From Armatimonadota bacterium (GTDB lineage Bacteria; Armatimonadota; Hebobacteria; CAIYQO01): a DNA stretch of 64,000 nt. The first letter of the stretch is position 1. Each line of letters opens with the position of its first letter. Location of the stretch: the NCBI GenBank assembly GCA_029553475.1, contig JAKPKV010000077.1, positions 1-64,000 on the forward strand, in the 5' to 3' direction. Below the pieces are notes generated by a model, which saw nothing but the letters and a program-made list of their open reading frames with translations, did not search any database and had not been told where the DNA came from. Position numbers and translations under genes: made by a program. This document shows positions 1 through 64,000 of this stretch, one piece after another.

Positions 1-574
1 CCAGCTTGTAGATCTCGGTGATGCCGAGCAGCGCGGCCGCCGCCAGCACCCCGGCGGGCAGCGTGCCGTCGCGCCGGCAGGGGCCGACCACGGCGATGCG
101 CGGCACCCCGGCCACCTGCGCGGGCACCACGCTCATCAGCAGCGAGGAGGGCAGCGAGGCTTTACTGGTCGGCACGTAGCAGGCGGCGCTGTCCACCGGC
201 GTGTGGCGCTGGCCCAGCCGCAGGCCGGGCTGCAGCTCCGCGAACCAGTCGCGCGGCAGTTGGCGCTCGTGGTAGCGGCGGATATTCTCCGCCGCCCGGC
301 GCATGGCCTCCAGCACCGCCGGGTCGGCCGCGGCGGCCGCGGCGGCGATCTCCGCCTCGGTGACGCGCAGGCCGGCCAGCGTCGCCTCCGGCCAGTCGAA
401 CTGCCGGGTGAATTCCAGCACCGCGGCGTCCCCGCGCGAGCGCACCGCGGCGATGATGCCGTCCACGATCGCCTGCACGCGCGCGATATCCGCCGCTGCC
501 GGCTGCAGCGCGCGGCAGATCGCCTCGGGGCTCATCTCACTGGTGCGGAAGGTCCGCAGCGCCGTCGAATCCAT
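1..574 (-). CDS. hisD: Histidinol dehydrogenase, N-terminal part (3' end outside window)
   Basis: Zn-dependent enzyme that oxidises L-histidinol to L-histidine in the last two steps of histidine synthesis. About 191 residues are visible of the usual 430 or so; the rest lies beyond base 1. Family features are the RYHERQ segment and the run PVDSAACYVPTSKASLPSS followed by LLMSVVPAQVAGVPR, which corresponds to the conserved HisD region P-x(3)-G-x-YVPGG...YPSSVLM..PA.VAGV. Here the usual glycines before and after YVP are replaced by Ala-Cys and Thr-Ser. The ATG at 574 follows a GGGAGG ribosome site. comEA lies 75 bases upstream on the same strand. The identification is firm for the visible part. 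Confidence 0.88.
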   Translation of the reverse strand, partial: MDSTALRTFRTSEMSPEAICRALQPAAADIARVQAIVDGIIAAVRSRGDAAVLEFTRQFDWPEATLAGLRVTEAEIAAAAAAADPAVLEAMRRAAENIRRYHERQLPRDWFAELQPGLRLGQRHTPVDSAACYVPTSKASLPSSLLMSVVPAQVAGVPRIAVVGPCRRDGTLPAGVLAAAALLGITEIYKL

Positions 575-649
575 GAAACCGTGCCTCCCGCCGTTCAGTG
601 TAGCATAGCGACCGGGCGGGAGGAAAGAGGCGGGGAGGCGCATCTCCCC

Positions 650-1429
650 TTACAGCGCCGCGCACGGCCGAATCTTCTCCAGCGTCTTCGGGCCGATGCC
701 CTCCACCCGTATCAGGTCGTCCACGCTGGCGAAGGGGCCGTGTTGGCTGCGATAGTCGAGGATGCGCCGGGCGATGGCGGGGCCGACGGCGGGCAGGGTT
801 TCCAGCTCGGCCTGCGTGGCGGTGTTGAGGTGGACGATGGCCGGCGTGCGCGGGGTGGAGGACGCCCGCGCCGCGGGGGGTGCCGCTGTCGTTGCCGGCG
901 CGGGAGGCACGGCCTCGGTGGTGACCAGCGGCGCGTAGGGTTGCACGGGCGCCGTCGGCGGCAGCTTCACGGCGGCGGGCGGCATGGCGCTGCTGCGCGG
1001 GGGCGGAGGCGCGACGATCAACGGCGGGGCGGGGTGCTCGGCGCGAAGCTGCTGGTAGGCGGCGGCCGTCGGCACCTCGATGCGCGAGCCGTCAATGGCG
1101 TGGTCGGCGAGGTTCAGGGCGTCGGGCGCCCCGTCCGCGCGTGCGCCGCCGGCCGCCCGTACGGCGTCCTGCACCCGGGCGTTCGGCGCCAGCGTATAGA
1201 CGCCCGGCCGCTGCACCGCGCCCACCACGTGCACCACCGGCCCACTCTCGGCGGCGGGGGCCGCGGGCAACGGCTGCGCGGCGCCGGCGGCGCCCTGCAG
1301 CAGTGGCTCCGGCGCGCGCAGCAGCAGCCCATGCCGCTGGCGCGCGACCAACACCCCTAGCGCCGCCAGCATGGCGAGCACCAGCAGCGCGGCGACAATT
1401 TGCTCGGCACGCGAAAAATACAAGCGCAT
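650..1429 (-). CDS. comEA: ComEA-like DNA-uptake protein (SLBB + helix-hairpin-helix)
   Basis: Membrane-anchored DNA-binding protein of 259 aa, predicted to bind incoming double-stranded DNA during transformation. A single N-terminal membrane helix (residues 8-29) is followed by a Pro/Ala linker and an SLBB-like domain (about 64-120; VVHVVGAVQRPGVYTL, RVQDAVRAAGG). A long Pro/Ala-rich linker then leads to the C-terminal ComEA helix-hairpin-helix repeat (about 198-259: HLNTATQAELETLPAVGP...VDDLIRVEGIGPKTLEKI). Domain order and length match ComEA of Gram-positive and related bacteria. A TACAAT -10-like hexamer lies at 1457-1462 on the minus strand. The pilB-type ATPase and prepilin at 9.8-13.7 kb would fit the same uptake machinery. 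Confidence 0.88.
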   Translation of the reverse strand: MRLYFSRAEQIVAALLVLAMLAALGVLVARQRHGLLLRAPEPLLQGAAGAAQPLPAAPAAESGPVVHVVGAVQRPGVYTLAPNARVQDAVRAAGGARADGAPDALNLADHAIDGSRIEVPTAAAYQQLRAEHPAPPLIVAPPPPRSSAMPPAAVKLPPTAPVQPYAPLVTTEAVPPAPATTAAPPAARASSTPRTPAIVHLNTATQAELETLPAVGPAIARRILDYRSQHGPFASVDDLIRVEGIGPKTLEKIRPCAAL

Positions 1430-1737
1430 GGTCGCATCCCGTCCGAGGATATCGGCATTGTACCGCGCGCGCGTCCGCTTGAACAGTCCCCCGTGCGCGG
1501 CAACCCCGCCCGGCGCATCGTCGCGGCTGTGTCTCAGTCAGGCCCGGTCGCCGCGGAGTGCAACTCCGCGGCCCCAGTGAGGGCGATGTTCCACAGAAAT
1601 CCCGTGTCCAGGATGCCGAGGGCCTGGGCGGGAACGCGGGGCGCGCGGGGAAACCCGCGGATATCAGAAGCAGGGAAGCGCCCGCGCGCGGGGAACTAGG
1701 GGAGGCATCACCGATTCTCAATCCGGGGAGGTTTATC
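1430..1737. other. Intergenic region with a dispersed repeat
   Basis: No gene is seen between the divergent comEA and the gene at 1738. The stretch 1507-1530 is shared with 22138-22170 (CGGCGCATCGTCGCGGCTGTG). A perfect hairpin lies at 1551-1571. A GGGGAAACCCGCGG...GCAGGGAAGCGCCCGCG stretch just before the next gene resembles the upstream module described at 31221-31260. Confidence 0.6.
1551..1571. repeat. REP-like hairpin, family GCGGAGT-GCA-ACTCCGC (copy 1)
   Basis: Perfect 9-bp stem CCGCGGAGT / ACTCCGCGG with loop GCA, followed by GGCCCC. The same 17-base core recurs at 12142-12158, 41221-41237 (inverted) and 49011-49027, always between genes. Confidence 0.85.
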
Positions 1738-4700
1738 ATGCGCACGTGGCTCATCGGTCTGCTGCTGGCGGCGCTGGGCGTCGCGACGGCCGCGCTCGCC
1801 CAGGGGAAAAAGCCGGCGGTGCTCTTCACCGGCGCGCTGCACCACACCTACTTCGCCCAGCCGCTGCACGCGGAGGGCATCGAGCTGCACGTCGGCGGCG
1901 ACCTGGCGACGCTGCTGCCCACCGGCAAGTATAACGTGGTCGTGGTCACGCATGGCTTCCGCGACCCGAAAACCGTGGCGGCGCTGCGGGCATTCATGGA
2001 AGCGGGCGGCGGGGTGCTGATGACGCCGAACGTGCGCTGGGAGGTGGAGGAGTATCTGGCCACGCAGCACTTCCTCGAAGAGTACGGCGCGCACTTCACC
2101 ATGTCCACCATCCGCGAGGACGATCCCGCCAAATCGGTGCAGGCGATGTTCACCCGCCTGAACGTGGGCGTCGCGCTGCCGCCGTACGACGCCGGGGTGG
2201 CCGGCCTCCTCTACCTGGCCGGCCATTCGCAGAGCGGCATGAGCAGCCCGGTATCGGTGGAGACGGACGCCGCCTGGACGCCGGTGGTGACAGCCTCGCC
2301 CACCGCGAAGGCCGTGGGCTGGCAGGAGGAGCGGGTGAAGGACATCCTCCCCTACGTCAACGCCGAGCCGCGGCCCGAGCCGACGCTGCTCGCCATCCGC
2401 CCGGTGGGGCGGGGGTATCTGGCCGCCGTCGGCATCACGGCCGAGTGGATCTTCGCCGCGCCGAACAATTGCCCGCCCGTGCTGGATATGCTCTCCCGCG
2501 GGCGCGAGGGCAAATCGAGCAACTGGATCAAGCTTTACGCGAACCTCTTCCGCGCCATGGCCGCCCCCACGCTGGCGCAGGGCAAGGGCGGCGCGCCCAC
2601 CCCCGCCGCCGTGCTGCAGCCCCCGCCGATGGCGGCGCGGCTGGAAGGCTGGGCGGGCGAGATGCTGAAGCCGCGCGACTGGACGAAGGCGCCCCCCATT
2701 GAGGATCAGACGCAGATGCCCGGCCTCATCGGCGCGCGCTCCAGCTACTCCGGCGGCAAGGCGACGGTGGCGGAGTGGGTGGCGGCGGCGAAGGCCGCCG
2801 GCCTCACCTACCTCGTCTTCCTGGAGCCGTTGGAATTCACCACCGAGGAGAATTTCAACAAGCTGAAAGCCGACTGCCTGCAATATTCCGACGACACCTT
2901 TTACGCCTGTCCGGGCCTGTGGGGGAAAGACAGCCACTGGAAGGTGAGCATGCTCTGCTACGGCGACAACGTGCAGTACCCGCTGGCGACCATCCTCACC
3001 GCGGATCAGCACTATTTCGACAGCGACAAGACGTGGACCGAGAAGCAAATGCCGACGAAGTATATCTTCGACTACTTCTTCGAGCAGCTCGGCTACAAGG
3101 GGCAGTTCGCCTACTTCCGCCACCAGGACAACGTCATCCCGCCGTGGGAGTATAAGATGAACAACGCCTTCGTCATCTACTCCACCGAGAACGGCACGCC
3201 GCTGGACAACGCCTTCGATGCCTTCAGTTACCTCCAGGCGACGAATTTCTGCTACCACCCCACCGCGGTGTCGCTGATGGATGATCCGGCGCAGCTGCCC
3301 CGCGCGCTGCGGGAAGACTGGCGCATGGTGAACGTCGCCCCCGGCGAATTCGGCGACGGCACCTACACCGAGGAGTACGGCCAGGGCGTGGCCGCCGTGC
3401 GCAAGGTGCTCAGCCAGCAGACGGCCTGGCTGCGCCCCTTCCAATACATCACCCAGGGGCCGACCATCAACTGCTGGCGCGGACGCTGGGAGATCGTCAT
3501 CCCCTTCAGCGAGTGGTATCGCCCCGATCAGTGGCGCTACCGCGCGCGGCTGCACGTCACCAGCGAGGCCGGGCTGAAGGAGATCGTGCTGATGTCGGCG
3601 GGGCAGGTCTACGCGCGCTTCCTGCCCAACGGCGCGACGACCTTCGACCAGACCTTCGACTTCGAAAATTCGCAGCAGCGGGCGATGTATCCCATCATCA
3701 CCGACATGAACGGGAAGAAGGCCATCGGCTCGTACATCCGCAACTCGAATACGCTGTGGAACGAGTTCATCTGCGGCGACCGCTGCAACTTCCTCGCCTA
3801 CGGCATGGCGCTGTCGCAATCCGGCAAGTGGCTGCAGTTCAAGCCGGGCGGCAACGCGGTGACGCACAACAAGGGCGGCTGGCAGGCGGAGCTCTCCCCC
3901 GCCACCACGCTGACGGAAGATTTCCCCACCATGCCCATTGACGGCGCGCCGCAGGGGAATGAGACGCCGCGCTTCCCCATCTTCGTGCAAGTGGCGACGC
4001 CCGGCTACCCCGGCACCTCGGAGATCAATTCGAAGCCGGTCTGGGGCGTCTCCGGTCCCGACGTGCTGGTGGGCGGCGCCACGCTGGACCACATCATCGT
4101 GGAGAAAGGGCGCTGGGGCAACGCCTGGAGCTGGTGGAGCCCCGTGCAGCCGAACCCGTTCCTCGGCGGCGTCGGCATGCATACCGCCTTCGTGCCGCTG
4201 CCCGGCGGCCTGCGCGCCGGCTGGTATACCTTCGATGTGCGCGCGCGAAAAGACCTGCCGCTCACCGATGCCGACCTGCCTATCCGCTTCACGTACAGCA
4301 AGTTCACCGAGCTGCGCGACGGCGACGGCACGGTGTATCAGGCGGCGGACAAACTGCCGGACGTGACCGTCGGCCCCTTCGGCAAAGGCGCCTATATCCT
4401 GGTGGACGCCCCCGGCGGCCCGGCGGCGCTGTACAGCCTGGATGACAACCTCATCTACAAGCGCCGCGGCCAGGAGCTCTCCATCGGGCTGCATCCGGGG
4501 GTGGCGACGCTGCCGAACGGCGCGGCGATCACCATGAAGCTCGGCTACCTGGGCGCGCCCAGCGAGACGGACTTTCAGGTCTTCCGCCACTACTTCGCCA
4601 CGCTGGCCAACCCGCCCGTAACCGCCACCGCCCCCGTCCACGGCGACGGCATCGCCATTCACCTGGACGGCCGGCAGGGGAGCGCCGATCTCCGCATGCC

Positions 4701-5085
4701 CGACCTGAAGCTGAGCAGCTTCCTGCCGGTGGTGATGGAAGACCTGCCTCCCCATTGGGACGCGTGGATCGTCGAGCGCAACCGCCCGGCGCCGAACTGG
4801 CGGCAGATCGTCAAAGACGGCGCCACCGCCTACGCCGCGCTGCCGACCGACGGGAAGAAGGATTACTTCATCGGCTGCCCGGTGCAGGCCGGCAACCCGA
4901 ACCTGCGCATCCGCCTGTGCAACACGCTGGGCACACAGTGGGTCATCTCGCTGCATAACCCCACCAACGTCCCCATCACCACCGACGTCTGGACGGCGAA
5001 AAACTGGCCGCTCTTCACGCTGAAGAAGGCGGCCTACACCGTGCCGGCGGGCGCCAGCGTGGAGGTGGCGGTGAAGGCGAAGTAG
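1738..5085 (+). CDS. Large secreted protein with ThuA/GATase-like N-terminus and PHP-like domain
   Basis: Exported protein of 1115 aa with no assignable reaction. The ATG at 1738 follows GGGGAGG and begins a clear signal peptide (MRTWLIGLLLAALGVATAALAQ); the open frame extends upstream but has no such site. Residues 24-85 look like a ThuA/GATase1-type fold (AVLFTGALHHTYF, YNVVVVTHGFRDPKTVAAL). Residues 332-365 (GARSSYSGGKATVAEWVAAA, then GLTYLVFLEPLEFT) have the shape of a PHP domain (HxHxxxSDGxxs..e..eaA...Gl..l.itDH) without its metal-binding His and Asp. The C-terminal half is beta-rich. Related proteins are, to my knowledge, uncharacterised. The function may be glycan-related; this is inference only. 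Confidence 0.75.
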   Translation: MRTWLIGLLLAALGVATAALAQGKKPAVLFTGALHHTYFAQPLHAEGIELHVGGDLATLLPTGKYNVVVVTHGFRDPKTVAALRAFMEAGGGVLMTPNVRWEVEEYLATQHFLEEYGAHFTMSTIREDDPAKSVQAMFTRLNVGVALPPYDAGVAGLLYLAGHSQSGMSSPVSVETDAAWTPVVTASPTAKAVGWQEERVKDILPYVNAEPRPEPTLLAIRPVGRGYLAAVGITAEWIFAAPNNCPPVLDMLSRGREGKSSNWIKLYANLFRAMAAPTLAQGKGGAPTPAAVLQPPPMAARLEGWAGEMLKPRDWTKAPPIEDQTQMPGLIGARSSYSGGKATVAEWVAAAKAAGLTYLVFLEPLEFTTEENFNKLKADCLQYSDDTFYACPGLWGKDSHWKVSMLCYGDNVQYPLATILTADQHYFDSDKTWTEKQMPTKYIFDYFFEQLGYKGQFAYFRHQDNVIPPWEYKMNNAFVIYSTENGTPLDNAFDAFSYLQATNFCYHPTAVSLMDDPAQLPRALREDWRMVNVAPGEFGDGTYTEEYGQGVAAVRKVLSQQTAWLRPFQYITQGPTINCWRGRWEIVIPFSEWYRPDQWRYRARLHVTSEAGLKEIVLMSAGQVYARFLPNGATTFDQTFDFENSQQRAMYPIITDMNGKKAIGSYIRNSNTLWNEFICGDRCNFLAYGMALSQSGKWLQFKPGGNAVTHNKGGWQAELSPATTLTEDFPTMPIDGAPQGNETPRFPIFVQVATPGYPGTSEINSKPVWGVSGPDVLVGGATLDHIIVEKGRWGNAWSWWSPVQPNPFLGGVGMHTAFVPLPGGLRAGWYTFDVRARKDLPLTDADLPIRFTYSKFTELRDGDGTVYQAADKLPDVTVGPFGKGAYILVDAPGGPAALYSLDDNLIYKRRGQELSIGLHPGVATLPNGAAITMKLGYLGAPSETDFQVFRHYFATLANPPVTATAPVHGDGIAIHLDGRQGSADLRMPDLKLSSFLPVVMEDLPPHWDAWIVERNRPAPNWRQIVKDGATAYAALPTDGKKDYFIGCPVQAGNPNLRIRLCNTLGTQWVISLHNPTNVPITTDVWTAKNWPLFTLKKAAYTVPAGASVEVAVKAK

Positions 5086-5169
5086 GCCGCGCGGTTTGGC
5101 GTTCGCTACGGTATGGGATTGACCAATGGGTGCCGGCCGCCCAACATCAAGGCGCTCGGGGAGGATGCG

Positions 5170-6453
5170 ATGGCACGGACGAACCATACGCTGACGAAGG
5201 GGGAAAAGGCGCTGCTGTGGTGGGTGGCGGCGTTTGTGGCGGTGGTGATCGGCGGCGGGTGGTGGTGGCTGGATCGCAATGAGACGCCGACGGTCAGCAT
5301 CCCCGCGCCGGTGATGCCGGCGCCGAACGCGCTGGATTACTATACGGACGCGACAGCGCTGCTGGCCGACAAGCCCATCATCGAGGCGGCGATATACATA
5401 TTTAATGGCAAGACACCGCCAGGGTCGGCGCCGACAATGGCGCGCATCGAGGCGGCAGTGAAGGCGAACGAGCCGGCTATCGCCAAGTTGCGGGAGGGAT
5501 TTCAGTATCCATTTCAGGCGGAGCCTATCAGGTCATTTCATGCGCGGCAGCCGCAGTATGCGCTCTATCGGCAGATGGGGAGAACGCTTCGCGTTGACGC
5601 GGAGCTGCGCCGGCGTCGAGGTGATTACGCCGGAGCGATGCGCAGCGGGTTGGACTGTATGGAGATGGCGATCTGTAACCAGCACGGCGGCACGATGATC
5701 GCCGATCTGGTAAGTTCGTCTGTTGGATATATCGGGCGCGCACCGCTGTGGGAGATCAGTCAAACACTCACGGTGAAAGACACGCGAACGAGCTTGCGGC
5801 GCCTGGAACGGATCATCGCCAAACGCGTGACCTTTGCCGAGGTGCTGGAAGAAGAAAAGCGGTTCTACATCGCTGGTCTGATTGAAGCGTTCCGCAACCC
5901 CAAATGGCGCCAGACGCTGTATGAGGAATGGGGCGACTCGGAGACGCTGCCCCGGTGGCGGTTCTGGGTGGTCAGCAAACGTGATCTCGTTGATGATGTC
6001 ACGCGCTTCATGGATCGCTGCATCGCCAACGCGCGCCGTCCCTACGCGGCAAAACCGCCGCCGCCGCCGGCGCCCGCGAATCCGATCAGCCAGGTGTTCT
6101 GTTATCTGCCAGAGCGGGCGGCGTTCACGCATGTCCATGCGGACGTACAGGATCACCTGCTGTTGGTAACGCTGGCGCTGCGCGCCTATCGGCTGGAGCA
6201 CGGGAGGCACCCCGCCAGCTTATCCGCCCTGGTGCCCGACTACCTGTCCGCGGTACCGCGGGACGCCTTTGCGATGGCGGGCCCGCCGCGCTATAGCCTG
6301 ACGACGACGGGCTACCTGCTCTACAGCGTGGGGCCGGATGGCCGGGACGATGGCGGCGTGCCGAGCATGGATGGGCAGGAGCCGCCGAAGACGGGCAGGC
6401 GGTTGTATGCCGGCAGCAGCGGGGATCTCGTCGCCGGGGTGAACGTGCAGTAG
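5170..6453 (+). CDS. Membrane-anchored protein with GspG-like C-terminal tail
   Basis: Protein of 427 aa. The ATG at 5170 follows GGGGAGGATGCG and is preferred over an upstream in-frame ATG at 5113. One N-terminal membrane helix (about residues 13-33) precedes an extracytoplasmic alpha-helical middle. The last 110 residues resemble the periplasmic part of type II secretion pseudopilins without the prepilin leader: LALRAYRLEHGRHPASLSAL, then YSLTTTGYLLYSVGPDGRDDGG. This architecture recurs in Armatimonadota and Planctomycetota proteins of unknown role. It lies 84 bases downstream of the secreted protein and may be co-transcribed with it. Base composition is slightly less GC-rich than that of its neighbours. 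Confidence 0.75.
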   Translation: MARTNHTLTKGEKALLWWVAAFVAVVIGGGWWWLDRNETPTVSIPAPVMPAPNALDYYTDATALLADKPIIEAAIYIFNGKTPPGSAPTMARIEAAVKANEPAIAKLREGFQYPFQAEPIRSFHARQPQYALYRQMGRTLRVDAELRRRRGDYAGAMRSGLDCMEMAICNQHGGTMIADLVSSSVGYIGRAPLWEISQTLTVKDTRTSLRRLERIIAKRVTFAEVLEEEKRFYIAGLIEAFRNPKWRQTLYEEWGDSETLPRWRFWVVSKRDLVDDVTRFMDRCIANARRPYAAKPPPPPAPANPISQVFCYLPERAAFTHVHADVQDHLLLVTLALRAYRLEHGRHPASLSALVPDYLSAVPRDAFAMAGPPRYSLTTTGYLLYSVGPDGRDDGGVPSMDGQEPPKTGRRLYAGSSGDLVAGVNVQ

Positions 6454-6764
6454 CGGGCGCGCCGGCGCCTCGTCCTACCGTGTTTGCGCCACTCTTCCCT
6501 TCGCTCAAGCTATGGGGGACAAGCCGCTCTGCTGCGTGGCGCAGAAGAGCATCTGGCGCGGGGTGATATACGGCCCCACTAAACAGCGCCGTCTGTTGGT
6601 AGTGCGCCACGCAACAGCGTGGAGTGGCGCCGCCCCGGCATGGCCTATACGCGTATTTTCGCCCCCCCGGATTCGTAACGCCCCCGTCACCGCGGTGTCA
6701 TCGCGTCGTCACCTCCCGGCGGTAGGCTGTCGGTATGAGCCTACGGCAAAGGAGGACGGACACG
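6454..6764. other. Intergenic region holding a dispersed 75-bp repeat
   Basis: No gene is seen. A stretch at 6560-6635 matches 60117-60190 with only a handful of mismatches (shared core CAGCGCCGTCTGTTGGT...GTGCGCCACGCAAC). A second short inverted repeat (GCTCTGCTGC / GCGCAGAAGAGC) lies just before it. A strong ribosome site AAAGGAGG at 6748-6755 belongs to the next gene. Confidence 0.6.
6560..6635 (+). repeat. Dispersed 75-bp repeat, copy 1 (partner at 60117-60190)
   Basis: Direct match in the same orientation to 60117-60190. Conserved blocks include CGGCCCCAC, CAGCGCCGTCTGTTGGT and GTGCGCCACGCAAC. At 60 kb the partner sits inside a larger mosaic of inverted repeats. Confidence 0.8.
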
Positions 6765-7964
6765 ATGTTGGCCAACCGGATGCTGGCGCTGGCGTGCATC
6801 TTCACCCTGGCGGCGGCGGCGTGGATGTACCTGGGGCGCACGATCGTGGCGCGCACGCAGCAGACGTATACGAACATCAACTCGCGGGTGGAGGGATTGT
6901 GCGGGGCGCCGATCACCCAGCGGTCGCCGGTGGTGACGGATGCGGAGAACGCCCCCCTTGACCTGCGCAGCAGCGTCGTCACCGCGGACCTGGAGCTGGA
7001 ATACCGGCGCAAGGGGCTGCTCTGGTTCCCGGTCTACACGGTGGATTTCGACGGCACCTATACGGTGCGGAACAACGCGGCGAAGGCGCGGCCGCTGACG
7101 GTGCGCGTGCCCTTCCCGGCAGAGAAGGGGAGCCTGGACAATTTCGCGTTCACGGTGAACGGCAACGGCGACTGGGAAACGGGGCCGGATCACGCGCGGA
7201 TCACCGTGCCGGTGGACGCGGGGCAGACGGCGACCATCGCCGTGCAGTGCAAGACGCGCGGGCTGCGCACCTGGCGCTACGCCTTCGACGAGAGCGTGCA
7301 GCACGTGCGCGACTTCGCGCTCACCGTCACCACGGACACCCCAGCGATTGATTTCCCCGCCGACACGATTGCGCCGACGCGGCGCGAGGCGCGGTCCTTC
7401 ACCTGGGAATACCGCAACCGGCTCTCCGGCTTCCAGATCGGCATCGCCATGCCGGAGCGGCTGAATCCGGGCGACGTGGCGGCGCGCATCGCCTTCTTCG
7501 CGCCGCTGGGGCTGCTCTTTTTCGCCATCGTGCTGGGCACCTCGGCGCTCATCCTGCGGGTGAACCTGCACCCGATGCATATCCTCTTCCTGGCGGCGGG
7601 CTTTTTCGCCTTCCACCTGCTGTTCACCTACCTGGTGGACCACGTCAGCGTCTTCCCGTCGTTCCTCATCGCCTCCGCGGTCTCGCTGCTGCTGGTGGGG
7701 AATTACCTGCGACTGGTGGCCGGCGGGCGTTTCGCGCTGCTGCCCGGCGCCCTCGCGCAGCTCATCTACCTGGTGCTGTTTTCGTACGCCTTCTTCTTCA
7801 AGGGGTATACGGGGCTGACGATCACCATCGGCGCGGTCATCACCCTCGGCGTGCTGATGCAGCTCACCGGGCGCATGGACTGGGACGCCGCCTTCGCCCG
7901 CGGCACCGGCGCGAAGCCGCCGGTCGCCCCGCCGCCAGTGGTGGGCGGCGGCGAGGCGACGTAG
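6765..7964 (+). CDS. CreD-like inner-membrane protein
   Basis: Integral membrane protein of 399 aa. The ATG at 6765 lies 9 bases after AAAGGAGG. An N-terminal membrane helix (residues 5-24) precedes a large beta-rich extracytoplasmic domain (about 30-240). Five or six membrane helices follow (about 245-375), including HPMHILFLAAGFFAFHLLF and SFLIASAVSLLLVGNYLRL. Topology and C-terminal motifs (…HP..YLLVG......YLL...SEH......L.IA......L) match the CreD family, which in Enterobacteria is induced by CreBC and linked to colicin E2 tolerance and envelope integrity. No creBC-like regulator is nearby, so the role here is unknown. The C-terminus is a Pro/Gly-rich cytoplasmic tail. Confidence 0.72.
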   Translation: MLANRMLALACIFTLAAAAWMYLGRTIVARTQQTYTNINSRVEGLCGAPITQRSPVVTDAENAPLDLRSSVVTADLELEYRRKGLLWFPVYTVDFDGTYTVRNNAAKARPLTVRVPFPAEKGSLDNFAFTVNGNGDWETGPDHARITVPVDAGQTATIAVQCKTRGLRTWRYAFDESVQHVRDFALTVTTDTPAIDFPADTIAPTRREARSFTWEYRNRLSGFQIGIAMPERLNPGDVAARIAFFAPLGLLFFAIVLGTSALILRVNLHPMHILFLAAGFFAFHLLFTYLVDHVSVFPSFLIASAVSLLLVGNYLRLVAGGRFALLPGALAQLIYLVLFSYAFFFKGYTGLTITIGAVITLGVLMQLTGRMDWDAAFARGTGAKPPVAPPPVVGGGEAT

Positions 7965-8107
7965 CCCGGATGCGCGCGGCAGCGGTATTTTCCCGCGATG
8001 TGCGCGTGCCGCGGCAGGAGATTCGCCGGTCAGGGTGAATGAGGGATGTGTGGCGACGCGATCCGTCGCTCCGCCGCGAAACACCGCGCAAAGAGAGGAG
8101 CACACAC

Positions 8108-8605
8108 ATGGGAACACGTGGACGCGCGATCGTCGGCCTGCCGATCGAGACGCTGCTGACGGAATTGAACAAGGCTTTTGCCGATGAATGGCTGGCCTAC
8201 TACCAGTATTGGCTGGGCGCGAAGGTGGCGAAAGGCCCGATGAAGGAAGCGGTCATCGCCGAGCTCACCCAGCACGCGCTGGACGAGCTGCGCCACGCGG
8301 AGATGGTGGCGCAGCGCATCCTCCAGCTCGGCGGCACGCCGGTCACTTCCCCCGCCGAGTGGTTCACCGTCACGCACTGCGGCTACGACGCGCCCACCGA
8401 CCCTTACGTGCGCGTCCTCGTCGAGCAGAATATCACCGGCGAGCAGTGCGCCATCTCCGTCTACAAGAGCATCCTCGAGCTGACCCTGGGCAAGGATGAG
8501 GTGACCTACAACATGGCGCTGCAGATCCTCAGCGACGAAGTGGAGCATGAGGAAGACCTGCAGGCGCTGGCGGAAGATCTGGAGCTGATGCTCAGCCGGG
8601 CCTGA
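8108..8605 (+). CDS. Ferritin-like protein of the Dps-like/thioferritin type
   Basis: Four-helix-bundle iron-storage or peroxide-detoxifying protein, 165 aa. The likely diiron ligands are visible: E27 (ADEWLAYYQYW), E60 and H63 (LDELRHAEM), E112 (GEQC), E144 and H147 (SDEVEHEED). Two cysteines, C91 (THCGYD) and C114 (GEQC), lie 23 residues apart next to the ferroxidase ligands. This recalls the paired cysteines of Dps-like (DPSL/thioferritin) proteins and is not a feature of ordinary bacterioferritin or Dps. Start chosen at the ATG after AAGAGAGGAG. Its upstream region carries the GGCAGG / CGCGG module (8013-8027). Ferritin fold is certain; the thioferritin subtype is inferred from the cysteines. 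Confidence 0.82.
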   Translation: MGTRGRAIVGLPIETLLTELNKAFADEWLAYYQYWLGAKVAKGPMKEAVIAELTQHALDELRHAEMVAQRILQLGGTPVTSPAEWFTVTHCGYDAPTDPYVRVLVEQNITGEQCAISVYKSILELTLGKDEVTYNMALQILSDEVEHEEDLQALAEDLELMLSRA

Positions 8606-8617
8606 CGCGACAGGCCG

Positions 8618-9790
8618 TCACCCGCGCCCATGCTCCCGGTAATAGGCGAACCCTTCGATGAGCGTGCGCAGATTGTCCAACGGCACGCCGGGCGCGATGG
8701 AGCTGCTGCAGCCGAGCATGAAACCGACCTTCGGCCCATGCGCGACCAGCCAGTCCAGCTCGCGCTTCACGTCGGCGGGGGTGCCGTGGGGCAGGGTGCG
8801 GGTGACGGAGACGCCGCCGATGATGAAGAGCGGGCCGCCGTCGCGCGTCGTCATCCGGCAGATGGCCGCGTAATCCATGCTATCTTCGTACTGGAATCCC
8901 TGAAAGCCGCCGAGGCCGCACTCCAGCAGGCGCGGCACCATCTGCATCAGGTTGCCGTCGCAGTGCCAGATGAGGCGGATGCCGGCGTCGAGGAAGGGCT
9001 GGATGGCGCGGGCGAAGTGCGGGAACCACCGCGCGTCGAGGGTCCTCACGTCCACCAGCGTGCCGCGCGAGTCCGCCATGTCGTGGTCCAGCCGCAGCAG
9101 GCGCGGCAGCCCGCCCTCGATGATGGCGCGCGCGCCGAGGCGGTTGAACACCTCCGCGGCGTCGGCGTGCAGTGTGAAGCCGCGCTCGATCACCTCCGGG
9201 TAGAGCGCGTAGGCCATGAAGTAATTGGCGTAGCCGTAGTGGCCGTAGAGGAAGCCGGGGAAGGTGAAAAAGCCGCCGTAGGGCCCTTTCAGCATGTTCC
9301 GGCCAAAGAGCCGCTGCACCGCCACCTCGCCGGCGATGAGGTCATGCACGTGCGCGTCGGCGTTCGCCTCCAGCTCGCGCCGCCACCGCTCCCAGTGCGG
9401 AAAGAGCACGCGCTCCATGTGCGCGACGACGGCCTCCGGCGAGTCTATCACCATCCCGTCGCGCACGATTTCCTCCGCGCCGGTGGTCGCCCCCCGCGCG
9501 GCGCCGCCATCGTACCCCTGATCGCGCATGCTCAGTGGATTGTCCGGTATCCACTGGTCAATGAAGCACACCCCGGCGGCGAGGGAGAACTCGCGATACA
9601 CCCGCGCCGGCTCCGCGGGATAACTCCCCGGCGGGTTGCCGGACAGCGCTTCCAGGTGCGACCACTCCATGTCATTGAGCACCCAGGCCGGGATGCCCCG
9701 CGTCGGCCGCATGGCGATGGTGTCCAGCGCCAGTTGCGCGTTCGCCTCCCACTGACCGGCAAAGGCGTGAACATCGCGCGCGGTCGTCAT
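8618..9790 (-). CDS. Uroporphyrinogen decarboxylase (URO-D) family protein
   Basis: TIM-barrel protein of 390 aa from the wider URO-D/MtaA/CmuA superfamily. Members act in haem synthesis, in methyl transfer to corrinoids, or in unknown reactions. Typical elements are WHCDGNLMQMVPRLLECGLGG (barrel strand with His and Asp, then the GF-GFQ loop), FIIGGVSVTRTLPHGTPADV and the C-terminal GCSSSIAPGVPLDNLRTLIE. It is not HemE: the N-terminal substrate motif of true uroporphyrinogen decarboxylases is missing and no haem gene is near. Many such paralogues occur in Armatimonadota and Verrucomicrobiota near sugar genes. The ATG at 9790 follows GGGAG; the 3' end is 9 bases from the convergent ferritin gene. 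Confidence 0.8.
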   Translation of the reverse strand: MTTARDVHAFAGQWEANAQLALDTIAMRPTRGIPAWVLNDMEWSHLEALSGNPPGSYPAEPARVYREFSLAAGVCFIDQWIPDNPLSMRDQGYDGGAARGATTGAEEIVRDGMVIDSPEAVVAHMERVLFPHWERWRRELEANADAHVHDLIAGEVAVQRLFGRNMLKGPYGGFFTFPGFLYGHYGYANYFMAYALYPEVIERGFTLHADAAEVFNRLGARAIIEGGLPRLLRLDHDMADSRGTLVDVRTLDARWFPHFARAIQPFLDAGIRLIWHCDGNLMQMVPRLLECGLGGFQGFQYEDSMDYAAICRMTTRDGGPLFIIGGVSVTRTLPHGTPADVKRELDWLVAHGPKVGFMLGCSSSIAPGVPLDNLRTLIEGFAYYREHGRG

Positions 9791-9814
9791 GCGAATCTCC
9801 CGGGCGGCGCAGCC

Positions 9815-10966
<1,152 letters not shown>

Positions 10967-11005
10967 ACGTACCCCCCTCCGGTCAGCAGACCGTTGTGAT
11001 AGTGT

Positions 11006-11011
11006 ACTATA
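11006..11011 (-). promoter_or_regulatory. Probable -10 element of the prepilin gene
   Basis: Minus-strand TATAGT inside GGGTATAGTACAC, 40 bases before the prepilin ATG. The same 12-mer GGTATAGTACAC precedes rex at 11390-11401. No good -35 hexamer is visible. Confidence 0.5.
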
Positions 11012-11110
11012 CCCCAGAATGGATGGTTTACGATAGGGGGGCCGCCGCAAACGCGTCATCGCATTGCCTGGGCGCGCACTCCTCGGCTATACTGGCGTAT
11101 ACCTCATCAA

Positions 11111-11344
11111 GACGGCAGCCTGGCGGATGACGCGCATCCCACGCTCGCCGGCAACCGCTGCGCACGGAATACCCAGAGCGGCATCGCCTACTTCGGCAAA
11201 AGCGCCGGTACTGCGGAGGGGAACATCTGCTGTAACAATACGATGAACGGCATCTACCTGGCCGGCACCGCCGCCCCCGCGCTCCGCGACAACACCGTGA
11301 CCGGCAACACGGGCGGCGACGTGAGGGATGCGCGGACGACGTAG
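11111..11344 (+). pseudogene. Remnant of a right-handed parallel beta-helix protein
   Basis: An open frame ending with TAG at 11342 encodes about 77 residues with clear beta-helix repeats: LAGNRCARNTQSGIAYFGKS, AEGNICCNNTMNGIYLAGTA, then PALRDNTVTGNTGG. This matches the N-x-C-x-x-N-...-G-I-Y pattern of secreted parallel beta-helix domains. There is no start codon or ribosome site, and upstream of about 11111 the frame loses similarity. It is therefore read as the 3' relic of a larger gene. It ends 82 bases before rex and could supply no obvious function. Confidence 0.65.
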
Positions 11345-11391
11345 CGCGGCGCCATCTCCCCTCGCGGGTGTACCACCCCCCGGCAACATGG

Positions 11392-11397
11392 TATAGT
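11392..11397 (+). promoter_or_regulatory. Probable extended -10 element of rex
   Basis: TGGTATAGT (extended -10 pattern TGnTATAnT) 29 bases before the rex ATG. It lies within GGTATAGTACAC, which is shared with the divergent prepilin promoter. Confidence 0.5.
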
Positions 11398-11425
11398 ACA
11401 CCCGACACGCGAGGGAGGACACCTG

Positions 11426-12070
11426 ATGGCGATGCAGATTTCCGGCGCCAGTTTGCGGCGGCTGCCGCAGTATGTCTCCGTGCTGGTGCGCCTGGCGGAG
11501 GAGGGGCAGCGGCACGTGACCAGCGCGGAGCTGGCGCGGCGGCTGCGGCTGGACGAGACGCTGGTGCGCAAAGACCTGGCGATGACGAAATTCGCCGGCA
11601 AGCCGCGGGTGGGGTTCGGCGTGCCGGAGCTGCTGGCGCACCTGCGGGATTTCCTCGGCGCGCAGCACGCGAAGGAGGCCATCCTGGTGGGCGCCGGGCG
11701 GCTGGGGCAGGCGCTGGTGGCCTACCACGGCTTCGAAAAATACAACCTCAGCATCGTGGCGCTTTTCGACACCAATCCGGAGAAGATCGGCGGGCAGGTG
11801 GAGGGGCGGCAGATTTACCCGCTGTGGCAGGCCGCCGCCTTCGCCCGGCGCCACGGCATCCGCATCGCCATCCTCACCGTGCCCTCCGACGCCGCCCAGC
11901 CCGTGGCCGATTTGCTTGCCGACGCCGGCGTCCTCGCCTTCTGGAATTTCTCCGGCCACCCCCTCAACCTCCCCGATCCCGTCGTCGTCCTCAACGAAGA
12001 CCTGGCGGAGTCGCTGGCCGTCCTCTCCCACCGCGTGGGGAAGCTGACGCTGGTGGGGGCGGAGGAATAA
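11426..12070 (+). CDS. rex: Redox-sensing transcriptional repressor Rex
   Basis: DNA-binding NADH sensor of 214 aa that represses fermentation and respiration genes until NADH/NAD+ rises. The N-terminal winged helix (about 5-75: LRRLPQYVSVLVRLAEEG, TSAELARRLRLDETLVRKDL) is followed by a Rossmann fold with the nucleotide motif VGAGRLGQALVAY (about 90-105). FDTNPEKIGG and the C-terminal swapped helix of Rex also match. Length is typical (205-215 aa). The start at 11426 follows GAGGGAGGACACCTG. The DKDL variant of the DNA-recognition helix (VRKDL) is normal for Rex. No operator of the TTGTGA..TCACAA kind was seen nearby. Confidence 0.93.
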   Translation: MAMQISGASLRRLPQYVSVLVRLAEEGQRHVTSAELARRLRLDETLVRKDLAMTKFAGKPRVGFGVPELLAHLRDFLGAQHAKEAILVGAGRLGQALVAYHGFEKYNLSIVALFDTNPEKIGGQVEGRQIYPLWQAAAFARRHGIRIAILTVPSDAAQPVADLLADAGVLAFWNFSGHPLNLPDPVVVLNEDLAESLAVLSHRVGKLTLVGAEE

Positions 12071-12203
12071 TCGGGGCCGCGGCGTTGCTCTCCGCACGCA
12101 TTTCAACCCCGGTTTATCTGATAAACAAAGTGCAGGTCTGTGCGGAGTGCAACTCCGCGGCCCCGGTCTGTGCGTCCCGATTTCATCGGGACGCGGCCCC
12201 GGC
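12071..12203. repeat. Three short hairpins between convergent rex and pilB
   Basis: The spacer holds a variant of the GCGGAGT hairpin (12080-12096), a perfect copy (12142-12158: GCGGAGT-GCA-ACTCCGC) and a 10-bp stem GCGTCCCGAT-TTC-ATCGGGACGC (12172-12194). A weaker CCCGAT/ATCGGG stem recurs near 51718. They could act as bidirectional terminators, although no T-run follows. Confidence 0.6.
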
Positions 12204-13748
12204 TCATGCGAGGTCCACGTACACCGCGCGCATCACCTCTTCCAGCGTGGTGATGCCGGCGCGGGCTTTCTGGATGCCGTCGTCGCGGAGGGTGGTGAAG
12301 CCGCAGTTGCGCACGATGTTGCGGATTTCGCTGGCGGGCGCTTTGCGGATGACCGCCTGCTGGATGGCCTCGTTGTTGGTGATCACCTCGAAGACGCTGA
12401 TGCGGCCCACGTAGCCGGTGCCGCGACAGCCGTTGCAGCCGCGGCCGGTGTAGTAGACGGCGCCGTCGTTGGGCAGCTCCAGCTTCTGGCGCACTTCGTC
12501 GGTGATGGTGGCGACTTCCTTGCACTGGTCGCAGACGCGGCGCACCAGGCGCTGGGCGACGATGCCGTTCACCGCGGAGGAGACGAGGAAGGGTTCCGCG
12601 CCCATGTCCACCATGCGCGCGGCGGCGGCGGCGGCGTCGTTGCAGTGCAGCGTGGAGAGCACCAGATGCCCGGTGAGGGCGGAGTGGATGGCCATCTCCA
12701 GCGTCTCCAGGTCGCGAATCTCGCCCACCATGATGACGTCGGGGTCCTGGCGCAGGATGGCGCGCAGCCCGGCGGCGAAGGTGAGGCCGATCTTCGGGTG
12801 GACCTGAATCTGCGTGATGCGGTTGAACTGGTATTCCACCGGGTCTTCCACGGTGATGACGTTTTTGCCCACGCAGTCAATCTGCCCGAGGGCGGCATAC
12901 AGGGTGGTGGTTTTCCCGGAGCCGGTGGGGCCGGTGGCGAGCACCATGCCGAAGGGTTTGATGATGAGCTCTTCCAGCGTCGCCTTCGTCTGCCCCTCCA
13001 GGCCGAGCTGGCCGAGCTCCAGCGCGATGGTGCCCTTGGGCAGCAGGCGCATCACCGCCTTCTCGCCGGAGAGGCTGGGCAGCACGGAGACGCGCACGTC
13101 GAAGGATTTGGCGCCGAAATTCACGTCGAAGCGGCCATCTTGCGGCAGGCGCGTCTCGGCGATGTTCAGGTTGGAGAGGATCTTGATGCGCGAGATGACC
13201 TGCGGGTGCAGCGTGGGGTCGTAGGTCATGTGGTCATACATCATGCCGTCAATGCGGAAGCGCACGTAGACGGTTTTCGGGTGCGGCTCGATGTGGATGT
13301 CGGTGGCGCGCTCGGAGATGGCGCGCTGCATGATGCTCTCCACGGTGGCGCTGGCGCCGCGCGATTCCACCAGGTGCCCCACCGGCGCCTGCTGCGCCGG
13401 CGCCTCCTGCGGGGTGGCCTGGCCGCTGCCCAGCGATTGCAGCAGGTCCTGCGGCTGATCCAGCGGCGCGGTGCTGTAGTGCAGGTCAATGCCGCGCATG
13501 ATGTCCTGCTCGCTGGCCGCCATCGGGTGGATGCGGCACTGAGTGAGCTGCTGCAGGTGATCCATCAGCATCAGGTTGGCGGGATCCAGCGTGGCGACGG
13601 TGAGCGTGCGCTGCCCGGCGCGCGCTTCAGTAAGTCCGAGCGGGCAGACGCGGTAGCGCTCGGCGAAATTGCGCGGAATGAGCGCGATGGCCTCTTTCGG
13701 AACCGGAATATCCTGGGGGCGCAGCGTGGAAGCGGCATCGTCTCGCAT
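12204..13748 (-). CDS. pilB: PilB/GspE-type secretion ATPase
   Basis: Hexameric cytoplasmic ATPase (514 aa) that powers pilus or pseudopilus assembly. An N-terminal GspE/MshE-like domain (about 10-110) is followed by the core: Walker A GPTGSGKT at 273-280, Asp box, Walker B IMVGEIRDLET, and His box STLHCNDAAAAAARM. The zinc tetracysteine motif CDQC...CNGCRGTGY characteristic of PilB/GspE is present, and the C-terminus is complete. The ATG at 13748 follows CAGGAGTGAACC. No pilC, pilT or pilM is in the window, so it appears detached from the usual pil operon. The symbol could equally be gspE; pilB is favoured by the ComEA and prepilin context. Confidence 0.88.
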   Translation of the reverse strand: MRDDAASTLRPQDIPVPKEAIALIPRNFAERYRVCPLGLTEARAGQRTLTVATLDPANLMLMDHLQQLTQCRIHPMAASEQDIMRGIDLHYSTAPLDQPQDLLQSLGSGQATPQEAPAQQAPVGHLVESRGASATVESIMQRAISERATDIHIEPHPKTVYVRFRIDGMMYDHMTYDPTLHPQVISRIKILSNLNIAETRLPQDGRFDVNFGAKSFDVRVSVLPSLSGEKAVMRLLPKGTIALELGQLGLEGQTKATLEELIIKPFGMVLATGPTGSGKTTTLYAALGQIDCVGKNVITVEDPVEYQFNRITQIQVHPKIGLTFAAGLRAILRQDPDVIMVGEIRDLETLEMAIHSALTGHLVLSTLHCNDAAAAAARMVDMGAEPFLVSSAVNGIVAQRLVRRVCDQCKEVATITDEVRQKLELPNDGAVYYTGRGCNGCRGTGYVGRISVFEVITNNEAIQQAVIRKAPASEIRNIVRNCGFTTLRDDGIQKARAGITTLEEVMRAVYVDLA

Positions 13749-13958
13749 GGTTCACTCCTGAATACGCCGTATGGCGTGCTCTCCTGTTAGAATCGGCGCG
13801 GGGAGAAAAAGTTCCCTTTCGCAGTCTACCCCATCGAGGGAGCGTTCTATCGTAGCACGCGGGCGCGGGATTGTGAAGATGAGCGGGGCACGGTGTGGGA
13901 AAACCGCCGCGCACGCGGGAGCGCCGGGGGTATATTGGTGGCGGTGGAGGGGGCGCGT

Positions 13959-14723
13959 ATGCGATATGGTATGCTCATGCTCGTCGCGGTATGCCTGGCG
14001 GGAAGCCTCGCGCAGCCGCCCCCGCCGGCGCAGCCGCAGCGGCCGATCTATACCGCGCTGGTCAGCGACGTGGAGCCGGAGATCCTCGCCGGGCGCACCT
14101 TTGTGCCGGCCGCGGTTATCTCGCGCGAGTTCGGGGCGACGGTGACGTGGGTGCCGGAGATGCAGCGGGTGCACATCGCCCGGGCGAATGAGCCAACGCT
14201 GCTCTTAACCATCGGCTCGCGCACCGCACTGGTGAGCGGACAGATGGTGACGCTCCCTGCCGCGCCCTACCTCACCCGGGGACGCACCATGGTGCCGCTG
14301 CGCTTCATCGCCGAGACGTACCGCATCCCGGTCATGTACGACGGCGCGACGCGCACGGTGCAGCTCACCCACGCCAATCGCCTCTATGTGCTGCCGCTGC
14401 AATCGCTGCGCGCGGGCGTGGTCATTGCCGACCCGCGGCCCGGCGAGCTGGTGCGCACCGGCCTGCGCGTGCAGGGGGTGGCGAACGTCTACGAGGGCGC
14501 GCTGATCATCGAAGTGCGCGACAGCGGCGGCCAGGTGCTGGGCCGCACCATCGCCACCGCCGGCATGGGCGGCTTCTATCCGTTCAGCACCGTGGTCTAC
14601 TACAACCTCCCCTCGGACGACCCATCCAACGGCCGCATCGTCGTCTTCTCGCAAAACGGCCGCGACGACGGCCGCATCCTCGCCGAGGACAGCGTGCCGG
14701 TGGTGCTGGCGTCAACGATATAG
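13959..14723 (+). CDS. Secreted copper-amine-oxidase-N / Gmad2 domain protein
   Basis: Exported protein of 254 aa. The ATG at 13959 follows GGAGGGGG and begins a signal peptide (about residues 1-20). Residues 28-140 form a copper amine oxidase N-terminal-like (stalk) domain, recognised by VPAAVISREFGATVTWVPEM and GRTMVPLRFIAETYRIPVMY. This domain is a cell-wall or matrix module and has no oxidase activity. Residues 160-250 match Gmad2, an immunoglobulin-like domain of spore germination GerM-type proteins (VIADPRPGELVRTGLRVQGV, YEGALIIEVRD, GGFYPFSTVVYY). The pair is found in surface proteins of Firmicutes and Armatimonadota. A TATATT lies at 13931 but has no matching -35. Confidence 0.8.
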   Translation: MRYGMLMLVAVCLAGSLAQPPPPAQPQRPIYTALVSDVEPEILAGRTFVPAAVISREFGATVTWVPEMQRVHIARANEPTLLLTIGSRTALVSGQMVTLPAAPYLTRGRTMVPLRFIAETYRIPVMYDGATRTVQLTHANRLYVLPLQSLRAGVVIADPRPGELVRTGLRVQGVANVYEGALIIEVRDSGGQVLGRTIATAGMGGFYPFSTVVYYNLPSDDPSNGRIVVFSQNGRDDGRILAEDSVPVVLASTI

Positions 14724-14810
14724 GTACGAAGCGGGTGCGCTGTTGGCGGGCGAGCCGCCGCCGAGCCGCGCGCGGAGGAACCGTCCACGCTCTTCCCCAT
14801 CCCTTCCGCG

Positions 14811-14851
14811 CGTCACCTCACCTCTTCACCTTGTCACCTCTTCACCCCGTC
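14811..14851. repeat. Pyrimidine-rich (GTCACC/TTCACC)-type tract
   Basis: Imperfect iteration of CACCT and TTCACC units (GTCACCTCACCTCTTCACC, then TTGTCACCTCTTCACC). It lies between the Gmad2 gene and the GH42 gene. The rest of the 245-base spacer holds an upstream module at 14870-14922. Confidence 0.6.
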
Positions 14852-14869
14852 ATCCCCCCGACGGGCTTT

Positions 14870-14922
14870 CACGCGGATTTTTCCCGCGACGCGCCTGCCG
14901 GGCGGCAGGAACCCTCCCCGCC
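14870..14922 (+). promoter_or_regulatory. GGCAGG / CGCGGAAA-type upstream module of the GH42 gene
   Basis: ACGCGGATTTTTCCCGCG is followed by GCGCCTGCCGGGCGGCAGG and AACCCTCCCCGCC, ending 45 bases before the start codon. It aligns over about 45 bases with 7984-8029 upstream of the ferritin gene. Related modules lie at 21955, 26757, 31221, 53652 and 59754. Confidence 0.5.
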
Positions 14923-14967
14923 AACCCGAAACTAATCACCCGAAACCTGCGACAAAAGGAGCACACC

Positions 14968-16941
14968 ATGTACGTCGGCGTGGATTATTACCCCGAGCAC
15001 TGGCCGCGCGAGCGGTGGGAGACGGATGCGCGGTTGATGCAGGAGGCGGGGTTGAACGTCGTGCGATTGGCGGAGTTCGCCTGGGTGATGATGGAGCCGG
15101 AAGAGGGGCGTTTCACCTTCGACTGGTTGGACGACGCGCTGGCCGTGCTCCACGCGCGCGGCGTGTCCGCCATCCTCTGCACGCCCACCGCGGTGATGCC
15201 CGCCTGGTGCGCGCGCAAGTACCCGGAGACGCTGGCGATGCAGACGAATGGCCAGCGCATCGTGTGGGGGGTGCGCAAGAACAACTGCTTCACCAGCGGC
15301 GCCTATCGCCTGCTCTCCGAGCGCATCACCCGCGCCATGGCCGAGCATTTTCAGCACGCGCCGAACGTCATCGGCTGGCAGACGGACAACGAATTCGGCC
15401 ACCCGGTGTGCTACTGCGACACCTGCCGGGCGGAGTTCCAGGACTGGCTGCGCGCGAGATACGGCACCCTCGAAGAGCTGAATCGCGCCTGGGGCCTGCA
15501 TTTCTGGGGCCACTACGTCGGCACCTGGGGCGAGATTCCACTGCCGGTGGCCAATGAGAGCGCCAACCCGAGCGCGCTGCTCGACTGGCAGCGCTTCTAC
15601 AGTTGGCTCAACGTGCGCTTCCAGCGCGACCAGGTGCGCATCCTGCGCGAATATTTTCCGGACACGTTCATCACCCATAACTTCATGGGCTTCTTCAGCG
15701 ATTTGAACTACTACGACCTCGCCGAAGACCTGGACCACGTGAGCTGGGACAACTATCCCGTGTGGGGCGCCCCCCGCGTGATGTCCGACGCGGCGGCGAT
15801 GGGCGACCTGATGCGCGGGCTGAAGGGGAAGAACTACTGGATCATGGAGGAGACCGCCGGACCGGGCGGCTGGGGATCCTTCGGGCGCAACCCGTGGCCG
15901 GGGGAAATCCGCCTGGTGGCCTACCAGCAGCTCGCCCACGGCGCTGACGGGCAGATCTGGTTCCGCTGGCGCACCTGCACCGCCGGCCGCGAGCAATACT
16001 GGCACGGCCTGCTGGGGCACGACGGCAAACCGCTGCGCCGCTACCAGGAAGCTGCGCGGACCGCCGGCGAATATCACGCGCTGGCGCCGCATCTGGAAGG
16101 CACCACCGTGCGGGCCGAGGTAGCGTTCATCTACGACTACGAGAGCATCTGGGCGCTGCGCTTCCAGCCGGGTTTCGCGGAGAACAATTACCACGCCGCG
16201 CTGCAGCGCTACTACGACGCCTTCTTCCGCGCCGGCATCAACGTGGACTTCGTGCCGCCGACGGCCGACTTCAGCACATACAAGGCGATCATCGCCCCCG
16301 ACCTGCACATCCTGCCCGACGCGCTGGCCGAGCGCCTGCGCGCCTACGTGGAACACGGCGGCGTGCTGCTGACCGACTGCCGCACCGGGGTGAAGGACGA
16401 GACGAACCTGTGCCACGCGCGCACGCTGCCCGGCCTGCTCGCCGAGGTGCTGGGGATTGCAATCGAGGAGTACGAGTCCATCGCCGGCGACGTGGGCTTC
16501 ACCCTCCACGGCCGCGCGCCGCTGGCGGGCCAGTTCACCGCCGTCCACTATGCCGACTGGATCACCCCGCGCGGCGCGGAGACGCTGGCCGCGTTCAAGG
16601 AGTGGCACCTGCCGGACGCCCCCGCCGCCACCCGCCACCACTTCGGCACGGGCGTGGGCTACTACGTGGGCACGGTGGTGAAGGAGCCCGCCTTCTACGA
16701 CGCGCTCATCGCCGACCTGCGCATCACCGCGCGCGTCGCCCCGGCGGAAATCGCGCTGCCGGACGGCGTGGAGCTCTCCGTGCGCAAGGGCGATGGCAAG
16801 GAAATCCTCTTCCTCCTCAACCACACCCAGCAGGAGCAGACCGTCTCCCTGCCCGCCGGGCTCACCAACCTGCTCACCGGCCAGCCCGCCAACCGCTCCA
16901 TCACGCTGGAGCGTTTCGGGGTGGCGGTGCTGCGGAAATAG
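14968..16941 (+). CDS. GH42 beta-galactosidase
   Basis: Glycoside hydrolase of 657 aa that releases terminal beta-galactose from oligosaccharides with retention. There is no signal peptide, so it acts in the cytoplasm. The start MYVGVDYYPEHWPRERWETD at 14968 (site AAAGGAG) is the classic GH42 N-terminus; the longer frame upstream is not coding-like. The TIM barrel carries acid/base E142 (QTDNEFG) and nucleophile E294 (IMEETAGPGGW), and the cluster C102-type metal residues YCDTC are present. A GATase-like trimerisation domain (about 390-590) and a C-terminal beta domain follow, giving full family length. A second GH42-like enzyme is encoded 0.9 kb away. Confidence 0.92.
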   Translation: MYVGVDYYPEHWPRERWETDARLMQEAGLNVVRLAEFAWVMMEPEEGRFTFDWLDDALAVLHARGVSAILCTPTAVMPAWCARKYPETLAMQTNGQRIVWGVRKNNCFTSGAYRLLSERITRAMAEHFQHAPNVIGWQTDNEFGHPVCYCDTCRAEFQDWLRARYGTLEELNRAWGLHFWGHYVGTWGEIPLPVANESANPSALLDWQRFYSWLNVRFQRDQVRILREYFPDTFITHNFMGFFSDLNYYDLAEDLDHVSWDNYPVWGAPRVMSDAAAMGDLMRGLKGKNYWIMEETAGPGGWGSFGRNPWPGEIRLVAYQQLAHGADGQIWFRWRTCTAGREQYWHGLLGHDGKPLRRYQEAARTAGEYHALAPHLEGTTVRAEVAFIYDYESIWALRFQPGFAENNYHAALQRYYDAFFRAGINVDFVPPTADFSTYKAIIAPDLHILPDALAERLRAYVEHGGVLLTDCRTGVKDETNLCHARTLPGLLAEVLGIAIEEYESIAGDVGFTLHGRAPLAGQFTAVHYADWITPRGAETLAAFKEWHLPDAPAATRHHFGTGVGYYVGTVVKEPAFYDALIADLRITARVAPAEIALPDGVELSVRKGDGKEILFLLNHTQQEQTVSLPAGLTNLLTGQPANRSITLERFGVAVLRK

Positions 16942-16974
16942 CGCGGATGATTGAAGAATGGGCTGGAAGGATAT

Positions 16975-17077
16975 TCGTTCGTAGTCGCGCCGCAGCCGCA
17001 GCAAGGCGCGTCCGGATAGGCAATCCGGTGTAGAAATGCGACGCGCCTTGCTGCGGCTGCGGCGCGACTACGAACGA
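16975..17077. repeat. REP hairpin flanking the RAYT (left copy)
   Basis: Perfect 38-bp inverted arms (16975-17012 and 17040-17077) beginning TCGTTCGTAGTCGCGCCGC, around a 27-base loop that itself holds CCGGAT/ATCCGG. The element at 17735-17835 is its reverse complement including the loop (shared CTATCCG, TTGC and ACACCGG), so the pair forms inverted ends around the transposase gene. Confidence 0.92.
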
Positions 17078-17122
17078 TGGAGTTTCCATACTGATCCGAA
17101 GAAGAAACACAGGAGGTGCAGC

Positions 17123-17716
17123 ATGTATAGCTACCGCAAGATGTCACCGGAGGAGAAGGTTGAAGCGCTGAAGTATCGCCACCTGATGGGCTTTCCCCTG
17201 CATGAGCCGCCCCATATTGAACACGACAATCCCATGTATCTGATTACCGCGGCGACGTATGAGCACCGAAAAATTCTCACGCCGGAAGCGCGACGAGTCT
17301 GGCTTGGGCGAAAACTATTCGAACATCTTACATCCATGCGAGACTGCCGTGTGTATGCCTGGGTGATTCTCCTCAACCATTATCATTTGCTCCTGCGCGC
17401 TTCATTATCTGCCCTCCGCATAGCACTTGGAAAAGTGCATAACGCGGCATCATCGTCATGGAATCGTGAGGATGATGCCGTCGGACGCCGGGTTTGGTAT
17501 CGTTTCGCTGATCGTGCCATTCGGAATGAGCGCCATTTCTGGGCAACGGTCAATTATCTTCATGCAAATCCCGTGCGGCACGGACTTGTTGCCGCCTGTG
17601 ACGCCTGGCGATGCAGCAGCGTCCACCTCTACCTTGAAGAGCATGGTGAAGCCGTCATGTTGGAACTGATGCGCGCCTACCCGACACTGGATTACGGGAA
17701 AGGTTGGGACATCTGA
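17123..17716 (+). CDS. REP-associated tyrosine transposase (RAYT, TnpA_REP)
   Basis: Y1-type single-strand transposase of 197 aa from the IS200/IS605-related TnpA_REP family. Such proteins recognise palindromic REP hairpins. The start at 17123 follows AGGAGGTGCAGC. The HUH-type metal motif is H86-Y87-H88 (LNHYHLLLRA). The catalytic tyrosine Y145 sits in the conserved NYLHANPVRHGLV block. The N-terminus MYSYRKMSPEEK and the RHLMGFPLHEPPH segment identify the subgroup found in Planctomycetota, Chloroflexota and Armatimonadota. Length and both motifs are intact, so it may be active. It lies 45 bases after and 18 bases before perfect hairpins that are inverted relative to each other. GC is lower than in flanking genes. 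Confidence 0.9.
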   Translation: MYSYRKMSPEEKVEALKYRHLMGFPLHEPPHIEHDNPMYLITAATYEHRKILTPEARRVWLGRKLFEHLTSMRDCRVYAWVILLNHYHLLLRASLSALRIALGKVHNAASSSWNREDDAVGRRVWYRFADRAIRNERHFWATVNYLHANPVRHGLVAACDAWRCSSVHLYLEEHGEAVMLELMRAYPTLDYGKGWDI

Positions 17717-17734
17717 ACCGGAAACGAGAGTCAT

Positions 17735-17835
17735 TCGTTCGTAGTCGCGCCGCAGCCGCAGCAAGGCGCGTCGGATTTGCACACCGGTTTGCCTATCCGG
17801 ACGCGCCTTGCTGCGGCTGCGGCGCGACTACGAAC
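17735..17835. repeat. REP hairpin flanking the RAYT (right copy)
   Basis: Inverted arms 17735-17772 and 17800-17835 match those of the left copy. The loop (17773-17799) matches the reverse complement of the left loop with few changes. It ends 18 bases before the 3' end of the convergent GH gene. Confidence 0.92.
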
Positions 17836-17852
17836 CGATTTTCACGCCAGGC

Positions 17853-20063
17853 TCATCGTATCAGCCGGAACACCCGCGTCTCCGGCGCGTCCAGCGTGAA
17901 TTGGATCCTCTCCACGCCCCGCGCCATCAGCTTGCCGCTCACGATGTCCTCTACGTCATACGTGCCGGGGAGATGAATGGTCTTCTCGCCGCTCTGGATG
18001 GAGTGGAGAGCGACAACTGAACTGTCGGCGAGCAGGATGTCGTTGCTCTCGCAGTAGACGTGGGCGCCGGCGGCGCGGGCGAGGCCGCGCCAGAGGTCGG
18101 CGGGCAGCGGCACGGCGGTGGTGAAGACGGAGGTCCAGCCGTCCATCTCCTTCACCGAGAGGCCGCTGTAGGTCTTGCCCAGCTTCGTCCACGCCAGCCC
18201 CAGCGAGACGCCGTCCGTGGGGTAGAGCACCGGGCCGTAGGAGAGCGGGCTGCCGTAGATGACGTCGGCGGCGAGGCCGGCGGTGATGGGGTGGTCAAAG
18301 CGCTGGATATGCACGCGCCGGGTGAAGTTGATGTCCAGCATGTCGAAGGTGAAGCCGGTGAGGCGCGCGGCGTGCGCCGGGCTGATCGTCTCCCCGTCGC
18401 TGATGCCCGACCCCGGCCCCCACAGCACCACGCGGCCGTCGCGGAAGACCTTCTCTCTGAGCACGGCCAGCTTGGCCTCCGTCACGCGGAACAGCGTGGG
18501 GAAATAGCAGACGCGGTGGTCGGGGAACCGGTCGAGCAGCAGGTCTTCCAGCAGGTAGATGCGGTAGGGCACGCCGCAGCGGCTGATGCCGAGCTTTTCC
18601 TCCCACATCACCGCTTCGTTGAAGTAGTTGCCGGCGCCGTTGGTGTCCAGCGCGCCGGCGTCGTCCAGCACCATGGCGATGCCCGGCACGTCGGCGTGCT
18701 CCCATTCCACCGAGCGCTTCAGCGCCGCCACCGAGCGCCCGATGGTCTGCTGAATCTCGGCGTTGGAGAAGAAGTAGCCGCCGGCGATGTCCATCCAGTA
18801 GCCGTTGAAGCCGCGGGTCAGCGCCGCCGCCGTGCTGCGCCAGGAAATGGCGTCGAACTCCTTCGCGTCGCGGGCGGTGCCGTAGGCGGTGTGCTCGCGG
18901 TCGTCGTGATAGGTGCGCAGGTCCAGCTCCGCCATGAAGTATTTGCCGCGCAGCACGGTGGAGTCGGCCGCGCCCTCCGGCTCGGTGGTGCCGCCGGCGC
19001 CGCGCACCTGGTAGTCAATGGGCGTCACCAGTCCGTCGCAGCCCGGCTCGCTGATGAGGTCGGCCACCCCGATGCTGCCGGAGCCGGCCATCACCTCGGG
19101 GAAGGCCAGCGGCCAGGGGAAATTGGCGTCGAAGAAGCCGTAATTCGACCAGCCCATCATCGGCTGCTTGAAGGTGTCGGAGAGGAAGATGCGCTTGCGG
19201 TCGGTCGCCGCGCGCTGCGCCCGGAAGACCTTCTTCGCGCCGGCGCCCAGCAGCGCCTGCTGCAGCAGCATGTAGTCGCGCAGCGGCGCGTTCTCCCGGC
19301 CTGCCTGCCAGTAGCGCAGCGCCGACACTTCCTCGACGGTGCCGCGCAGCTTGTCGTTCGGCACGGCGATCGTCGCCAGCGACAGGCTCTCGTCGCCGTA
19401 CGCGGCGCGCAGGGCGGCGTCGCTGCCGTAGCGGTGCGTGAGAAATTCGCGCCACTTCGCCGTCATCGCCGGGCCGTGGTCGAAGAGCCACCCGCCGAAC
19501 AGCGGCGGCCAGGTGCCCTCGCCGTCGAAGCCGAACCAGTAGGCGATGATGCGCCCGCCCCACGGTCGGCTCTCGCAGTACTGCACCATCGCCTGCAATC
19601 CCGCGGCGAAGACGTCCCAGTAGAGATCGGAGGCCAGCGAGGGGTGGTCAATCCTCTCCCCCGCCTCCGTCACGAAGAGCTGGTCCTCGTGCAGCCGCCG
19701 CCAGGAGGGCGTGTGCGTGGGGCCGTTGCGGATGATGAGGTAGGCGCCCGGATCGCCGTCCAGGATGAACGCCGCCTGCGCGTCCATATCCACCGCGAAC
19801 TCCGCCGTCGGCGTCGCCGTCACCGTGTCGCCCTCAAAAAAGGGCGAGTCGCCCCACGCCGCCGCGTTCTTCACCTGCGGGATGCCCAGCATGTAGGCGC
19901 CCATCCCGTGCGGGAAGAACCACGGCACCGCCTTCCGCAAAATATCGCCCCGCCAGCTCACCGGGCTGTAGGTGGGCAGCGCCGTCGGCGCCCCGTCAAT
20001 GAACACCGTGGGCTTCCCGCGGTAGCGGCGGACTTCCGCTTCGGCGACGTAGCTGCTGGCCAT
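17853..20063 (-). CDS. GH42-like/TIM-barrel glycoside hydrolase
   Basis: Protein of 736 aa. The ATG at 20063 follows CCGGAGGAACAGC; the longer open frame upstream is not coding-like. It has an N-terminal beta module and a TIM barrel reminiscent of GH42 and GH-A clan enzymes (IIAYWFGFDGEGTWPPLFGG, YWDVFAAGLQAMVQYCESR). A GATase/trimerisation-like domain (VCYFPTLFRVTEAKLAVLR, RDGRVVLWGPGSGI) and a short beta C-terminus follow. The usual NE acid/base dyad is replaced by FDGEG, so the catalytic residue assignment is open. No signal peptide is seen. It is divergent from the HpcH/HpaI aldolase gene, with 151 bases between the two starts, a plausible shared control region. Substrate unknown. Confidence 0.72.
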   Translation of the reverse strand: MASSYVAEAEVRRYRGKPTVFIDGAPTALPTYSPVSWRGDILRKAVPWFFPHGMGAYMLGIPQVKNAAAWGDSPFFEGDTVTATPTAEFAVDMDAQAAFILDGDPGAYLIIRNGPTHTPSWRRLHEDQLFVTEAGERIDHPSLASDLYWDVFAAGLQAMVQYCESRPWGGRIIAYWFGFDGEGTWPPLFGGWLFDHGPAMTAKWREFLTHRYGSDAALRAAYGDESLSLATIAVPNDKLRGTVEEVSALRYWQAGRENAPLRDYMLLQQALLGAGAKKVFRAQRAATDRKRIFLSDTFKQPMMGWSNYGFFDANFPWPLAFPEVMAGSGSIGVADLISEPGCDGLVTPIDYQVRGAGGTTEPEGAADSTVLRGKYFMAELDLRTYHDDREHTAYGTARDAKEFDAISWRSTAAALTRGFNGYWMDIAGGYFFSNAEIQQTIGRSVAALKRSVEWEHADVPGIAMVLDDAGALDTNGAGNYFNEAVMWEEKLGISRCGVPYRIYLLEDLLLDRFPDHRVCYFPTLFRVTEAKLAVLREKVFRDGRVVLWGPGSGISDGETISPAHAARLTGFTFDMLDINFTRRVHIQRFDHPITAGLAADVIYGSPLSYGPVLYPTDGVSLGLAWTKLGKTYSGLSVKEMDGWTSVFTTAVPLPADLWRGLARAAGAHVYCESNDILLADSSVVALHSIQSGEKTIHLPGTYDVEDIVSGKLMARGVERIQFTLDAPETRVFRLIR

Positions 20064-20214
20064 GCTGTTCCTCCGGAAAAGGTGATGCTGCTCGTATTCG
20101 CGGCGCGCGGGCCATCGCCTTCTTCCGCCGCGCACACCGGCGATTCCACTGGACACCGGCCGCGCGCTGGGGTATCCTACTGACCAGACCGTGAACCGCG
20201 AGGAGAACGACCCC

Positions 20215-20982
20215 ATGCATATGCGCCCCAGCCGCGTGCTGCAGATGCTGCGCGCCGGCGAGACCGTCTATACCTTCAAGCTGAACACGAACGACCCGCG
20301 GGTGGCGGAGATGGTCGCCATGAGCGGCTTCCCGTGCCTCTGGCTCGACCGGGAGCACACCACCGGCGACTGGTCGGCGCTGGAGATGCAGATTTACGCC
20401 GCGAAGGCGCATAACGCCGACGTGATCGTGCGCGTCCCGCGCGGGCCGTACAGCGACTACAGCCGCCCGCTGGAGCTGGACGCCGCCGGCCTGATGGTGC
20501 CGCACATCATGAGCCTGGCCGACGCGCGGGCGGTGGTGCGCATGACGCGCTTCCACCCCCTCGGCCGCCGCGCGGTGGACGGCGGCAACGCCGACGGCGC
20601 CTACTGCGGCGTGGAGTTCACCCAATACCTGCGGGAGGCGAACCGACAGCGCTTCATCTGCATCCAGATTGAAGACCCCGAGCCGCTGGAGGAGCTGGAC
20701 GCCATCTGCGCGCTGGAGGGGGTGGATATCATCTTCTTCGGCCCCGGCGATTTTTCCCACGGCATCGGCGACCCCGGCAATTTTGCCAGTCCGCGCCTGC
20801 TGGAGGCCCGCCGCCGCGTGGCGGAGTGCGCGCTGCAGCACGGCAAGTGGGCGGGCACCACCGGCTCCCCGGAGACCGCCGAAGAGCTGCGCGCCCTCGG
20901 CTACCGCTTCATCAACATCGGCGCCGACGTGCACGCCATCTGGGGCTACTGCCGCGAAAAACTGGCGGGGGTGGGGCGGTAA
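20215..20982 (+). CDS. HpcH/HpaI-family aldolase (2-keto-3-deoxy acid aldolase)
   Basis: Metal-dependent class II aldolase of 255 aa. Relatives cleave 2-keto-3-deoxy-L-rhamnonate, 4-hydroxy-2-oxoheptanedioate or similar acids to pyruvate and an aldehyde. Family residues: WLDREHTTGDW (His base region), IVRVPRGPYSDYSRPLELDA with AAGLMVPHI, and the metal site QIEDPEPLEELD. Start at ATG 20215, 9 bases after GAGGAG; an upstream GTG is less likely. It has an extra insertion around GRRAVDGGNADGAYCG. Its divergent GH neighbour and the fucosidases further on suggest a role in deoxysugar acid breakdown. That role is inference; the fold is secure. Confidence 0.85.
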   Translation: MHMRPSRVLQMLRAGETVYTFKLNTNDPRVAEMVAMSGFPCLWLDREHTTGDWSALEMQIYAAKAHNADVIVRVPRGPYSDYSRPLELDAAGLMVPHIMSLADARAVVRMTRFHPLGRRAVDGGNADGAYCGVEFTQYLREANRQRFICIQIEDPEPLEELDAICALEGVDIIFFGPGDFSHGIGDPGNFASPRLLEARRRVAECALQHGKWAGTTGSPETAEELRALGYRFINIGADVHAIWGYCREKLAGVGR

Positions 20983-20983
20983 A

Positions 20984-21016
20984 TCGTACTCGTCATCGTC
21001 ATCGTAATCGTCATCG
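20984..21016. repeat. (TCGTCA)n-type tract T1
   Basis: Run of TCGTACTCGTCATCG units ending CGTAATCGTCATCG, directly after the aldolase stop codon. A CTCACGCCAAGCCGCCAAGG stretch follows at 21023-21050, itself of a repeated C-C-A-A-G-G type. Related tracts: 29831-29867, 29950-29978, 50524-50552, 58372-58392 and 58581-58637. Confidence 0.8.
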
Positions 21017-21086
21017 AATTCTCTCACGCCAAGCCGCCAAGGCGCGAGCAACTGGTGGAAAGAATGGCAACGGGCGTTGGGTCATG

Positions 21087-21920
21087 CTACCACGCGATAA
21101 ACTCCGGCTCCACCGGTTGCGGAATCACTCCGGCCTCGTATGCCCGCGCCAGCAGCGCCCGCACGGCGCGGCGGCCGCGGTCGCCGTAGTCCTGCGTCAC
21201 CGCGTTCACATACATGCCGACGAAAGTGTCCGCCTTGCCGGGGTCGAGGTCGCGGGCGAATTGCAGCGCGTAGGCGAGGGCGTCCCGGCGGTGCTCCAGC
21301 GCGTAATCAATGGCGCGGCGCAGGTCGCGGGCGACCTGGCGCTTCACCGCCGCCGGCAGGTCGCGGCGGATGCCGTTGCCGCCCAGCGGCAGCGGCAGGG
21401 CCGTCTCCGCCTTCCACCACACCCCCAGGTCCACGTGCTGCGTGAGGCCGTGGTCGGCGTAGGTGAGCTGCCCCTCGTGGATGATCACCCCCGCCTCCGC
21501 CTCGCCGGCGGCCACGGCGGGGAGGATGTGATCGAACGGCAGCACCGTCGTCTTCACGCCGGGCAGGTAGAGCCGCAGGGCGAGGGCGGCGGTGGTGAGC
21601 GCGCCCGGGATGGCCACGGTGATGTCCGCCAGCTCCTCGCGCGTCAGCGCCCGACGGGCGATGATTTTTGGCCCGTAATCCTCGCCAAAGCTCGCGCCGC
21701 AGGGCAGCAGTTGATAGCGGTCGGCCAGGTAGGCGTAGGCGTGAAAGGAGAACGCCGTCACGTCGAAGCGGCGCTCGAACGCCCACTCGTTCAGCGTCTG
21801 AATATCGCGCAGCGCATGGGTATAGCGCAACGCGCCGGTGGCAATCTTCTCTTGCGCCAGCGCGTAGAACATGAAGGCGTCATCGGAATCGGGGCTATGG
21901 GCGACGGTGATGGTGCGCAT
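21087..21920 (-). CDS. mqnD: 1,4-dihydroxy-6-naphthoate synthase (menaquinone, futalosine route)
   Basis: MqnD (277 aa) converts cyclic dehypoxanthinyl futalosine to 1,4-dihydroxy-6-naphthoate. It has a periplasmic-binding-protein fold but no signal peptide. Diagnostic motifs: HSPDSDDAFMFYAL at the N-terminus, SFHAYAYLADRYQLLPCGAS, GALTTAALALRLYLPG and EAGVIIHEGQLTYADHGL. The start ATG at 21920 is preceded by TGAGGACGCGT and matches the family start; the open frame continues upstream through repeats. No other mqn gene is in the window. An upstream GGCAGG module lies at 21955-21991. Confidence 0.88.
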   Translation of the reverse strand: MRTITVAHSPDSDDAFMFYALAQEKIATGALRYTHALRDIQTLNEWAFERRFDVTAFSFHAYAYLADRYQLLPCGASFGEDYGPKIIARRALTREELADITVAIPGALTTAALALRLYLPGVKTTVLPFDHILPAVAAGEAEAGVIIHEGQLTYADHGLTQHVDLGVWWKAETALPLPLGGNGIRRDLPAAVKRQVARDLRRAIDYALEHRRDALAYALQFARDLDPGKADTFVGMYVNAVTQDYGDRGRRAVRALLARAYEAGVIPQPVEPEFIAW

Positions 21921-21954
21921 ACGCGTCCTCAATGATCGGGTGTGATAGGGTCTG

Positions 21955-21991
21955 CTTTCCGCGCGAGGGGGAGATTCCCCTGCCGCGGCAG
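21955..21991 (-). promoter_or_regulatory. GGCAGG / CGCGGAAA-type upstream module of mqnD
   Basis: Read on the minus strand: CTGCCGCGGCAGGGGAATC, TCCCCCTCG, then CGCGGAAAGC, 35 bases before the mqnD ATG. It parallels 31221-31260 in content and order. Confidence 0.5.
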
Positions 21992-22012
21992 TGATCCGGC
22001 GCGGCAATTCGG

Positions 22013-22144
22013 GCGGGCGAGCGTCCCCGCGAGCCGACGCCGGGAGGAAATGATGGTGCGTCGTGTTCGGAAGAGAGGTTTTCTCGCGAATACGACGGAT
22101 AAGCCTTCCCCCCCGGCGTCGGCTCGCGGGGACGCTCGCCCGCC
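22013..22144. repeat. Palindromic MITE-like element, copy A
   Basis: About 30-bp terminal inverted repeats (GGGCGGGCGAGCGTCCCCGC... and its complement) enclose about 70 bases, themselves partly palindromic (GTCGTGTTCG / CGAATACGAC). Copies B (35579-35689) and C (51740-51871) share the ends. A solo end, GGGGACGCTCGCCCGCCCGG, lies at 22326-22345. Confidence 0.88.
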
Positions 22145-22195
22145 CGGCGCATCGTCGCGGCTGTGCTGCGGACAGGTCTGGTCGCTGCGGAGTCC

Positions 22196-22316
22196 ATGCG
22201 CTGTGCCACATGACGCCCGCGTTGTCCGGTATCCGGTCCGTCGGCCCGCTCCGGGGAGTCCACGCAGGTGGACTTCGTGGCTCCAGCCCCGGATTTCAAT
22301 CCGGGGGACGCTGACC
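22196..22316 (+). repeat. Dispersed repeat of about 105 bp, copy 1 (inverted partner at 53360-53463)
   Basis: Blocks CCACATGACGCCCGCGTTG, CGGTATCCGGTCCGTCGGCC, AGTCCACG-CAGGTGGACT and AGCCCCGGAT-...-ATCCGGGGGACG recur in inverse orientation at 53360-53463. Each copy holds two short hairpins. The whole 21921-22346 spacer (427 bases) carries only these repeats and the mqnD upstream module. Confidence 0.85.
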
Positions 22317-22346
22317 GGGAACGCGGGGACGCTCGCCCGCCCGGGG

Positions 22347-23132
22347 TTACGCCACTGTGCTCAGAAACTCGCGGATGGCGGCGTTCGCCCGATGGGGCTG
22401 CTCCAGCGGGGCGAGATGGCCGGCGTCCGGGATGAGCTGGAAGGCGGCGCCGGGGATGGCGGCGGCGAGGGCGCGCATGCCGTCGGGGGGCGAGACGGCA
22501 TCTTGCTCGCCGCAGAGCACCAGCGTGGGCAGGCCGATGTGTGGCAGCAGCGCGGTGCGGTCGGGGCGCAGCGCCATGCCCAGCGTGAGCTGCGCCAGCC
22601 CCTCGGCGGGCTGTTCCAGCGCCTGCCGCTGCATCTCTTCGACCAGCGTGGGGCACGTTTCGCGGGTCGTGGCCGCGAAGAGATCGTTCACGCGGTCATG
22701 CAGGATCGCCGGCCCGTGTGCGCGCAGGCCCGCCACCGTCTGGCGGCGGCGCTCCGCCTGTTCGGGGGTGTCGGCCTCGGCGCGGGTGTCGGCGAGGACG
22801 AGCGCCGTCACCCGTCTCCGGTGATTGGCCACAAGCGAGAAGGCCACGTAGCAGCCGACGGAGACGCCCATCACCACCGCTGCCGCGATGCCCAGGTGGT
22901 CGAGCAGCGCCGCCATGTCGTCCGCCAGCAGGTCCATGGTATACGGCCCGTCGGTCACCGCGGAGCGCCCGGTGCCGCGGTAATCGGGGATCACGAGGCG
23001 CGCCGCGTCATCCAGCCGGTGCTGCGCGCGAAAAAACCGCCCGTCAAACGGAAACGGCGCCAGGCAGAGCAGCGGCACGCCGCGGCCCAGGTCTTCGTAA
23101 AACAACGCGGTCTGTTGATGGGGAAAGAACAT
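22347..23132 (-). CDS. Alpha/beta hydrolase
   Basis: Cytoplasmic alpha/beta-hydrolase fold enzyme of 261 aa with unknown substrate. The catalytic triad can be read: nucleophile Ser in the elbow VMGVSVGCYVA, Asp in LCGEQDAVSPP, His in IPDAGHLAPLEQP. The oxyanion region LLCLAPFPFDGRFF and PDYRGTGRS match carboxylesterase or 3-oxoadipate-enol-lactonase-like members. The ATG at 23132 follows AAAGGAGATCAACG. It is the last gene of a tight minus-strand operon, 12 bases after the M19 dipeptidase gene. Confidence 0.85.
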   Translation of the reverse strand: MFFPHQQTALFYEDLGRGVPLLCLAPFPFDGRFFRAQHRLDDAARLVIPDYRGTGRSAVTDGPYTMDLLADDMAALLDHLGIAAAVVMGVSVGCYVAFSLVANHRRRVTALVLADTRAEADTPEQAERRRQTVAGLRAHGPAILHDRVNDLFAATTRETCPTLVEEMQRQALEQPAEGLAQLTLGMALRPDRTALLPHIGLPTLVLCGEQDAVSPPDGMRALAAAIPGAAFQLIPDAGHLAPLEQPHRANAAIREFLSTVA

Positions 23133-23144
23133 CGTTGATCTCCT

Positions 23145-24242
23145 TTATGACGGGAACGCTTCCCGCAGCCAGCGCAGCCAGTTCTCGCCCATGATGCCGG
23201 CGACGGCGGCGGGCGGATACCCGGCGGCGGCCAGCAGATCGGCGACGCGGGGGAGGTCGGCGGCGCTGTCCAGCTCGCGCGGGATCACCTCGCGGCCCAC
23301 GCCGCCGTCCAGGTCGCTGCCCAGCGCCAGGTGGCGCGGGCCGACGAGCCCGCTGATGTGCGCCACGTGCGGCAGCAGGTCGGCGAGGGAGACGGCCTCC
23401 TTCGCGTCGCCGTCGCGCCAGTCCGCGCGGATGAAGCGATTGTACAGGACCAGCCCGATGATCCCCTCCCGCGCGGCGAGGGCGCGGATCATCGCGTCGC
23501 TGAGCTGGCGGTCGGTGGGCACCAGCGCGCGGCAGTTGGCGTGGGAGGCCGCCACCCGCCCCGGGAAGATGTCCAGCGCCTCCCGGCAGGCCTCCTCCGC
23601 CAGGTGGCTGATGTCCAGCGCCACCCCCAGCCGCGCCATCTCGGCCAGCAGCGCGCGGCCCGGGTCGGTGAGCGGGCCGGGGGCGCCGGTGCCGCCGGCG
23701 TAGCGGGTGGCGCCCCACGCCAGCCCCACCATGCGCACGCCCCATGCGACGTAGTGCGCCAGATCGTCCGGCGCCCGCAGCGGGTCGGCCCCCTCCATCA
23801 GCAGTATGAGGCCGGGGGCGGGCAGCGCACCGGCAATCACGCCCTCCAGCTCCGCGCGGGAGCGGATGACCGTCACCGCGCCGCGCGCGGCCAGCTCATG
23901 GTAATACGCCACCTGCGCGCACCCCTGCGCGTAGGCCTCCTCCGGCGTGCGATAGCCGGCGAGGCGGGTGGGTGACTCGCCATACGGCGTGGCGTACACG
24001 GTCGCGCAGACCACCCGCACCCCCGCCGCGCGCAGCGCCGGCAGGCTCACGGTGGCGGTGCCTTCGCCGTGCGCGGGCGTCACCCCCTCCGCCGCGCGGA
24101 TCTCCGCCAGCGGCGCGGTGAGGTCGCGCCCCAGCGTCAGCGCGTTCCACGCCAGGTCTACATGGCCGTCAATGAGCAGCATAGACGCGTACTTCGCCCG
24201 CGAGCCGGCCATCCCTGTCGCATCCGGCGACAAGGCGGCCAT
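23145..24242 (-). CDS. Membrane (renal) dipeptidase family, peptidase M19
   Basis: Zn-dependent TIM-barrel hydrolase of the amidohydrolase superfamily, up to 365 aa. Members cleave dipeptides, including those with D-amino acids. Metal and active-site elements: LIDGHVDLAWN (His-x-Asp), LLMEGADPL (bridging Glu), ALDISHLAEE and AASHANCRAL (His ligands), and HLALGSDLDGG. Start is uncertain: ATG 24242 (12 bases after the DUF58 stop) is used, but 24182 places MLLIDGHVD at the family start, and neither has a strong ribosome site. There is no signal peptide. It sits between the DUF58 and hydrolase genes in one operon. Confidence 0.87.
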   Translation of the reverse strand: MAALSPDATGMAGSRAKYASMLLIDGHVDLAWNALTLGRDLTAPLAEIRAAEGVTPAHGEGTATVSLPALRAAGVRVVCATVYATPYGESPTRLAGYRTPEEAYAQGCAQVAYYHELAARGAVTVIRSRAELEGVIAGALPAPGLILLMEGADPLRAPDDLAHYVAWGVRMVGLAWGATRYAGGTGAPGPLTDPGRALLAEMARLGVALDISHLAEEACREALDIFPGRVAASHANCRALVPTDRQLSDAMIRALAAREGIIGLVLYNRFIRADWRDGDAKEAVSLADLLPHVAHISGLVGPRHLALGSDLDGGVGREVIPRELDSAADLPRVADLLAAAGYPPAAVAGIMGENWLRWLREAFPS

Positions 24243-24254
24243 GCCCGCGGCACT

Positions 24255-25565
24255 TCACACCCGCCCCTCGCGCTTCACCGCCAGGTAGCGGTTCACCACG
24301 GCGACGGCGAGGTCGCTGGGGGCGGCGTCCACGGTGAGGATGCCGCGGCGGTGGAGGGTGGCGAGGGCGAGCTGGCGGTCCTCCATCACCGAGACGGCCA
24401 CCGCCTGCTGGTAGAGGCCGGTCTGGTTGGCGGGCATGCCGGTGACGATGCCGCGCAGCTCGTAGTCGCTCAGCGCCACGCAGAGCACCAGGTGCTGCGG
24501 GTGGAGCAGCGCCAGGCTGTCCATGAGCCGCTTGGAGGAGTCGGGGTCAATGAGATCGGTGAAGATGATGATGAGCGAGCGCTTGCGCACGTGGTGCGCC
24601 AGGTGGGTGAAGGCACCGCGGTAATCCGGCTCCACCTGCCGCGGCTGCAGCGGGTAGAGCTGGTCCAGCACCAGCGGCAGTTGGCCGGCGCCCTTGCCCG
24701 GCGGCATGAACGCGGCGATGGTATCGGCAAACGCCATCACCCCCACGCGGTCCTGAGACTGTCCCGCCACGTAGGTGAGCAGCACGGCGGCGTTGATGGC
24801 GTGGTCCAGCTTCGTCATGTAGTCCAGGTGGCTGGCCATCGCGCGCCCCAGGTCCAGCACGATCATGATCTGCTGGCTGCGCTCGATGTCGTATTCGCGC
24901 GTGACCAGGTTGCCGCGGCGGGCGCTGGCCTTCCAGTCCACCCGGCGCAGCTCGTCGTCCGGCAGATAGTCGCGCAGCGACTCGAACTCCATCCCCTGCC
25001 CGCGCAGGCGCATGGCGCGCAGGCCCATCTGCCGGGTGCGCTGCTGGCGGGTGAGGAGGTGCTGCTGCTTCGTCTGCTGGATGTTCGGGTAGACGCGCAT
25101 GGTATCGCCGTGCGCGTAGACGTATTGCCCCACCCACAGCCCCAGCGGCGTCTTCACGCGCACGGTGAGCGGCCCGAAGGGGTAGGCGCCGCGCTGCAGC
25201 GGGGTGAGGTGATACGAGGCGGTGAGCTGGCCGAACGGCGGCACCGTGCCCGCGGCCTGCGCGCGGTCGGCCTCCGCCTGGTCGGGGGTGGCGTCGCGCA
25301 GCGCCAGCCGGAAGGGGAAGGCGGTGGGGTTCTCCACCACCAGCGTCACCAGGTTCGGCGCGCCCAGCGAGAGGATCTCCTCGTGCTCGCGCCGCGCGGT
25401 GAGCGCTTCGGCCTGCCGCAGCAGGAACAGGTCCGTCACCAGCAGCAGCGCCAGCAGGCCGTCTACTCCGATGCCGAGCCAGAGCAGCACCGGCCACACC
25501 GGCGCCGCCAGCAGGCACAGCCCGCCGACCGCCATCCAGACCAACGCCAGCACGCTCGGACGCAT
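24255..25565 (-). CDS. DUF58 (vWA-related) protein
   Basis: Protein of 436 aa with two N-terminal membrane helices (about residues 5-50), an intermediate beta domain and a C-terminal DUF58 region. The DUF58 signature is DDELRRVDWKASARRGNLVT (about 215-235), followed by a vWA-type MIDAS-like motif IMIVLDLGRAMASH. DUF58 proteins usually sit beside MoxR AAA ATPases and are thought to act in assembly or maturation of metalloproteins and surface complexes. No moxR gene is in the window. First gene of the operon DUF58 - M19 - alpha/beta hydrolase. The start ATG follows GGGGAGGAGACCCG. Confidence 0.88.
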   Translation of the reverse strand: MRPSVLALVWMAVGGLCLLAAPVWPVLLWLGIGVDGLLALLLVTDLFLLRQAEALTARREHEEILSLGAPNLVTLVVENPTAFPFRLALRDATPDQAEADRAQAAGTVPPFGQLTASYHLTPLQRGAYPFGPLTVRVKTPLGLWVGQYVYAHGDTMRVYPNIQQTKQQHLLTRQQRTRQMGLRAMRLRGQGMEFESLRDYLPDDELRRVDWKASARRGNLVTREYDIERSQQIMIVLDLGRAMASHLDYMTKLDHAINAAVLLTYVAGQSQDRVGVMAFADTIAAFMPPGKGAGQLPLVLDQLYPLQPRQVEPDYRGAFTHLAHHVRKRSLIIIFTDLIDPDSSKRLMDSLALLHPQHLVLCVALSDYELRGIVTGMPANQTGLYQQAVAVSVMEDRQLALATLHRRGILTVDAAPSDLAVAVVNRYLAVKREGRV

Positions 25566-26137
25566 CGGGTCTCCTCCCCGTACCAGATTTCTTAGTCATT
25601 CCGCGCCGATGGCGAAGTTCCTTGTTGCGCGCGCGTGCGGGTGTCCGCAAAGCTTGTGCGCTTCCTTTTCGACCGGCGCTCACCTCTCCCCCCGCCCCCC
25701 TCCCCTATATGGGGAGGGGGAGTGCGTGGCCATGCGACGACGGGCTGTCGTTTCGATCCGGTTCCCCCTCCCCGTCCGTGCAGGGGGAAAGGTGAGCGCC
25801 GCAGGGGGAAGCATCAGTGCGGTCTCACAGTTTTTGCATGCACCCGCGCGTGCGGGTGTCCGCACACTATGTGAGCTATTGTGCCCGTCCGATCGCCTTC
25901 TGGACAATGCGGGCGACGTCGCGGGGTGACAGGTCCGGCGGACGCGGGACGGCAACGTGCCGAGAGCCTGGCGCGAGAACCGGGGCGTGCGCCGGCGGCA
26001 CCCGCGTCATCCACCGTCGGCTGTCCGAACCTTGATGGGAGAGATTTACATGATGATTGGCGGGGTGTCGAAGTATGGGGCGTTCGTGTCGAACACGGGC
26101 TGAAGGCTTCCACCCCGCGCGCCGCGGAGGGCGCGGG
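25566..26137. other. Repeat-rich gap with no confident gene
   Basis: This stretch of 570 bases holds two hairpin units that start GGCGCTCACCT-TCCCCC and face each other (25676-25720 and 25758-25797). It also holds two direct copies of CGTGCGGGTGTCCGCA (25634-25651 and 25848-25865). A minus-strand frame 25876-26010 and a plus-strand 17-codon frame at 26050 are described elsewhere as doubtful. The region looks like decayed, repeat-invaded DNA. Confidence 0.55.
25876..26010 (-). CDS. Doubtful small ORF with Pro-rich linker and amphipathic helix
   Basis: Possible 44-aa product: Met, a Pro/Ala-rich stretch (VPPAHAPVLAPG, VAVPRPP), then DLSPRDVARIVQKAIGRAQ to the stop. The end resembles a short amphipathic helix of the kind that targets cargo proteins to bacterial microcompartments, but no shell gene is near. 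The ribosome site is weak. It may be the 3' relic of a larger gene or chance. Confidence 0.2.
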   Translation of the reverse strand: MTRVPPAHAPVLAPGSRHVAVPRPPDLSPRDVARIVQKAIGRAQ

Positions 26138-26141
26138 CTAC
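26117..26141. repeat. GCGCCGCGGAGGGCGCG repeat, copy 1
   Basis: The palindromic core GCGCCGCGGAGGGCGCGG plus CTACC matches 60066-60090 and, inverted, 59975-59999. It overlaps the 3' end of the membrane-protein gene and supplies its TAG stop. Confidence 0.75.
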
Positions 26142-26674
26142 CACGGCTTCGTATTCCGGGGGGAGAACAACGCTTTCACCCCCGGCCGGCGCAGCAGCAC
26201 GATGGAGATGGCCATCAGGATGAGGTAGAGGAGCAGGGGGATGCCGAAAAATACTCCATACATCAGGCCAGTCATATCCCAGAAGAAGTCTGTATCGCCG
26301 CCGGCAACGGCACTGTTCCACTCAAGCAGCAGGCAGCAGGCTAGGGCGATGCATGGCAGCGCGGGCAACAGATGGATGCCAACAAATGCCCACCGGGTAT
26401 GCTGATGCAACCCCGCGGCTCCCGCGCCATTGAGCAGCACAACGAGGAAAAAACACCAGATAGCGATTGCGATATAAATTAATCCTGGCCAACGGTTAAT
26501 AATGCCATATGCGTGTACCGACATGGTCCCATACACGAGCCCATACAGTATCACGATACACACCTGCACTCCCACCACCACGCGCAACGTGCGCCCGGCG
26601 CGTGTTTCCTCGCTGACCAGTCCTGGCACCACCGGCGTCGGCGGGACCAGTGATGTGCTGCCGTCCTCGTTCAT
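26138..26674 (-). CDS. Four-helix membrane protein of unknown function
   Basis: Predicted integral membrane protein of 178 aa. A polar N-terminal 25 residues is followed by about four membrane helices (VVVGVQVCIVILYGLVYG; LIYIAIAIWCFFLVVLLN; WAFVGIHLLPALPCIALACC; MYGVFFGIPLLLYLILMAI) and a short basic tail. No family is recognised. The ATG at 26674 has GCGGAG as ribosome site, and this site is the end of the dispersed 23-bp GAAACTGTTTC element (26683-26705). The stop codon lies in another repeat (26117-26141), so the gene is bracketed by repeats and its present 3' end may be secondary. Slightly AT-richer than its neighbours. Confidence 0.65.
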   Translation of the reverse strand: MNEDGSTSLVPPTPVVPGLVSEETRAGRTLRVVVGVQVCIVILYGLVYGTMSVHAYGIINRWPGLIYIAIAIWCFFLVVLLNGAGAAGLHQHTRWAFVGIHLLPALPCIALACCLLLEWNSAVAGGDTDFFWDMTGLMYGVFFGIPLLLYLILMAISIVLLRRPGVKALFSPRNTKPW

Positions 26675-26682
26675 CGCATCTC

Positions 26683-26705
26683 CGCAGACTTCTGAAACAG
26701 TTTCT
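26683..26705 (-). repeat. 23-bp GAAACTGTTTC...GTCTGCG element, copy 1
   Basis: Identical over 23 bases to 36585-36607 and 53683-53705. It contains the perfect palindrome GAAAC-T-GTTTC. It lies just upstream of the gene starting at 26674, in the same orientation as that gene. Confidence 0.9.
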
Positions 26706-26756
26706 CAGCCAGTTTCATTCGGTGTAGACGGACACCTGTCCTGCCAGTGCGCGCTC

Positions 26757-26796
26757 CCGGAAGGAAATTCCCCCGTTCACGCGGAATACTTTCGGC
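26757..26796 (+). promoter_or_regulatory. GGCAGG / CGCGGAAA-type upstream module (variant)
   Basis: GGAAGGAAATTCCCCCG, then CACGCGGAATACTTTCGG, 20 bases before the DUF4253 gene start. It matches the order seen at 31221-31260. Confidence 0.45.
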
Positions 26797-26815
26797 CATT
26801 CCGGAGGATGATGGC

Positions 26816-27541
26816 ATGGGTCTTTTCACGCGGCTCTTCGGCGGCGGACGGCATCGTCAGGCGGTGGCGGAGTGCCTGGCGGCGTTTCCCTTTGCGGTGG
26901 AGGCGGCGCCGGGCGCGGCGGCGCTCGCGCGCATGGCGGAGCTGCGCAGCCCCGATTTCATCCCCATCCTGCTGGGCGACGCAGAGGATCTGCTCGCTCA
27001 CCACGCGCTGCTCGCCAAGGATCCCTACACCATGCGCGACCTCCTCGGCCGCGTACAGTCCATCGGCATGCCGGAATGGTGGCTCACCGCGCGCGCGCAC
27101 GCGCTGGAAGACCGCTTCGCGGAGGTGCTGGGCGCGTGGCCGGAGGAGCCGGCGCCGCTGGATACCGTGCAGGCCCTCTACGACGCCGACACCGGCGAGC
27201 CGCGCGCGGAAGTCTTCATCGCCCGCCTGCCGCTCGCGCGGAGCGCCGACGCTCCCGCGCTGCTGCGCTTCGGCGGGTGGAACGGCAGCCCCTTCCCGGA
27301 GGAGCACGTCGCCATCGCCCGCGCCTGGCGGGAAGAATTCGGCGCCGAGATCATCGCCGTCACCGCCAGGACGCTGGAATTCACCGTCGCCCGCCCCCCC
27401 GCCACCCGCGACGCCGCCGACGCGCTCGCCCTCACCCACTTCGCTTACTGCCCGGACATCGTCAACACAGGCGTCGGCACCCTCAGCAATCTCGCCGCCC
27501 GGTTGCTGAACGCGCCGAATTGGTGCTTCCGGTGGGAGTGA
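26816..27541 (+). CDS. DUF4253 domain protein
   Basis: Protein of 241 aa. The start ATG at 26816 is 8 bases after GGAGG. The C-terminal third carries the DUF4253 pattern: LLRFGGWNGSPFPEEHVAIA, EFGAEIIAVTARTLEFTVAR and HFAYCPDIVNTGVGTLSNLA, ending NWCFRWE. The N-terminal 140 residues are helical and not recognised. DUF4253 proteins are widespread (often actinobacterial), of unknown function, and sometimes linked to immunity-type loci. There is no signal peptide. It stands alone, 18 bases before an inverted-repeat-bounded nuclease element. Confidence 0.82.
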   Translation: MGLFTRLFGGGRHRQAVAECLAAFPFAVEAAPGAAALARMAELRSPDFIPILLGDAEDLLAHHALLAKDPYTMRDLLGRVQSIGMPEWWLTARAHALEDRFAEVLGAWPEEPAPLDTVQALYDADTGEPRAEVFIARLPLARSADAPALLRFGGWNGSPFPEEHVAIARAWREEFGAEIIAVTARTLEFTVARPPATRDAADALALTHFAYCPDIVNTGVGTLSNLAARLLNAPNWCFRWE

Positions 27542-27558
27542 CCGGGGGATGAGGGCGG

Positions 27559-27600
27559 CCCTCACCCCCCGGCCCCCTCTCCCAGCGGGAGAGGGGGAGT
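27559..27600 (+). repeat. 42-bp inverted repeat, left end of the DUF559 element
   Basis: CCCTCACCCCCCGGCCCCCT, then CTCCCAGCGGGAGAGGGGGAGT, including its own hairpin CTCCC-...-GGGAG. It is identical over 42 of 42 bases to the reverse complement of 28053-28094. Confidence 0.93.
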
Positions 27601-27618
27601 AACGGAGAGGAGGAGCGA

Positions 27619-28022
27619 ATGGATGCTGAGCATTATCGCGGTGGGATGTATTGTGCGGGATTGCTGGCGCGTATGCGGGAGTTGCGGGCGGCGCAGACAC
27701 CGGCGGAAGCGTTTTTTTGGGACATGGTGCGCGACCGGCGGTTTTTTGGATTGAAATTTCGGCGCCAGCACCAAATGGGGCTGTATATCGTAGATTTCTA
27801 CTGCCATGAGCGAAAGCTCGTGGCCGAGTTGGACGGCGCCGGCCATGATGAACCATCACAGCACACGTATGACATAAATCGCGACGATTATCTGCATTCC
27901 TTTGGCTGCACATTTTCCGCATCCCGAACGACTTCCTCCTTGCCAGCCCCGACCGGGTCTTCCGCGATCTCGCCGCCGTCCTCCATCTTCCCGATTATCC
28001 CTGGGAGCGGGAACGGAGGTGA
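27619..28022 (+). pseudogene. DUF559 (Vsr-like) endonuclease gene with a -1 frameshift
   Basis: The reading frame starts at ATG 27619 (site GGAGGAGCGA). It gives a normal DUF559 core: LRAAQTPAEAFFWDMVRDRR, FFGLKFRRQHQMGLYIVDFY and CHERKLVAELDGAGHDEPSQ, then YDINRDDYLHSFGC. Near 27905 one base is missing. In the next frame the expected C-terminus continues as HIFRIPNDFLLASPDRVF, RDLAAVLHLPDYPWERERR and a stop at 28020-28022. Without the repair the frame runs on through the right inverted repeat to 28113. The family is related to very-short-patch-repair nucleases; its role is unknown. The gene sits within perfect 42-bp inverted repeats. A sequencing error cannot be excluded. Confidence 0.87.
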
Positions 28023-28052
28023 AGCATCAACATCGGTTCCCGTCTTCCCGCC

Positions 28053-28094
28053 ACTCCCCCTCTCCCGCTGGGAGAGGGGGCCGGGGGGTGAGGG
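28053..28094 (-). repeat. 42-bp inverted repeat, right end of the DUF559 element
   Basis: Exact inverted copy of 27559-27600. The two ends delimit a 536-base unit that contains only the DUF559 gene. Confidence 0.93.
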
Positions 28095-28155
28095 TCGCGT
28101 TCGGAAAAGGTGATCCGCCACCCACACAGAATATCCGCACGTGAGGTATGCTCCC

Positions 28156-29790
28156 ATGCCGATACGTCTGCTGTGCCTCATGCTGCTGTTCGGCGCGCTG
28201 CTCCCCGGCCTCGCCGAGGAGCTCCGGTATTATTACACCGGCACCGTCAACGGCGCCCTCGCCGTGCAGATGGAGTTGTCGTTCGACGGCGACCGGGTAG
28301 AGGGGCATTATTTCTACGAGACGGTGGGCGCGGACCTCCGCCTGGACGGCAACCGCACGGGGACGGCGCTGGCGATGGAGGAGCTGGTAGACGGGAAGGT
28401 GACCGGCGGCTTCACCGGCAGGCTCTCCGCCGACCTGCGCGCGATCACCGGCTCTTGGGTCAATCCCGACGGCACGCGCAAGCTGCCGTTCACCGCGACG
28501 GCGGTGGCGCAGTATAAACCCGTTCTCGTGAAGAGGCCGGGGTACGAGCTGACCGGCCGCTACCCCGTCTTCCTCGGCGAGGGGGCGGCGCTGCAGGCGC
28601 TGACCAAGCAGCTCGGCTGGCGGGTGGCGGGGGCGCAGGCGGCTTTCCTGAAGGAGACGGTGCGCGCGCCGGACGTGGAGTACGTCGCCGATTTCACGCA
28701 GGAATACAGCATCGGCATCGCCTATTATCACCCCGAACTCATCAGCCTGCTCGTCCATGAATACGTGGACGCCGGCGGCGCCCACCCGAATCTGCGCTAC
28801 GCCTCCGCGAATTATGCAATCGCCGGCGAGCAGCCGCGGCTGCTCGGCCTGCGCGACCTGCTGCGCGGCGATAACCCGCAGGCGACGCTCTTCCCGCCGG
28901 TGAAGGCCGACCTGGACCGCCAGGCGACGGCGCGCGGCACGGCGGTGTGGGAGCTCTTCACCGCCGATGACCTGTCCGTGTACACCCTGCGGCCGGCCGG
29001 CTTCACCTTCTACTTCGCGCCCTACGTGGCCGGGCCGTATGCCGCCGGCCCGTACCAGGTGGCGCTGCCCTACCACGCGGTGATGACCGCCATCAACTGG
29101 GGCGGCCCGCTGCCCCTCTTCCTGCGGCTGGACAGCCCGGGCGCGAAGCCCGGCGTGGACCCGGTGACCGGCCTGGGGGCGGCGGAGGCGGCGAAGCTGG
29201 GCATGGACGCCTTCGCCGAACGCTACCTCCAGGCGGTGGGCTTCACCGGCGAGAACGCCACCGCCTGGATGGTACGCCAGGCGCTGGACACCTACACCGC
29301 GCTCAAGCACGCCTGGAATGATCGCGAGGCGAAGGCGCTGCCGGCGGCGAGGCACACCCAATATACCCGCGTCCGCGCGGTGATGGCGCGCCTGTTGGCA
29401 CACCGCTACGCCCTCGAATGGCTCACCTGCGGCGGCACCATCCTCTACGACTTCGCCGCCGATGACGCCGCCGGGCAGGCCGATACCCTCGGCGCGCTCA
29501 TTGACGCGCTGCGCCCGCCGGACGCCAAAGACCCCGCCGCCCGCGCGCTGGCGCGTGCCGACCTGGCCGCCGCGCAGGCCGCCGTCGCCGCCCGCCCGCG
29601 GACGGTAGCGGCGGAGGAGTGCCTGGGCGATCCGCAAGACTACGCCGTCCACCTCAGCGCCCTCACCCGCGCCGTCGCCGATGCCCACGCCCTCGCCCAA
29701 GAACTCCCCGACCGCGCCGCCGCCCTCCTCGCCGCCGTCACGCTGGAGATGGCGAAGCCGGTGGCTATTGGGCCGGATGAGGAGGAATGA
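28156..29790 (+). CDS. Secreted protein with DUF4163/DUF3298 (PdaC/RsiV-like) domains
   Basis: Exported protein of 544 aa. The start ATG 28156 lies after GTGAGG; a GTG at 28141 is an alternative. A signal peptide (about 1-25) is followed by an N-terminal beta domain (LRYYYTGTVNGALAVQMELS; DGDRVEGHYFYE). Next come a DUF4163-like region (YSIGIAYYHPELISLLVHEY, VDAGGAHPNLRYASANYAI) and a DUF3298-like region (FTFYFAPYVAGPYAAGPYQV). These pairs occur in PdaC, RsiV and lysozyme-binding proteins of the envelope. A helical, Ala-rich domain of 200 residues at the C-terminus is specific to this protein. Catalytic function is unlikely to be inferable. It is followed by repeat tracts T2 and T3. Confidence 0.75.
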   Translation: MPIRLLCLMLLFGALLPGLAEELRYYYTGTVNGALAVQMELSFDGDRVEGHYFYETVGADLRLDGNRTGTALAMEELVDGKVTGGFTGRLSADLRAITGSWVNPDGTRKLPFTATAVAQYKPVLVKRPGYELTGRYPVFLGEGAALQALTKQLGWRVAGAQAAFLKETVRAPDVEYVADFTQEYSIGIAYYHPELISLLVHEYVDAGGAHPNLRYASANYAIAGEQPRLLGLRDLLRGDNPQATLFPPVKADLDRQATARGTAVWELFTADDLSVYTLRPAGFTFYFAPYVAGPYAAGPYQVALPYHAVMTAINWGGPLPLFLRLDSPGAKPGVDPVTGLGAAEAAKLGMDAFAERYLQAVGFTGENATAWMVRQALDTYTALKHAWNDREAKALPAARHTQYTRVRAVMARLLAHRYALEWLTCGGTILYDFAADDAAGQADTLGALIDALRPPDAKDPAARALARADLAAAQAAVAARPRTVAAEECLGDPQDYAVHLSALTRAVADAHALAQELPDRAAALLAAVTLEMAKPVAIGPDEEE

Positions 29791-29830
29791 ACGCCGCGCG
29801 GTAACACGTTTCCCCGCGGTTGCGTATAAA

Positions 29831-29867
29831 TCGTCATCATCGTCATCATCGTCGTCATCGTCGTCGA
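29831..29867. repeat. (TCGTCATCA)n-type tract T2
   Basis: Units TCGTCATCATCGTCATCATC, then GTCGTCATCGTCGTCG. T3 at 29950-29978 carries the complementary units, so the pair can fold over the 82 bases between them. Confidence 0.8.
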
Positions 29868-29949
29868 AGGATTGGACGTCACAGGTTGCAGGTTGCACTC
29901 GTCGGTATCGCGTTCTGTTGTCCGAAGTAGGGGGGATGGGTGGATGAAT

Positions 29950-29978
29950 ACGATGACGATGACGATTACGATGACGAG
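29950..29978. repeat. (CGATGACGA)n-type tract T3
   Basis: CGATGACGATGACGATTACG, then ATGACGAGG, facing T2. It lies 47 bases before the PstS-like gene. Confidence 0.8.
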
Positions 29979-30025
29979 GAAACGGGTACGCCCCGCACAA
30001 GACTGCTCGTCCAGGGAGGAAGCTG

Positions 30026-31108
30026 ATGCTCGCACGCCGGATCGTCTCGCTCTACATCCTCGCCGCGCTCCTCGTCATCGGGGCGGCGGTCTATCTCTTC
30101 TGGCCGCGCCCGCCGCTGCCCATTGACCTGCCGGACTACGTGAGCCCCATTCCGGGGATTTCGGCGGAGAATTATCCCACGGTGAACGGCTCCACCTCCA
30201 CCTTTCCGCTCGGCGAACTGCTGCTGGCGAAGGCGCTGCGGCTGCCGGCGGAATCGCGCCGCGTGGCGTATAGGCACGATCCCGAACGCTCGCTGATGGT
30301 CACCTTCCCGCGCCACCTGGATATCGAGAAGGTGCGGGTGTATACGGAGACACAGTGGCGCGTATACCACCAGGGCACGCATACGGCATACGAGCGCCTC
30401 ATCACCGATCCGCGGCGCGAGCGCGACCCCCGCGAAGGGATGGCTGCCCGATCACCCATGCAGCCGAATACCGGCCTCATCCTCGTCGCCCGCGAGCCGT
30501 CCGACGACGAGCTGGCGCTGGCGAAGGAGCACGGGGTGGAGCTGGACGTGCGCCCCATCGCGCTGGACGCGTTCGTCTTCGTGGTGAACGCGAAAAACCC
30601 GGTGGAATCGCTGACGCTGGACGACATCCGCCGGATTTATACCGATAACATCGTGGAGTGGCGGCAGGTGGGCGGCAAAGCGGGGAAGATCCGCCCCTTC
30701 ACGCGCAATGCGAACTCCGGCAGCCAGGAGCTGATGGAGAAGCTGGTGATGAAAGGCGTGAAGATGCCGGCGCATGCGGATCGCATGGCGCTGACGATGA
30801 TTGACATCCTCGACCGCGTGGCGGAGGAGCCGAACGCCATCGGCTACTCGGTCTTTTACTACGAGGCGATTATAGCCCCCAACGCGAAGAACCGCCTGCT
30901 GGCCATTGACGATATTCAGCCCACCGCCGAATCCATCGCCGACGGCAGCTACCCGCTGGTGGAGCCCGTCTACGCCGTCATCCGCGCCGACGCGAAAGAG
31001 GGCAGCCCGGAGCGCCGCCTGCGCGACTGGCTGCTCAGCCCCAACGGCCAGCAGCTCATCCGTCAGAGCGGATACATCCCGATCATCGCCGCGCGGTCGG
31101 GCGCGTGA
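30026..31108 (+). CDS. PstS-like phosphate-binding protein, membrane-anchored
   Basis: Substrate-binding protein of 360 aa from the PBP-like/PstS superfamily. The start ATG at 30026 follows AGGGAGGAAGCTG. An N-terminal membrane helix (about 6-26; VSLYILAALLVIGAAVYLFW) probably remains as an anchor. Typical PstS features are PTVNGSTSTFPLGELLLAKA (phosphate loop), LDVRPIALDAFVFVVNAKNP, TLDDIRRIYTDNIVEWRQVG, then RNANSGSQELMEKLVMKG and the C-terminal LRDWLLSPNGQQLIRQSGYI. No pstCAB or phoU is present, so it may act as a sensor or stand-alone binder. The specificity is inferred. Confidence 0.82.
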   Translation: MLARRIVSLYILAALLVIGAAVYLFWPRPPLPIDLPDYVSPIPGISAENYPTVNGSTSTFPLGELLLAKALRLPAESRRVAYRHDPERSLMVTFPRHLDIEKVRVYTETQWRVYHQGTHTAYERLITDPRRERDPREGMAARSPMQPNTGLILVAREPSDDELALAKEHGVELDVRPIALDAFVFVVNAKNPVESLTLDDIRRIYTDNIVEWRQVGGKAGKIRPFTRNANSGSQELMEKLVMKGVKMPAHADRMALTMIDILDRVAEEPNAIGYSVFYYEAIIAPNAKNRLLAIDDIQPTAESIADGSYPLVEPVYAVIRADAKEGSPERRLRDWLLSPNGQQLIRQSGYIPIIAARSGA

Positions 31109-31220
31109 GCGCCACTCGTGCGCGTACCTCGTCCTCGATGCGTTCTGCTGGCGGGCGCGACGCCCTCGCGCCCGCCAGTGCTCTCCGCGCGTTCGCCGTG
31201 CCATATTCCGCTCCTCGCCC

Positions 31221-31260
31221 GGCAGGGGATTTTTCCGCCGGCGCGGAAATCTTTCCGCGC
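31221..31260 (+). promoter_or_regulatory. GGCAGG / CGCGGAAA-type upstream module of the GH95 gene
   Basis: GGCAGGGGATTTTTCCGCC, then GGCGCGGAAATCTTTCCGCG, ending 20 bases before the GH95 start. It is the best-formed example of this module in the window. Confidence 0.5.
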
Positions 31261-31280
31261 ATCACATTCCGGGAGTTCTC

Positions 31281-33512
31281 ATGAGCCACTCGTACGATTG
31301 GCACTTTCCGTTGCCGCGCACCCATACCGGCATGCTGCTGGGCAATGGCGTCTTCGGCGCGATGATCTGGGGCGAGGGCGGCGTGCTGCGCGTGACGCTG
31401 GGGCGCGCCGACCTGTGGGACCACCGCGGCGGCATCCGCTGGCACGCGGCGATGTCCTACGCCAATATCCGCGCCGCGCTGGAAGCGGGAGACGAAAGGC
31501 GGCTGTGGGAGCTGTTTTCCGCCCCCGCGAACGCGGAGGGCGAACCGAAATATCCCAGCATCCTGCCCATTGGCCGCTTTGAGCTGGATTTCGGCCCCGA
31601 CGCCGTGTTGACGAAAGGCACGCTGCACCTCGACGATGGCGTGGCCGAGGTGAAACTGACGGTGCATGGCCGCTCGCACACCGTGCGGCTGGCGATGGAC
31701 ATGGATGCCCCCGTGCTCGGCATCGCGTGTCCGAAAGAGTTGGCGATGCCCGTCCCGCGCGGCGTCCCCGCCTGGGAATACGTGGGTGAGTATCTCGCGA
31801 GCATTGCCTTCTCCGCGCCGCACGTCATCAACGAGGACGATTGCCGCGGCTGGGTGCAGGCGCGCCCCGCTGACCCGCCGCTGTGCGTGGCCGCGCAGGC
31901 GCGCGGCCGGGAGCTCTACCTGGCGGCGGTCATCGGGGAGGAGGCGGCGCCCGCCGCGCGCGCGGAGATCGCCGCTGCCGCCGCGGACGGCTTCCACGGC
32001 CTGCGCACGCGCGCCCGCGCCTGGTGGAACGCCTACTGGACGACGGTGCCGGCGGTGGAGATCCCCAACGCGCGCCTGCAATTCCTCTATGACTACGGCA
32101 TGTATAAGTTCGCCGGCCTCACCAATCCCGCCGGCGTGCCCGCCACCCTGCAGGGGCCGTGGATCGAAGAGTATCAGATGCCCCCGTGGAGCAGCGACTA
32201 CCACTTCAACATCAACGTGCAGATGTGCTACTGGCCGGCGTATCACGGCAACCGGCTGGAGAACCTGAAGCCGCTGTTTGCGATGATCGAGAGCTGGACG
32301 GAGACGCTGCGCCACAATGCCCGCGTCTTCCTCGGCCTGGAGGACGGCCGCATGCTCCCCCACGCGGTGGACGACCGCTGCACCTGCATCGGCGGCTTCT
32401 GGGGCGGCTCGCTGGACCACGGCTGCACCGCCTGGGTGGCGCAGATGATGTATCGCTACTACCGCTACACCATGGACGACGCGTTCCTGCGCGACACCGC
32501 CTATCCCTTCATGGTCGGCGCCATGCGCGTCTACGCGGGCATGCTGGAGCGCGACGGCGAGGCGTACAGCCTGCCGGTGAGCGTCTCGCCGGAGTACTTG
32601 ACGAAGGATACGCGCTCCGCCTGGGGGCGCAACGCCAGCTTCCAGCTCGCCTGCGTGCACCGCTTGCTCGAAGATCTGGGGGACGCCGCCGCGGTCCTCG
32701 GCCTCGCGCCCGACCCGCAATGGGCGGAGATCCAGCGGCGCCTGCCGACGGCCTGCCTCATCGCCGGCGACGGCGGCGAGCAGCTCGCCATCTGGGAGGG
32801 CGTGGAGTTGGAGGAGAGCCACCGCCACCATTCGCACCTGGCCGGCATTACCCCCTTCGACGTGCTCGACGCCGACGACCCCGCCTGGCGCGACATCATC
32901 CAGCGCAGCATCGCCCGCTGGCTTTACCGCGGCCCCGGCCTCTGGTCCGGCTGGTGCGTGCCCTGGGCTTCGATGCTGCACACGCACCTGGACAAGGGGG
33001 AGGCGGCCGAGCTCTACCTGGAAATCTGGGAGCGCGTCTTCACCAACGAAGGCTTCGGCACGCTGCACGACGCCCACGTGCCCGGCTTCTCGCTCTTTTA
33101 TCCCGGCAGCTATTTCGGCTTCACCAACCGCCCGAAGGAAGTGATGCAGATCGAGGCCGGCATGGCCGCCACCGCCGCCATCCAGGAGATGCTGCTGCAC
33201 ACCCGCCGGGGGGTGAACTACCTCTTCGCCGGCGCCCCCGCGCGCTGGCGCGCGGCGTCCTTCCGCGGCATGCGCACCGACGGCGCCTTCCTGGTGAGCG
33301 CCGAGCGCAAGGCGGGCACGGTGACCCGCGTGACGGTGGACAGCCCCGCCGGCGGCCCCTTCCGCCTCGCCAACCCCTGGGGCGATGGGCCGGTGACGGT
33401 GAAAAGCGCGGAAAAAACGGAAACGTATACCGGCGCCGTGCTGGAGATTCCCACCGAAGTTGGGATGAAGTATGAGATGATGAAAGTGTCGGTGAACGCA
33501 TCGCGTCGCTGA
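31281..33512 (+). CDS. GH95-like alpha-fucosidase (or alpha-galactosidase)
   Basis: Glycoside hydrolase of 743 aa. The start ATG 31281 lies after GGGAG and opens directly with the GH95 N-terminal beta-sandwich (HTGMLLGNGVFGAMIWGEGG, LGRADLWDHRGG). The (alpha/alpha)6 barrel follows: WSSDYHFNINVQMCYWPAYH, then ESHRHHSHLAGITPFDVLDA, SGWCVPWASMLHTHLDKGE, and a C-terminal beta domain. GH95 enzymes are inverting 1,2-alpha-L-fucosidases acting on xyloglucan, milk or mucin glycans; some are alpha-L-galactosidases. No signal peptide is seen. The GH29 and GH31 genes that follow support a fucosylated-glycan cluster. Exact substrate cannot be told. Confidence 0.82.
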   Translation: MSHSYDWHFPLPRTHTGMLLGNGVFGAMIWGEGGVLRVTLGRADLWDHRGGIRWHAAMSYANIRAALEAGDERRLWELFSAPANAEGEPKYPSILPIGRFELDFGPDAVLTKGTLHLDDGVAEVKLTVHGRSHTVRLAMDMDAPVLGIACPKELAMPVPRGVPAWEYVGEYLASIAFSAPHVINEDDCRGWVQARPADPPLCVAAQARGRELYLAAVIGEEAAPAARAEIAAAAADGFHGLRTRARAWWNAYWTTVPAVEIPNARLQFLYDYGMYKFAGLTNPAGVPATLQGPWIEEYQMPPWSSDYHFNINVQMCYWPAYHGNRLENLKPLFAMIESWTETLRHNARVFLGLEDGRMLPHAVDDRCTCIGGFWGGSLDHGCTAWVAQMMYRYYRYTMDDAFLRDTAYPFMVGAMRVYAGMLERDGEAYSLPVSVSPEYLTKDTRSAWGRNASFQLACVHRLLEDLGDAAAVLGLAPDPQWAEIQRRLPTACLIAGDGGEQLAIWEGVELEESHRHHSHLAGITPFDVLDADDPAWRDIIQRSIARWLYRGPGLWSGWCVPWASMLHTHLDKGEAAELYLEIWERVFTNEGFGTLHDAHVPGFSLFYPGSYFGFTNRPKEVMQIEAGMAATAAIQEMLLHTRRGVNYLFAGAPARWRAASFRGMRTDGAFLVSAERKAGTVTRVTVDSPAGGPFRLANPWGDGPVTVKSAEKTETYTGAVLEIPTEVGMKYEMMKVSVNASRR

Positions 33513-33519
33513 TCCGCCA

Positions 33520-33548
33520 TTGACGCCTGCAACGGCACGAATCATAAT
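33520..33548 (+). promoter_or_regulatory. Near-consensus promoter of the nucleotidyltransferase pair
   Basis: TTGACG (33520-33525), 17-base spacer, CATAAT (33543-33548). The predicted start of transcription is about 8 bases before the ATG at 33564, giving a very short leader. The pair thus has its own promoter inside the hydrolase cluster. Confidence 0.7.
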
Positions 33549-33563
33549 AGCCATGGTACGACG

Positions 33564-33755
33564 ATGAAACGCATCATTAAAAAAGAGTTGGATCAGGAGT
33601 TGCGCGCACGCGGCCTGCCGGAATTTGCGCGGGAATTGGCCGCGCGCTATGGCTACGACCCGATGCAGCGCAAGCTCGCTCGGAACCCTGATGAACAGGC
33701 GCTGATCGATGAAATCAGAGGACAAATCCGCCATTCTGGCCCGGCATCGGCGTGA
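33564..33755 (+). CDS. Small charged protein upstream of a nucleotidyltransferase
   Basis: Product of 63 aa, about a third charged residues (MKRIIKKELDQELRARG, NPDEQALIDEIRGQIR); helical, no known domain. The promoter at 33520-33548 and the 47-base overlap with the next gene in a different frame tie the two together. The arrangement resembles two-gene antitoxin/nucleotidyltransferase modules. No clear ribosome site is seen, consistent with a nearly leaderless message. Confidence 0.6.
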   Translation: MKRIIKKELDQELRARGLPEFARELAARYGYDPMQRKLARNPDEQALIDEIRGQIRHSGPASA

Positions 33756-34338
33756 GTTAGAGCAGCACGGATATGGTGCAGACCTGCGAGAGAACCTTAC
33801 GTTTATCGCCGGAGTCATCTCCACAACTTGTCGGGAACTCGGCAGCGTGGTTCCCGTCATCGTCGGCGGGTTTGCTGTCGAAATCTATACCATGGGGCAG
33901 TATCTCACCCATGACCTTGATATGATCACCACAGCCAATATTGATCTCGAGGAGATAATGACCGGGCTTGGGTTCACGCAGCGACTGGGCAATCGGTACT
34001 GGACTCATTCAGCACTTGGTGATGTCGTCGAATTCCCACCTCCGCCCCTGGAAGGCAGCCAGGAGCGAGTCACCATTATGGAGCTTGAAAACGGTGCCGA
34101 AGTGCTGCTCATTGGGGTTGAGGATCTGCTGCTTAACCGGTTGGAAGAATTTGTGTTCTGGGCGCATTCCAGCCGTACGGCGTCATCTGCACTGCAGTTA
34201 CTCCTGTTGCTCAAAGCGCATGGCGACCGGCTAGATTGGCCATATCTTGAGCGGGAAGCAGAGAAACGCGAAGTCGCTGAAGGCTTGCAACGCATACGCG
34301 CCATTTATGCGGAAGAAACCACGACGCATGATGCATAA
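33709..34338 (+). CDS. Nucleotidyltransferase of the DUF6036/MNT type
   Basis: Protein of 209 aa with a minimal nucleotidyltransferase fold. The motif GGFAVEIYTMGQYLTHDLDM (about residues 46-65) provides the GG(F)A helix and the D-x-D metal pair. Later blocks include IGVEDLLLNRLEEFVFWAHS and the helical C-terminus LLLLLKAHGDRLDWPYLERE. Relatives (DUF6036, AbiEii-like) act as toxins or RNA-modifying enzymes in toxin-antitoxin and abortive-infection loci; some are solitary. The start overlaps the 63-aa gene by 47 bases. GC content is visibly lower than in the flanking hydrolases, which suggests acquisition by transfer. Confidence 0.78.
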   Translation: MKSEDKSAILARHRRELEQHGYGADLRENLTFIAGVISTTCRELGSVVPVIVGGFAVEIYTMGQYLTHDLDMITTANIDLEEIMTGLGFTQRLGNRYWTHSALGDVVEFPPPPLEGSQERVTIMELENGAEVLLIGVEDLLLNRLEEFVFWAHSSRTASSALQLLLLLKAHGDRLDWPYLEREAEKREVAEGLQRIRAIYAEETTTHDA

Positions 34339-34364
34339 CCAGCTACGAACGTGAAAGGTTTGTC

Positions 34365-35576
34365 ATGACTACCGCCTACCCCACCGCTGACCGCATGGCC
34401 TGGTTCCGCCAGGCGCGCTTTGGCCTGTTCATCCACTGGGGGCTCTACTCGCTGCTGGAAAAGGGCGAGTGGATCTTCCACATGGAAGGCATCCCCGACG
34501 CCGAGTACCAGGCGCTGGCCGACCGCTTTGACCCGCAATCGTTCGACCCGCGCGCCTGGGCGCGGCTGGCGAAGCGCGCGGGCATGGGCTACGTGGTCTT
34601 CACCACCAAGCACCACGACGGTTTTTGCCTGTGGGACACCGCCACCACCGATTTTTGCTCGACGAAGCATGGCGCGAAGCGCGATTACGTGCGCGAGGTG
34701 ACGGAGGCTTTCCGCGCCGAGGGGCTGAAAGTGGGCCTCTACTACTCGCTGGGCGACTGGCACGTGCCCTGCTACAAAGCGGTGGCCGCGGGGGACGGCA
34801 GCCAGGTGCCCGCGCTGCGCGACTACCTGCACACCCACGTCCGCGAACTGCTCTCCAACTACGGCCAGATTGACCTGCTCTGGTACGACGGCGCGTGGTT
34901 CGACGACAACTACCTCACCGCCGAGACGCTGGGCGCGGCGGAGTTGAACGCCATGGCCCGCGCGCTGCAGCCGCGCATCGTCATCAATCCCCGCGCCGGC
35001 ACCGCGGAAGATTTCGACACCTGTGAGAACGAGTGCAAGCCCGCCCCATACGGCACCGATTGGGAGATGTGCATCTGCATCAACGATATCTGGGGCTATT
35101 GCAAGCACGACTACAACTACAAGACGTACAACCAGCTCATCTTCCAACTGGTGAACTGTGCGGTGCAGGGCGGCAACTACCTGCTGAACGTCGGCCCCAC
35201 CGGCGACGGCGTCATCCCCGGCGCGCAGGCCGAACGCCTGGAAGCCGTCGGCCGCTGGATGGCCGTGCACGGCGAGTCCGTGCGCGGCACCGAGCGCTTA
35301 CAACGCCCCTTCTTCGCCTTCGGCCGCGTCACCCGCAAGGCGAGCCGCGTCTACCTACACGTCTTCTACTGGCCCGGCTCCACGATGGCCGTCGCCAACC
35401 TCGGCCCCGACGTCTGGTGGGGCGAGACCCCCGGCGCCCTCCCGGTCACCGCCCGCATCCTCACCACCGGCCAACCCGTCCCCTGCCACTGGGAAGGCGA
35501 CCGCCTCATCATCGAAGGGTTACCGGAGAACCCGCCCGATCAGGCGGATACGGTGGTTGTGGTCGAACAAGGGTGA
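34365..35576 (+). CDS. GH29 alpha-L-fucosidase
   Basis: Retaining alpha-L-fucosidase of 403 aa. The start ATG follows GAAAGG. Family pattern: WFRQARFGLFIHWGLYSLLE, HHDGFCLWDT, GLYYSLGDWH, then the nucleophile D175 in LLWYDGAW, and CEN at about 223-225 in the region of the acid/base residue. The C-terminal beta-sandwich is present. No signal peptide, so intracellular. It sits with GH95 (31.3 kb) and GH31 (36.8 kb) and may share a substrate with them, for example fucosylated xyloglucan or mucin oligosaccharides. Length is typical of compact bacterial GH29 enzymes. Confidence 0.92.
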   Translation: MTTAYPTADRMAWFRQARFGLFIHWGLYSLLEKGEWIFHMEGIPDAEYQALADRFDPQSFDPRAWARLAKRAGMGYVVFTTKHHDGFCLWDTATTDFCSTKHGAKRDYVREVTEAFRAEGLKVGLYYSLGDWHVPCYKAVAAGDGSQVPALRDYLHTHVRELLSNYGQIDLLWYDGAWFDDNYLTAETLGAAELNAMARALQPRIVINPRAGTAEDFDTCENECKPAPYGTDWEMCICINDIWGYCKHDYNYKTYNQLIFQLVNCAVQGGNYLLNVGPTGDGVIPGAQAERLEAVGRWMAVHGESVRGTERLQRPFFAFGRVTRKASRVYLHVFYWPGSTMAVANLGPDVWWGETPGALPVTARILTTGQPVPCHWEGDRLIIEGLPENPPDQADTVVVVEQG

Positions 35577-35578
35577 TG

Positions 35579-35689
35579 GGCGGGCGAGCGTCCTCGCGAG
35601 CCGACTCCGGATGGAGATGATGGTTTGTCGTGCACGACTTATATCACGTCCACCCGGCATCGGCTCGCGGAGACGCTCGCCCGTCCAAT
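35579..35689. repeat. Palindromic MITE-like element, copy B
   Basis: Starts 3 bases after the fucosidase stop. Terminal arms GGGCGGGCGAGCGTCCTCGC and its complement match copies A and C with a few substitutions. The inner 45 bases are shorter than in A or C. Confidence 0.87.
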
Positions 35690-35706
35690 TTACCCTCTCC
35701 ACCGCG

Positions 35707-36552
35707 TCACCGCAGCGCCTCCGCCGGCGGCGGATAGCCCACCAGCGCCGTCTGCCAGGGGGTGGTGATGGGGTAGGCCAGCATCTGTGGCGTGGCAGGT
35801 TGTACAAAGAGATGCGCCCGCACCGCCGCCGGGGTGAGCATGTAGCTTTCCGGGGCGAAGGCTTTCCAGGAAGCGGGAGCCTCGTAGGTGAATGCCTGGG
35901 TGATGGTCACCTCTCCACCCGGTTTCACCGTCCAGATGGGCGGTTTGCCCGGCACCGCCACGGGGTTGATGACCAGCCAGGGGTCCAGCAGCGTCGAGTA
36001 ATAATAACCGAGCAGCTGTGGCTGGTGGATAGTGCACTCGGACGCAGTGGCATTCTTCACCGTGACACTCACTTCAAACTGTCGCCCGAAGAAGATCGGC
36101 TTCACCGGTTTCGTGAAGGCGGCGGTCACCGCCGGCGCCGCCAGCATCGCGGCAAAACGCTCCGCGTCGCCGATGGGCTTCATCCCCTGAAAGCCGCCGG
36201 TGAGGGTATAGCCGTCGCGCGTCCGGGTGAGGAAGAAGAGCTGCTGCTGCCCCGGCTGCAGGGTGAAGCCGCCGTGGTCCATGATGATCATCCCGCCGCG
36301 CGTCTCCGGCGGCGCCGCGTGGCGCACCGTCACCGTCTCCAGCGCCGGCCCGCGCAGCACCCGCTGCACGGTGATGGTCGCCTGTCCGGCGTTCCAGTCC
36401 GGTACGTTCGGCAGCCGTATGTCCTCTTTCACCGTGCCCACGATGACAACATCAGAGGTGGCGACCAATTCCTGGTCCGACACCGCCGCCATCATCGCCG
36501 CCGCCGGCGCCAGCGCGCACGCCGCGCAGAGCCAACACAGGATGCGAAGCAT
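35707..36552 (-). CDS. Secreted protein of unknown function
   Basis: Protein of 281 aa with an N-terminal signal peptide (MLRILCWLCAACALAPAAAM). Two beta-rich parts can be seen. The first (about 28-150) contains the pattern DVVIVGTVKEDIRL...ITVQRVLRG, reminiscent of small OB- or Ig-like secreted domains. The second (about 155-265) includes FGRQFEVSVTVKNATASECT, LDPWLVINPVAVPGKPPIW and TITQAFTYEAP, like an Ig-fold accessory domain. No catalytic motif is visible. It is convergent with the fucosidase, with MITE copy B in between. Start ATG 36552 follows AGGGGAGG at 9 bases. Confidence 0.65.
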   Translation of the reverse strand: MLRILCWLCAACALAPAAAMMAAVSDQELVATSDVVIVGTVKEDIRLPNVPDWNAGQATITVQRVLRGPALETVTVRHAAPPETRGGMIIMDHGGFTLQPGQQQLFFLTRTRDGYTLTGGFQGMKPIGDAERFAAMLAAPAVTAAFTKPVKPIFFGRQFEVSVTVKNATASECTIHQPQLLGYYYSTLLDPWLVINPVAVPGKPPIWTVKPGGEVTITQAFTYEAPASWKAFAPESYMLTPAAVRAHLFVQPATPQMLAYPITTPWQTALVGYPPPAEALR

Positions 36553-36581
36553 ACAAAACCTCCCCTGCAGTCACGTTGCCT

Positions 36582-36753
36582 GTTAGAAACTGTTTCAGAA
36601 GTCTGCGTTGTCGGCTCGCGGCGGGCTGCTCGTGGCTGGCAAGGCGGAGGGCCGCGAGTGTACTGGGGAGTACATGCCAGGCCAGCCAACGCGGCCAGGC
36701 GCGAGCAGCACCCGTGAGACGGCGGCGCAGACGGTGAAAACAATTTCTTAGAC
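36582..36753. repeat. 172-bp palindromic element with terminal inverted repeats
   Basis: The left end contains the 23-bp GAAACTGTTTC...GTCTGCG element (36585-36607). The right end reads, inverted, TAAGAAATTGTTTTCACCGTCTGCG split over 36729-36753, matching 18 of 25 positions. The inner arms (CTGCTCG...CTGGC...; AGTGTACT-GGGG-AGTACAT) also pair, so the whole unit is one long imperfect hairpin centred near 36666. No coding frame. Confidence 0.87.
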
Positions 36754-36847
36754 AGTCTCTCACCCGCCAATGTTCCCGCCCCTCCGCCGAAAGGGGGGAC
36801 GCTTCCCCCGGCGAATATCCCCCTCATCCCACCTCACGGAGGCACCC

Positions 36848-38809
36848 ATGGCGCAGATCAGGACAGACGGGCACCGCATTAGCTGGCGGCGAGGGCAGGA
36901 GATCGTCTGGATCGAGCCCTGGGGGGCGGACAGCGCCCGCGTGCGCGCCGCGCCGGCGCCGGGCGTGCGCGAGCTGCCGGGGGCGCTGCTGCCGCCGGAG
37001 CAGGCGGGGAAGGCGGAAATCGCCGTCGGAAACCACGGCGCCGAGCTGCGCAACGGCAAGCTGGTGGTGACCATCAGCGATACCGGCTGGATACGCTTCC
37101 TGCGCGCGGACGGCGCCGTGCTGCTGGAGGAGCTGCCGCACCTGCTGGTGCGCGACTTCAAATCCCTCGACGGCGGCGCCTACCGCATCCAGCAGCGCTT
37201 CCGCGCCTACCCTGGCGAGCGCCTCTACGGCATGGGGCAGCATCAGCACGGCCTGCTGGACCAAAAGGGCGCGGTGCTGGAGCTGCGCCAGCAGAATACC
37301 GAGGTGAATATCCCCTTCGTGGTCTCCAATCGCCGCTACGGCTTCCTCTGGAACAACCCGGCGGTGGGCGTCGCCGAGTTCGCCACCAATTTCACCCGCT
37401 GGACGTGCGACGCCGCGCAACAGATTGACTACTGGCTCACCGCCGGCGACGACTACGCCGAGCTGCTGCGCCACTACGCCGACGCCACCGGCCACGCGCC
37501 GATGATGCCGGAGTGGGCCAGCGGCTTCTGGCAGTGCAAGCTGCGCTACCGGACGCAGGAGGAGCTGTTGAGCGTGGCGCGGGAGTATACGCGCCGCGGC
37601 CTGCCCATCTCCGTCATCGTGGTGGACTATTTTCACTGGACGATGATGGGCGAGTGGCGGTTCGATCCCGCGTGCTGGCCCGACCCCGCCGGCATGGTGC
37701 GCGAGCTGAAGGCGATGGGCATCGAGCTGATGGTCTCCATCTGGCCCACGGTGAATCCGAACAGCGACAACTACGGGCGCATGCAGGACGCCGGCCTGCT
37801 GGCGCTCACCGAGCGCGGGCTGCCCGCCGTCATGTCCTTCGAGGACACCCGGCCCGCGGGGCGCATGCTCCTCTCCTACTATGATCCCACCAACCCAGAA
37901 GCGCGCGAATTTCTCTGGCAGCAGGTGAAGGAACACTACTACGATCTCGGCATCCACATCTTCTGGCTCGACGCCTGCGAGCCGGAGATCATGCCCATGG
38001 ACCACGACCACATGCGCTACCACCTGGGCAACGGCGCCGCCGTCGGCAACCTCTACCCGATGCTGCACGAGCGGGCCTTCTACGACGGCATGACCGCCGC
38101 CGGCGAGCAGCGCGTGCTCAACCTCTGCCGCTCCGCCTGGGCGGGCAGCCAGCGCTACGGCGCCGCGGTGTGGTCGGGCGACATCCCCTCCACCTTCGAG
38201 GCGCTGCGGGCGCAGGTGCGCGCGGGCCTCAACATCGCCATGAGCGGCATCCCCTGGTGGACTACCGACATCGGCGGCTTCCACGGCGGCGACGTGGCGA
38301 GCGCCGACTTCCGCGAGCTCATCGTGCGCTGGTTCCAGTACGGCGTCTTCTGCCCGCTGTTTCGCCTGCACGGCGTGCGCCAACCCGGCACGGCGAAATC
38401 CGGCGGCCCGAATGAGGTGTGGTCCTTCGGCGAGGACGCCTACGCGATCATCACCGGCCTCATGCGCCTCCGCGAGCGCCTGCGCCCCTACATCATGGCG
38501 CAGATGCAACTGGCGCACACGCACGGCACCCCGCCCATGCGCCCGCTCTTTTTCGACTTCCCCGACGACGAAGCCGCCTACGCCGCCGACGACCAGTTCC
38601 TCTTCGGCCCCGACCTCCTCATCGCCCCCGTCCTCGAACAGGGCGCGACCCGCCGCGAAGTCTACCTCCCCGACGGCGACCGCTGGCGCGACGCCTGGAC
38701 CGACGCCATCCACGTCGGCGGCCAATGGCTCACCGTCGAAGCCCCCCTCCACTGCATCCCCGTCTTCGTGCGCGGCGACGCTGAGCTGCCCCTGCGAGAG
38801 GAGATGTGA
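36848..38809 (+). CDS. GH31 alpha-glucosidase/alpha-xylosidase
   Basis: Retaining enzyme of 653 aa from GH31. The ATG at 36848 follows GGAGGCACCC. N-terminal beta-sandwich: ERLYGMGQHQHG; then the (beta/alpha)8 barrel with nucleophile D375 (FWLDACEPE) and acid/base D445 (WSGDIPSTFEAL), and the IPWWTTDIGGFHGG block. The ACEPE context after the nucleophile resembles YicI-type alpha-xylosidases (DEAEPE) more than maltase-type enzymes. Together with GH29 and GH95 it would suit removal of xylose and fucose from xyloglucan fragments; this is inference. No signal peptide. Transcribed after the 172-bp palindrome. Confidence 0.9.
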   Translation: MAQIRTDGHRISWRRGQEIVWIEPWGADSARVRAAPAPGVRELPGALLPPEQAGKAEIAVGNHGAELRNGKLVVTISDTGWIRFLRADGAVLLEELPHLLVRDFKSLDGGAYRIQQRFRAYPGERLYGMGQHQHGLLDQKGAVLELRQQNTEVNIPFVVSNRRYGFLWNNPAVGVAEFATNFTRWTCDAAQQIDYWLTAGDDYAELLRHYADATGHAPMMPEWASGFWQCKLRYRTQEELLSVAREYTRRGLPISVIVVDYFHWTMMGEWRFDPACWPDPAGMVRELKAMGIELMVSIWPTVNPNSDNYGRMQDAGLLALTERGLPAVMSFEDTRPAGRMLLSYYDPTNPEAREFLWQQVKEHYYDLGIHIFWLDACEPEIMPMDHDHMRYHLGNGAAVGNLYPMLHERAFYDGMTAAGEQRVLNLCRSAWAGSQRYGAAVWSGDIPSTFEALRAQVRAGLNIAMSGIPWWTTDIGGFHGGDVASADFRELIVRWFQYGVFCPLFRLHGVRQPGTAKSGGPNEVWSFGEDAYAIITGLMRLRERLRPYIMAQMQLAHTHGTPPMRPLFFDFPDDEAAYAADDQFLFGPDLLIAPVLEQGATRREVYLPDGDRWRDAWTDAIHVGGQWLTVEAPLHCIPVFVRGDAELPLREEM

Positions 38810-38885
38810 TGCACTCTCCCTCCATCGGCGAGCTCCGCGGTTCCGTTCCCCTGTTTCGCCGGAGTCCCGCGACCCGTGTTCTCCC

Positions 38886-41147
38886 TCACCGCACCAGCAT
38901 CCAGCACAGGCTCGCTCCCGCCGGCGGCGGGGTCTCGAACTGGACGGTGAAACCGTCCTGCGCGCGGTCGGTGATGGCACGGTTAGTGAGCCAGGTGAAT
39001 TCCAGGAAGACGGCGTAGGCGGCGTCGGCCTCGGCTTTGGGGAAGGTGACGGTGAATGCCTTCGCGCCTTCGGGCACCGGCACGTTCACCCCGCGCAGGT
39101 TGCGCGCCTTCGTCTCGGTGCCGGAGAGGCCGCCGACGTTGAACAGCCCGCCGGGCAGCGACATGCCGCCGCCCTCGAAGCGGAAGGCGCCGTCCTTCGG
39201 CGAGACGGTGAGCGAGGCGGTCTTCGTCTGCCCGTCGTAGTACCATTTGATGGGCTGCGGGCGATTGTTCGGCTGATAGAAGGCGATGGCGGCGTCGGCG
39301 GTGTCCCCGGCGAAGACGATGCCCTCGTTGCAGGCGGAGTTGATGGCGATGATCGTGTTCCACGGCGGGCTGCCGTCGGCGCGCTTCGCGCTCGCCTCGA
39401 TGGAGTTGCCGCCGCCCGCCACCGTCATCACCGCGTGGCGCATCGTCGCGCCGTGGTTGGCGATATCGAAGACCGGCGCCGGGAAGGCGCCGGGCACCTG
39501 CTCGAAAAGCCACGCGCGGAAGGGGATGGGCTTGAACGGGTCGGGGCCGACCGCCTGCTCGATGGGGTCGTTGGCCGCGAAATCCAGCGGCGTGCCGCTG
39601 TGCGGGCCGGGGGCCACCTTCACGATGCGCTCCAGCGCGCCGCCCACGTAGCGTCCGCCCCAGGGGCCGTCGTCCTTCACCCCCCGTGCCACGTCGTAGA
39701 CGTTCGCGCCGGGGGCGATGATGTAGGTGAGCGGCGTCACCCGGCCGTCTTCGCTGTAGTGCTCCGGGCGGTAGAGGGTCGGCGCGCCGGCGGGTTTCGC
39801 CCCCCACCAGTGGCGGGTGATGGTGATCGTCTTCGTGCCGTCCGGATTGGCGGTGAAGCCGTGGATGTGGTACCAGCGGCGCACCCGGTTGCCGCCGGGC
39901 ACGTATTCGTTCGGCTCGTCCACCGCGAAGTAGCGGCCCACCACGTCCGGCGTCACCGGCGCGTCCGCTGAAAAAAGGATGAGGCCGCCCATGCGCAGCT
40001 CGGCGCGCCCGCCGGTGCTCGCGTCGGCGATGACTTGCGTCGGATAGCTCTTCCCCGCGAAAACGGGGTTCTTCACGTAGGGGCCGATGTCGTACCAGTC
40101 GCCGGGGCGTACGATGACGACGCTGCCGGCGGTGATCCATTTGGCCGGGTTCATGTTGATCATCGGCCGGCCGGTGCCCAGGGTGTGGGCGTTGGCCGCG
40201 CCGGTGTATTGCAGCTCGGCGGTGGCCGCGGTGAACGCCTCCACCCTGCCGCGGAAGTGATTGGAGAGGCTGTAGGGGAAGGCGGCGTAGAGCACGCCGT
40301 TCTCGTCGCCGGCGGTGGAGTGCACGTCGCCCATGTAGTTGAAGCCGGCGTAATACAGGTAGTTGTCGCCCTGCGAGTAGTTGTGCCGGTTCAGCATCAC
40401 GTCGAAGGTCTGGTTCTCGGTGTGCGAGTACGTGTCCATGCGGAGGACGTTGGCGTGGGTCTTGTTGGAGAGCAGCGCGCCTTTGCGCACGTCGGCGTCA
40501 ATATCGGCGATGACGTAGGGCTGCCGGCGCTCGGTATCATACCCCAGCGACTTGATGTAGAGCCGGTTCAGGTTGCCGCCCAGGGTGTTGACGAAGAGGC
40601 CGGGGAAGAGCCCGCGCAGGGTATGCACGTAGATGCGCTGGTCCTTGCCCGCCTGCACGCCGTCCACCACCCAGTCGTGATAGCTGGCGGTGCCGCGGAC
40701 CACGCTGTTGTCGAGCTGCAGCATGGGGTGGTAGTCCCAGTGCCCGGCGCTCTGTCCCTCCGGCATCTTCAGCGTGCGCGCGAAGGTCATGCCGCTCATC
40801 GGCGGCAGCAGCACCCGCATGGAACCGGTGCGGCCGTCGAGGATGGTGATGCCCGGCCCGTAGCCCCACTGCGTCGCCGGCGCCGGCGGCGCGGGCGTGC
40901 GCCAGGACTCCTGCGCGGTGTTCTCCGGCTGCCACGCCGGCGGCGCCGCCTTCGGGATCACCAGCACCCCGCCGCCCCGCGCGATGAGCCACGCCGACGC
41001 CGTGTCCAGCGTCGCCTGCGCCTCCGCCACCGTCGCCACCGGCCCGAATTGCTCCAGCGAGTAAACCCCCGCCACCGGCGTCGGCCCCTCCTGCGCGAAC
41101 ACCGCGCCGAGCAGCAGCACACCTATCAGCACCACAATCGCCCGCAT
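38886..41147 (-). CDS. Secreted beta-rich protein, paralogue 1 of a tandem pair
   Basis: Exported protein of 753 aa. The ATG at 41147 follows AAAGGAGCCAGAG and starts a signal peptide (about 1-18). The N-terminal part (VYSLEQFGPVATVAEAQATL, ARGGGVLVIPK) has the look of a pectate-lyase-like or beta-helix N-cap. A central region holds HANVLRMDTYSHTENQTFDV and NRHNYSQGDNYLYYAGFNYM. The last 85 residues form a jelly-roll-like domain (KAFTVTFPKAEADAAYAVFL, TWLTNRAITDRAQDGFTVQF, then CWMLVR at the C-terminus) resembling H-type-lectin modules. The next gene encodes a full-length homologue. No family known to me; a role in polysaccharide binding or cleavage at the cell surface is conjecture. Confidence 0.78.
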   Translation of the reverse strand: MRAIVVLIGVLLLGAVFAQEGPTPVAGVYSLEQFGPVATVAEAQATLDTASAWLIARGGGVLVIPKAAPPAWQPENTAQESWRTPAPPAPATQWGYGPGITILDGRTGSMRVLLPPMSGMTFARTLKMPEGQSAGHWDYHPMLQLDNSVVRGTASYHDWVVDGVQAGKDQRIYVHTLRGLFPGLFVNTLGGNLNRLYIKSLGYDTERRQPYVIADIDADVRKGALLSNKTHANVLRMDTYSHTENQTFDVMLNRHNYSQGDNYLYYAGFNYMGDVHSTAGDENGVLYAAFPYSLSNHFRGRVEAFTAATAELQYTGAANAHTLGTGRPMINMNPAKWITAGSVVIVRPGDWYDIGPYVKNPVFAGKSYPTQVIADASTGGRAELRMGGLILFSADAPVTPDVVGRYFAVDEPNEYVPGGNRVRRWYHIHGFTANPDGTKTITITRHWWGAKPAGAPTLYRPEHYSEDGRVTPLTYIIAPGANVYDVARGVKDDGPWGGRYVGGALERIVKVAPGPHSGTPLDFAANDPIEQAVGPDPFKPIPFRAWLFEQVPGAFPAPVFDIANHGATMRHAVMTVAGGGNSIEASAKRADGSPPWNTIIAINSACNEGIVFAGDTADAAIAFYQPNNRPQPIKWYYDGQTKTASLTVSPKDGAFRFEGGGMSLPGGLFNVGGLSGTETKARNLRGVNVPVPEGAKAFTVTFPKAEADAAYAVFLEFTWLTNRAITDRAQDGFTVQFETPPPAGASLCWMLVR

Positions 41148-41220
41148 CTCTGGCTCCTTTCCATCCCTCTTGATCACAGCACGCTGGCGAGGTTAACCCG
41201 TCCGGGCCACCACCGGGGCC

Positions 41221-41237
41221 GCGGAGTTGCACTCCGC
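41221..41237. repeat. REP-like hairpin, family GCGGAGT-GCA-ACTCCGC (copy 3, inverted)
   Basis: GCGGAGTTGCACTCCGC preceded by GGGGCC, between the two tandem paralogues. Confidence 0.85.
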
Positions 41238-41250
41238 ACGAGTGCTGTTC

Positions 41251-43494
41251 CTACCGCATCAGCACCCAATCCACCGCCGCCCCCGCCGGCGCGGGCCGAT
41301 CGAACCGCACGGTGAAGCCCGCCGCCGCCCGCTCGGTCACCGCGTGGGCGGTCATCCACGACGGCGACACGGTGACGGCGTAGGCCCCGTCCTTTTCCGC
41401 CGTCGGGAAGGTCACCGTGAACGCCTCCGCCCCCGCGGGCACGGGAACCTGCACCCCGCGGAAGTTGGCGGCCTTGCCGGCGCCGCCGGCCGCGGAGAAC
41501 CCGGCGGCCCTGTTGCCGGCCAGGCCGCGCACCGCGGTCAGCTCGCCGCCCGCCAGGTCCACGCCGCCGGCGTCGCCGGTATAGCCGCGCGGCCGCCACC
41601 ACAGCTGCAGATCGCCGCTGTTCGAGACGCCGAGGATGCCCTGCGGGCTGTTCCAGTCGCTCCCGCTCCACTTCATCTGCTGCGGCTGGCCGGGCTGGCG
41701 GAAGGCGATGGCCGCGTCGGCGGTATCGCCGGCGAAGGCAATGCCTTCGGTGCAGGCGCTCTGGACCTCGATGATTTTGTTCCACGGGCGCGGCAGCGGT
41801 TTGGCGGGGTCGCGATACTCGGCATACCGGCCGGAGCCGCCGTCCACCGACAGCACCGCGTGGCGCTGGGTTTCGCCGTGGTTGGCCACGTCAAGTACCG
41901 GCGCGGGGAAGGCGCCCGGCACGTTTTCGAAGAGCCACGAGCGGAAGGGGATGGGTTTGAAGGGATCCGGGCCCATCGCCTGCTCGATGGGGTCGCCGGG
42001 CGCGAAGTCGAACGCCGTGCCCAGGTGCGGGCCGGGGGAGAGTTTTATAATGCGCTCCAGCGCGCCGCCCGCGTAGCGCCCGCCCGATGGGCCGTCATCC
42101 TTCACCCCGCGTGCGACATCGTAAACGTTCGCGCCCGGGGCGATGATATACTTCAACGGCTTCGCGTCCTTCTGCGCCATGCCGGTGGTATAGTGCGCGG
42201 GATTATACAGCCGGGTGATGCTGACGTTGTTCTTCGCCCCCCACCAGTTGCGCTGGATGCTCAGCCACTTCAGCCCATCTTTTTCGCCAAAACCGGCGAT
42301 GTAGTACCAGCGGCGCACGGCCGCCGACCCCGGCACGTACTCGTCCGGCTCGTCCACCGCGAAGTAGCGGCCCACCACCTCCTCCGTCCACGGCGCGTCG
42401 TACGAGCGCACGCGGTCGGCGTAGCCGATGAGCGCGCCGCCGGGATGGATGATATGCGCGCGGCCGGCGGTGATCCATTTGGCCGGATTCATATTGATGA
42501 TGGGGCGCCCGGAGGCCAGCGTGTGCGCGTTCGTCGCCTCCCGGTACGTCAGCTCGGCGGTCGGCGGCGTGAACGTCTCCACCGTGCCGCGGAAGATGTT
42601 CGTCATGCTGACGGGGAAGGCGGCGTAGAGCACGCCGTTCTCGTCGCCGGCGGCGGCGTGCTCGTCGCCCATGTAGCGGAAACCGGCGTAATACAGGTAG
42701 TTGTCGCCCTGCGAGTAATTGTGCCGGTTCACCATCACGTCGAAGGTCTGGTTCTCGGTGTGCGAGTAGGTATCCATGCGGAGGACGTTGGCGTGGGTCG
42801 TGCTGGAGAGCGGCGTCCCGGCGGCGATGTCGTCGTCCACGTCCGCCACCACGTAGGGCAGTTGGCGTTCGGCATCATAGCCCAGCGACCGGATATACAG
42901 GCAGCTCATCTTGCCGCCCGGCGCGTTCACGAGCATGCCGGGGAACAGGCCGCGGATGGTGGGGACGTAGATGCGCCGCGCCTTGCCCGCCTGCACTCCT
43001 TCGACGACCCTGTCCTGATAGCCGGCGGCGCCGCGGATGAGATGATTATTGAGCTGCAGCATGGGCAGGTAGCCCCAGTGCCCGGCGCTCTGCCCCGCGG
43101 CCATGCGCAGGGTGCGCTCGATGGTCAGCGGGGTCATCTGCGGCACGGATACGGTCACCGCGCCGCCGCGGCGATCCACGATGGTGATGCCGGGAGTGTA
43201 GCCCCACTGCCGGGCCGGGGCGGGGGGATCGGGTTTGCGCCAGGCGCCCTGGGTGATATTCTCCGGCTTCCAGCCGGCGGGGGCGTCGGCGGGGATGAGC
43301 AGGATGCCCCCGCCGCCGGCGATGAGCGCGGCGGCGGCGTTCTCCAGCGCGGCGTCCGCCTGCGCCGGGGTGGCGATGGGGCCGTACTCCGCCAGCGAGA
43401 CGATGGCCGGCGCGGGCGCCGGCGCCTGGGCGCGCGCCCATATCCCGAGGCAGACCAGCAGCAGACAGCGGACGAATAACGCAGACCTTCGCAT
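41251..43494 (-). CDS. Secreted beta-rich protein, paralogue 2 of a tandem pair
   Basis: Exported protein of 747 aa, homologous over its full length to the 38886-41147 product. Identical blocks include HANVLRMDTYSHTENQTFDV, NRHNYSQGDNYLYYAGF, TYVPG-like DEYVPG and ANVYDVARGVKDDGP, plus GPDPFKPIPFR. Start ATG 43494 follows GGGAGG. Signal peptide at about 1-23. The C-terminal jelly-roll-like part is conserved (EAFTVTFPTAEKDGAYAVTV, WMTAHAVTERAAAGFTVRFD, ending WVLMR). The spacing of 103 bases with a REP hairpin suggests a tandem duplication, with this gene the first of the pair in transcription order. Confidence 0.78.
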   Translation of the reverse strand: MRRSALFVRCLLLVCLGIWARAQAPAPAPAIVSLAEYGPIATPAQADAALENAAAALIAGGGGILLIPADAPAGWKPENITQGAWRKPDPPAPARQWGYTPGITIVDRRGGAVTVSVPQMTPLTIERTLRMAAGQSAGHWGYLPMLQLNNHLIRGAAGYQDRVVEGVQAGKARRIYVPTIRGLFPGMLVNAPGGKMSCLYIRSLGYDAERQLPYVVADVDDDIAAGTPLSSTTHANVLRMDTYSHTENQTFDVMVNRHNYSQGDNYLYYAGFRYMGDEHAAAGDENGVLYAAFPVSMTNIFRGTVETFTPPTAELTYREATNAHTLASGRPIINMNPAKWITAGRAHIIHPGGALIGYADRVRSYDAPWTEEVVGRYFAVDEPDEYVPGSAAVRRWYYIAGFGEKDGLKWLSIQRNWWGAKNNVSITRLYNPAHYTTGMAQKDAKPLKYIIAPGANVYDVARGVKDDGPSGGRYAGGALERIIKLSPGPHLGTAFDFAPGDPIEQAMGPDPFKPIPFRSWLFENVPGAFPAPVLDVANHGETQRHAVLSVDGGSGRYAEYRDPAKPLPRPWNKIIEVQSACTEGIAFAGDTADAAIAFRQPGQPQQMKWSGSDWNSPQGILGVSNSGDLQLWWRPRGYTGDAGGVDLAGGELTAVRGLAGNRAAGFSAAGGAGKAANFRGVQVPVPAGAEAFTVTFPTAEKDGAYAVTVSPSWMTAHAVTERAAAGFTVRFDRPAPAGAAVDWVLMR

Positions 43495-43617
43495 GGGGAG
43501 CCTCCCGCGCGGTCACCATGCGGCACCGGGCTATTCATGCGCATGTAACCAAGGGCATTATACCGGGAGCCGGGTGATTTGCCAAGCAGACGCCGTATGG
43601 CATGCGGGAGAACTACG

Positions 43618-43645
43618 CCGGCCCACCATGGGCATGGTGGGCCGG
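43618..43645. terminator. Strong hairpin between divergent-side genes
   Basis: Perfect 12-bp stem CCGGCCCACCAT / ATGGTGGGCCGG, loop GGGC. It lies 44 bases beyond the 3' end of the small gene at 43689 and could end that transcript. No T-run follows, so terminator status is uncertain. Confidence 0.5.
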
Positions 43646-43688
43646 TGGCACGACGGCTGCCGTGCGAGCGCCTGTCTCGGTGACGGAT

Positions 43689-43964
43689 TCACAAGCCTTT
43701 CGCCGCGATAGTCAGCGGCGCCGTCGGCGCCGGGCTCCCGCCGTGCCGGGCCGTGCGTTTTGCGCGACGAGGTGAGCGCGGGCCACACGCGCGCTCGCGC
43801 TCACGCAATGCGCGCCGTTCCGCAACAAGGTTGGCTTCACGGCGCCGAAGCGAAAGCAGGCCGATTTCACAGACGACATCCTGCGTCTCAACGCGCTCGA
43901 TGGCCGCCTTCACTTTACGCAGGCGCTGCAATTCCGCATTGATCTGTTTGACGGATCGTGTCAT
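43689..43964 (-). CDS. Small coiled-coil partner of a nucleotidyltransferase
   Basis: Product of 91 aa. Start ATG 43964 overlaps the stop of the preceding gene (ATGA) and has the ribosome site GGAAGG 8 bases upstream, so translation is coupled. An earlier GTG at 43973 is less likely. Residues 1-60 are a strongly charged coiled coil (SVKQINAELQRLRKVKAAIE, LLSLRRREANLVAERRALRE); the tail is basic and Pro/Ala-rich (PRSPRRAKRTARHGG). No known family. The gene pair is a candidate toxin-antitoxin or RNA-modifying module. Confidence 0.68.
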   Translation of the reverse strand: MTRSVKQINAELQRLRKVKAAIERVETQDVVCEIGLLSLRRREANLVAERRALRERERACGPRSPRRAKRTARHGGSPAPTAPLTIAAKGL

Positions 43965-44506
43965 ACCGAACACCTTCCAAGCTCATATTCCCCCAACAGC
44001 ACGACAGCATACCCTTTTCGGTGTCTTGCAGGATTACCCTCGTCGTATGGCATCTCCTTCACCCGCACGAACTCATTCACAATGTAATCTTTCAGCGATA
44101 TGAAGGCATCATAATTCACATGTGTCATCGGACAGCACAGTATGAGAAAGGGATGCGCCATATACCTTGCTTTTGCCGTATCAACTTGCTCTAACTCGTT
44201 TCGGACAAACGCCTGGGCCTCGGAACTACTGGTGTTAAACAGGTCGTGCTCAATGAAAACGGCAACATCTACATCGTCCGGCTCCGGCTTTCCAGTGGTG
44301 AAGGAACCATTCACATACCAATACCCGACCAAACCTCGGGAGAGCAGATCCCCCCGCAGCCGCACCAGTCCGGCGAATAGTTGCGGCCGTCGAACGGAAT
44401 ATGGAAACGCTCGGACGAAATCCTCCTCCAGTGCTGCCATAGTATACGGGTGCGGACCTGCTGACAGCAAGCCGTACTCGTTGAAAATGTCCGCCATCTC
44501 TCGCAT
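43961..44506 (-). CDS. Nucleotidyltransferase-like protein (DUF6932 type)
   Basis: Protein of 181 aa with a nucleotidyltransferase-like motif: YWYVNGSFTTGKPEPDDVDV (Gly-Ser helix, then D-x-D at DVDVAVF). Later AFVRNELEQVDTAKARYMAH and HPFLILCCPMTHVNYDAFIS. This matches DUF6932, often found in two-gene defence or toxin-antitoxin loci; the activity is not established to my knowledge. Starts at ATG 44506 or 44497 are both possible; 44506 is used. It is divergently transcribed from the NTF2-like gene at 44746. It overlaps the downstream coiled-coil gene by ATGA. AT-richer than the window average. Confidence 0.74.
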   Translation of the reverse strand: MREMADIFNEYGLLSAGPHPYTMAALEEDFVRAFPYSVRRPQLFAGLVRLRGDLLSRGLVGYWYVNGSFTTGKPEPDDVDVAVFIEHDLFNTSSSEAQAFVRNELEQVDTAKARYMAHPFLILCCPMTHVNYDAFISLKDYIVNEFVRVKEMPYDEGNPARHRKGYAVVLLGEYELGRCSV

Positions 44507-44745
44507 ACAGCCAATCCTAACCGTAGGTCCATGACGAGACCTTTTGCCTTCGCCCCGCGCGGAAAAATTCACGCCTGGAGGAACGCACCCAGGTAGAGTA
44601 ACCCACAATTCGACCGCAAGCAGACGATCTCCTGCTGGCCGCCAGAGATGATATACTACCTATATCGCCGTTGTGAGCAGGAGACGGCCCCTGCTTCGTC
44701 AAATACTCTCCCCGAACGGACGATTCTACTCCAGAGGAGCTGGCG

Positions 44746-45240
44746 ATGCACACTTCGGATAAGTGGCTGATCGGCATCGTCATCGGCGCCGCGCTGCTGG
44801 TGTGCGCGGCGGTGGCGGTGACGGTGCTGCGCCCGAAACCGGCCTACCGCGCCGACGACACCCCTGCCGGCGTCACGCACAACTACCTGCTCGCGCTCAA
44901 GCAGCGGGACTACGCCCGGGCCTATGGCTATCTGTCGCCGACGCTGTCCGGTTATCCGCCGACGCTGGGGGCGTTCACGCGGGACATTGAGGACCAGGCG
45001 TATCACTTCGACTTCGACAACGTCTCCCTGGAGACGGGCGACACGCGCGCGCTCAGTGATCGGACCATCGTGACGGTGAAGCGGACCACCTTTTCCTCGG
45101 ATGGGCTCTTCGGCAGCAACGCCTATACCTCCACCTTCGACGTGGCCCTGCGGCGCGAGGGCGCGGCGTGGAAGATCATCCACGCTGACGCATACTGGTC
45201 GTGGGAGTGGGAGCGGAAGCCGCGCGACGCGGCGCGGTGA
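44746..45240 (+). CDS. Membrane-anchored NTF2-like/DUF4878-type protein
   Basis: Protein of 164 aa. An N-terminal membrane helix (about 7-28) is followed by an extracytoplasmic NTF2/lumazine-like domain: TPAGVTHNYLLALKQRDYAR, AYGYLSPTL, and a C-terminal strand pattern VALRREGAAWKIIHADAYWS. This fold is common in lipoproteins and in membrane-anchored sensors with unknown ligand. Start ATG follows AGAGGAGCTGGCG. It is the first gene of an operon with the DUF5671 gene 12 bases downstream. Confidence 0.75.
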   Translation: MHTSDKWLIGIVIGAALLVCAAVAVTVLRPKPAYRADDTPAGVTHNYLLALKQRDYARAYGYLSPTLSGYPPTLGAFTRDIEDQAYHFDFDNVSLETGDTRALSDRTIVTVKRTTFSSDGLFGSNAYTSTFDVALRREGAAWKIIHADAYWSWEWERKPRDAAR

Positions 45241-45252
45241 AAGGACGACACG

Positions 45253-47226
45253 ATGTCAACGGCAGGCCGCTGGTATGCCTACCTCATCAGCCTCATCAGC
45301 CTGCAAGCCGTCGTCTGGGCGCTGATCGCGCTGGGGCGGTTGCTGCTCGCGGCGGGCGCCGTCGGGGATACCGGCGATGCGCTGGCACGGAACGTGGCGA
45401 TTGTCGTCATCGCCCTGCCCATCTACCTGGGCCATTGGCGCTGGGTGCGCCGGCAGATGGATGAGCGCGCCACCCTCGTCGGGCGCCTGTATCTCTACGT
45501 CGTCTCGGGCGCGCTGCTCGTCCCCATGCTCGCCAACGCCTACGATCTGCTGGCCGGCCTGCTGGCGTTGCCCTTCCCCGACGCGCCGCATTGGCGCGGA
45601 GCGGCCGGGGACACGGGGGTCTTCCAGACGTCGCTCCTGCACGCGCTGGTGGCCCTCCTCGTGCTCGGCAGCGTCTGGACGTATCACTGCCTGCTGCTGG
45701 CGGGCGACGCGCGGGCGGTGCCTGATGCCGACGCCGCCGCGGTCATCCGCCGCCTGTACCTGCTGCTCTTTTGCGCCATCGGCCTGACGATGGCGATTTT
45801 TGCGCTGATTGGCCTGCTGACGTGGCTGCTGGCGCAATTCCCGCTGACCACGCCGGCGATCCGCGCCCCGGCGGGCTGGACCGACAACCTCGCGCTGCTG
45901 CTGGTCGGCGGCGCGCTGTTCCGGCTCTGCTGGGGGCAGGCGCAGCGGCTTTTTACCTCCGGGCAGGAAGGCGAAGAGCAGTCGCTGACGCGCAAGCTCT
46001 ACCTGTATGCCGTCCTCTTCATCAGCGCGCTCGCCACCGTCACCGGCCTCACCATCTTCCTCGCCGAGGTGCTGCGGCGCGGCTTCGGCCTGCCGCCCGA
46101 TACCGACCTGCGCCGGCCGTTCGCCGCCATCCTCGTGCTGGCGGCCGTGTGGGGCTTCCACGCGGTGGTGCTGCGCGAAGACGCCCGGCAGGCGGATGAA
46201 GCGCCCCGGCAGGCGCAGATCCGCCGGCTCTACTGGTATCTGATGGCGGCCATCGGCCTGTCGGCGTTCCTCATCGGCCTGGCCGGGGTCATCGGGCACC
46301 TTATCACCCTGCTTGCCGACGGCGGCTTCGGCGACGCGCTGTTTGCGCAGCTCGCCTGGAGCATCGCCGCCCTGCTGGTCGGCCTCCCGGTCTGGATCGT
46401 GCCCTGGCGGGCGGCGCAGCGCGCGGCTGACGCGGAGACCGCCGCCGGCGAAGGGGAACGCGCGTCGCTGGTGCGGCGCGTCTACCTGTATTTCTTCCTC
46501 TTCGTGGCCGCCGTCACCGTGCTCGCCAGCCTGGTGACCGTGGTGTATCGCCTCCTCACGCTGGGCCTCGGCGGCGGCGAGACGCATCTGGTCAGCACGC
46601 TGGCGTCGGCGGTGGCCAATACGCTCATCGGGATCGGCGTGTGGGTCTACCACCTGGCCAGCGTGCGCGCCGATGCGCGGACCAGCGCCCGGGAGAACGC
46701 GGCGCGCGGGATCACCGTCCGCATCGTGATCCTCGACGCCGGCGACGGGCACTTCGGGCGCGCGGCGCTGGAGCGGCTGCGGCGCGAGCTGCCGGACGCC
46801 GCGCTGCTGCCGGTCGGCCTCACCCCGGCGGCGGCCGGGATGCTGGGGGCGGGACCGGAGGCGCTGCCGGACGCGCTGGCGGGCGCCACCCTCATCATCG
46901 CCCCCTGGTATGTCGTCTCCCCGGACGCCGCGGCGGGCGCGGTGACGCCGGACATTGCCCGCGCGGTCGCGGCCAGCCCGGCGCAGAAACTGCTGGTGCC
47001 GCTGCCGGCGCCGGCCTACGCCTGGGTCGGTCTGGCACGCTGGGATCTCGAACTGATCCTGCGCCAGCTCGCGCAGGCCGCCCGCGCCGTCCGCGATGGC
47101 CGCCCGATCAGCTACACGTATCCCATGAGCGGCTGCGCCGTCATCGGCATCATCATCGCCATCCTGCTGCTCCTGCTGCTGCTCGCCATCCCGGTGGTGG
47201 CGTATTTCCTCTTCACGGCACGCTAG
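45253..47226 (+). CDS. DUF5671 multi-pass membrane protein
   Basis: Protein of 657 aa with at least 14 membrane helices. Four or five tandem DUF5671 units can be seen, each starting (V/I)RR(L/V)YLY or RKLYLYA (for example RRLYLLLFCAIGLTMAIFAL; RKLYLYAVLFISALATVTGL; RRVYLYFFLFVAAVTVLASL) and ending in a VW.(Y/F)H helix. Units are separated by charged loops. A soluble domain of about 130 residues (RIVILDAGDGHFGRAALERL) follows. The protein ends in a last membrane helix, GCAVIGIIIAILLLLLLLAI. Function unknown; DUF5671 proteins often sit with NTF2-like proteins. Start follows GAAAGGACGACACG. Confidence 0.82.
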   Translation: MSTAGRWYAYLISLISLQAVVWALIALGRLLLAAGAVGDTGDALARNVAIVVIALPIYLGHWRWVRRQMDERATLVGRLYLYVVSGALLVPMLANAYDLLAGLLALPFPDAPHWRGAAGDTGVFQTSLLHALVALLVLGSVWTYHCLLLAGDARAVPDADAAAVIRRLYLLLFCAIGLTMAIFALIGLLTWLLAQFPLTTPAIRAPAGWTDNLALLLVGGALFRLCWGQAQRLFTSGQEGEEQSLTRKLYLYAVLFISALATVTGLTIFLAEVLRRGFGLPPDTDLRRPFAAILVLAAVWGFHAVVLREDARQADEAPRQAQIRRLYWYLMAAIGLSAFLIGLAGVIGHLITLLADGGFGDALFAQLAWSIAALLVGLPVWIVPWRAAQRAADAETAAGEGERASLVRRVYLYFFLFVAAVTVLASLVTVVYRLLTLGLGGGETHLVSTLASAVANTLIGIGVWVYHLASVRADARTSARENAARGITVRIVILDAGDGHFGRAALERLRRELPDAALLPVGLTPAAAGMLGAGPEALPDALAGATLIIAPWYVVSPDAAAGAVTPDIARAVAASPAQKLLVPLPAPAYAWVGLARWDLELILRQLAQAARAVRDGRPISYTYPMSGCAVIGIIIAILLLLLLLAIPVVAYFLFTAR

Positions 47227-47332
47227 CGATCAGCTCCCCCATGCGGCCGTCCACCATGACGCGGCGCGCCAGGGGAGAATTCCTGCCGTTTCCCATCGAA
47301 ATTGTCGCCGAATCTGACGCCGAAAGTATGGC

Positions 47333-47360
47333 TTGCGCCGGCGCGAAAACGCGGTATAAT
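47333..47360 (+). promoter_or_regulatory. Sigma70-type promoter of the 55-aa membrane protein gene
   Basis: TTGCGC (47333-47338), 16-base spacer, perfect TATAAT (47355-47360). The ATG follows 26 bases later. Confidence 0.72.
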
Positions 47361-47385
47361 ATCACTGAAGAACAGGGGGGCCGAA

Positions 47386-47553
47386 ATGGATGGATTTGGC
47401 GCGGTCATGCAGATCATCCTGTTGGGAGCGGTATGGGGACATCTCGTACTGGCGCTGCTGGTGTTCGGCTTCATGGCGAGCGCGCTCGCCACCCAGGCCG
47501 TGATCGGACTGATCACGCTCCTGCGGAAACATCCGCGCTCGGCCCGCGCATGA
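47386..47553 (+). CDS. Small two-helix membrane protein
   Basis: Product of 55 aa: MDGFGAVMQIILLGAVWGHL, then VLALLVFGFMASALATQAVI and GLITLLRKHPRSARA. One long or two short membrane segments and a basic tail. It has a strong promoter (47333-47360) and a ribosome site CAGGGGGGCCGAA. No family recognised. It could be a small regulatory membrane peptide or a toxin-like component; nothing in the neighbourhood decides this. Confidence 0.65.
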   Translation: MDGFGAVMQIILLGAVWGHLVLALLVFGFMASALATQAVIGLITLLRKHPRSARA

Positions 47554-48095
47554 CATTCCCCCGCCGCCAGGATGGCCAGCCCCGATGGCGTCGCAAAAGA
47601 ATGCGGCCATCGGGACGCCGAGCCAGGCCGGAAGCCCCCAGCAGGCCCGCGCCGAGACTTTTTGTACAGTTTCTCAAAAGATCCATGAGACGATTTCGGT
47701 GCATTGTTTGCGATATATTCCGTGTTTTTCCATCTATTTACGTATGAGATAAGAAAACGAAATTGCTCCCCGACAGGCCCCCTGACCTTCCGCGCCGCGA
47801 CCCCCGCGCCCCCTGCCCCGCGCGCCTCCTCGTCGGCCGTACACTTCCGGTCGAAAATCACCCTTGTCCACAATAGGAAGCCACCCCTCCGCGTTCCACA
47901 CTCGTCCCCTCTCCCGGCCAGGATGGCGGCGGGAGGAGGGGTGAGACCCCGGCAGCGTCGGAGCAGACGGCAACGCCCCTGCCCCTGCTCGCTGAACGGG
48001 AAATGCGGCGTATTGCAGACAGATGTGGTCGAAAATACCCGGCGCCGGCGCGGCATTGGCACAACGCGCGGCCGGGCTACCGCCCGGTCTGGCCA
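47554..48095. other. Gap of 540 bases without a gene
   Basis: No coding frame stands out: frames on both strands are Pro/Arg/Gly-rich shadows. AT-rich patches at 47660-47770 contrast with the surroundings (GTACAGTTTCTCAAAAGATC; CCATCTATTTACGTATGAGA) and could be a promoter-like or foreign scar. A C-rich hairpin-type unit lies at 47910-47945. Confidence 0.4.
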
Positions 48096-48887
48096 TCATC
48101 GCGCCAGCACCCGCGGCTTTGGCGACTTGCGCACGGGCTTGAAGAAGCGGATGTCGGCGGGGTTCACGCCGCTGTCGGCGACGACGCGCGCGAAGTAGGC
48201 GTGTCCGGCAAGCTCGGCGCGGGCGTGCGCATCGAGCCCGGTGGCGACGCGGCAGCCCATGCGGACGGCATGCGCGAGCATGCGCGCGTCGTCGCCGCAG
48301 GGCAGGTGGGCGTTCACTTCGATGGCCACGTCGGCGTCGTGGGCCAGCTTCAGCGTCTCGACGATGATCTCCTCTGGCACCGGACCGGCCTTCGCCAGTT
48401 CGCGGAAGGGATGGCCGAGGATGTCAATGGGGTAGGCGAGCAGCGTCGCGAGCTGCATGATGTGGGCGTCCGGCCATGTCTCGCGCGCGCCGGGCAGGTA
48501 GTGGATGGAGCCGATGACGACATCCAGATACGGCCAGAGCTGCGGCTCCATGCTCAACGTGCCGTCCCAGGCCACCTCCACTTCCAGACCGCGGTAGAGG
48601 CGCTTGCCGTCGCAGGCGGCGGCGGTGCGCTCCAGGAACCGCTCGGTTTTCTCCTCGCGGAAGGCGCGATACGCCCACAGCCGCTCCGGCTCCTCATACC
48701 ACTGGTGCGGCCACGGTCTTTCCTCGGCGGGGATCGCCAGCGCGAACGCGTGCTCGGTGAGCGCGAAGGCCTGCCAGGGGCCGTGGCGCAGCGCCTTGCG
48801 GTAGACGTCGGGGGTCAACTCCGGCTCGGCACAATACGAAAAACGCGCCCCATCACCGGTATGGTTGTGCCAACTGCTCCAGAGCAT
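48096..48887 (-). CDS. PHP-domain phosphoesterase (histidinol-phosphatase-like)
   Basis: Metal-dependent phosphoesterase of 263 aa with a complete PHP site: WHNHTGDG (His-x-His), LTEHAF (Glu-His), GLEVEVAWDG (Glu), IGSIHYLPG (His), DILGHPFRE (His), AIEVNAH and GLDAHARAE (Asp, His). The order matches HisK-type histidinol phosphate phosphatases, but the similar trimetal site is also found in other PHP enzymes. The assignment to histidine synthesis is weak, although hisD lies 48 kb away. Start ATG 48887 is preceded only by a weak site. Confidence 0.85.
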   Translation of the reverse strand: MLWSSWHNHTGDGARFSYCAEPELTPDVYRKALRHGPWQAFALTEHAFALAIPAEERPWPHQWYEEPERLWAYRAFREEKTERFLERTAAACDGKRLYRGLEVEVAWDGTLSMEPQLWPYLDVVIGSIHYLPGARETWPDAHIMQLATLLAYPIDILGHPFRELAKAGPVPEEIIVETLKLAHDADVAIEVNAHLPCGDDARMLAHAVRMGCRVATGLDAHARAELAGHAYFARVVADSGVNPADIRFFKPVRKSPKPRVLAR

Positions 48888-49010
48888 ACGCGACAGCCTA
48901 CCATATTTCCGGGCTGATTGTGAAGCACGGGACGCCGGTCAGCCCGGGGCGGCAGGCTCCGGGCGCGTACCGCGTCGGCATCGGCCGCGCCCACGCGGAC
49001 GTGAGTTCGT

Positions 49011-49027
49011 GCGGAGTGCAACTCCGC
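49011..49027. repeat. REP-like hairpin, family GCGGAGT-GCA-ACTCCGC (copy 4)
   Basis: GCGGAGTGCAACTCCGC followed by GGCCCC, in the 169-base spacer between the PHP and 49057 genes. Confidence 0.85.
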
Positions 49028-49056
49028 GGCCCCAAGATGAAGGGGGGCCTCCGCCG

Positions 49057-49977
49057 TCACGCGGACAAATCCAGCACCCGCGGCTCCCACCCAAGCCGCT
49101 CCAGCATGCGCTGATAATCCTCCGGCGTCATGGCCTCCGGGCGCGTGCCGGCGAGGGCGATGATGACGCCTTCCATCACGTTCGTGCCGAAGCTGCGGCC
49201 CGCGAATTCCGGCGTGGTGCTGACCAGCCGCGCCGCGCCGCGCGCGCGCAGCAGCGCCAGGTCGCCGTCGGTGGTGGTATTGGTGATGATGACCTTGCCG
49301 TCCAGCCGCGCGGGCATGTAGCGGCGGATGAAGTGAAAATCGCCGGCGATGATGTCGGCCGCGGTGAAGTAGCGGCCATATTTGGCCACCGTTTCATCCT
49401 GCTTCGTCCCGGTGGGGTAGATCATCGAGAAGGGCAGCCGGCAGATGAGGGGCAGCAACAGGCGCGCCAGCGTGCGGAGGCCGCGCAGCGTGGTGATGGG
49501 GAGGGGGATGCCGAGGGCGAAGATGAGATCGCCGAACAGCGTTCGCGCGCCGAGCGCGGGCAGCGTCTCCGCCAGGCCGAAACGGTCCACCCCGCTCACC
49601 AGCAGTACGCGCTTGCCGGCGAAATCCACCACCCCGCGCTCCTGCAGCCACTCCACCGTGCGGCGCTCCAGCGTGTGTTTCAAGCCGCTGCCGTCCACCA
49701 CCGGGGTGATGCGCGCCGCCCGCGCCAGCTTGAGGGCATCGCGGATGATGTATTTACGCCCGTCGGCGACCAGATAGAGATCAATGCCCCCCAGCCCGAT
49801 GGCGTCCACCTGCCCGTCCAACGCGCGGATGAGGCGGATCGCCTTCGCGAAGTCGTCGTCCGTGCCGCGCCGCTCGATGGTCACCTCGCGGCCCAGAAAC
49901 GTCGCGGTGACGACCTTATCGCGCGATGAGGCGCCGAGACTGATGGAGACGACGCGCAGCGGGCGGGTAGCGGTCAT
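49057..49977 (-). CDS. Conserved protein (labelled quinate 5-dehydrogenase-like in some genomes)
   Basis: Protein of 306 aa, start ATG 49977 after CAGG-containing leader; the first ATG at 50004 overlaps the neighbouring gene. Typical blocks: RVVSISLGASSRDK, LIRALDGQVDAIGLGGIDLY, SGVDRFGLAETLPALGA and TNTTTDGDLALLRARGAARL. The GLGGIDLYL motif and overall length match a family seen in Deinococcota, Chloroflexota and Armatimonadota that is auto-annotated as quinate 5-dehydrogenase. I know of no biochemical proof. The nucleotide-binding look of KRVLLVSGVDRFG hints at a Rossmann-like fold. Confidence 0.75.
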   Translation of the reverse strand: MTATRPLRVVSISLGASSRDKVVTATFLGREVTIERRGTDDDFAKAIRLIRALDGQVDAIGLGGIDLYLVADGRKYIIRDALKLARAARITPVVDGSGLKHTLERRTVEWLQERGVVDFAGKRVLLVSGVDRFGLAETLPALGARTLFGDLIFALGIPLPITTLRGLRTLARLLLPLICRLPFSMIYPTGTKQDETVAKYGRYFTAADIIAGDFHFIRRYMPARLDGKVIITNTTTDGDLALLRARGAARLVSTTPEFAGRSFGTNVMEGVIIALAGTRPEAMTPEDYQRMLERLGWEPRVLDLSA

Positions 49978-49996
49978 GGCAGTATACCTGTTCCCG

Positions 49997-50566
49997 TCAG
50001 TCATTCGCCTTCATCGCCCACAATCCCTCCAGCGCGCTCTCTTCGGCGGGGCCGAGGAAGAATACGTAGCCGGCATCGTAGATGCGGTCGAATTCCTCCG
50101 AGTTCCGGCGCAGCAGGCTGGCCATCTTGTGCTCGCCGAAGGCCTGAAACGTGGCGACAAACAGCGCCGCCGCCGCCTGCGCGAACTCCAGGTGCAGTGC
50201 GCGATATTCCGGCGGCGCCGACTCCAAATGCTCGATGGCCTGCTCGCTCAGCCCCAGCCGCTCCTCCATCTCCGCGAAGCGGCTCTGGTACTGCGCCTGC
50301 AGCAGCGCCGCCGCGCGGTCGTTGGCGATGGTCTCCACCGCCCAGGCGATGAGGAAGAAGGTGGCTTCGTTCGGCAGCAGGCCCGCCCGGCGAATTTCCT
50401 GGTACAGCGCCACCCGTTCCTCCGCCGGCGTGTCCGGCGTCAGCCGATGCGCCGGCTCCTCCCAGCTCGTGCCGATGAGCTGATCGCGCAGCGCATCGTC
50501 CAGGTCGGCGGCGAAGTCGTATGCGTTATCGAGATCGTACTCGTCATCGTGAAATTCGTAAGTCAT
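49997..50566 (-). CDS. Acidic cytoplasmic protein of unknown function
   Basis: Protein of 189 aa, strongly acidic. The first 30 residues are Asp/Tyr/Glu-rich (MTYEFHDDEYDLDNAYDFAA), because part of a (GATGAC)-type repeat tract (50524-50552) is read as coding sequence. The remainder is helical: RVALYQEIRRAGLLPNEATF, EMEERLGLSEQAIEHLESAP, MASLLRRNSEEFDRIYDAGY. No known domain. Located 19 bases upstream of the 49057 gene on the same strand, so probably co-transcribed. Start ATG 50566 is preceded by GAGGGGACGAACG. Confidence 0.68.
   Translation of the reverse strand: MTYEFHDDEYDLDNAYDFAADLDDALRDQLIGTSWEEPAHRLTPDTPAEERVALYQEIRRAGLLPNEATFFLIAWAVETIANDRAAALLQAQYQSRFAEMEERLGLSEQAIEHLESAPPEYRALHLEFAQAAAALFVATFQAFGEHKMASLLRRNSEEFDRIYDAGYVFFLGPAEESALEGLWAMKAND
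50524..50552. repeat. (TCGTAC/TCGTCA)-type tract T4, inside a coding start
   Basis: TTATCGAGATCGTACTCGTC, then ATCG; it encodes on the minus strand the DDEYDLDN residues of the neighbouring gene. It is the only one of the six tracts that is translated. Confidence 0.6.
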
Positions 50567-50617
50567 CGTTCGTCCCCTCTTCAGTATGGGCCGGCGAACG
50601 TCCTCGCCCGCCCGCGT

Positions 50618-51637
50618 TCAGTCGCCCGGCGCCGCCAGCATCCCCGCCGCCAGCGCCTCATCCCGCTCCACCCGGCGCAGCAGCGCGACGACGTCCTCCC
50701 AGCGGGTGAGGCGCATCACCTCTTCGCGAAAATGCGCGGCGCCGTAAAAGCCTTTCATGTACCAGGAGATATGCTTGCGCATCTCCCGCACGCCCACGCG
50801 AGGCCCTTTGTCCGCGATGAGCAGCTCGCCGTGCTCGATGGCCATCGCCACGCGTGCGCGCATCGTCGGGCCGGGCAGCATCTCGCCCGTGCGCAGGTAC
50901 TGGTCCACCTCGCCGAAGAGCCACGGGTTGCCCTGCGCGGCGCGGCCGATCATCACCGCGTCGCAGCCCGTCTCCTCAAACATGCGGCGGGCGTCGGCGC
51001 CGGTGCGCACGTCGCCGTTGCCGATCACCGGGATGGACACCGCCGCCTTCACCCGACGGATGACCGCCCAGTCCGCGTGCCCGGCGTTGTGATGCCCTTT
51101 CCCCGGCCGCGGGTGCACGGCGATGCCCGCCAGCCCCTCGTCCTCGGCCACGCGCGCCACGTCCAGCGCGGTCGGACCGTCCGGCGACCAGCAGGCGCGC
51201 ACCTTCACCGTGACGGGCAGGTGGGTGGCGCTCTTCACGGCGCGGAAGGTCGCGCGCACCAGCGCCAGGTCGCGCATCATCGCCGCCCCCGCGCCCAGCT
51301 TCGTCACCTTCGGCACTCCGCAGCCCATGTTGATGTCAATGATGTCCGGCCCCAGCGGGGTGATCAGCTCCGCCGCCTTCGCCAGGTGCTCGGGGTACTG
51401 CCCGAAAATCTGCACCGTCACCGGGTGCTCGCCGGAGTCCACCAGCACCATCGTCCGGGTGCGGGCGTTGTGATACACCAGCGCGTTGGAGGAGACGAAC
51501 TCGGAGACCACCATCCCCGCCCCGTGCCGGCGGCAGAGGATGCGGAAGGCGCGATGCGTCACCCCCGCCATCGGCGCCAGCACCAGCGCGGGCGAGAAAC
51601 GGATATCGGCAATCGTGCACGTCGTCGGAATCGTCAT
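50618..51637 (-). CDS. dusB: tRNA-dihydrouridine synthase B
   Basis: FMN-dependent enzyme of 339 aa that reduces uridine to dihydrouridine in the tRNA D-loop. Conserved elements: LAPMAGVTHRAFRILCRRHG, QIFGQYPEHLAKAAELITPL, DINMGCGVPKVTKLGAGAAM (catalytic Cys106 in MGCGVPK; usual MGCP replaced by MGCG), then KVRACW, IAVHPRPGKGHHNAG and VIGNGDVRTGADARRM. Fold and length are those of DusB. The usual RTR(E/Q)Q motif reads HPRPGKG, an unusual change. TATAAT lies only 11 bases before the ATG, which suggests a leaderless transcript. Start at 51637 agrees with the family N-terminus. Confidence 0.88.
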   Translation of the reverse strand: MTIPTTCTIADIRFSPALVLAPMAGVTHRAFRILCRRHGAGMVVSEFVSSNALVYHNARTRTMVLVDSGEHPVTVQIFGQYPEHLAKAAELITPLGPDIIDINMGCGVPKVTKLGAGAAMMRDLALVRATFRAVKSATHLPVTVKVRACWSPDGPTALDVARVAEDEGLAGIAVHPRPGKGHHNAGHADWAVIRRVKAAVSIPVIGNGDVRTGADARRMFEETGCDAVMIGRAAQGNPWLFGEVDQYLRTGEMLPGPTMRARVAMAIEHGELLIADKGPRVGVREMRKHISWYMKGFYGAAHFREEVMRLTRWEDVVALLRRVERDEALAAGMLAAPGD

Positions 51638-51648
51638 CGCAGCGGAGT

Positions 51649-51654
51649 ATTATA
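51649..51654 (-). promoter_or_regulatory. TATAAT -10 element of dusB, very close to its start codon
   Basis: Minus-strand TATAAT with 11 bases to the ATG. Transcription would begin about 4 bases before the start codon. The -35 region is poor (CTGCAA or CAACTT). Confidence 0.55.
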
Positions 51655-51739
51655 GCACAACGTGTTTTCAAGTTGCAGTGTCTCAGGCAAGGCGGAGTGA
51701 AGACGGGCGGGTGATCCCGATGCCATCGGGACGACTCCG

Positions 51740-51871
51740 GGCGGGCGAGCGTCCCCGCGAGCCGACTCCGGGGGGAAGTCGTATCCGTCGTGCTCGCGAG
51801 ACAGCCTATCTTACCGAACACGACTTCCATCACTTCCCCCGGCGTCGGCTCGCGGGGACGCTCGCCCGCCC
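51740..51871. repeat. Palindromic MITE-like element, copy C
   Basis: Ends GGGCGGGCGAGCGTCCCCGC and complement, nearly identical to copy A. The inner part shows GTCGTGCTCG / CGAACACGAC. It is followed within 10 bases by the 51879 gene's stop. A CCCGATGCCATCGGG hairpin precedes it (51718-51732). Confidence 0.88.
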
Positions 51872-51878
51872 AGGCGCC

Positions 51879-52301
51879 TCACAGCCGCTTGGAAAAGGTC
51901 AACCGCTTCTTATCGTGATCCCGCGTCGCGGAGATGCGCAGGCGGGTGGCGGCGCCGCTGTGCGGGTTGTACTCCGTGGTCCGGTCGGCGGCGCTGCGGA
52001 AATCGGCGAGGGGGATGGTGTATTTTTCATAGCCGGTGACCGCCGGCTGGGTGTAGACGTAGACGGCGCCGCCGCGGGTGCGCAGCTCCAGGCGCAGGTC
52101 GGACAGGGTGGTGTCCGCGCCGTAGCCGAATTCCAGGGTATCGTCCACGATGTGCGCCTGCCAGACCCGGTTCAGCATTTCCATGCGGCTGAACACGAGG
52201 ATGCCGACGAGGGCACAGACCATGACGGCGGCGGAGATGATCGCCTGGCGGCGCTTCGCCGGGGTCAGCGGCTCGCGTTCGGGAAAATCAGGGTCCACCA
52301 C
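51879..52301 (-). CDS. Membrane-anchored protein of unknown function
   Basis: Protein of 140 aa. GTG start at 52301, 4 bases after the ribosome site GGAAGGAGCG and overlapping the end of the DUF1460 gene by 14 bases, so coupled. A cytoplasmic N-terminus of about 20 residues, a membrane helix (about 22-40; IISAAVMVCALVGILVFS) and an extracytoplasmic beta domain (TLSDLRLELRTRGGAVYVYT, YEKYTIPLADFR, AATRLRISATRDHDKKRLTF). No known domain. Context suggests an envelope role with the DUF1460 protein. Confidence 0.65.
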   Translation of the reverse strand: MVDPDFPEREPLTPAKRRQAIISAAVMVCALVGILVFSRMEMLNRVWQAHIVDDTLEFGYGADTTLSDLRLELRTRGGAVYVYTQPAVTGYEKYTIPLADFRSAADRTTEYNPHSGAATRLRISATRDHDKKRLTFSKRL

Positions 52302-53145
52302 GGGGCGCTCCTTCCTGGACGGGGGCGGGCTCGCCGGGCCGCGCGACCTTCATCCCCACGAAGCGCGGGGGGAGGCCGCGCACGTAGCGCTCTAGCGGCG
52401 CCGTCACCACGCGTCCCTCCGCGCTGCCGGCGTGCTGAAGTTGGAGGACGCCGTTTTTCACCCGCAGCAGGCCGACGTGGCCGGCGATGATGCCGGGGGT
52501 GCTGATGACGAAGATCGCGATGTCCCCTTCCTTCATGCGTTGCACCGCCGCGCCTACGGCGTCACGCGGGATGTAGGGCGTCGCCGCCTGCTCGTCCGGC
52601 AGGTCGGTGTTGACGCCTTTGCCGGCGAAGAACGCCTTGCGCGCGATCGTCTTCTCCATCGTCTTCACCGCCTCGCCGCCCACCTCGGCGGTGACGTCGC
52701 GCACGCACCAGGCATTCGCCGGCAGCCAGTCGGAGACGAAGAAGTGGTTCCGCGCGCGGAAATCCACCGCGCCGTCTTTGTAGCGGATGCGGCGCAGCGT
52801 CTCCGCGAACCCCGCCTGGTCTTTCGCCAGCGCCAGCGCGAGCGTCTGCTCCACATAGGTGACGCAGTCCACGCGGCCGAAATCGCAGAGCGGGTCGCCA
52901 TCCGGCACCGCCCCCGGCCCTTCGCCCAGCGGGTCGGCGGCGTAGACGGCATCCACCGCCGCCAGGTCCGCCCAGATGGCGATCCGCTGGCCCAACGGCG
53001 CCGCCCCCACGGTGGTGAACAGCCCCTCCCACTGCTTCGCGGTGAACGCGGCGGGGTTCGTCCGCGGCCCGCCCCCGGCGGCGATGGCGCCGCCCGCGAG
53101 CAGACACGGCAACAGTATGACGAGATAGCGATGGAGGGTCTGCAT
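52288..53145 (-). CDS. DUF1460 N-acetylmuramoyl-L-alanine amidase-like protein
   Basis: Exported protein of 285 aa. Start ATG 53145 follows AAAGGCAGAAACC and opens a signal peptide (about 1-22). DUF1460 features: DCVTYVEQTLALALAK (Cys of an NlpC/P60-like site), FRARNHFFVSDWLPANAW, then GDIAIFVISTPGIIAGHVGLL with the His and a C-terminal HAGSAEGRVVTAPLERYV. In characterised members the fold is a cysteine amidase that cuts muropeptides. The protein probably acts on cell wall peptides in the periplasm or exterior. The gene at 51879 overlaps its end. Confidence 0.85.
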   Translation of the reverse strand: MQTLHRYLVILLPCLLAGGAIAAGGGPRTNPAAFTAKQWEGLFTTVGAAPLGQRIAIWADLAAVDAVYAADPLGEGPGAVPDGDPLCDFGRVDCVTYVEQTLALALAKDQAGFAETLRRIRYKDGAVDFRARNHFFVSDWLPANAWCVRDVTAEVGGEAVKTMEKTIARKAFFAGKGVNTDLPDEQAATPYIPRDAVGAAVQRMKEGDIAIFVISTPGIIAGHVGLLRVKNGVLQLQHAGSAEGRVVTAPLERYVRGLPPRFVGMKVARPGEPAPVQEGAPRGGP

Positions 53146-53194
53146 GGTTTCTGCCTTTAGCATACTCTATCCGGGATGAAGAGGGAATATGCCT

Positions 53195-53344
53195 TCAGCG
53201 TCCCGCGCGGGTGACGGAAAACCGGACAACTCCGTTCGTGGCCTCGTAGGAGAAGGTGCCGGCATATTTTTCGGCCACGCGCAGGAGCGGCGGGGGCGAA
53301 ATCACGTACCAGCGATAGGGTGTTCGCTTTGGTGGGCTGTTCAT
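53195..53344 (-). CDS. Possible small protein
   Basis: Possible 49-aa product MNSPPKRTPYRWYVISPPPL, then LRVAEKYAGTFSYEATNGVV and RFSVTRAGR. The stretch AEKYAGTFSYEATNGVVRFS reads like the last strands of a beta-domain. The start ATG 53344 has GGAAG 9 bases upstream. It may be the tail of a decayed gene, cut by the repeat at 53360. No hydrophobic segment or known family. Confidence 0.35.
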   Translation of the reverse strand: MNSPPKRTPYRWYVISPPPLLRVAEKYAGTFSYEATNGVVRFSVTRAGR

Positions 53345-53359
53345 CGGTCGGCTTCCGTC

Positions 53360-53463
53360 CCCCGGATGCACATCCGGGGCTAGAGCCACGGCGTCCACCT
53401 CCGTGGACTGGCCGGAGCGGGCCGACGGACCGGATACCGAGCAACGCGGGAGTCATGTGGCAA
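53360..53463 (-). repeat. Dispersed repeat of about 105 bp, copy 2 (inverted)
   Basis: Reverse complement of the 22206-22314 repeat over about 105 bases with a few changes (shared CGGTATCCGGTCCGTCGGCC and AGTCCACG-AGGTGGAC). The 53146-53740 spacer (595 bases) also contains the small ORF above, a CTCTGCGCGCTCCGCGACCT tract (53519-53552) and the purM upstream repeats. Confidence 0.85.
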
Positions 53464-53651
53464 AGAGTATGCATCGGGATCACCGCATGACCCTCCGGAC
53501 GAGAGTACGATACACAACTCCTCTGCGCGCTCCGCGACCTCCGCGGTGAACAACAAAAGGCGCACCGCGTCATTCCTTCGGCGACAGACCCAGTATACCA
53601 CAGTCAGCTAGAGGCTCAACGCGGCCTGACGACGAATGCATCGCCGCTCCT

Positions 53652-53669
53652 GGCAGGAACCCTCCCGCC
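53652..53669 (+). promoter_or_regulatory. GGCAGG-type upstream module of purM
   Basis: GGCAGGAACCCTCCCGCC, matching 14904-14922 upstream of the GH42 gene; 72 bases before the purM ATG. Confidence 0.4.
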
Positions 53670-53682
53670 GCGCGTGCAATTA

Positions 53683-53705
53683 AGAAACTGTTTCAGAAGT
53701 CTGCG
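53683..53705 (+). repeat. 23-bp GAAACTGTTTC...GTCTGCG element, copy 3
   Basis: Identical to 36585-36607 and to the inverse of 26683-26705. Followed by CGCCGTC, which matches the inner side of the right end of the 172-bp palindrome. It lies 35 bases before the purM start, in the direction of the gene. Confidence 0.9.
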
Positions 53706-53740
53706 CCGCCGTCGGGCGGGGGCGGGGAAAGGTCGGACGC

Positions 53741-54781
53741 ATGACGGAGCAGCCATCGTATACCTATCGCGACGCGGGCGTGGATATTGACGCCGGGGAA
53801 GAGGCCGTGCGCTTGATGAAGGCGCACGTGCGCGCCACCTTCACGCCGTCGGTGCTGGCGGAGCTGGGCACCTTCGGGGCGATGTTCGCGCCGGATTTGA
53901 CCGGGTACAGCGCGCCGGTGCTGGTGAGCAGCGCGGACGGCGTGGGCACCAAGCTGAAGGTCGCCTTCCTCGCCGACCGCCACACCACCGTCGGGCAGGA
54001 CCTGGTGAACCACTGCGTGAACGACATCCTGGCGCAGGGGGCGCGGGCGCTGTTCTTCATGGATTACTACGCCACCGGCCGGCTGGACCCGCCGGTCGCC
54101 GCGCAGGTGGTGCAGGGGCTGGCCATCGCCTGCCGGGAAAACGGCTGCGCGCTCATCGGCGGAGAGACGGCGGAGATGCCGGACATGTATACCCCCGGCG
54201 AATATGATCTGGCCGGCTTCATCGTCGGGCTGGTGGACCGCGACCGCGTGGTCACCGGCGCGGAGATCGCCCCCGGCGATGCCGTCATCGGCCTCGCCTC
54301 CAACGGCCTGCACACCAACGGCTACTCGCTGGCGCGGACGCTGGTCTTCACCGTGGCGGGGCTGACGGTGGCCGACATGCTCCCCTGGGGCGTCAGCGTC
54401 GCGGACGAGCTGCTGCGCGTCCACCGCGCCTACGCCCCCGCCGTGCATCCGCTGCTGGCGGACGGCCTGATACGAGGGATGGCGCACATCACCGGCGGCG
54501 GCCTGCCCGGCAACCTGGTGCGCAGCCTGCCCGCCGGCCGGCGCGCCGTGCTCGACGCCGCGAGTTGGAGCGGCCAGCCGATCTTCGACTTCCTGATCCG
54601 GACCGGCAACGTCCCCCGCGCCGACGCCTACCGCGCCTTCAACATGGGGGTGGGCTTCACCCTGGTCGTCCGCGCCGCTGACGCGGAGACCGTGCTGACC
54701 CGCCTGCGCGCGAGCGGCGAAACCGCCTGGCGCATCGGGGAGGTCGTCGCCGGCGCACGCGGCGTGGAAATCCGGGCGTGA
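53741..54781 (+). CDS. purM: Phosphoribosylformylglycinamidine cyclo-ligase
   Basis: AIR synthetase of 346 aa, fifth step of de novo purine synthesis (FGAM to AIR with ATP). Typical PurM sequence: YRDAGVDIDAGEEAVRLMK, SSADGVGTKLKVAF, VNHCVNDILAQGARALFFMD, LIGGETAEMPDMY, DAVIGLASNGLHTNGYSLAR and HITGGGLPGNLVRSLP, with the full length of about 345 residues. Start ATG 53741. Translation probably uses GGGGAAAGGTCGGACGC. No other pur gene is near; the 23-bp dispersed element precedes it. Confidence 0.95.
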   Translation: MTEQPSYTYRDAGVDIDAGEEAVRLMKAHVRATFTPSVLAELGTFGAMFAPDLTGYSAPVLVSSADGVGTKLKVAFLADRHTTVGQDLVNHCVNDILAQGARALFFMDYYATGRLDPPVAAQVVQGLAIACRENGCALIGGETAEMPDMYTPGEYDLAGFIVGLVDRDRVVTGAEIAPGDAVIGLASNGLHTNGYSLARTLVFTVAGLTVADMLPWGVSVADELLRVHRAYAPAVHPLLADGLIRGMAHITGGGLPGNLVRSLPAGRRAVLDAASWSGQPIFDFLIRTGNVPRADAYRAFNMGVGFTLVVRAADAETVLTRLRASGETAWRIGEVVAGARGVEIRA

Positions 54782-54959
54782 AGGGTTCATCTCGGGGGCA
54801 CGCCCTCCCGTCCGTCGTGCGGCACGCATGGGGGGCAGTCTCCCCCGTTTCGCAAACGCGACCGGGTGGAAACGCGGGCGGGATGGACCCAACCGGAGCA
54901 GTCGTCGTTTCACGGGCCGCCGATCACGGTAGAATTTCTGGCGAACGGAGAGTCGTCGT

Positions 54960-57017
54960 ATGTCATCACCGATACCATCCACGCGGCCGCTGCGGGCGGC
55001 GTGTTGCGTCCTCATCGCCCTCGGCCTGCTGGCGGCCGCCTACGCGCTGGCGCTGCGCGTGAAGGCGGAAGCCTCCGCGCGCGCGGTGGAGATCGTGGTG
55101 GATTACCACGAAGCCGTCGCCCTCGCCGGCGCCGAAGGCGTGCCGCTGACGCGCGTGCTGAAGGAGGTGAAAGCGGCCGGCGCCACCGCGGTGGCCGTGC
55201 AGGAAGACACGCTGAACACGCTGGAAGCGCAGGGGGAGATCACCTTCGGCGCCCGCCCGACCGTGCACTACGCGAGCGCCTGGGCGCCGCAGGATCAGGT
55301 CTTCTCCATCGAGACGCCGGGGAATATGGACACCCTCACCTTCGTCTACGACGGCCTGAAGCGCGGCTACCCCGAGGCGAATCTCCATGACCAGCGCCCC
55401 TTCCGCATTCTCGTGCGCGGCGACCGCGGCGAGGTGGCGGATATTGGCCTCGGTCTCTCCGCCGGGAAAGTACGGTTCATCAGGCAGAACGGCCTGCGCG
55501 TGGTGGCGCGGCTGCGCGGCAGCCCGGCGCTCAACGCAACGAGCCTGGCGGCGTCAGTGGAGCAGGTGGCGCGCATCCTCGGCCAGCGCGGCGAATCCTG
55601 GGAGATGCCGGTCGAGACCGCGGTCGCCCAGCCGGAGACGCAGCGCGGCATCGTCATCTTCGACGGCGACACCATCCCCGGCTACCGCGCGCTCATCCCC
55701 GATCTCGCCGTGCAGCTCTCCCAGCTCGGCCTCGTCTATGGCGCGGTGGAGTTCGCCAAACAGAAAGGCGACGTCGCGCTGGGCACGGCGCTGGGCGGCC
55801 AGCTCGTGCGCGTGCACAGCATCTCCCGCGAGGAGCTCGCCACCATGATGCCCGCCGAAGCGGTGGGGCGTTTCGGGCTGGCGGTGAAGGACCGCAACAT
55901 CCGCGTGCTCTACGTCCGCATCCCGCCGGTGGTGGGGACAACCAGCCGCATCGCGGGCGCCGCGACGTATCTCGCCGCCATCAAGGGGGAGATACAGAAG
56001 GGCGGTTTCACCGTCTCCGAGACGAAACAGGCGCATCCCTTCACCCGCCTGCACCTGCCGCCGGTCGCGCTGGCGATGCTGTTTGCCGGCGCGGGCGCGG
56101 CGTTCTTCCTCTGGATCATCAGCGTGCTGCCGGCGGACTGGCCGCGGCCGTGGGGGACGGTGGGCCTGATCGCGCTGGTCATCGGCGTCGTGACCGCCTT
56201 CGCGCTGGCCTTCGTCAATCCCGATCTGGGGCGCATGGGCTTCGGCATCGCGGCGGCGGTCGCCTTCCCGCTGCTCGCGCTCACCGGGGCGTATCGCGAG
56301 ATGCAGCGGCTCACGGGGGCCGGCGACCGGCGCCGCTGGCGCGCCGTGCGCGCGCTGCTCGTCACCACCGCCATCACCGTGCTCGGCGGGCTGCTCATCG
56401 CCGCCATGCTGGCGGAGGGTCGCTACCTGGTGAAGATCACCCAGTTTGTCGGGGTGAAGCTGGCGCTGGCAGCGCCGCTGCTGCTGTTCGGCCTGCTGCT
56501 GGCCGCAGACGGCCTCGCCCGCGCCGGGGAGAGTTTTGCCGCGTGGCGGGCGCGCGTCACCGCGAATCTACAGGGCTTTTTCCATCAGCCGCTCTACCTC
56601 TGGGGCATCATCGTCGCCGGCGCCGCGCTGGTGGTGGTGGCGCTCATGCTGGCGCGCTCTGGCAATGACGGCGGCGTGGGGGTCAGCGAGCTGGAGCTGC
56701 GCGTCCGCGCGCTGCTCGATCAGACGCTCGTCGCCCGCCCGCGCACCAAAGAGTTCCTGCTCGGCCATCCCCTCTTCCTGCTCGGCATGGCCGCGGCCAT
56801 GCGCAACCTGCGCCCGCTGGCGATGATCCTCCTCCTCGGCGGCGCCATCGGCCAGGTGGACGTGCTCAATACCTTCTGCCACGCCCACACCCCCGTGCTG
56901 CTCTCCCTGCTGCGCGTCGTCAACGGCCTCGGGCTCGGCGTCATCCTCGGCCTCATCGCCATCCTCCTCCTCTTCCCCCGCCAACCCGCGGCGGTGAAGA
57001 CAACGGTGGAAGCGTAG
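54960..57017 (+). CDS. DUF5693 membrane protein
   Basis: Membrane protein of 685 aa. One N-terminal membrane helix (about 10-28) precedes an extracytoplasmic domain with DUF5693 hallmarks: IVVDYHEAVALAGAEGVPLT (about 44-63), KEVKAAGATAVAVQEDTLNT and PAEAVGRFGLAVKDRNIRVL, YVRIPP. About eight to ten membrane helices follow (from about 365 to 675). DUF5693 proteins occur in Firmicutes and Armatimonadota; their function is not known, and in Firmicutes they often sit beside csaB/S-layer linkage genes. Here it follows purM after a 178-base gap. Start ATG 54960 with GGAGAG. Confidence 0.85.
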   Translation: MSSPIPSTRPLRAACCVLIALGLLAAAYALALRVKAEASARAVEIVVDYHEAVALAGAEGVPLTRVLKEVKAAGATAVAVQEDTLNTLEAQGEITFGARPTVHYASAWAPQDQVFSIETPGNMDTLTFVYDGLKRGYPEANLHDQRPFRILVRGDRGEVADIGLGLSAGKVRFIRQNGLRVVARLRGSPALNATSLAASVEQVARILGQRGESWEMPVETAVAQPETQRGIVIFDGDTIPGYRALIPDLAVQLSQLGLVYGAVEFAKQKGDVALGTALGGQLVRVHSISREELATMMPAEAVGRFGLAVKDRNIRVLYVRIPPVVGTTSRIAGAATYLAAIKGEIQKGGFTVSETKQAHPFTRLHLPPVALAMLFAGAGAAFFLWIISVLPADWPRPWGTVGLIALVIGVVTAFALAFVNPDLGRMGFGIAAAVAFPLLALTGAYREMQRLTGAGDRRRWRAVRALLVTTAITVLGGLLIAAMLAEGRYLVKITQFVGVKLALAAPLLLFGLLLAADGLARAGESFAAWRARVTANLQGFFHQPLYLWGIIVAGAALVVVALMLARSGNDGGVGVSELELRVRALLDQTLVARPRTKEFLLGHPLFLLGMAAAMRNLRPLAMILLLGGAIGQVDVLNTFCHAHTPVLLSLLRVVNGLGLGVILGLIAILLLFPRQPAAVKTTVEA

Positions 57018-57060
57018 GGAAGAGAGAACCGCAGATTACGCAGATTTGCGCAGATAGATT

Positions 57061-57094
57061 GGAAAAGGGAAGGCGATAGCGCCTTCCCTTTTCC
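57061..57094. terminator. Strong 15-bp hairpin terminator
   Basis: Stem GGAAAAGGGAAGGCG / CGCCTTCCCTTTTCC with loop ATAG, followed by a T/C-rich run. It lies between the convergent DUF5693 and AGE-epimerase genes and probably ends both. A CGCAGATTACGCAGATTTGC tract precedes it (57031-57055). Confidence 0.75.
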
Positions 57095-57178
57095 CTATTC
57101 CTTTTCCGCCCATTCTCTAGCCCAGGGCAACGCCCGGGGAGCCGTCCCCCATCCGCGCACTCCGCGGTTCCCCCCGTG

Positions 57179-58351
57179 TCACCCCATCTCCTCCAGAAAG
57201 CGCATCCCCATCAGCAGGCCGCGCGGCAGGTGAAAACAGCCCTTCCATTTGCCGCCTTTGAGCGGCAGCAGCACCTCGCCGCGGCGGTTCAGATAGCCGT
57301 ACCACTCGCCGTATTCGGGATCGGGAAAATGCAGCCAGGTGTAGGCGTGCACCTGGTCGTACCACGCCTTCAGGCTCTCGCGGCCCGTCAGCTTATAGCC
57401 GAGGATGAGCCCCACCAGCGTCTCCACGTGCACCCACCAGAGTTTCTGGTCCCACTCAAGCTGCTGCGGCGGCTTTCCGAAGGCGTCCAGGAAGTAGAAG
57501 ATGCCGCCATACTGCTCGTCCCAGCCGAAATCGAGCTGGTCTTCCAGGGCGTCGGCGGCGCGTTCCACCATCGCCCGGTCGCCCAGTTGATCGGCGGCGT
57601 GCATCACGAACCACATCGCCTCGATACCGTGGCCGGGGTTGATGAGGCGGCCGTCGAAGGTATCGGGGTGGCTGCCGTCCGGGGCGACGTTTTCGAAGAT
57701 GCGCTCCATCTCACGGTCCACGAAGACGTCCATCACCTCGCGCAGCTGCTCGCGGATCGTCGCCGCCACCGGGTAGTCAGGGATCGAGCCGCCCAGCTCG
57801 ATGGCCAGGTTCACCGTGATCATCGGCAGCACCATCGAGCGCATCGGCCGCGTGCCCGGCACGATCTTGTTGTACGGCCCCTTCGGATTCTCCCAGCGGG
57901 CGAGGATGCGCTCGAAGGTGCGCACGGCGATCTCCGTCGCCCACGCCTCGCCGCTCGCTCGGCCGAATTCCGCGAACGCCATCGCCGCGAAACAGTCGGC
58001 AAAGATGCTGTAGGGCTGCACCAGCGGCGCGCCGGCGCGGTTAAGGGAAAAATACCAGTCGCCCGCCGCGTCCCGCCCGTGCGCGGCGAGGAAGCGCGCC
58101 CCCAGCGCCGCCATCTCCAGCCACGCGGGCCGCGCCTCCAGCGCGTTGAAAAACTTGGCGAACATCCACACCTGCCGCGCCTGCAGCCAGACGAACTTGT
58201 CCGTGTCGAAGACGCTCCCGTCGCGGTTCAGGCAGGTGAAATATCCGCCGTATTCCCGATCCGGCGAGTGCCGCTCCCAGAACGGAATCACGTCCTCCAG
58301 CAGCGCCCCGGCATACTGGTCGCGCAGTTTTTTCGGATTATCGAGCAGCAT
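57179..58351 (-). CDS. N-acylglucosamine 2-epimerase (AGE) family protein
   Basis: Protein of 390 aa with the (alpha/alpha)6-barrel of the AGE/CE/YihS family. These isomerise N-acetylglucosamine and N-acetylmannosamine, cellobiose, or mannose and fructose. Motifs: FWERHSPDREYGGYFTCLNR, FVWLQARQVWMFAKFFN, PGHGIEAMWFVMHA (His, Glu), WDQKLWWVHVETLVGLILGY and PKGPYNKIVPGTRPMRSMVL. The GGYFTC and RQVWMF segments are shared by sugar epimerases of this family. Start ATG 58351 follows GGGAGG at 8 bases. No signal peptide. Substrate not assignable; neighbouring hydrolases suggest released sugars. Confidence 0.86.
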   Translation of the reverse strand: MLLDNPKKLRDQYAGALLEDVIPFWERHSPDREYGGYFTCLNRDGSVFDTDKFVWLQARQVWMFAKFFNALEARPAWLEMAALGARFLAAHGRDAAGDWYFSLNRAGAPLVQPYSIFADCFAAMAFAEFGRASGEAWATEIAVRTFERILARWENPKGPYNKIVPGTRPMRSMVLPMITVNLAIELGGSIPDYPVAATIREQLREVMDVFVDREMERIFENVAPDGSHPDTFDGRLINPGHGIEAMWFVMHAADQLGDRAMVERAADALEDQLDFGWDEQYGGIFYFLDAFGKPPQQLEWDQKLWWVHVETLVGLILGYKLTGRESLKAWYDQVHAYTWLHFPDPEYGEWYGYLNRRGEVLLPLKGGKWKGCFHLPRGLLMGMRFLEEMG

Positions 58352-58371
58352 GGAATGTACCTCCCACATCA

Positions 58372-58392
58372 ATCGTCATCGTAATCGCTAAA
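58372..58392. repeat. (TCGTCATCG)-type tract T5
   Basis: ATCGTCATCGTAATCGCTAA, then ATCGC, starting 21 bases before the AGE start codon. It faces T6, with which it can pair across 190 bases. Confidence 0.7.
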
Positions 58393-58580
58393 TCGCTTCT
58401 CTTGGCTGGCGAGACGCCGTCGGGCCGAGAACCATGCGCAAAAGTTCGTCTTTGGACGGTTACGGAGCCTACGCGCGGACTCCCACATACCTCTCGCGCG
58501 TAACCTCTGCCCCTGTCAAACTAACCTTTGTGTCTTCCCTTCTTCCCAACTTCGTGTTGAAACCGCACGGAGCCGGCCCC

Positions 58581-58637
58581 GATTGCGATGACGACGACGA
58601 TGACGATGACGAGTACGACGACGATTACGATGACGAT
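58581..58637. repeat. (GATGACGAC)n-type tract T6
   Basis: GATTGCGATGACGACGACGA, then TGACGATGACGAGTACGACG and ACGATTACGATGACGATT. It runs into the 3' end of the 58625 gene, whose last codons (SSS stop) are formed by it. Confidence 0.85.
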
Positions 58638-59740
58638 TTGGTCAGCGCCTGATACACCCCCACCAGAAACGCCCGGTTATCCGCCTGCACGTAGTCCAGC
58701 TCCCCGCCCATGCGGTGGAAGGTTTTGCAGAAGCGCAGGTAGTAGGCGGGGTGATCCATCGGCGGCTCGCCGGCGCGCCAGTCCCAGTCGCCGCCGGCCT
58801 GGATATCGTTGACCACCAGCAGGTAGTCGGTCAGCGGCGGGCCGATCTGCCGCGCCAGGTTGTTCGCCATGGAGAGCGATTTTTCAAAGATCATCGGCGC
58901 CATGATGGCCGAGCCGACGGTGAGATGCACGCCCCCGGTGAGGCGGCTCACGCTGTCAGCGTAGCTGAGGAAATCGCGCACCGCCGCGCGGCCGATGACG
59001 CCGCCGCTGTTCAGCGGGTGGGTGTAGATGATGTCGTAGCCGATGCCCGGATGCACGGTGAGCGGCACCCCCACCCGCGCCGCCGCCGCCTGCACGCTGA
59101 AGCGCTGGTGCGGGTGCGGCACGCGATAGTGGCCGGGCTCGACGCCGCCGGTGGTGATGAGCGCCAGCGCATCGGCCAGCGCGCCCAGCGTCTCGTCGGG
59201 GGCCTCCGTCGCCGCCAGCGCCGCCAGCTGCGCGCGCAGCGCGGCGGGCGGCGGGATCTCCAGGTGCTCCTCGGCGATGAGCGCCCCCACCGACGCGCCG
59301 TACCCCAGGCCGTCCAGCCCGCCGGCGGCGAGGGCCAGGTTGATCCAGCGCCCCGTCTCCTCCCAGGTGCCGAATTGCCCCCGCGCCACGTTCGCCCGCA
59401 CGTCCTCGCTGCTGCGCCCCAGATAGGCGAACTCCCAGTCGTGGATGGAGCCGGCGCCATTGGTGGCCAGATGCGTCACCCAGCCCTCCTCGAGGAGCGC
59501 GATGAGCACCGGTCCCAGCCCGTTCTTGATGAGGTGCGCGCCGTAGGTGAGCATCACCGGCCGGTCCTGCGCCCGCGCCGCGCGAATGCGTTCTACCAAT
59601 CGCGCCACCTGCCCCGCCTGATGCGGCGGCAGCGCCGGCGCCGGCCCGTCGGGCCGCACGGCGATCTCCGCGATGGCGAGCTTGCTCACGCGCTCGCGCA
59701 GCGGATGCATCTGCAGTTGTCGGCGATTCAGGCGCGGCAT
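58625..59740 (-). CDS. Deoxyhypusine-synthase-like family protein
   Basis: Protein of 371 aa. Start ATG 59740 is 9 bases after GGAGG, and the family-like N-terminus begins there. Conserved core: PVMLTYGAHLIKNGLGPVLI, THLATNGAGSIHDWEFAYLG, SSEDVRANVARGQFGTWEET and VHLTVGSAIMAPMIFEKSLS. The GA(G)-x-HD and TSED-like pattern and the GSAIM block are shared with the bacterial relatives of deoxyhypusine synthase, an NAD-dependent aminobutyl transferase. Bacteria lack eIF5A, so the substrate is unknown (perhaps a polyamine). The catalytic lysine of true DHS cannot be placed. Last residues are encoded by repeat tract T6. Confidence 0.65.
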   Translation of the reverse strand: MPRLNRRQLQMHPLRERVSKLAIAEIAVRPDGPAPALPPHQAGQVARLVERIRAARAQDRPVMLTYGAHLIKNGLGPVLIALLEEGWVTHLATNGAGSIHDWEFAYLGRSSEDVRANVARGQFGTWEETGRWINLALAAGGLDGLGYGASVGALIAEEHLEIPPPAALRAQLAALAATEAPDETLGALADALALITTGGVEPGHYRVPHPHQRFSVQAAAARVGVPLTVHPGIGYDIIYTHPLNSGGVIGRAAVRDFLSYADSVSRLTGGVHLTVGSAIMAPMIFEKSLSMANNLARQIGPPLTDYLLVVNDIQAGGDWDWRAGEPPMDHPAYYLRFCKTFHRMGGELDYVQADNRAFLVGVYQALTKSSS

Positions 59741-59753
59741 CGCACAACACCTC

Positions 59754-59776
59754 CGGCAGGAAAATTCGACCTGCCG
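59754..59776 (-). promoter_or_regulatory. GGCAGG...CCTGCC hairpin upstream of the 58625 gene
   Basis: CGGCAGG-TCGAATTTT-CCTGCCG on the minus strand, a perfect 7-bp stem that abuts the GGAGG ribosome site (59750-59754). Counted with the upstream modules found elsewhere. The stem could hide or expose the ribosome site. Confidence 0.5.
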
Positions 59777-59794
59777 CCGCGCCCTCCTCTTTCC

Positions 59795-59898
59795 GGTCCC
59801 GCTGGGACTGACTCCGCATGGCCGAATACGCACTCGGCAGCATCGCCGCCGCCCCGTGTCGGGCGCCGCCCAGCCCTACCATGCGGAGTCTGTCCCTT
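59795..59898 (+). repeat. 104-bp inverted repeat of the 60-kb mosaic, left
   Basis: Pairs with 60313-60417. Both carry the same palindromic blocks GACTCCGCATGG and ATGCGGAGTC. Confidence 0.88.
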
Positions 59899-60116
59899 CC
59901 GCGCTGAAGGAAACATATGCCTGGCAAAAAGAACAAACGTATGCTCTACTGCCGCCTGGACCGTGACGTGCTTTGTAGTCCGCGCCCTCCGCGGCGCGTG
60001 GTGACGCATTGCTCCACCGTGCCCGATGCTAGTGTTGTCGGACACGGTGTCGCCTTTTGGTCACACGCGCCGCGGAGGGCGCGGACTACCGAGGGCGCGG
60101 CGCCGCCCACTCCATG

Positions 60117-60190
60117 GGGTGATACACGGCCCCACCGAACAGCGCCGTCTGTTGGTCGTGCGCCACGCAACGAAGTGGAGTAGCGCCGCC
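60117..60190 (+). repeat. Dispersed 75-bp repeat, copy 2
   Basis: Direct copy of 6560-6635 (shared CAGCGCCGTCTGTTGGT and GTGCGCCACGCAAC). Confidence 0.8.
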
Positions 60191-60312
60191 GACAATCGCA
60201 TCACGGCCCCGTGTGCGGCACAGACGGTTCGCTGTTCATGCTGGGACGGCGCCTCCGCTCGGACGGCAGGGAGGCTACCGAGTGCGTATTCGACCATGCG
60301 GGACCGGGGCGA

Positions 60313-60417
60313 AAGGGACAGACTCCGCATGGCAGGGCTGGACGGCGCCCGACACGGGGCGGCGGCGATGCTGCCGAGTGCGTATTCGGCCATGCGGAGT
60401 CAGTCCCAGCGGGACCG
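60313..60417 (-). repeat. 104-bp inverted repeat of the 60-kb mosaic, right
   Basis: Reverse complement of 59795-59898, ending 20 bases before the stop of the PAS-GGDEF gene. Confidence 0.88.
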
Positions 60418-60436
60418 GCGAAATCCACAGAACCCG

Positions 60437-61339
60437 TCAGCGCTCCGTCGGCGCTGCCGCCCCCCGGCTGTTCTGGATGAAAATGTGATCAATGCGCTCC
60501 ATGAGGGTATCCACCGTATCGGCGGGGGAGACGATGGTGGTGCCGAAGGTGACGGTGGGGGAGAGGATGCCGCCGTCCACTTCGAGGAAGGCGCTCTCCA
60601 CCATGCGCTGCAGCTTATCGGCGACGACGTTCAGCCCGGCGGTGCTCTGATTCACCAGGATGACGAGGAACTCGTCTTTGCTCCAGCGGCAGACGGCGTC
60701 GCTGGAGCGTACGGCGTGCTGCAGCGTCTGCGCCACCATGTGCAGCACGCGGTCGCCGATGTCGCGCCCGTAGCGGGTATTGATGCCTTTCAGGTTGTCA
60801 ATGTCCACGGTGAGCACGCTGAAGAGCACGCCGTAGCGCGTCCACTCGCCCATGCGGCTCTCCAGCAGGCGGCGGGCGTCGCGGCGGTTGCCCACCTCGG
60901 TGAGCGGATCGAGCAGCGCCAGCTCGTCCAGCCGCCGCAGCAGGAGCTGCGAGGCGTGCCAGGCGCTGTCATCGCTAAGGATCTCCACCGCGCCGCAGAT
61001 CGCGCCGGCGTCGTCGCGCATCGGCGTCACCCGCGCGTAGACGGGGATGCGGTGGCCGTCTTTGTGATGCAGGAAGACGTGGGAGTCGCGGACCTCCCCG
61101 TCGTGCAGCGTCTGCTGCAGCGGGCCGCTGTCGGCGCAGAGCGGGCGGCCGTGCTCGTCCACGTGCATCAGCACCGGGCTGGTGCAGCGCTGCCCGAGCA
61201 TCTCCGCGGCGGCGTAGCCGGTCAGCGCCTCCGCGCTGGCGTTCCAGTAGCTGATGGAGAGGTCCGGCGCCACCGCGTAGACCGCGTCGTACAGGTGGTC
61301 AAGGATCGCCCGCGCCGATTTCCCGCTGATCCCGTGCAT
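60437..61339 (-). CDS. PAS-GGDEF protein with degenerate GGDEF motif
   Basis: Cytoplasmic sensor of 300 aa. Start ATG 61339, 6 bases after GAGGAG; ATG 61342 and GTG 61360 are alternatives. PAS domain about 8-125: LDHLYDAVYAVAPDLSISYW, PVYARVTPMRDDAGAICGAV. GGDEF domain about 140-300: LALLDPLTEVGNRRDARRLL, LTVDIDNLKGINTRYGRDIG. The signature GG(D/E)EF is replaced by S220-K-D-E-F224 (CRWSKDEFLVIL), so the two glycines needed for GTP binding are missing. The cyclase is probably inactive or acts as a GTP or c-di-GMP receptor. No EAL domain. Confidence 0.86.
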   Translation of the reverse strand: MHGISGKSARAILDHLYDAVYAVAPDLSISYWNASAEALTGYAAAEMLGQRCTSPVLMHVDEHGRPLCADSGPLQQTLHDGEVRDSHVFLHHKDGHRIPVYARVTPMRDDAGAICGAVEILSDDSAWHASQLLLRRLDELALLDPLTEVGNRRDARRLLESRMGEWTRYGVLFSVLTVDIDNLKGINTRYGRDIGDRVLHMVAQTLQHAVRSSDAVCRWSKDEFLVILVNQSTAGLNVVADKLQRMVESAFLEVDGGILSPTVTFGTTIVSPADTVDTLMERIDHIFIQNSRGAAAPTER

Positions 61340-61451
61340 CATCGTCTCCTCTGCCGTCACACGTGCGGAAGACCGCCTCTTCCGTTATTCCACATCGTCG
61401 GCCCCCGACCCCGGCCATCCCCGTCGTGGAGAAGCGGGGCCGACAGGCTCA

Positions 61452-62534
61452 TCATTCCCGCCCCAGCGCCGCCGCGACCTCGGCGAGCTGGTCCATCACC
61501 GGCAGCGTGTTCGGGCATTGGGGCTCGCAGGCGCCGCAGCGGGCGCAGGCGGCGGCGCGCTTGGCGGGGTCCATGCCGGCATATTGCCCGGCGGCCCAGT
61601 CCAGCAGGCCGTAGACCTTCGCGTAGTTGTACAGGCGAAAATTGCCGGGGATATCCACGCCGCTGGGGCAGTCCATGCAGTAGCCGCAGGCGGTGCAGAA
61701 CTGCTGGCCGAGGGCGGCGAACTCGTCAAGGATGGCGTCCATCCGCGCGTGGTCGGCGCCCTGGAAGGCGTTCACCGTGTCCACGTTCTCCGCCAGCATC
61801 TCCAGCGTGTTCATCCCGCTGCAGGCGCAGCTCACGTGGGGATTCGCCAGCACGAACTGCAGCGCGGCGGCGGCGGTGGTGTGCGCCCCGCCGGGCATGA
61901 GCGCCTGCAGTTGCGGCGCCGGGGCGGAGAGCATGCCGCCGGCCACCGGGCACATGGCGATGACCCCCACGCCCAACGCGCCGGCGCGGGCGATGGCCGG
62001 CGCGTAAGCGCGGTTGAGCATATTGTAGGGAATCGTCAAACTGTCGAAGAGGCCGGTCTCGATGAGCGCGATGTCATGCTCCGGCGTGTCGTGCCCGGTG
62101 AAGCCGATGTGGCCGATCAGCCCCTCGGCGCGCGCCTGATCCAGCGCCTCCAGCGCCCCGCCTTTCTTCGTCAGCATCTCCAGCCGGTCCAGGCTGAACC
62201 AGCCCACCTGAAAGAACTCCAGGTAGTCCACGCCGAGGATCTCCAGCTGCCGCTCGATCTCTTCGCGGTAGCTGCCGACGGTGGTCTCCGCGCTGATGCC
62301 CGCCTTGCCGGAGACGATCAGCCCGCGGCTGCGCCCTTTCAGCCCCCCGGCGGTGAGGTGCTGGCACCTGCCGTTGATATACCCGCGCGTGGTCTCAAAA
62401 TAGTTCACCCCGGCGGCGATGGCGGCATCCACCACCCGCGCCGCCAGCTCCGGGTCGTGCTCCGGCAGGCGCATGCACCCCATCGCCAGCGCCGAGACCT
62501 GCAACCCGGTCTTTCCCAATGGCCGATACTGCAT
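61452..62534 (-). CDS. Aldo/keto reductase with C-terminal 4Fe-4S ferredoxin domain
   Basis: Protein of 360 aa: AKR barrel (about 1-270; LGKTGLQVSALAMGCMRLPE, GVNYFETTRGYINGRCQ) fused to a ferredoxin-like domain. The latter holds two Cys clusters: FCTACGYCMDCPSGVDIP (about 283-300) and CARCGACEPQCP (330-341). The AKR tetrad is altered: Asp to Glu (FETTRGY) and the His position reads FFQVGWFS, where QxHG-like is usual, so the ordinary carbonyl chemistry may be lost. Such fusions are thought to couple NAD(P)H to iron-sulfur electron transfer. Start ATG 62534 with GAGGGGTGTTC. Confidence 0.86.
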   Translation of the reverse strand: MQYRPLGKTGLQVSALAMGCMRLPEHDPELAARVVDAAIAAGVNYFETTRGYINGRCQHLTAGGLKGRSRGLIVSGKAGISAETTVGSYREEIERQLEILGVDYLEFFQVGWFSLDRLEMLTKKGGALEALDQARAEGLIGHIGFTGHDTPEHDIALIETGLFDSLTIPYNMLNRAYAPAIARAGALGVGVIAMCPVAGGMLSAPAPQLQALMPGGAHTTAAAALQFVLANPHVSCACSGMNTLEMLAENVDTVNAFQGADHARMDAILDEFAALGQQFCTACGYCMDCPSGVDIPGNFRLYNYAKVYGLLDWAAGQYAGMDPAKRAAACARCGACEPQCPNTLPVMDQLAEVAAALGRE

Positions 62535-62710
62535 GAACACCCCTCGTTTCAGCTCGTTTCAGCTAAACGTCCCATGTTATTCGATACGGGAGGACGCGTA
62601 TCCTTGTCGGCGTGGGGCCGTCTACCCAAGCCTCCCTCCCGCTCCCCTCTCCCGGAGGTCGAGGGGCGTGCGCGGCTATGCGGGAACCGCGGCGCGCCGG
62701 CGTCTCGCCC

Positions 62711-64000
62711 TCAAAAGAGCGGAGGCAGGATGGCTTGCTTCTCCCACAGCGGATCACGGCCCGCCGGCGTCGTCCGCCTCGCGCCGGCATACGACACGCC
62801 CGCGGTCAGCGGCAGCCCCTGCTCGTCCGCCAGGCGGAAGTAGAGGCGCCAGGATTCGTGGCCGTGCGCGACTTTCAGCAGCACCGGGTTCTCGCCCGTT
62901 TTCAGGGTGACGAAGGCGCGGTCCTGGTCCTTGTAGGCCAGGCGGTAGCCGTTATTGTACACCACGCGCTCGCCGTTCACCCATACCGCCAGCCGCTCGT
63001 CGCCGCCGGTCATCACCTGCACGGTGCGGTCGCGGTCGGAGACGATGGTCGCCGCCAGGTAGGCGATGACGCCGCGATTGGGATCGAACGGCGCCAGCAG
63101 GTCCACCGGCTGGTCGGAGAGCGCCGGCTCCTCCACGTTGAGCAGCGGGCGCCACTGCACCGGCGCCGGGCCGTTTTCGCCCGCGTTGAGTCCGGTGTAG
63201 GTCGCCTGCAGGTTCAGCCCCTGCTCCGGGCCGAACTCCTTGAGCTGAAAATTCTGCCCGGCGTAGTCCAGGTTGTCGAAGGGGCCGACGATGTACCAGT
63301 CATGGAAGAAGGTCTGATGCGGACGGGCCACATCGGACAACTGCCCGCTCGCAGCGGGGATGCCCCATGGGAAAAACGGCCACCCTCCACGCTGCCGCAG
63401 CGCCTTCAGGTGCACCGTCGGCCCGAGCGGCACGACCCACGCCGGTCCGTCTGCCAGGGTGACGGTCGCCAGTTTTTGCAGCGGCGCGCCGTTGAAGACG
63501 ACCGCCGGCTGCCGCGCGAAGCCGGTGAGCAGCAGCGCCGTCGCCAGGGTCGGGTAGCCCCGCTGCTCCGGTTTCAGCTGGTAGTCAATCCACGCCGTGC
63601 CGTCCGCCGGGTTGATGCGCATGCGGGTCATCCCCAGCCGGCCGTCCGCGCGCACCTCCTGCCCGCCGGGCAGAAGGAAACGGAAATATATCGGGTCGGG
63701 CATCGGGTTGTAGGCGGTGTAGGTGCCGCTTTGCGTCTCCGCCAGCAGGTAGGTGCGGTAGCCGGGCTCGGAGAGCAGCGTCGCCCCGCCTTTCTTCAGC
63801 ACCCCCGTGCTCCCCTGGATGCTCCACGGCGTGTCGCGCTGGATGCCTGCGGGCAGGTAGTCATTCGCGCCATTCACCCGGATATACCGGGGCCAGGACT
63901 GCCCGGAGTAGAAGGTCTTGTCCATCTCCCAGGCGTGGAAGCCCATCTCCAGCGTGTCCTCGCCGCTGCGATAGGTGATGGCATGATAATGGCCGGCATC
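62711..64000 (-). CDS. Large beta-rich extracellular-type protein, C-terminal 429 residues (5' end outside window)
   Basis: The frame continues beyond base 64000 (18 extra codons after the Met at 63946 are visible), so the start is not known. The visible part has an N-terminal beta-sandwich (YRTYLLAETQSGTYTAYNPM, PIYFRFLLPGGQEVRADGRL, GMTRMRINPADGTAWIDYQL). Two PA14/galactose-binding-like segments follow (FHDWYIVGPFDNLDYAGQNF; ERLAVWVNGERVVYNNGYRL, then FVTLKTGENPVLLKVAHG). The WYIVGPFDN pattern is common in large glycan-acting proteins of Planctomycetota and Armatimonadota. No catalytic residues are seen in this part. Confidence 0.7.
   Translation of the reverse strand, partial: DAGHYHAITYRSGEDTLEMGFHAWEMDKTFYSGQSWPRYIRVNGANDYLPAGIQRDTPWSIQGSTGVLKKGGATLLSEPGYRTYLLAETQSGTYTAYNPMPDPIYFRFLLPGGQEVRADGRLGMTRMRINPADGTAWIDYQLKPEQRGYPTLATALLLTGFARQPAVVFNGAPLQKLATVTLADGPAWVVPLGPTVHLKALRQRGGWPFFPWGIPAASGQLSDVARPHQTFFHDWYIVGPFDNLDYAGQNFQLKEFGPEQGLNLQATYTGLNAGENGPAPVQWRPLLNVEEPALSDQPVDLLAPFDPNRGVIAYLAATIVSDRDRTVQVMTGGDERLAVWVNGERVVYNNGYRLAYKDQDRAFVTLKTGENPVLLKVAHGHESWRLYFRLADEQGLPLTAGVSYAGARRTTPAGRDPLWEKQAILPPLF

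Follow-up and report, generated by a model that had tools for sequence, protein, structure and literature searches.

A frameshifted DUF559 nuclease gene between inverted intrastrand-triplex repeats, probably a copy of a widespread selfish element

Positions 27559-28094 of the 64-kb stretch of DNA analysed here (the window) probably hold a decaying copy of a selfish, widespread element made up of a triplex-motif arm, a DUF559 gene and a second, inverted triplex-motif arm, an arrangement resembling a REPtron in which a homing-type nuclease takes the place of the HUH transposase. We infer that DUF559 mobilises the repeats and that the cassette spreads itself.

Anatomy of the unit

The unit and its outer junction comprise the following features.

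27559-27600, minus strand: left arm, an intrastrand-triplex repeat assigned to the TM/BoxC class, with a hairpin fold and a third strand of 11/11
Left arm blocks, in plus-strand coordinates: third block 27559-27569, loop 27570-27572, C-block 27573-27583, loop 27584-27586, G-block 27587-27597
27619-27908, plus strand: first part of the DUF559 gene, from its start to the frameshift near 27905, with the conserved E, D, ExDG and H residues present
27909-28022, plus strand: C-terminal part of the DUF559 gene in the other frame, aligned with the intact protein of the related genome G002
28053-28094, plus strand: right arm, the left-arm repeat inverted, third strand 11/11
Right arm blocks: C-block 28056-28066, loop GCT 28067-28069, G-block 28070-28080, loop CCG 28081-28083, third block 28084-28094
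28097-28140, no strand: outer right junction, where homology to the congener G001 begins at 28097; G001 has no arm here

The initial annotation, which was made from the window alone, described perfect 42-bp inverted ends, and 27559-27600 and 28053-28094 are indeed exact reverse complements; the arms extend ungapped to 51 nt at 94% identity (27555-27605 and 28048-28098). Within the 64-kb window there are two occurrences each of the hairpin pattern and of the 23-bp end, against 0.00 expected in shuffles. The hairpin ascribed to each end is likewise present, with 11 bp per arm, and beyond this plain hairpin lies a third block, GGGGGTGAGGG, which makes a triplex motif of a known class (BoxC/PIT/TM) that had gone unrecognised. 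Read on the G-strand, which for the left arm is the minus strand, the arm is CCCCCTCTCCC-GCT-GGGAGAGGGGG-CCG-GGGGGTGAGGG, so that after the G-arm and three further bases there follows a block that is the mirror image of the G-arm with one A replaced by T. A hairpin with a third block mirroring the G-stem, by which triplex repeats are recognised, was found at 11/11 in both arms, and by this block structure each arm is an intrastrand-triplex repeat of the BoxC/PIT/TM class. That motif was published with 9-nt blocks and with 23 copies in E. coli K-12, triplex formation by E. coli copies was shown in vitro, and no mobility gene was associated with the repeats (Holder et al., 2015, PMC4666352). The strict published TMECO pattern (9-nt blocks and a short, N3 second loop) does not match the window arm, because its blocks are 11 nt long, and lists other copies in the window's genome. 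An Rfam search gave sub-threshold, GC-rich chance matches only, and there is no GTAG tag beside either hairpin of the unit.

As the initial annotation had it, no protein family other than DUF559 lies between the arms (PF04480, E 1.8e-25, covering profile positions 5-84 of 109; 89.4 bits against a curated cut-off of 20.6). The frameshift that it placed near 27905 is real in this assembly, because the out-of-frame C-terminus at 27909-28022 (HIFRIPNDFLLASPDRVFRDLAAVLHLPDYPWERERR, then a stop) matches that of the intact relative in G002 (locus L045, YRIPNDLLLNAPDRALQDLAVV). The window copy has no intact reading frame and its G002 counterpart is intact; the frameshift may be due to decay or to a sequencing error, either being possible. 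The intact relative was modelled (pLDDT 86), and the model matches the structures of a Neisseria DUF559 protein (3HRL), I-Bth0305I (3R3P; Foldseek E 1.6e-4, profile search E 2.8e-5) and Vsr (1VSR), in keeping with the original label of a Vsr-like nuclease; the window protein has the active-site-type residues (E, D, ExDG, H), whose conservation is at least 97% among 175 relatives. On this model, DUF559 is a predicted nuclease that shares its fold with Vsr and with I-Bth0305I, an EDxHD homing endonuclease; its place in the EDxHD/PD-(D/E)XK group was already known (PMC9403480, PMC1189080).

The neighbouring genes, encoding a DUF4253 protein (26747-27541) and a DUF3298 protein (28141-29790), are both unremarkable. 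Just past the latter, at 29840-29960, lies a short tandem tract whose translation is poly-Asp from one strand and poly-Ser from the opposite one. The search for an empty site, proposed at the outset, could be made on the right, where homology to G001 begins at 28097 with no arm; the left side falls beyond the G001 contig, which stops near the junction, so that a clean empty site could be tested on one side only.

Inverted arms flank DUF559 genes in many phyla

DUF559 genes in many bacterial phyla, and in one archaeal MAG, are flanked by inverted arms. We collected 175 DUF559 loci, consisting of the best 80 matches from a scan of 85,000 species genomes (GTDB), loci of the window's phylum and E. 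coli ycjD, the 80 GTDB loci, which rank highest against a query from this family, being no random sample. At each locus the 350 bp on either side of the domain were compared with one another and the best ungapped inverted repeat was scored, with a threshold of at least 16. This threshold was reached in 90 of the 165 loci with enough flank (55%; 36/74 GTDB-wide and 54/91 in the window's own phylum), counts that, like all association counts here, are inflated by shared ancestry and to which many metagenome assemblies contribute, as against 2/732 control windows (0.3%) shifted by 1-2.3 kb inside the same loci. None of 30 PIN-domain genes had such flanks. Y1 transposase genes of the same genomes, which served as a positive control, were flanked by inverted repeats in 14 of 30 cases, in line with published REPtrons and TIRtrons (PMC3733652), though of other sequence, and the CTCACC tag occurred at 1/30 Y1 loci versus 13/29 DUF559 loci. 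These figures bear out the suggestion that the unit is a nuclease cassette. The same annotation took that suggestion to fail should the repeat occur widely without DUF559 and DUF559 without the repeat, and taken literally both are the case, as most copies are solitary and no arm pair was found at 45% of the 165 DUF559 loci; the association nevertheless stands, because REP repeats and RAYT genes behave likewise and because the link is this strong.

In other lineages the stems differ and the third block follows the stem (AAGGAGGGG with GGGGTGGTT, GGAGAAGGGG with GGGGTTGAGG, AAAGGGGGG with GGGGGGTAT), although in these pairs the hairpin was picked partly by its third strand, so that their counts are no test of covariation. 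When the hairpin was picked blind to the third block, a perfect third strand was found in 37/60 loci with 24 different stems, compared with 4.6 (maximum 11 in 2000 trials) when flanks were swapped between loci with different stems and 0.3 (maximum 3) when flanks were shuffled. These counts are comparative evidence that the arms are conserved for their ability to form a triplex rather than for one sequence; the triplex itself may form in the cell. The arms point outward from the gene in 37 cases and inward in 30. This near-balance speaks against transposition through ordinary terminal repeats and favours the view that every arm is recognised as a structure. No signal of sequence coevolution between arm and protein was seen (Mantel p 0.11).

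Within the phylum sample, DUF559 was present in 35 of 43 genomes with a TMECO-type motif and in 78 of 158 without it (Fisher p 2e-4, confounded by ancestry). Eight TM-bearing genomes of this sample, three of them with at least 25 copies, had no DUF559 even by a sensitive profile, and a search for a DUF559-like gene in TM-rich genomes without PF04480 found none; the repeats can therefore persist without the nuclease, after its loss, or another mover exists. Three genomes, G099, G153 and G165, have 25-36 TM motifs and neither a DUF559 nor a DUF559-like gene. Among plasmids and phages few DUF559 carriers were found, and these were of no help in locating empty sites. In Pedobacter paludis (L143:2798-3500), a DUF559 gene sits between direct repeats of at least 100 bp, each with a hairpin, as if it had been inserted into a duplicated repeat. 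Our search of the open-licence literature found no paper that joins DUF559 and an inverted repeat, and our claim of novelty extends as far as that scope.

The window's own genome (G000) contains 62 matches to the arm end with up to 3 mismatches, against 3 for the reversed pattern. Here the arms also occur singly and in pairs without a DUF559 gene, and one 43-bp stretch is 100% identical to the window's arm. In G002, of the same family, locus L045 holds an intact unit with similar ends at an unrelated site, its protein being 59% identical. Some 40 bp downstream of the second DUF559 gene of the window's genome (L011:1320-1865; G000:C2:116472-116786) lies a double-hairpin repeat of 120 bp, with no counterpart on the other side. 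The same genome also carries about 50 copies of a sister repeat (CTCTCCCCCCGGCCCCCTCCCCT), without DUF559, as MITE-like two-hairpin units of 97-120 bp or as single palindromes (e.g., L028:1500-1625 and L032:1500-1550).

Insertions within genes and alleles in E. coli

From its distribution, the unit appears to move or to have moved, as it occurs at unrelated sites that include positions in frame within genes. At 18 loci, on contigs without read support, both arms and the DUF559 domain lie inside one open frame; Pfam finds a host protein around the insert in 11 of these, and three more read as HsdR. The hosts are HsdM, HsdR, HsdS, type ISP enzymes, the valyl- and leucyl-tRNA synthetases ValS and LeuS, and a Mur-ligase-like protein. 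In HsdM the insert lies at about position 235 of the N6_Mtase profile in five lineages (counting L098) and at 276 in one, in HsdR it lies between the N-terminal domain and the SNF2 domain, and in ValS and LeuS it stands immediately ahead of the conserved TTRP motif. The sharing of one profile position by five HsdM lineages, and of the site before TTRP by ValS and LeuS, may reflect either recurrent insertion or shared inheritance of an interrupted gene. A LeuS in a Sphingobacteriales MAG (L147:820-3339) has two DUF559 domains at different sites, and an HsdM (L096:1606-3798) contains, in addition to an in-frame DUF559 unit, another in-frame repeat farther on (translated RHSREGGNPE), near the site of the unit in the HsdM of L117. 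Between one pair of genes, a spacer of 48 bp in G132 and G060 corresponds to 783 bp, including a DUF559 unit, in G137.

In E. coli K-12, ycjD (1351407-1351760) encodes a DUF559 protein, and copy 9 of the TM/BoxC repeat (1351204-1351239) lies between fabI and ycjD, 168 bp from the latter; the open-licence literature on ycjD yielded no link to the BoxC/PIT/TM repeat. The median number of further TM-like places is 17 (11-26) in E. coli genomes that carry ycjD and 5 (1-14) in those that lack it, as counted from 60 rows spread across 5,393 E. coli records and confounded by phylogroup, which the presence of ycjD follows (PMC12817139). We rejected ycjD as a clean insertion, because strains of other lineages, which lack it, have the eefRABCD efflux operon at that place (PMC12817139). 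Downstream of ycjD in the K-12 fabI-ycjD region (L202:1404-1660) there is an apparent second copy of the ycjD 3' end, and the locus may therefore be a tandem remnant.

Pairs of TM repeats are also presence/absence alleles in E. coli, one of 110 bp at hrpB-mrcB and another of 186 bp at fepB-entC. A hairpin that stands alone at alx-sstT in Nissle 1917 is accompanied there by a second TM in K-12 (L317 vs L320); existing hairpins may serve as TM targets. No clear target-site duplication was found in the E. coli TM presence/absence alleles, and for single cases gain versus loss is unproven.

Competing readings and relation to known elements

If the preferred reading is correct, the nuclease would recognise the arms as duplex, hairpin or triplex, perhaps when they are single-stranded at a replication fork, and would cut or nick at the arms or at target sites, after which repair of the break would copy the whole unit, or a lone arm, into it. 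The dispersed BoxC/PIT/TM repeats would then be non-autonomous offspring of the element, as REPs are of RAYT transposases, and loss of the nuclease, as in the window, would strand them. The window copy would represent a late stage, with the nuclease out of frame and only the arms potentially active.

Four other readings were weighed. DUF559 might serve the host as a nuclease in the processing of triplex or hairpin DNA, or of its own transcript, with the arms as regulatory or autoregulatory target sites and no mobility at all. The Caulobacter DUF559 protein VsrA, which causes DNA damage upon loss of cytosine methylation, does behave like a Vsr-like repair enzyme (PMC12907096), and covariation of the third strand shows only that structure matters; we nonetheless regard this as unlikely, given units in frame within unrelated genes with both arms in coding frame, units at unrelated loci, and presence/absence alleles. 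Quite unlikely, in our judgement, is that DUF559 is a passenger caught between triplex repeats that are in truth the terminal repeats of a trans-acting HUH (Y1) transposase of the RAYT/TIRYT group. The TIRs of TIRYT genes share GGGGWSAS (PMC3733652), which fits GGGGTGAG of the window arm, the window's genome has 10 Y1 genes, and the eight TM-bearing genomes without DUF559 would agree with such a mover. When this was tested with PF01797 in the same genomes, however, the repeats at Y1 genes proved to differ in sequence and in tag frequency, as given above, and the link to DUF559 persists over many phyla and many different stems.

It is very improbable that triplex repeats merely stall replication and so act as hotspots of breakage and gene capture, with DUF559 as common cargo. 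TM loci do show more rearrangement between strains of E. coli (PMC4666352), but PIN genes, which are small and mobile and no less common in these genomes, had such flanks in none of 30 cases, and Y1 genes carry other repeats. Assembly artefacts at repeats scarcely come into consideration: many loci do come from MAGs, and short-read contigs often end at such repeats, but units are present in isolates or complete genomes (Xanthomonas L160, Cedecea L154, Pontibacter L162, Methylomonas L117, E. coli K-12 ycjD, and the single-contig G122 and G070), and the gene and its arms form one uninterrupted stretch of about 500-800 bp.

Beyond the selfish element itself, we consider it possible, if somewhat short of probable, that these units form a new class of mobile element, in which an EDxHD homing-type nuclease recognises intrastrand-triplex DNA and spreads BoxC/PIT/TM repeats across bacteria, including in frame in essential genes, and in which the triplex is a selected, protein-recognised structure. 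BoxC/PIT/TM repeats were already known in E. coli in the 1990s, yet no function, origin or enzyme has been assigned to them; DUF559 is a candidate for the missing partner. DUF559 is in turn a very common nuclease domain whose role is mostly unexplained, and its pairing with the repeats makes both testable together, for instance in E. coli K-12, which carries both ycjD and the published TM copies. Should the nuclease act on the triplex, this would indicate that living bacteria make use of such structures. The in-frame insertions would also account for odd nuclease domains within restriction enzymes and aminoacyl-tRNA synthetases.

With the EDxHD homing endonucleases (I-Bth0305I) and Vsr, the units share the fold, the conserved residues and insertion into conserved genes; they differ in that no self-splicing intron or intein is seen, triplex arms are carried and many copies are intergenic. 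Rickettsia palindromic elements are palindromes tolerated in frame within protein-coding genes, like the units here; unlike these units, they are not known to contain a nuclease gene. Classical IS elements and MITEs differ from the window unit, which lacks a transposase, and from the E. coli TM alleles, which lack a clear target-site duplication, and ordinary terminal repeats differ from arms that face inward about as often as outward. In REPtrons and TIRtrons, a RAYT or TIRYT Y1 transposase gene is flanked by REPs or TIRs (Di Nocera et al., 2013, PMC3733652), and as in the present case an enzyme gene stands between inverted palindromic repeats that have many solitary or paired copies elsewhere in the genome; here the enzyme, the unit's only gene, is a PD-(D/E)XK/EDxHD nuclease instead of an HUH/Y1 transposase, the GTAG tag is missing, and the repeats are of the triplex type, unlike those at Y1 genes of the same genomes. 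The closest likeness of the arms themselves is to BoxC/PIT/TM, with which they share the order of C-block, loop, G-block, 3-nt loop and second G-block, and dispersed copies often in inverted pairs; the blocks in the window are 11 nt long and other phyla have many other stems with a covarying third strand, and whereas no partner gene is known for the published repeat, the repeat in the window stands on either side of a nuclease gene.
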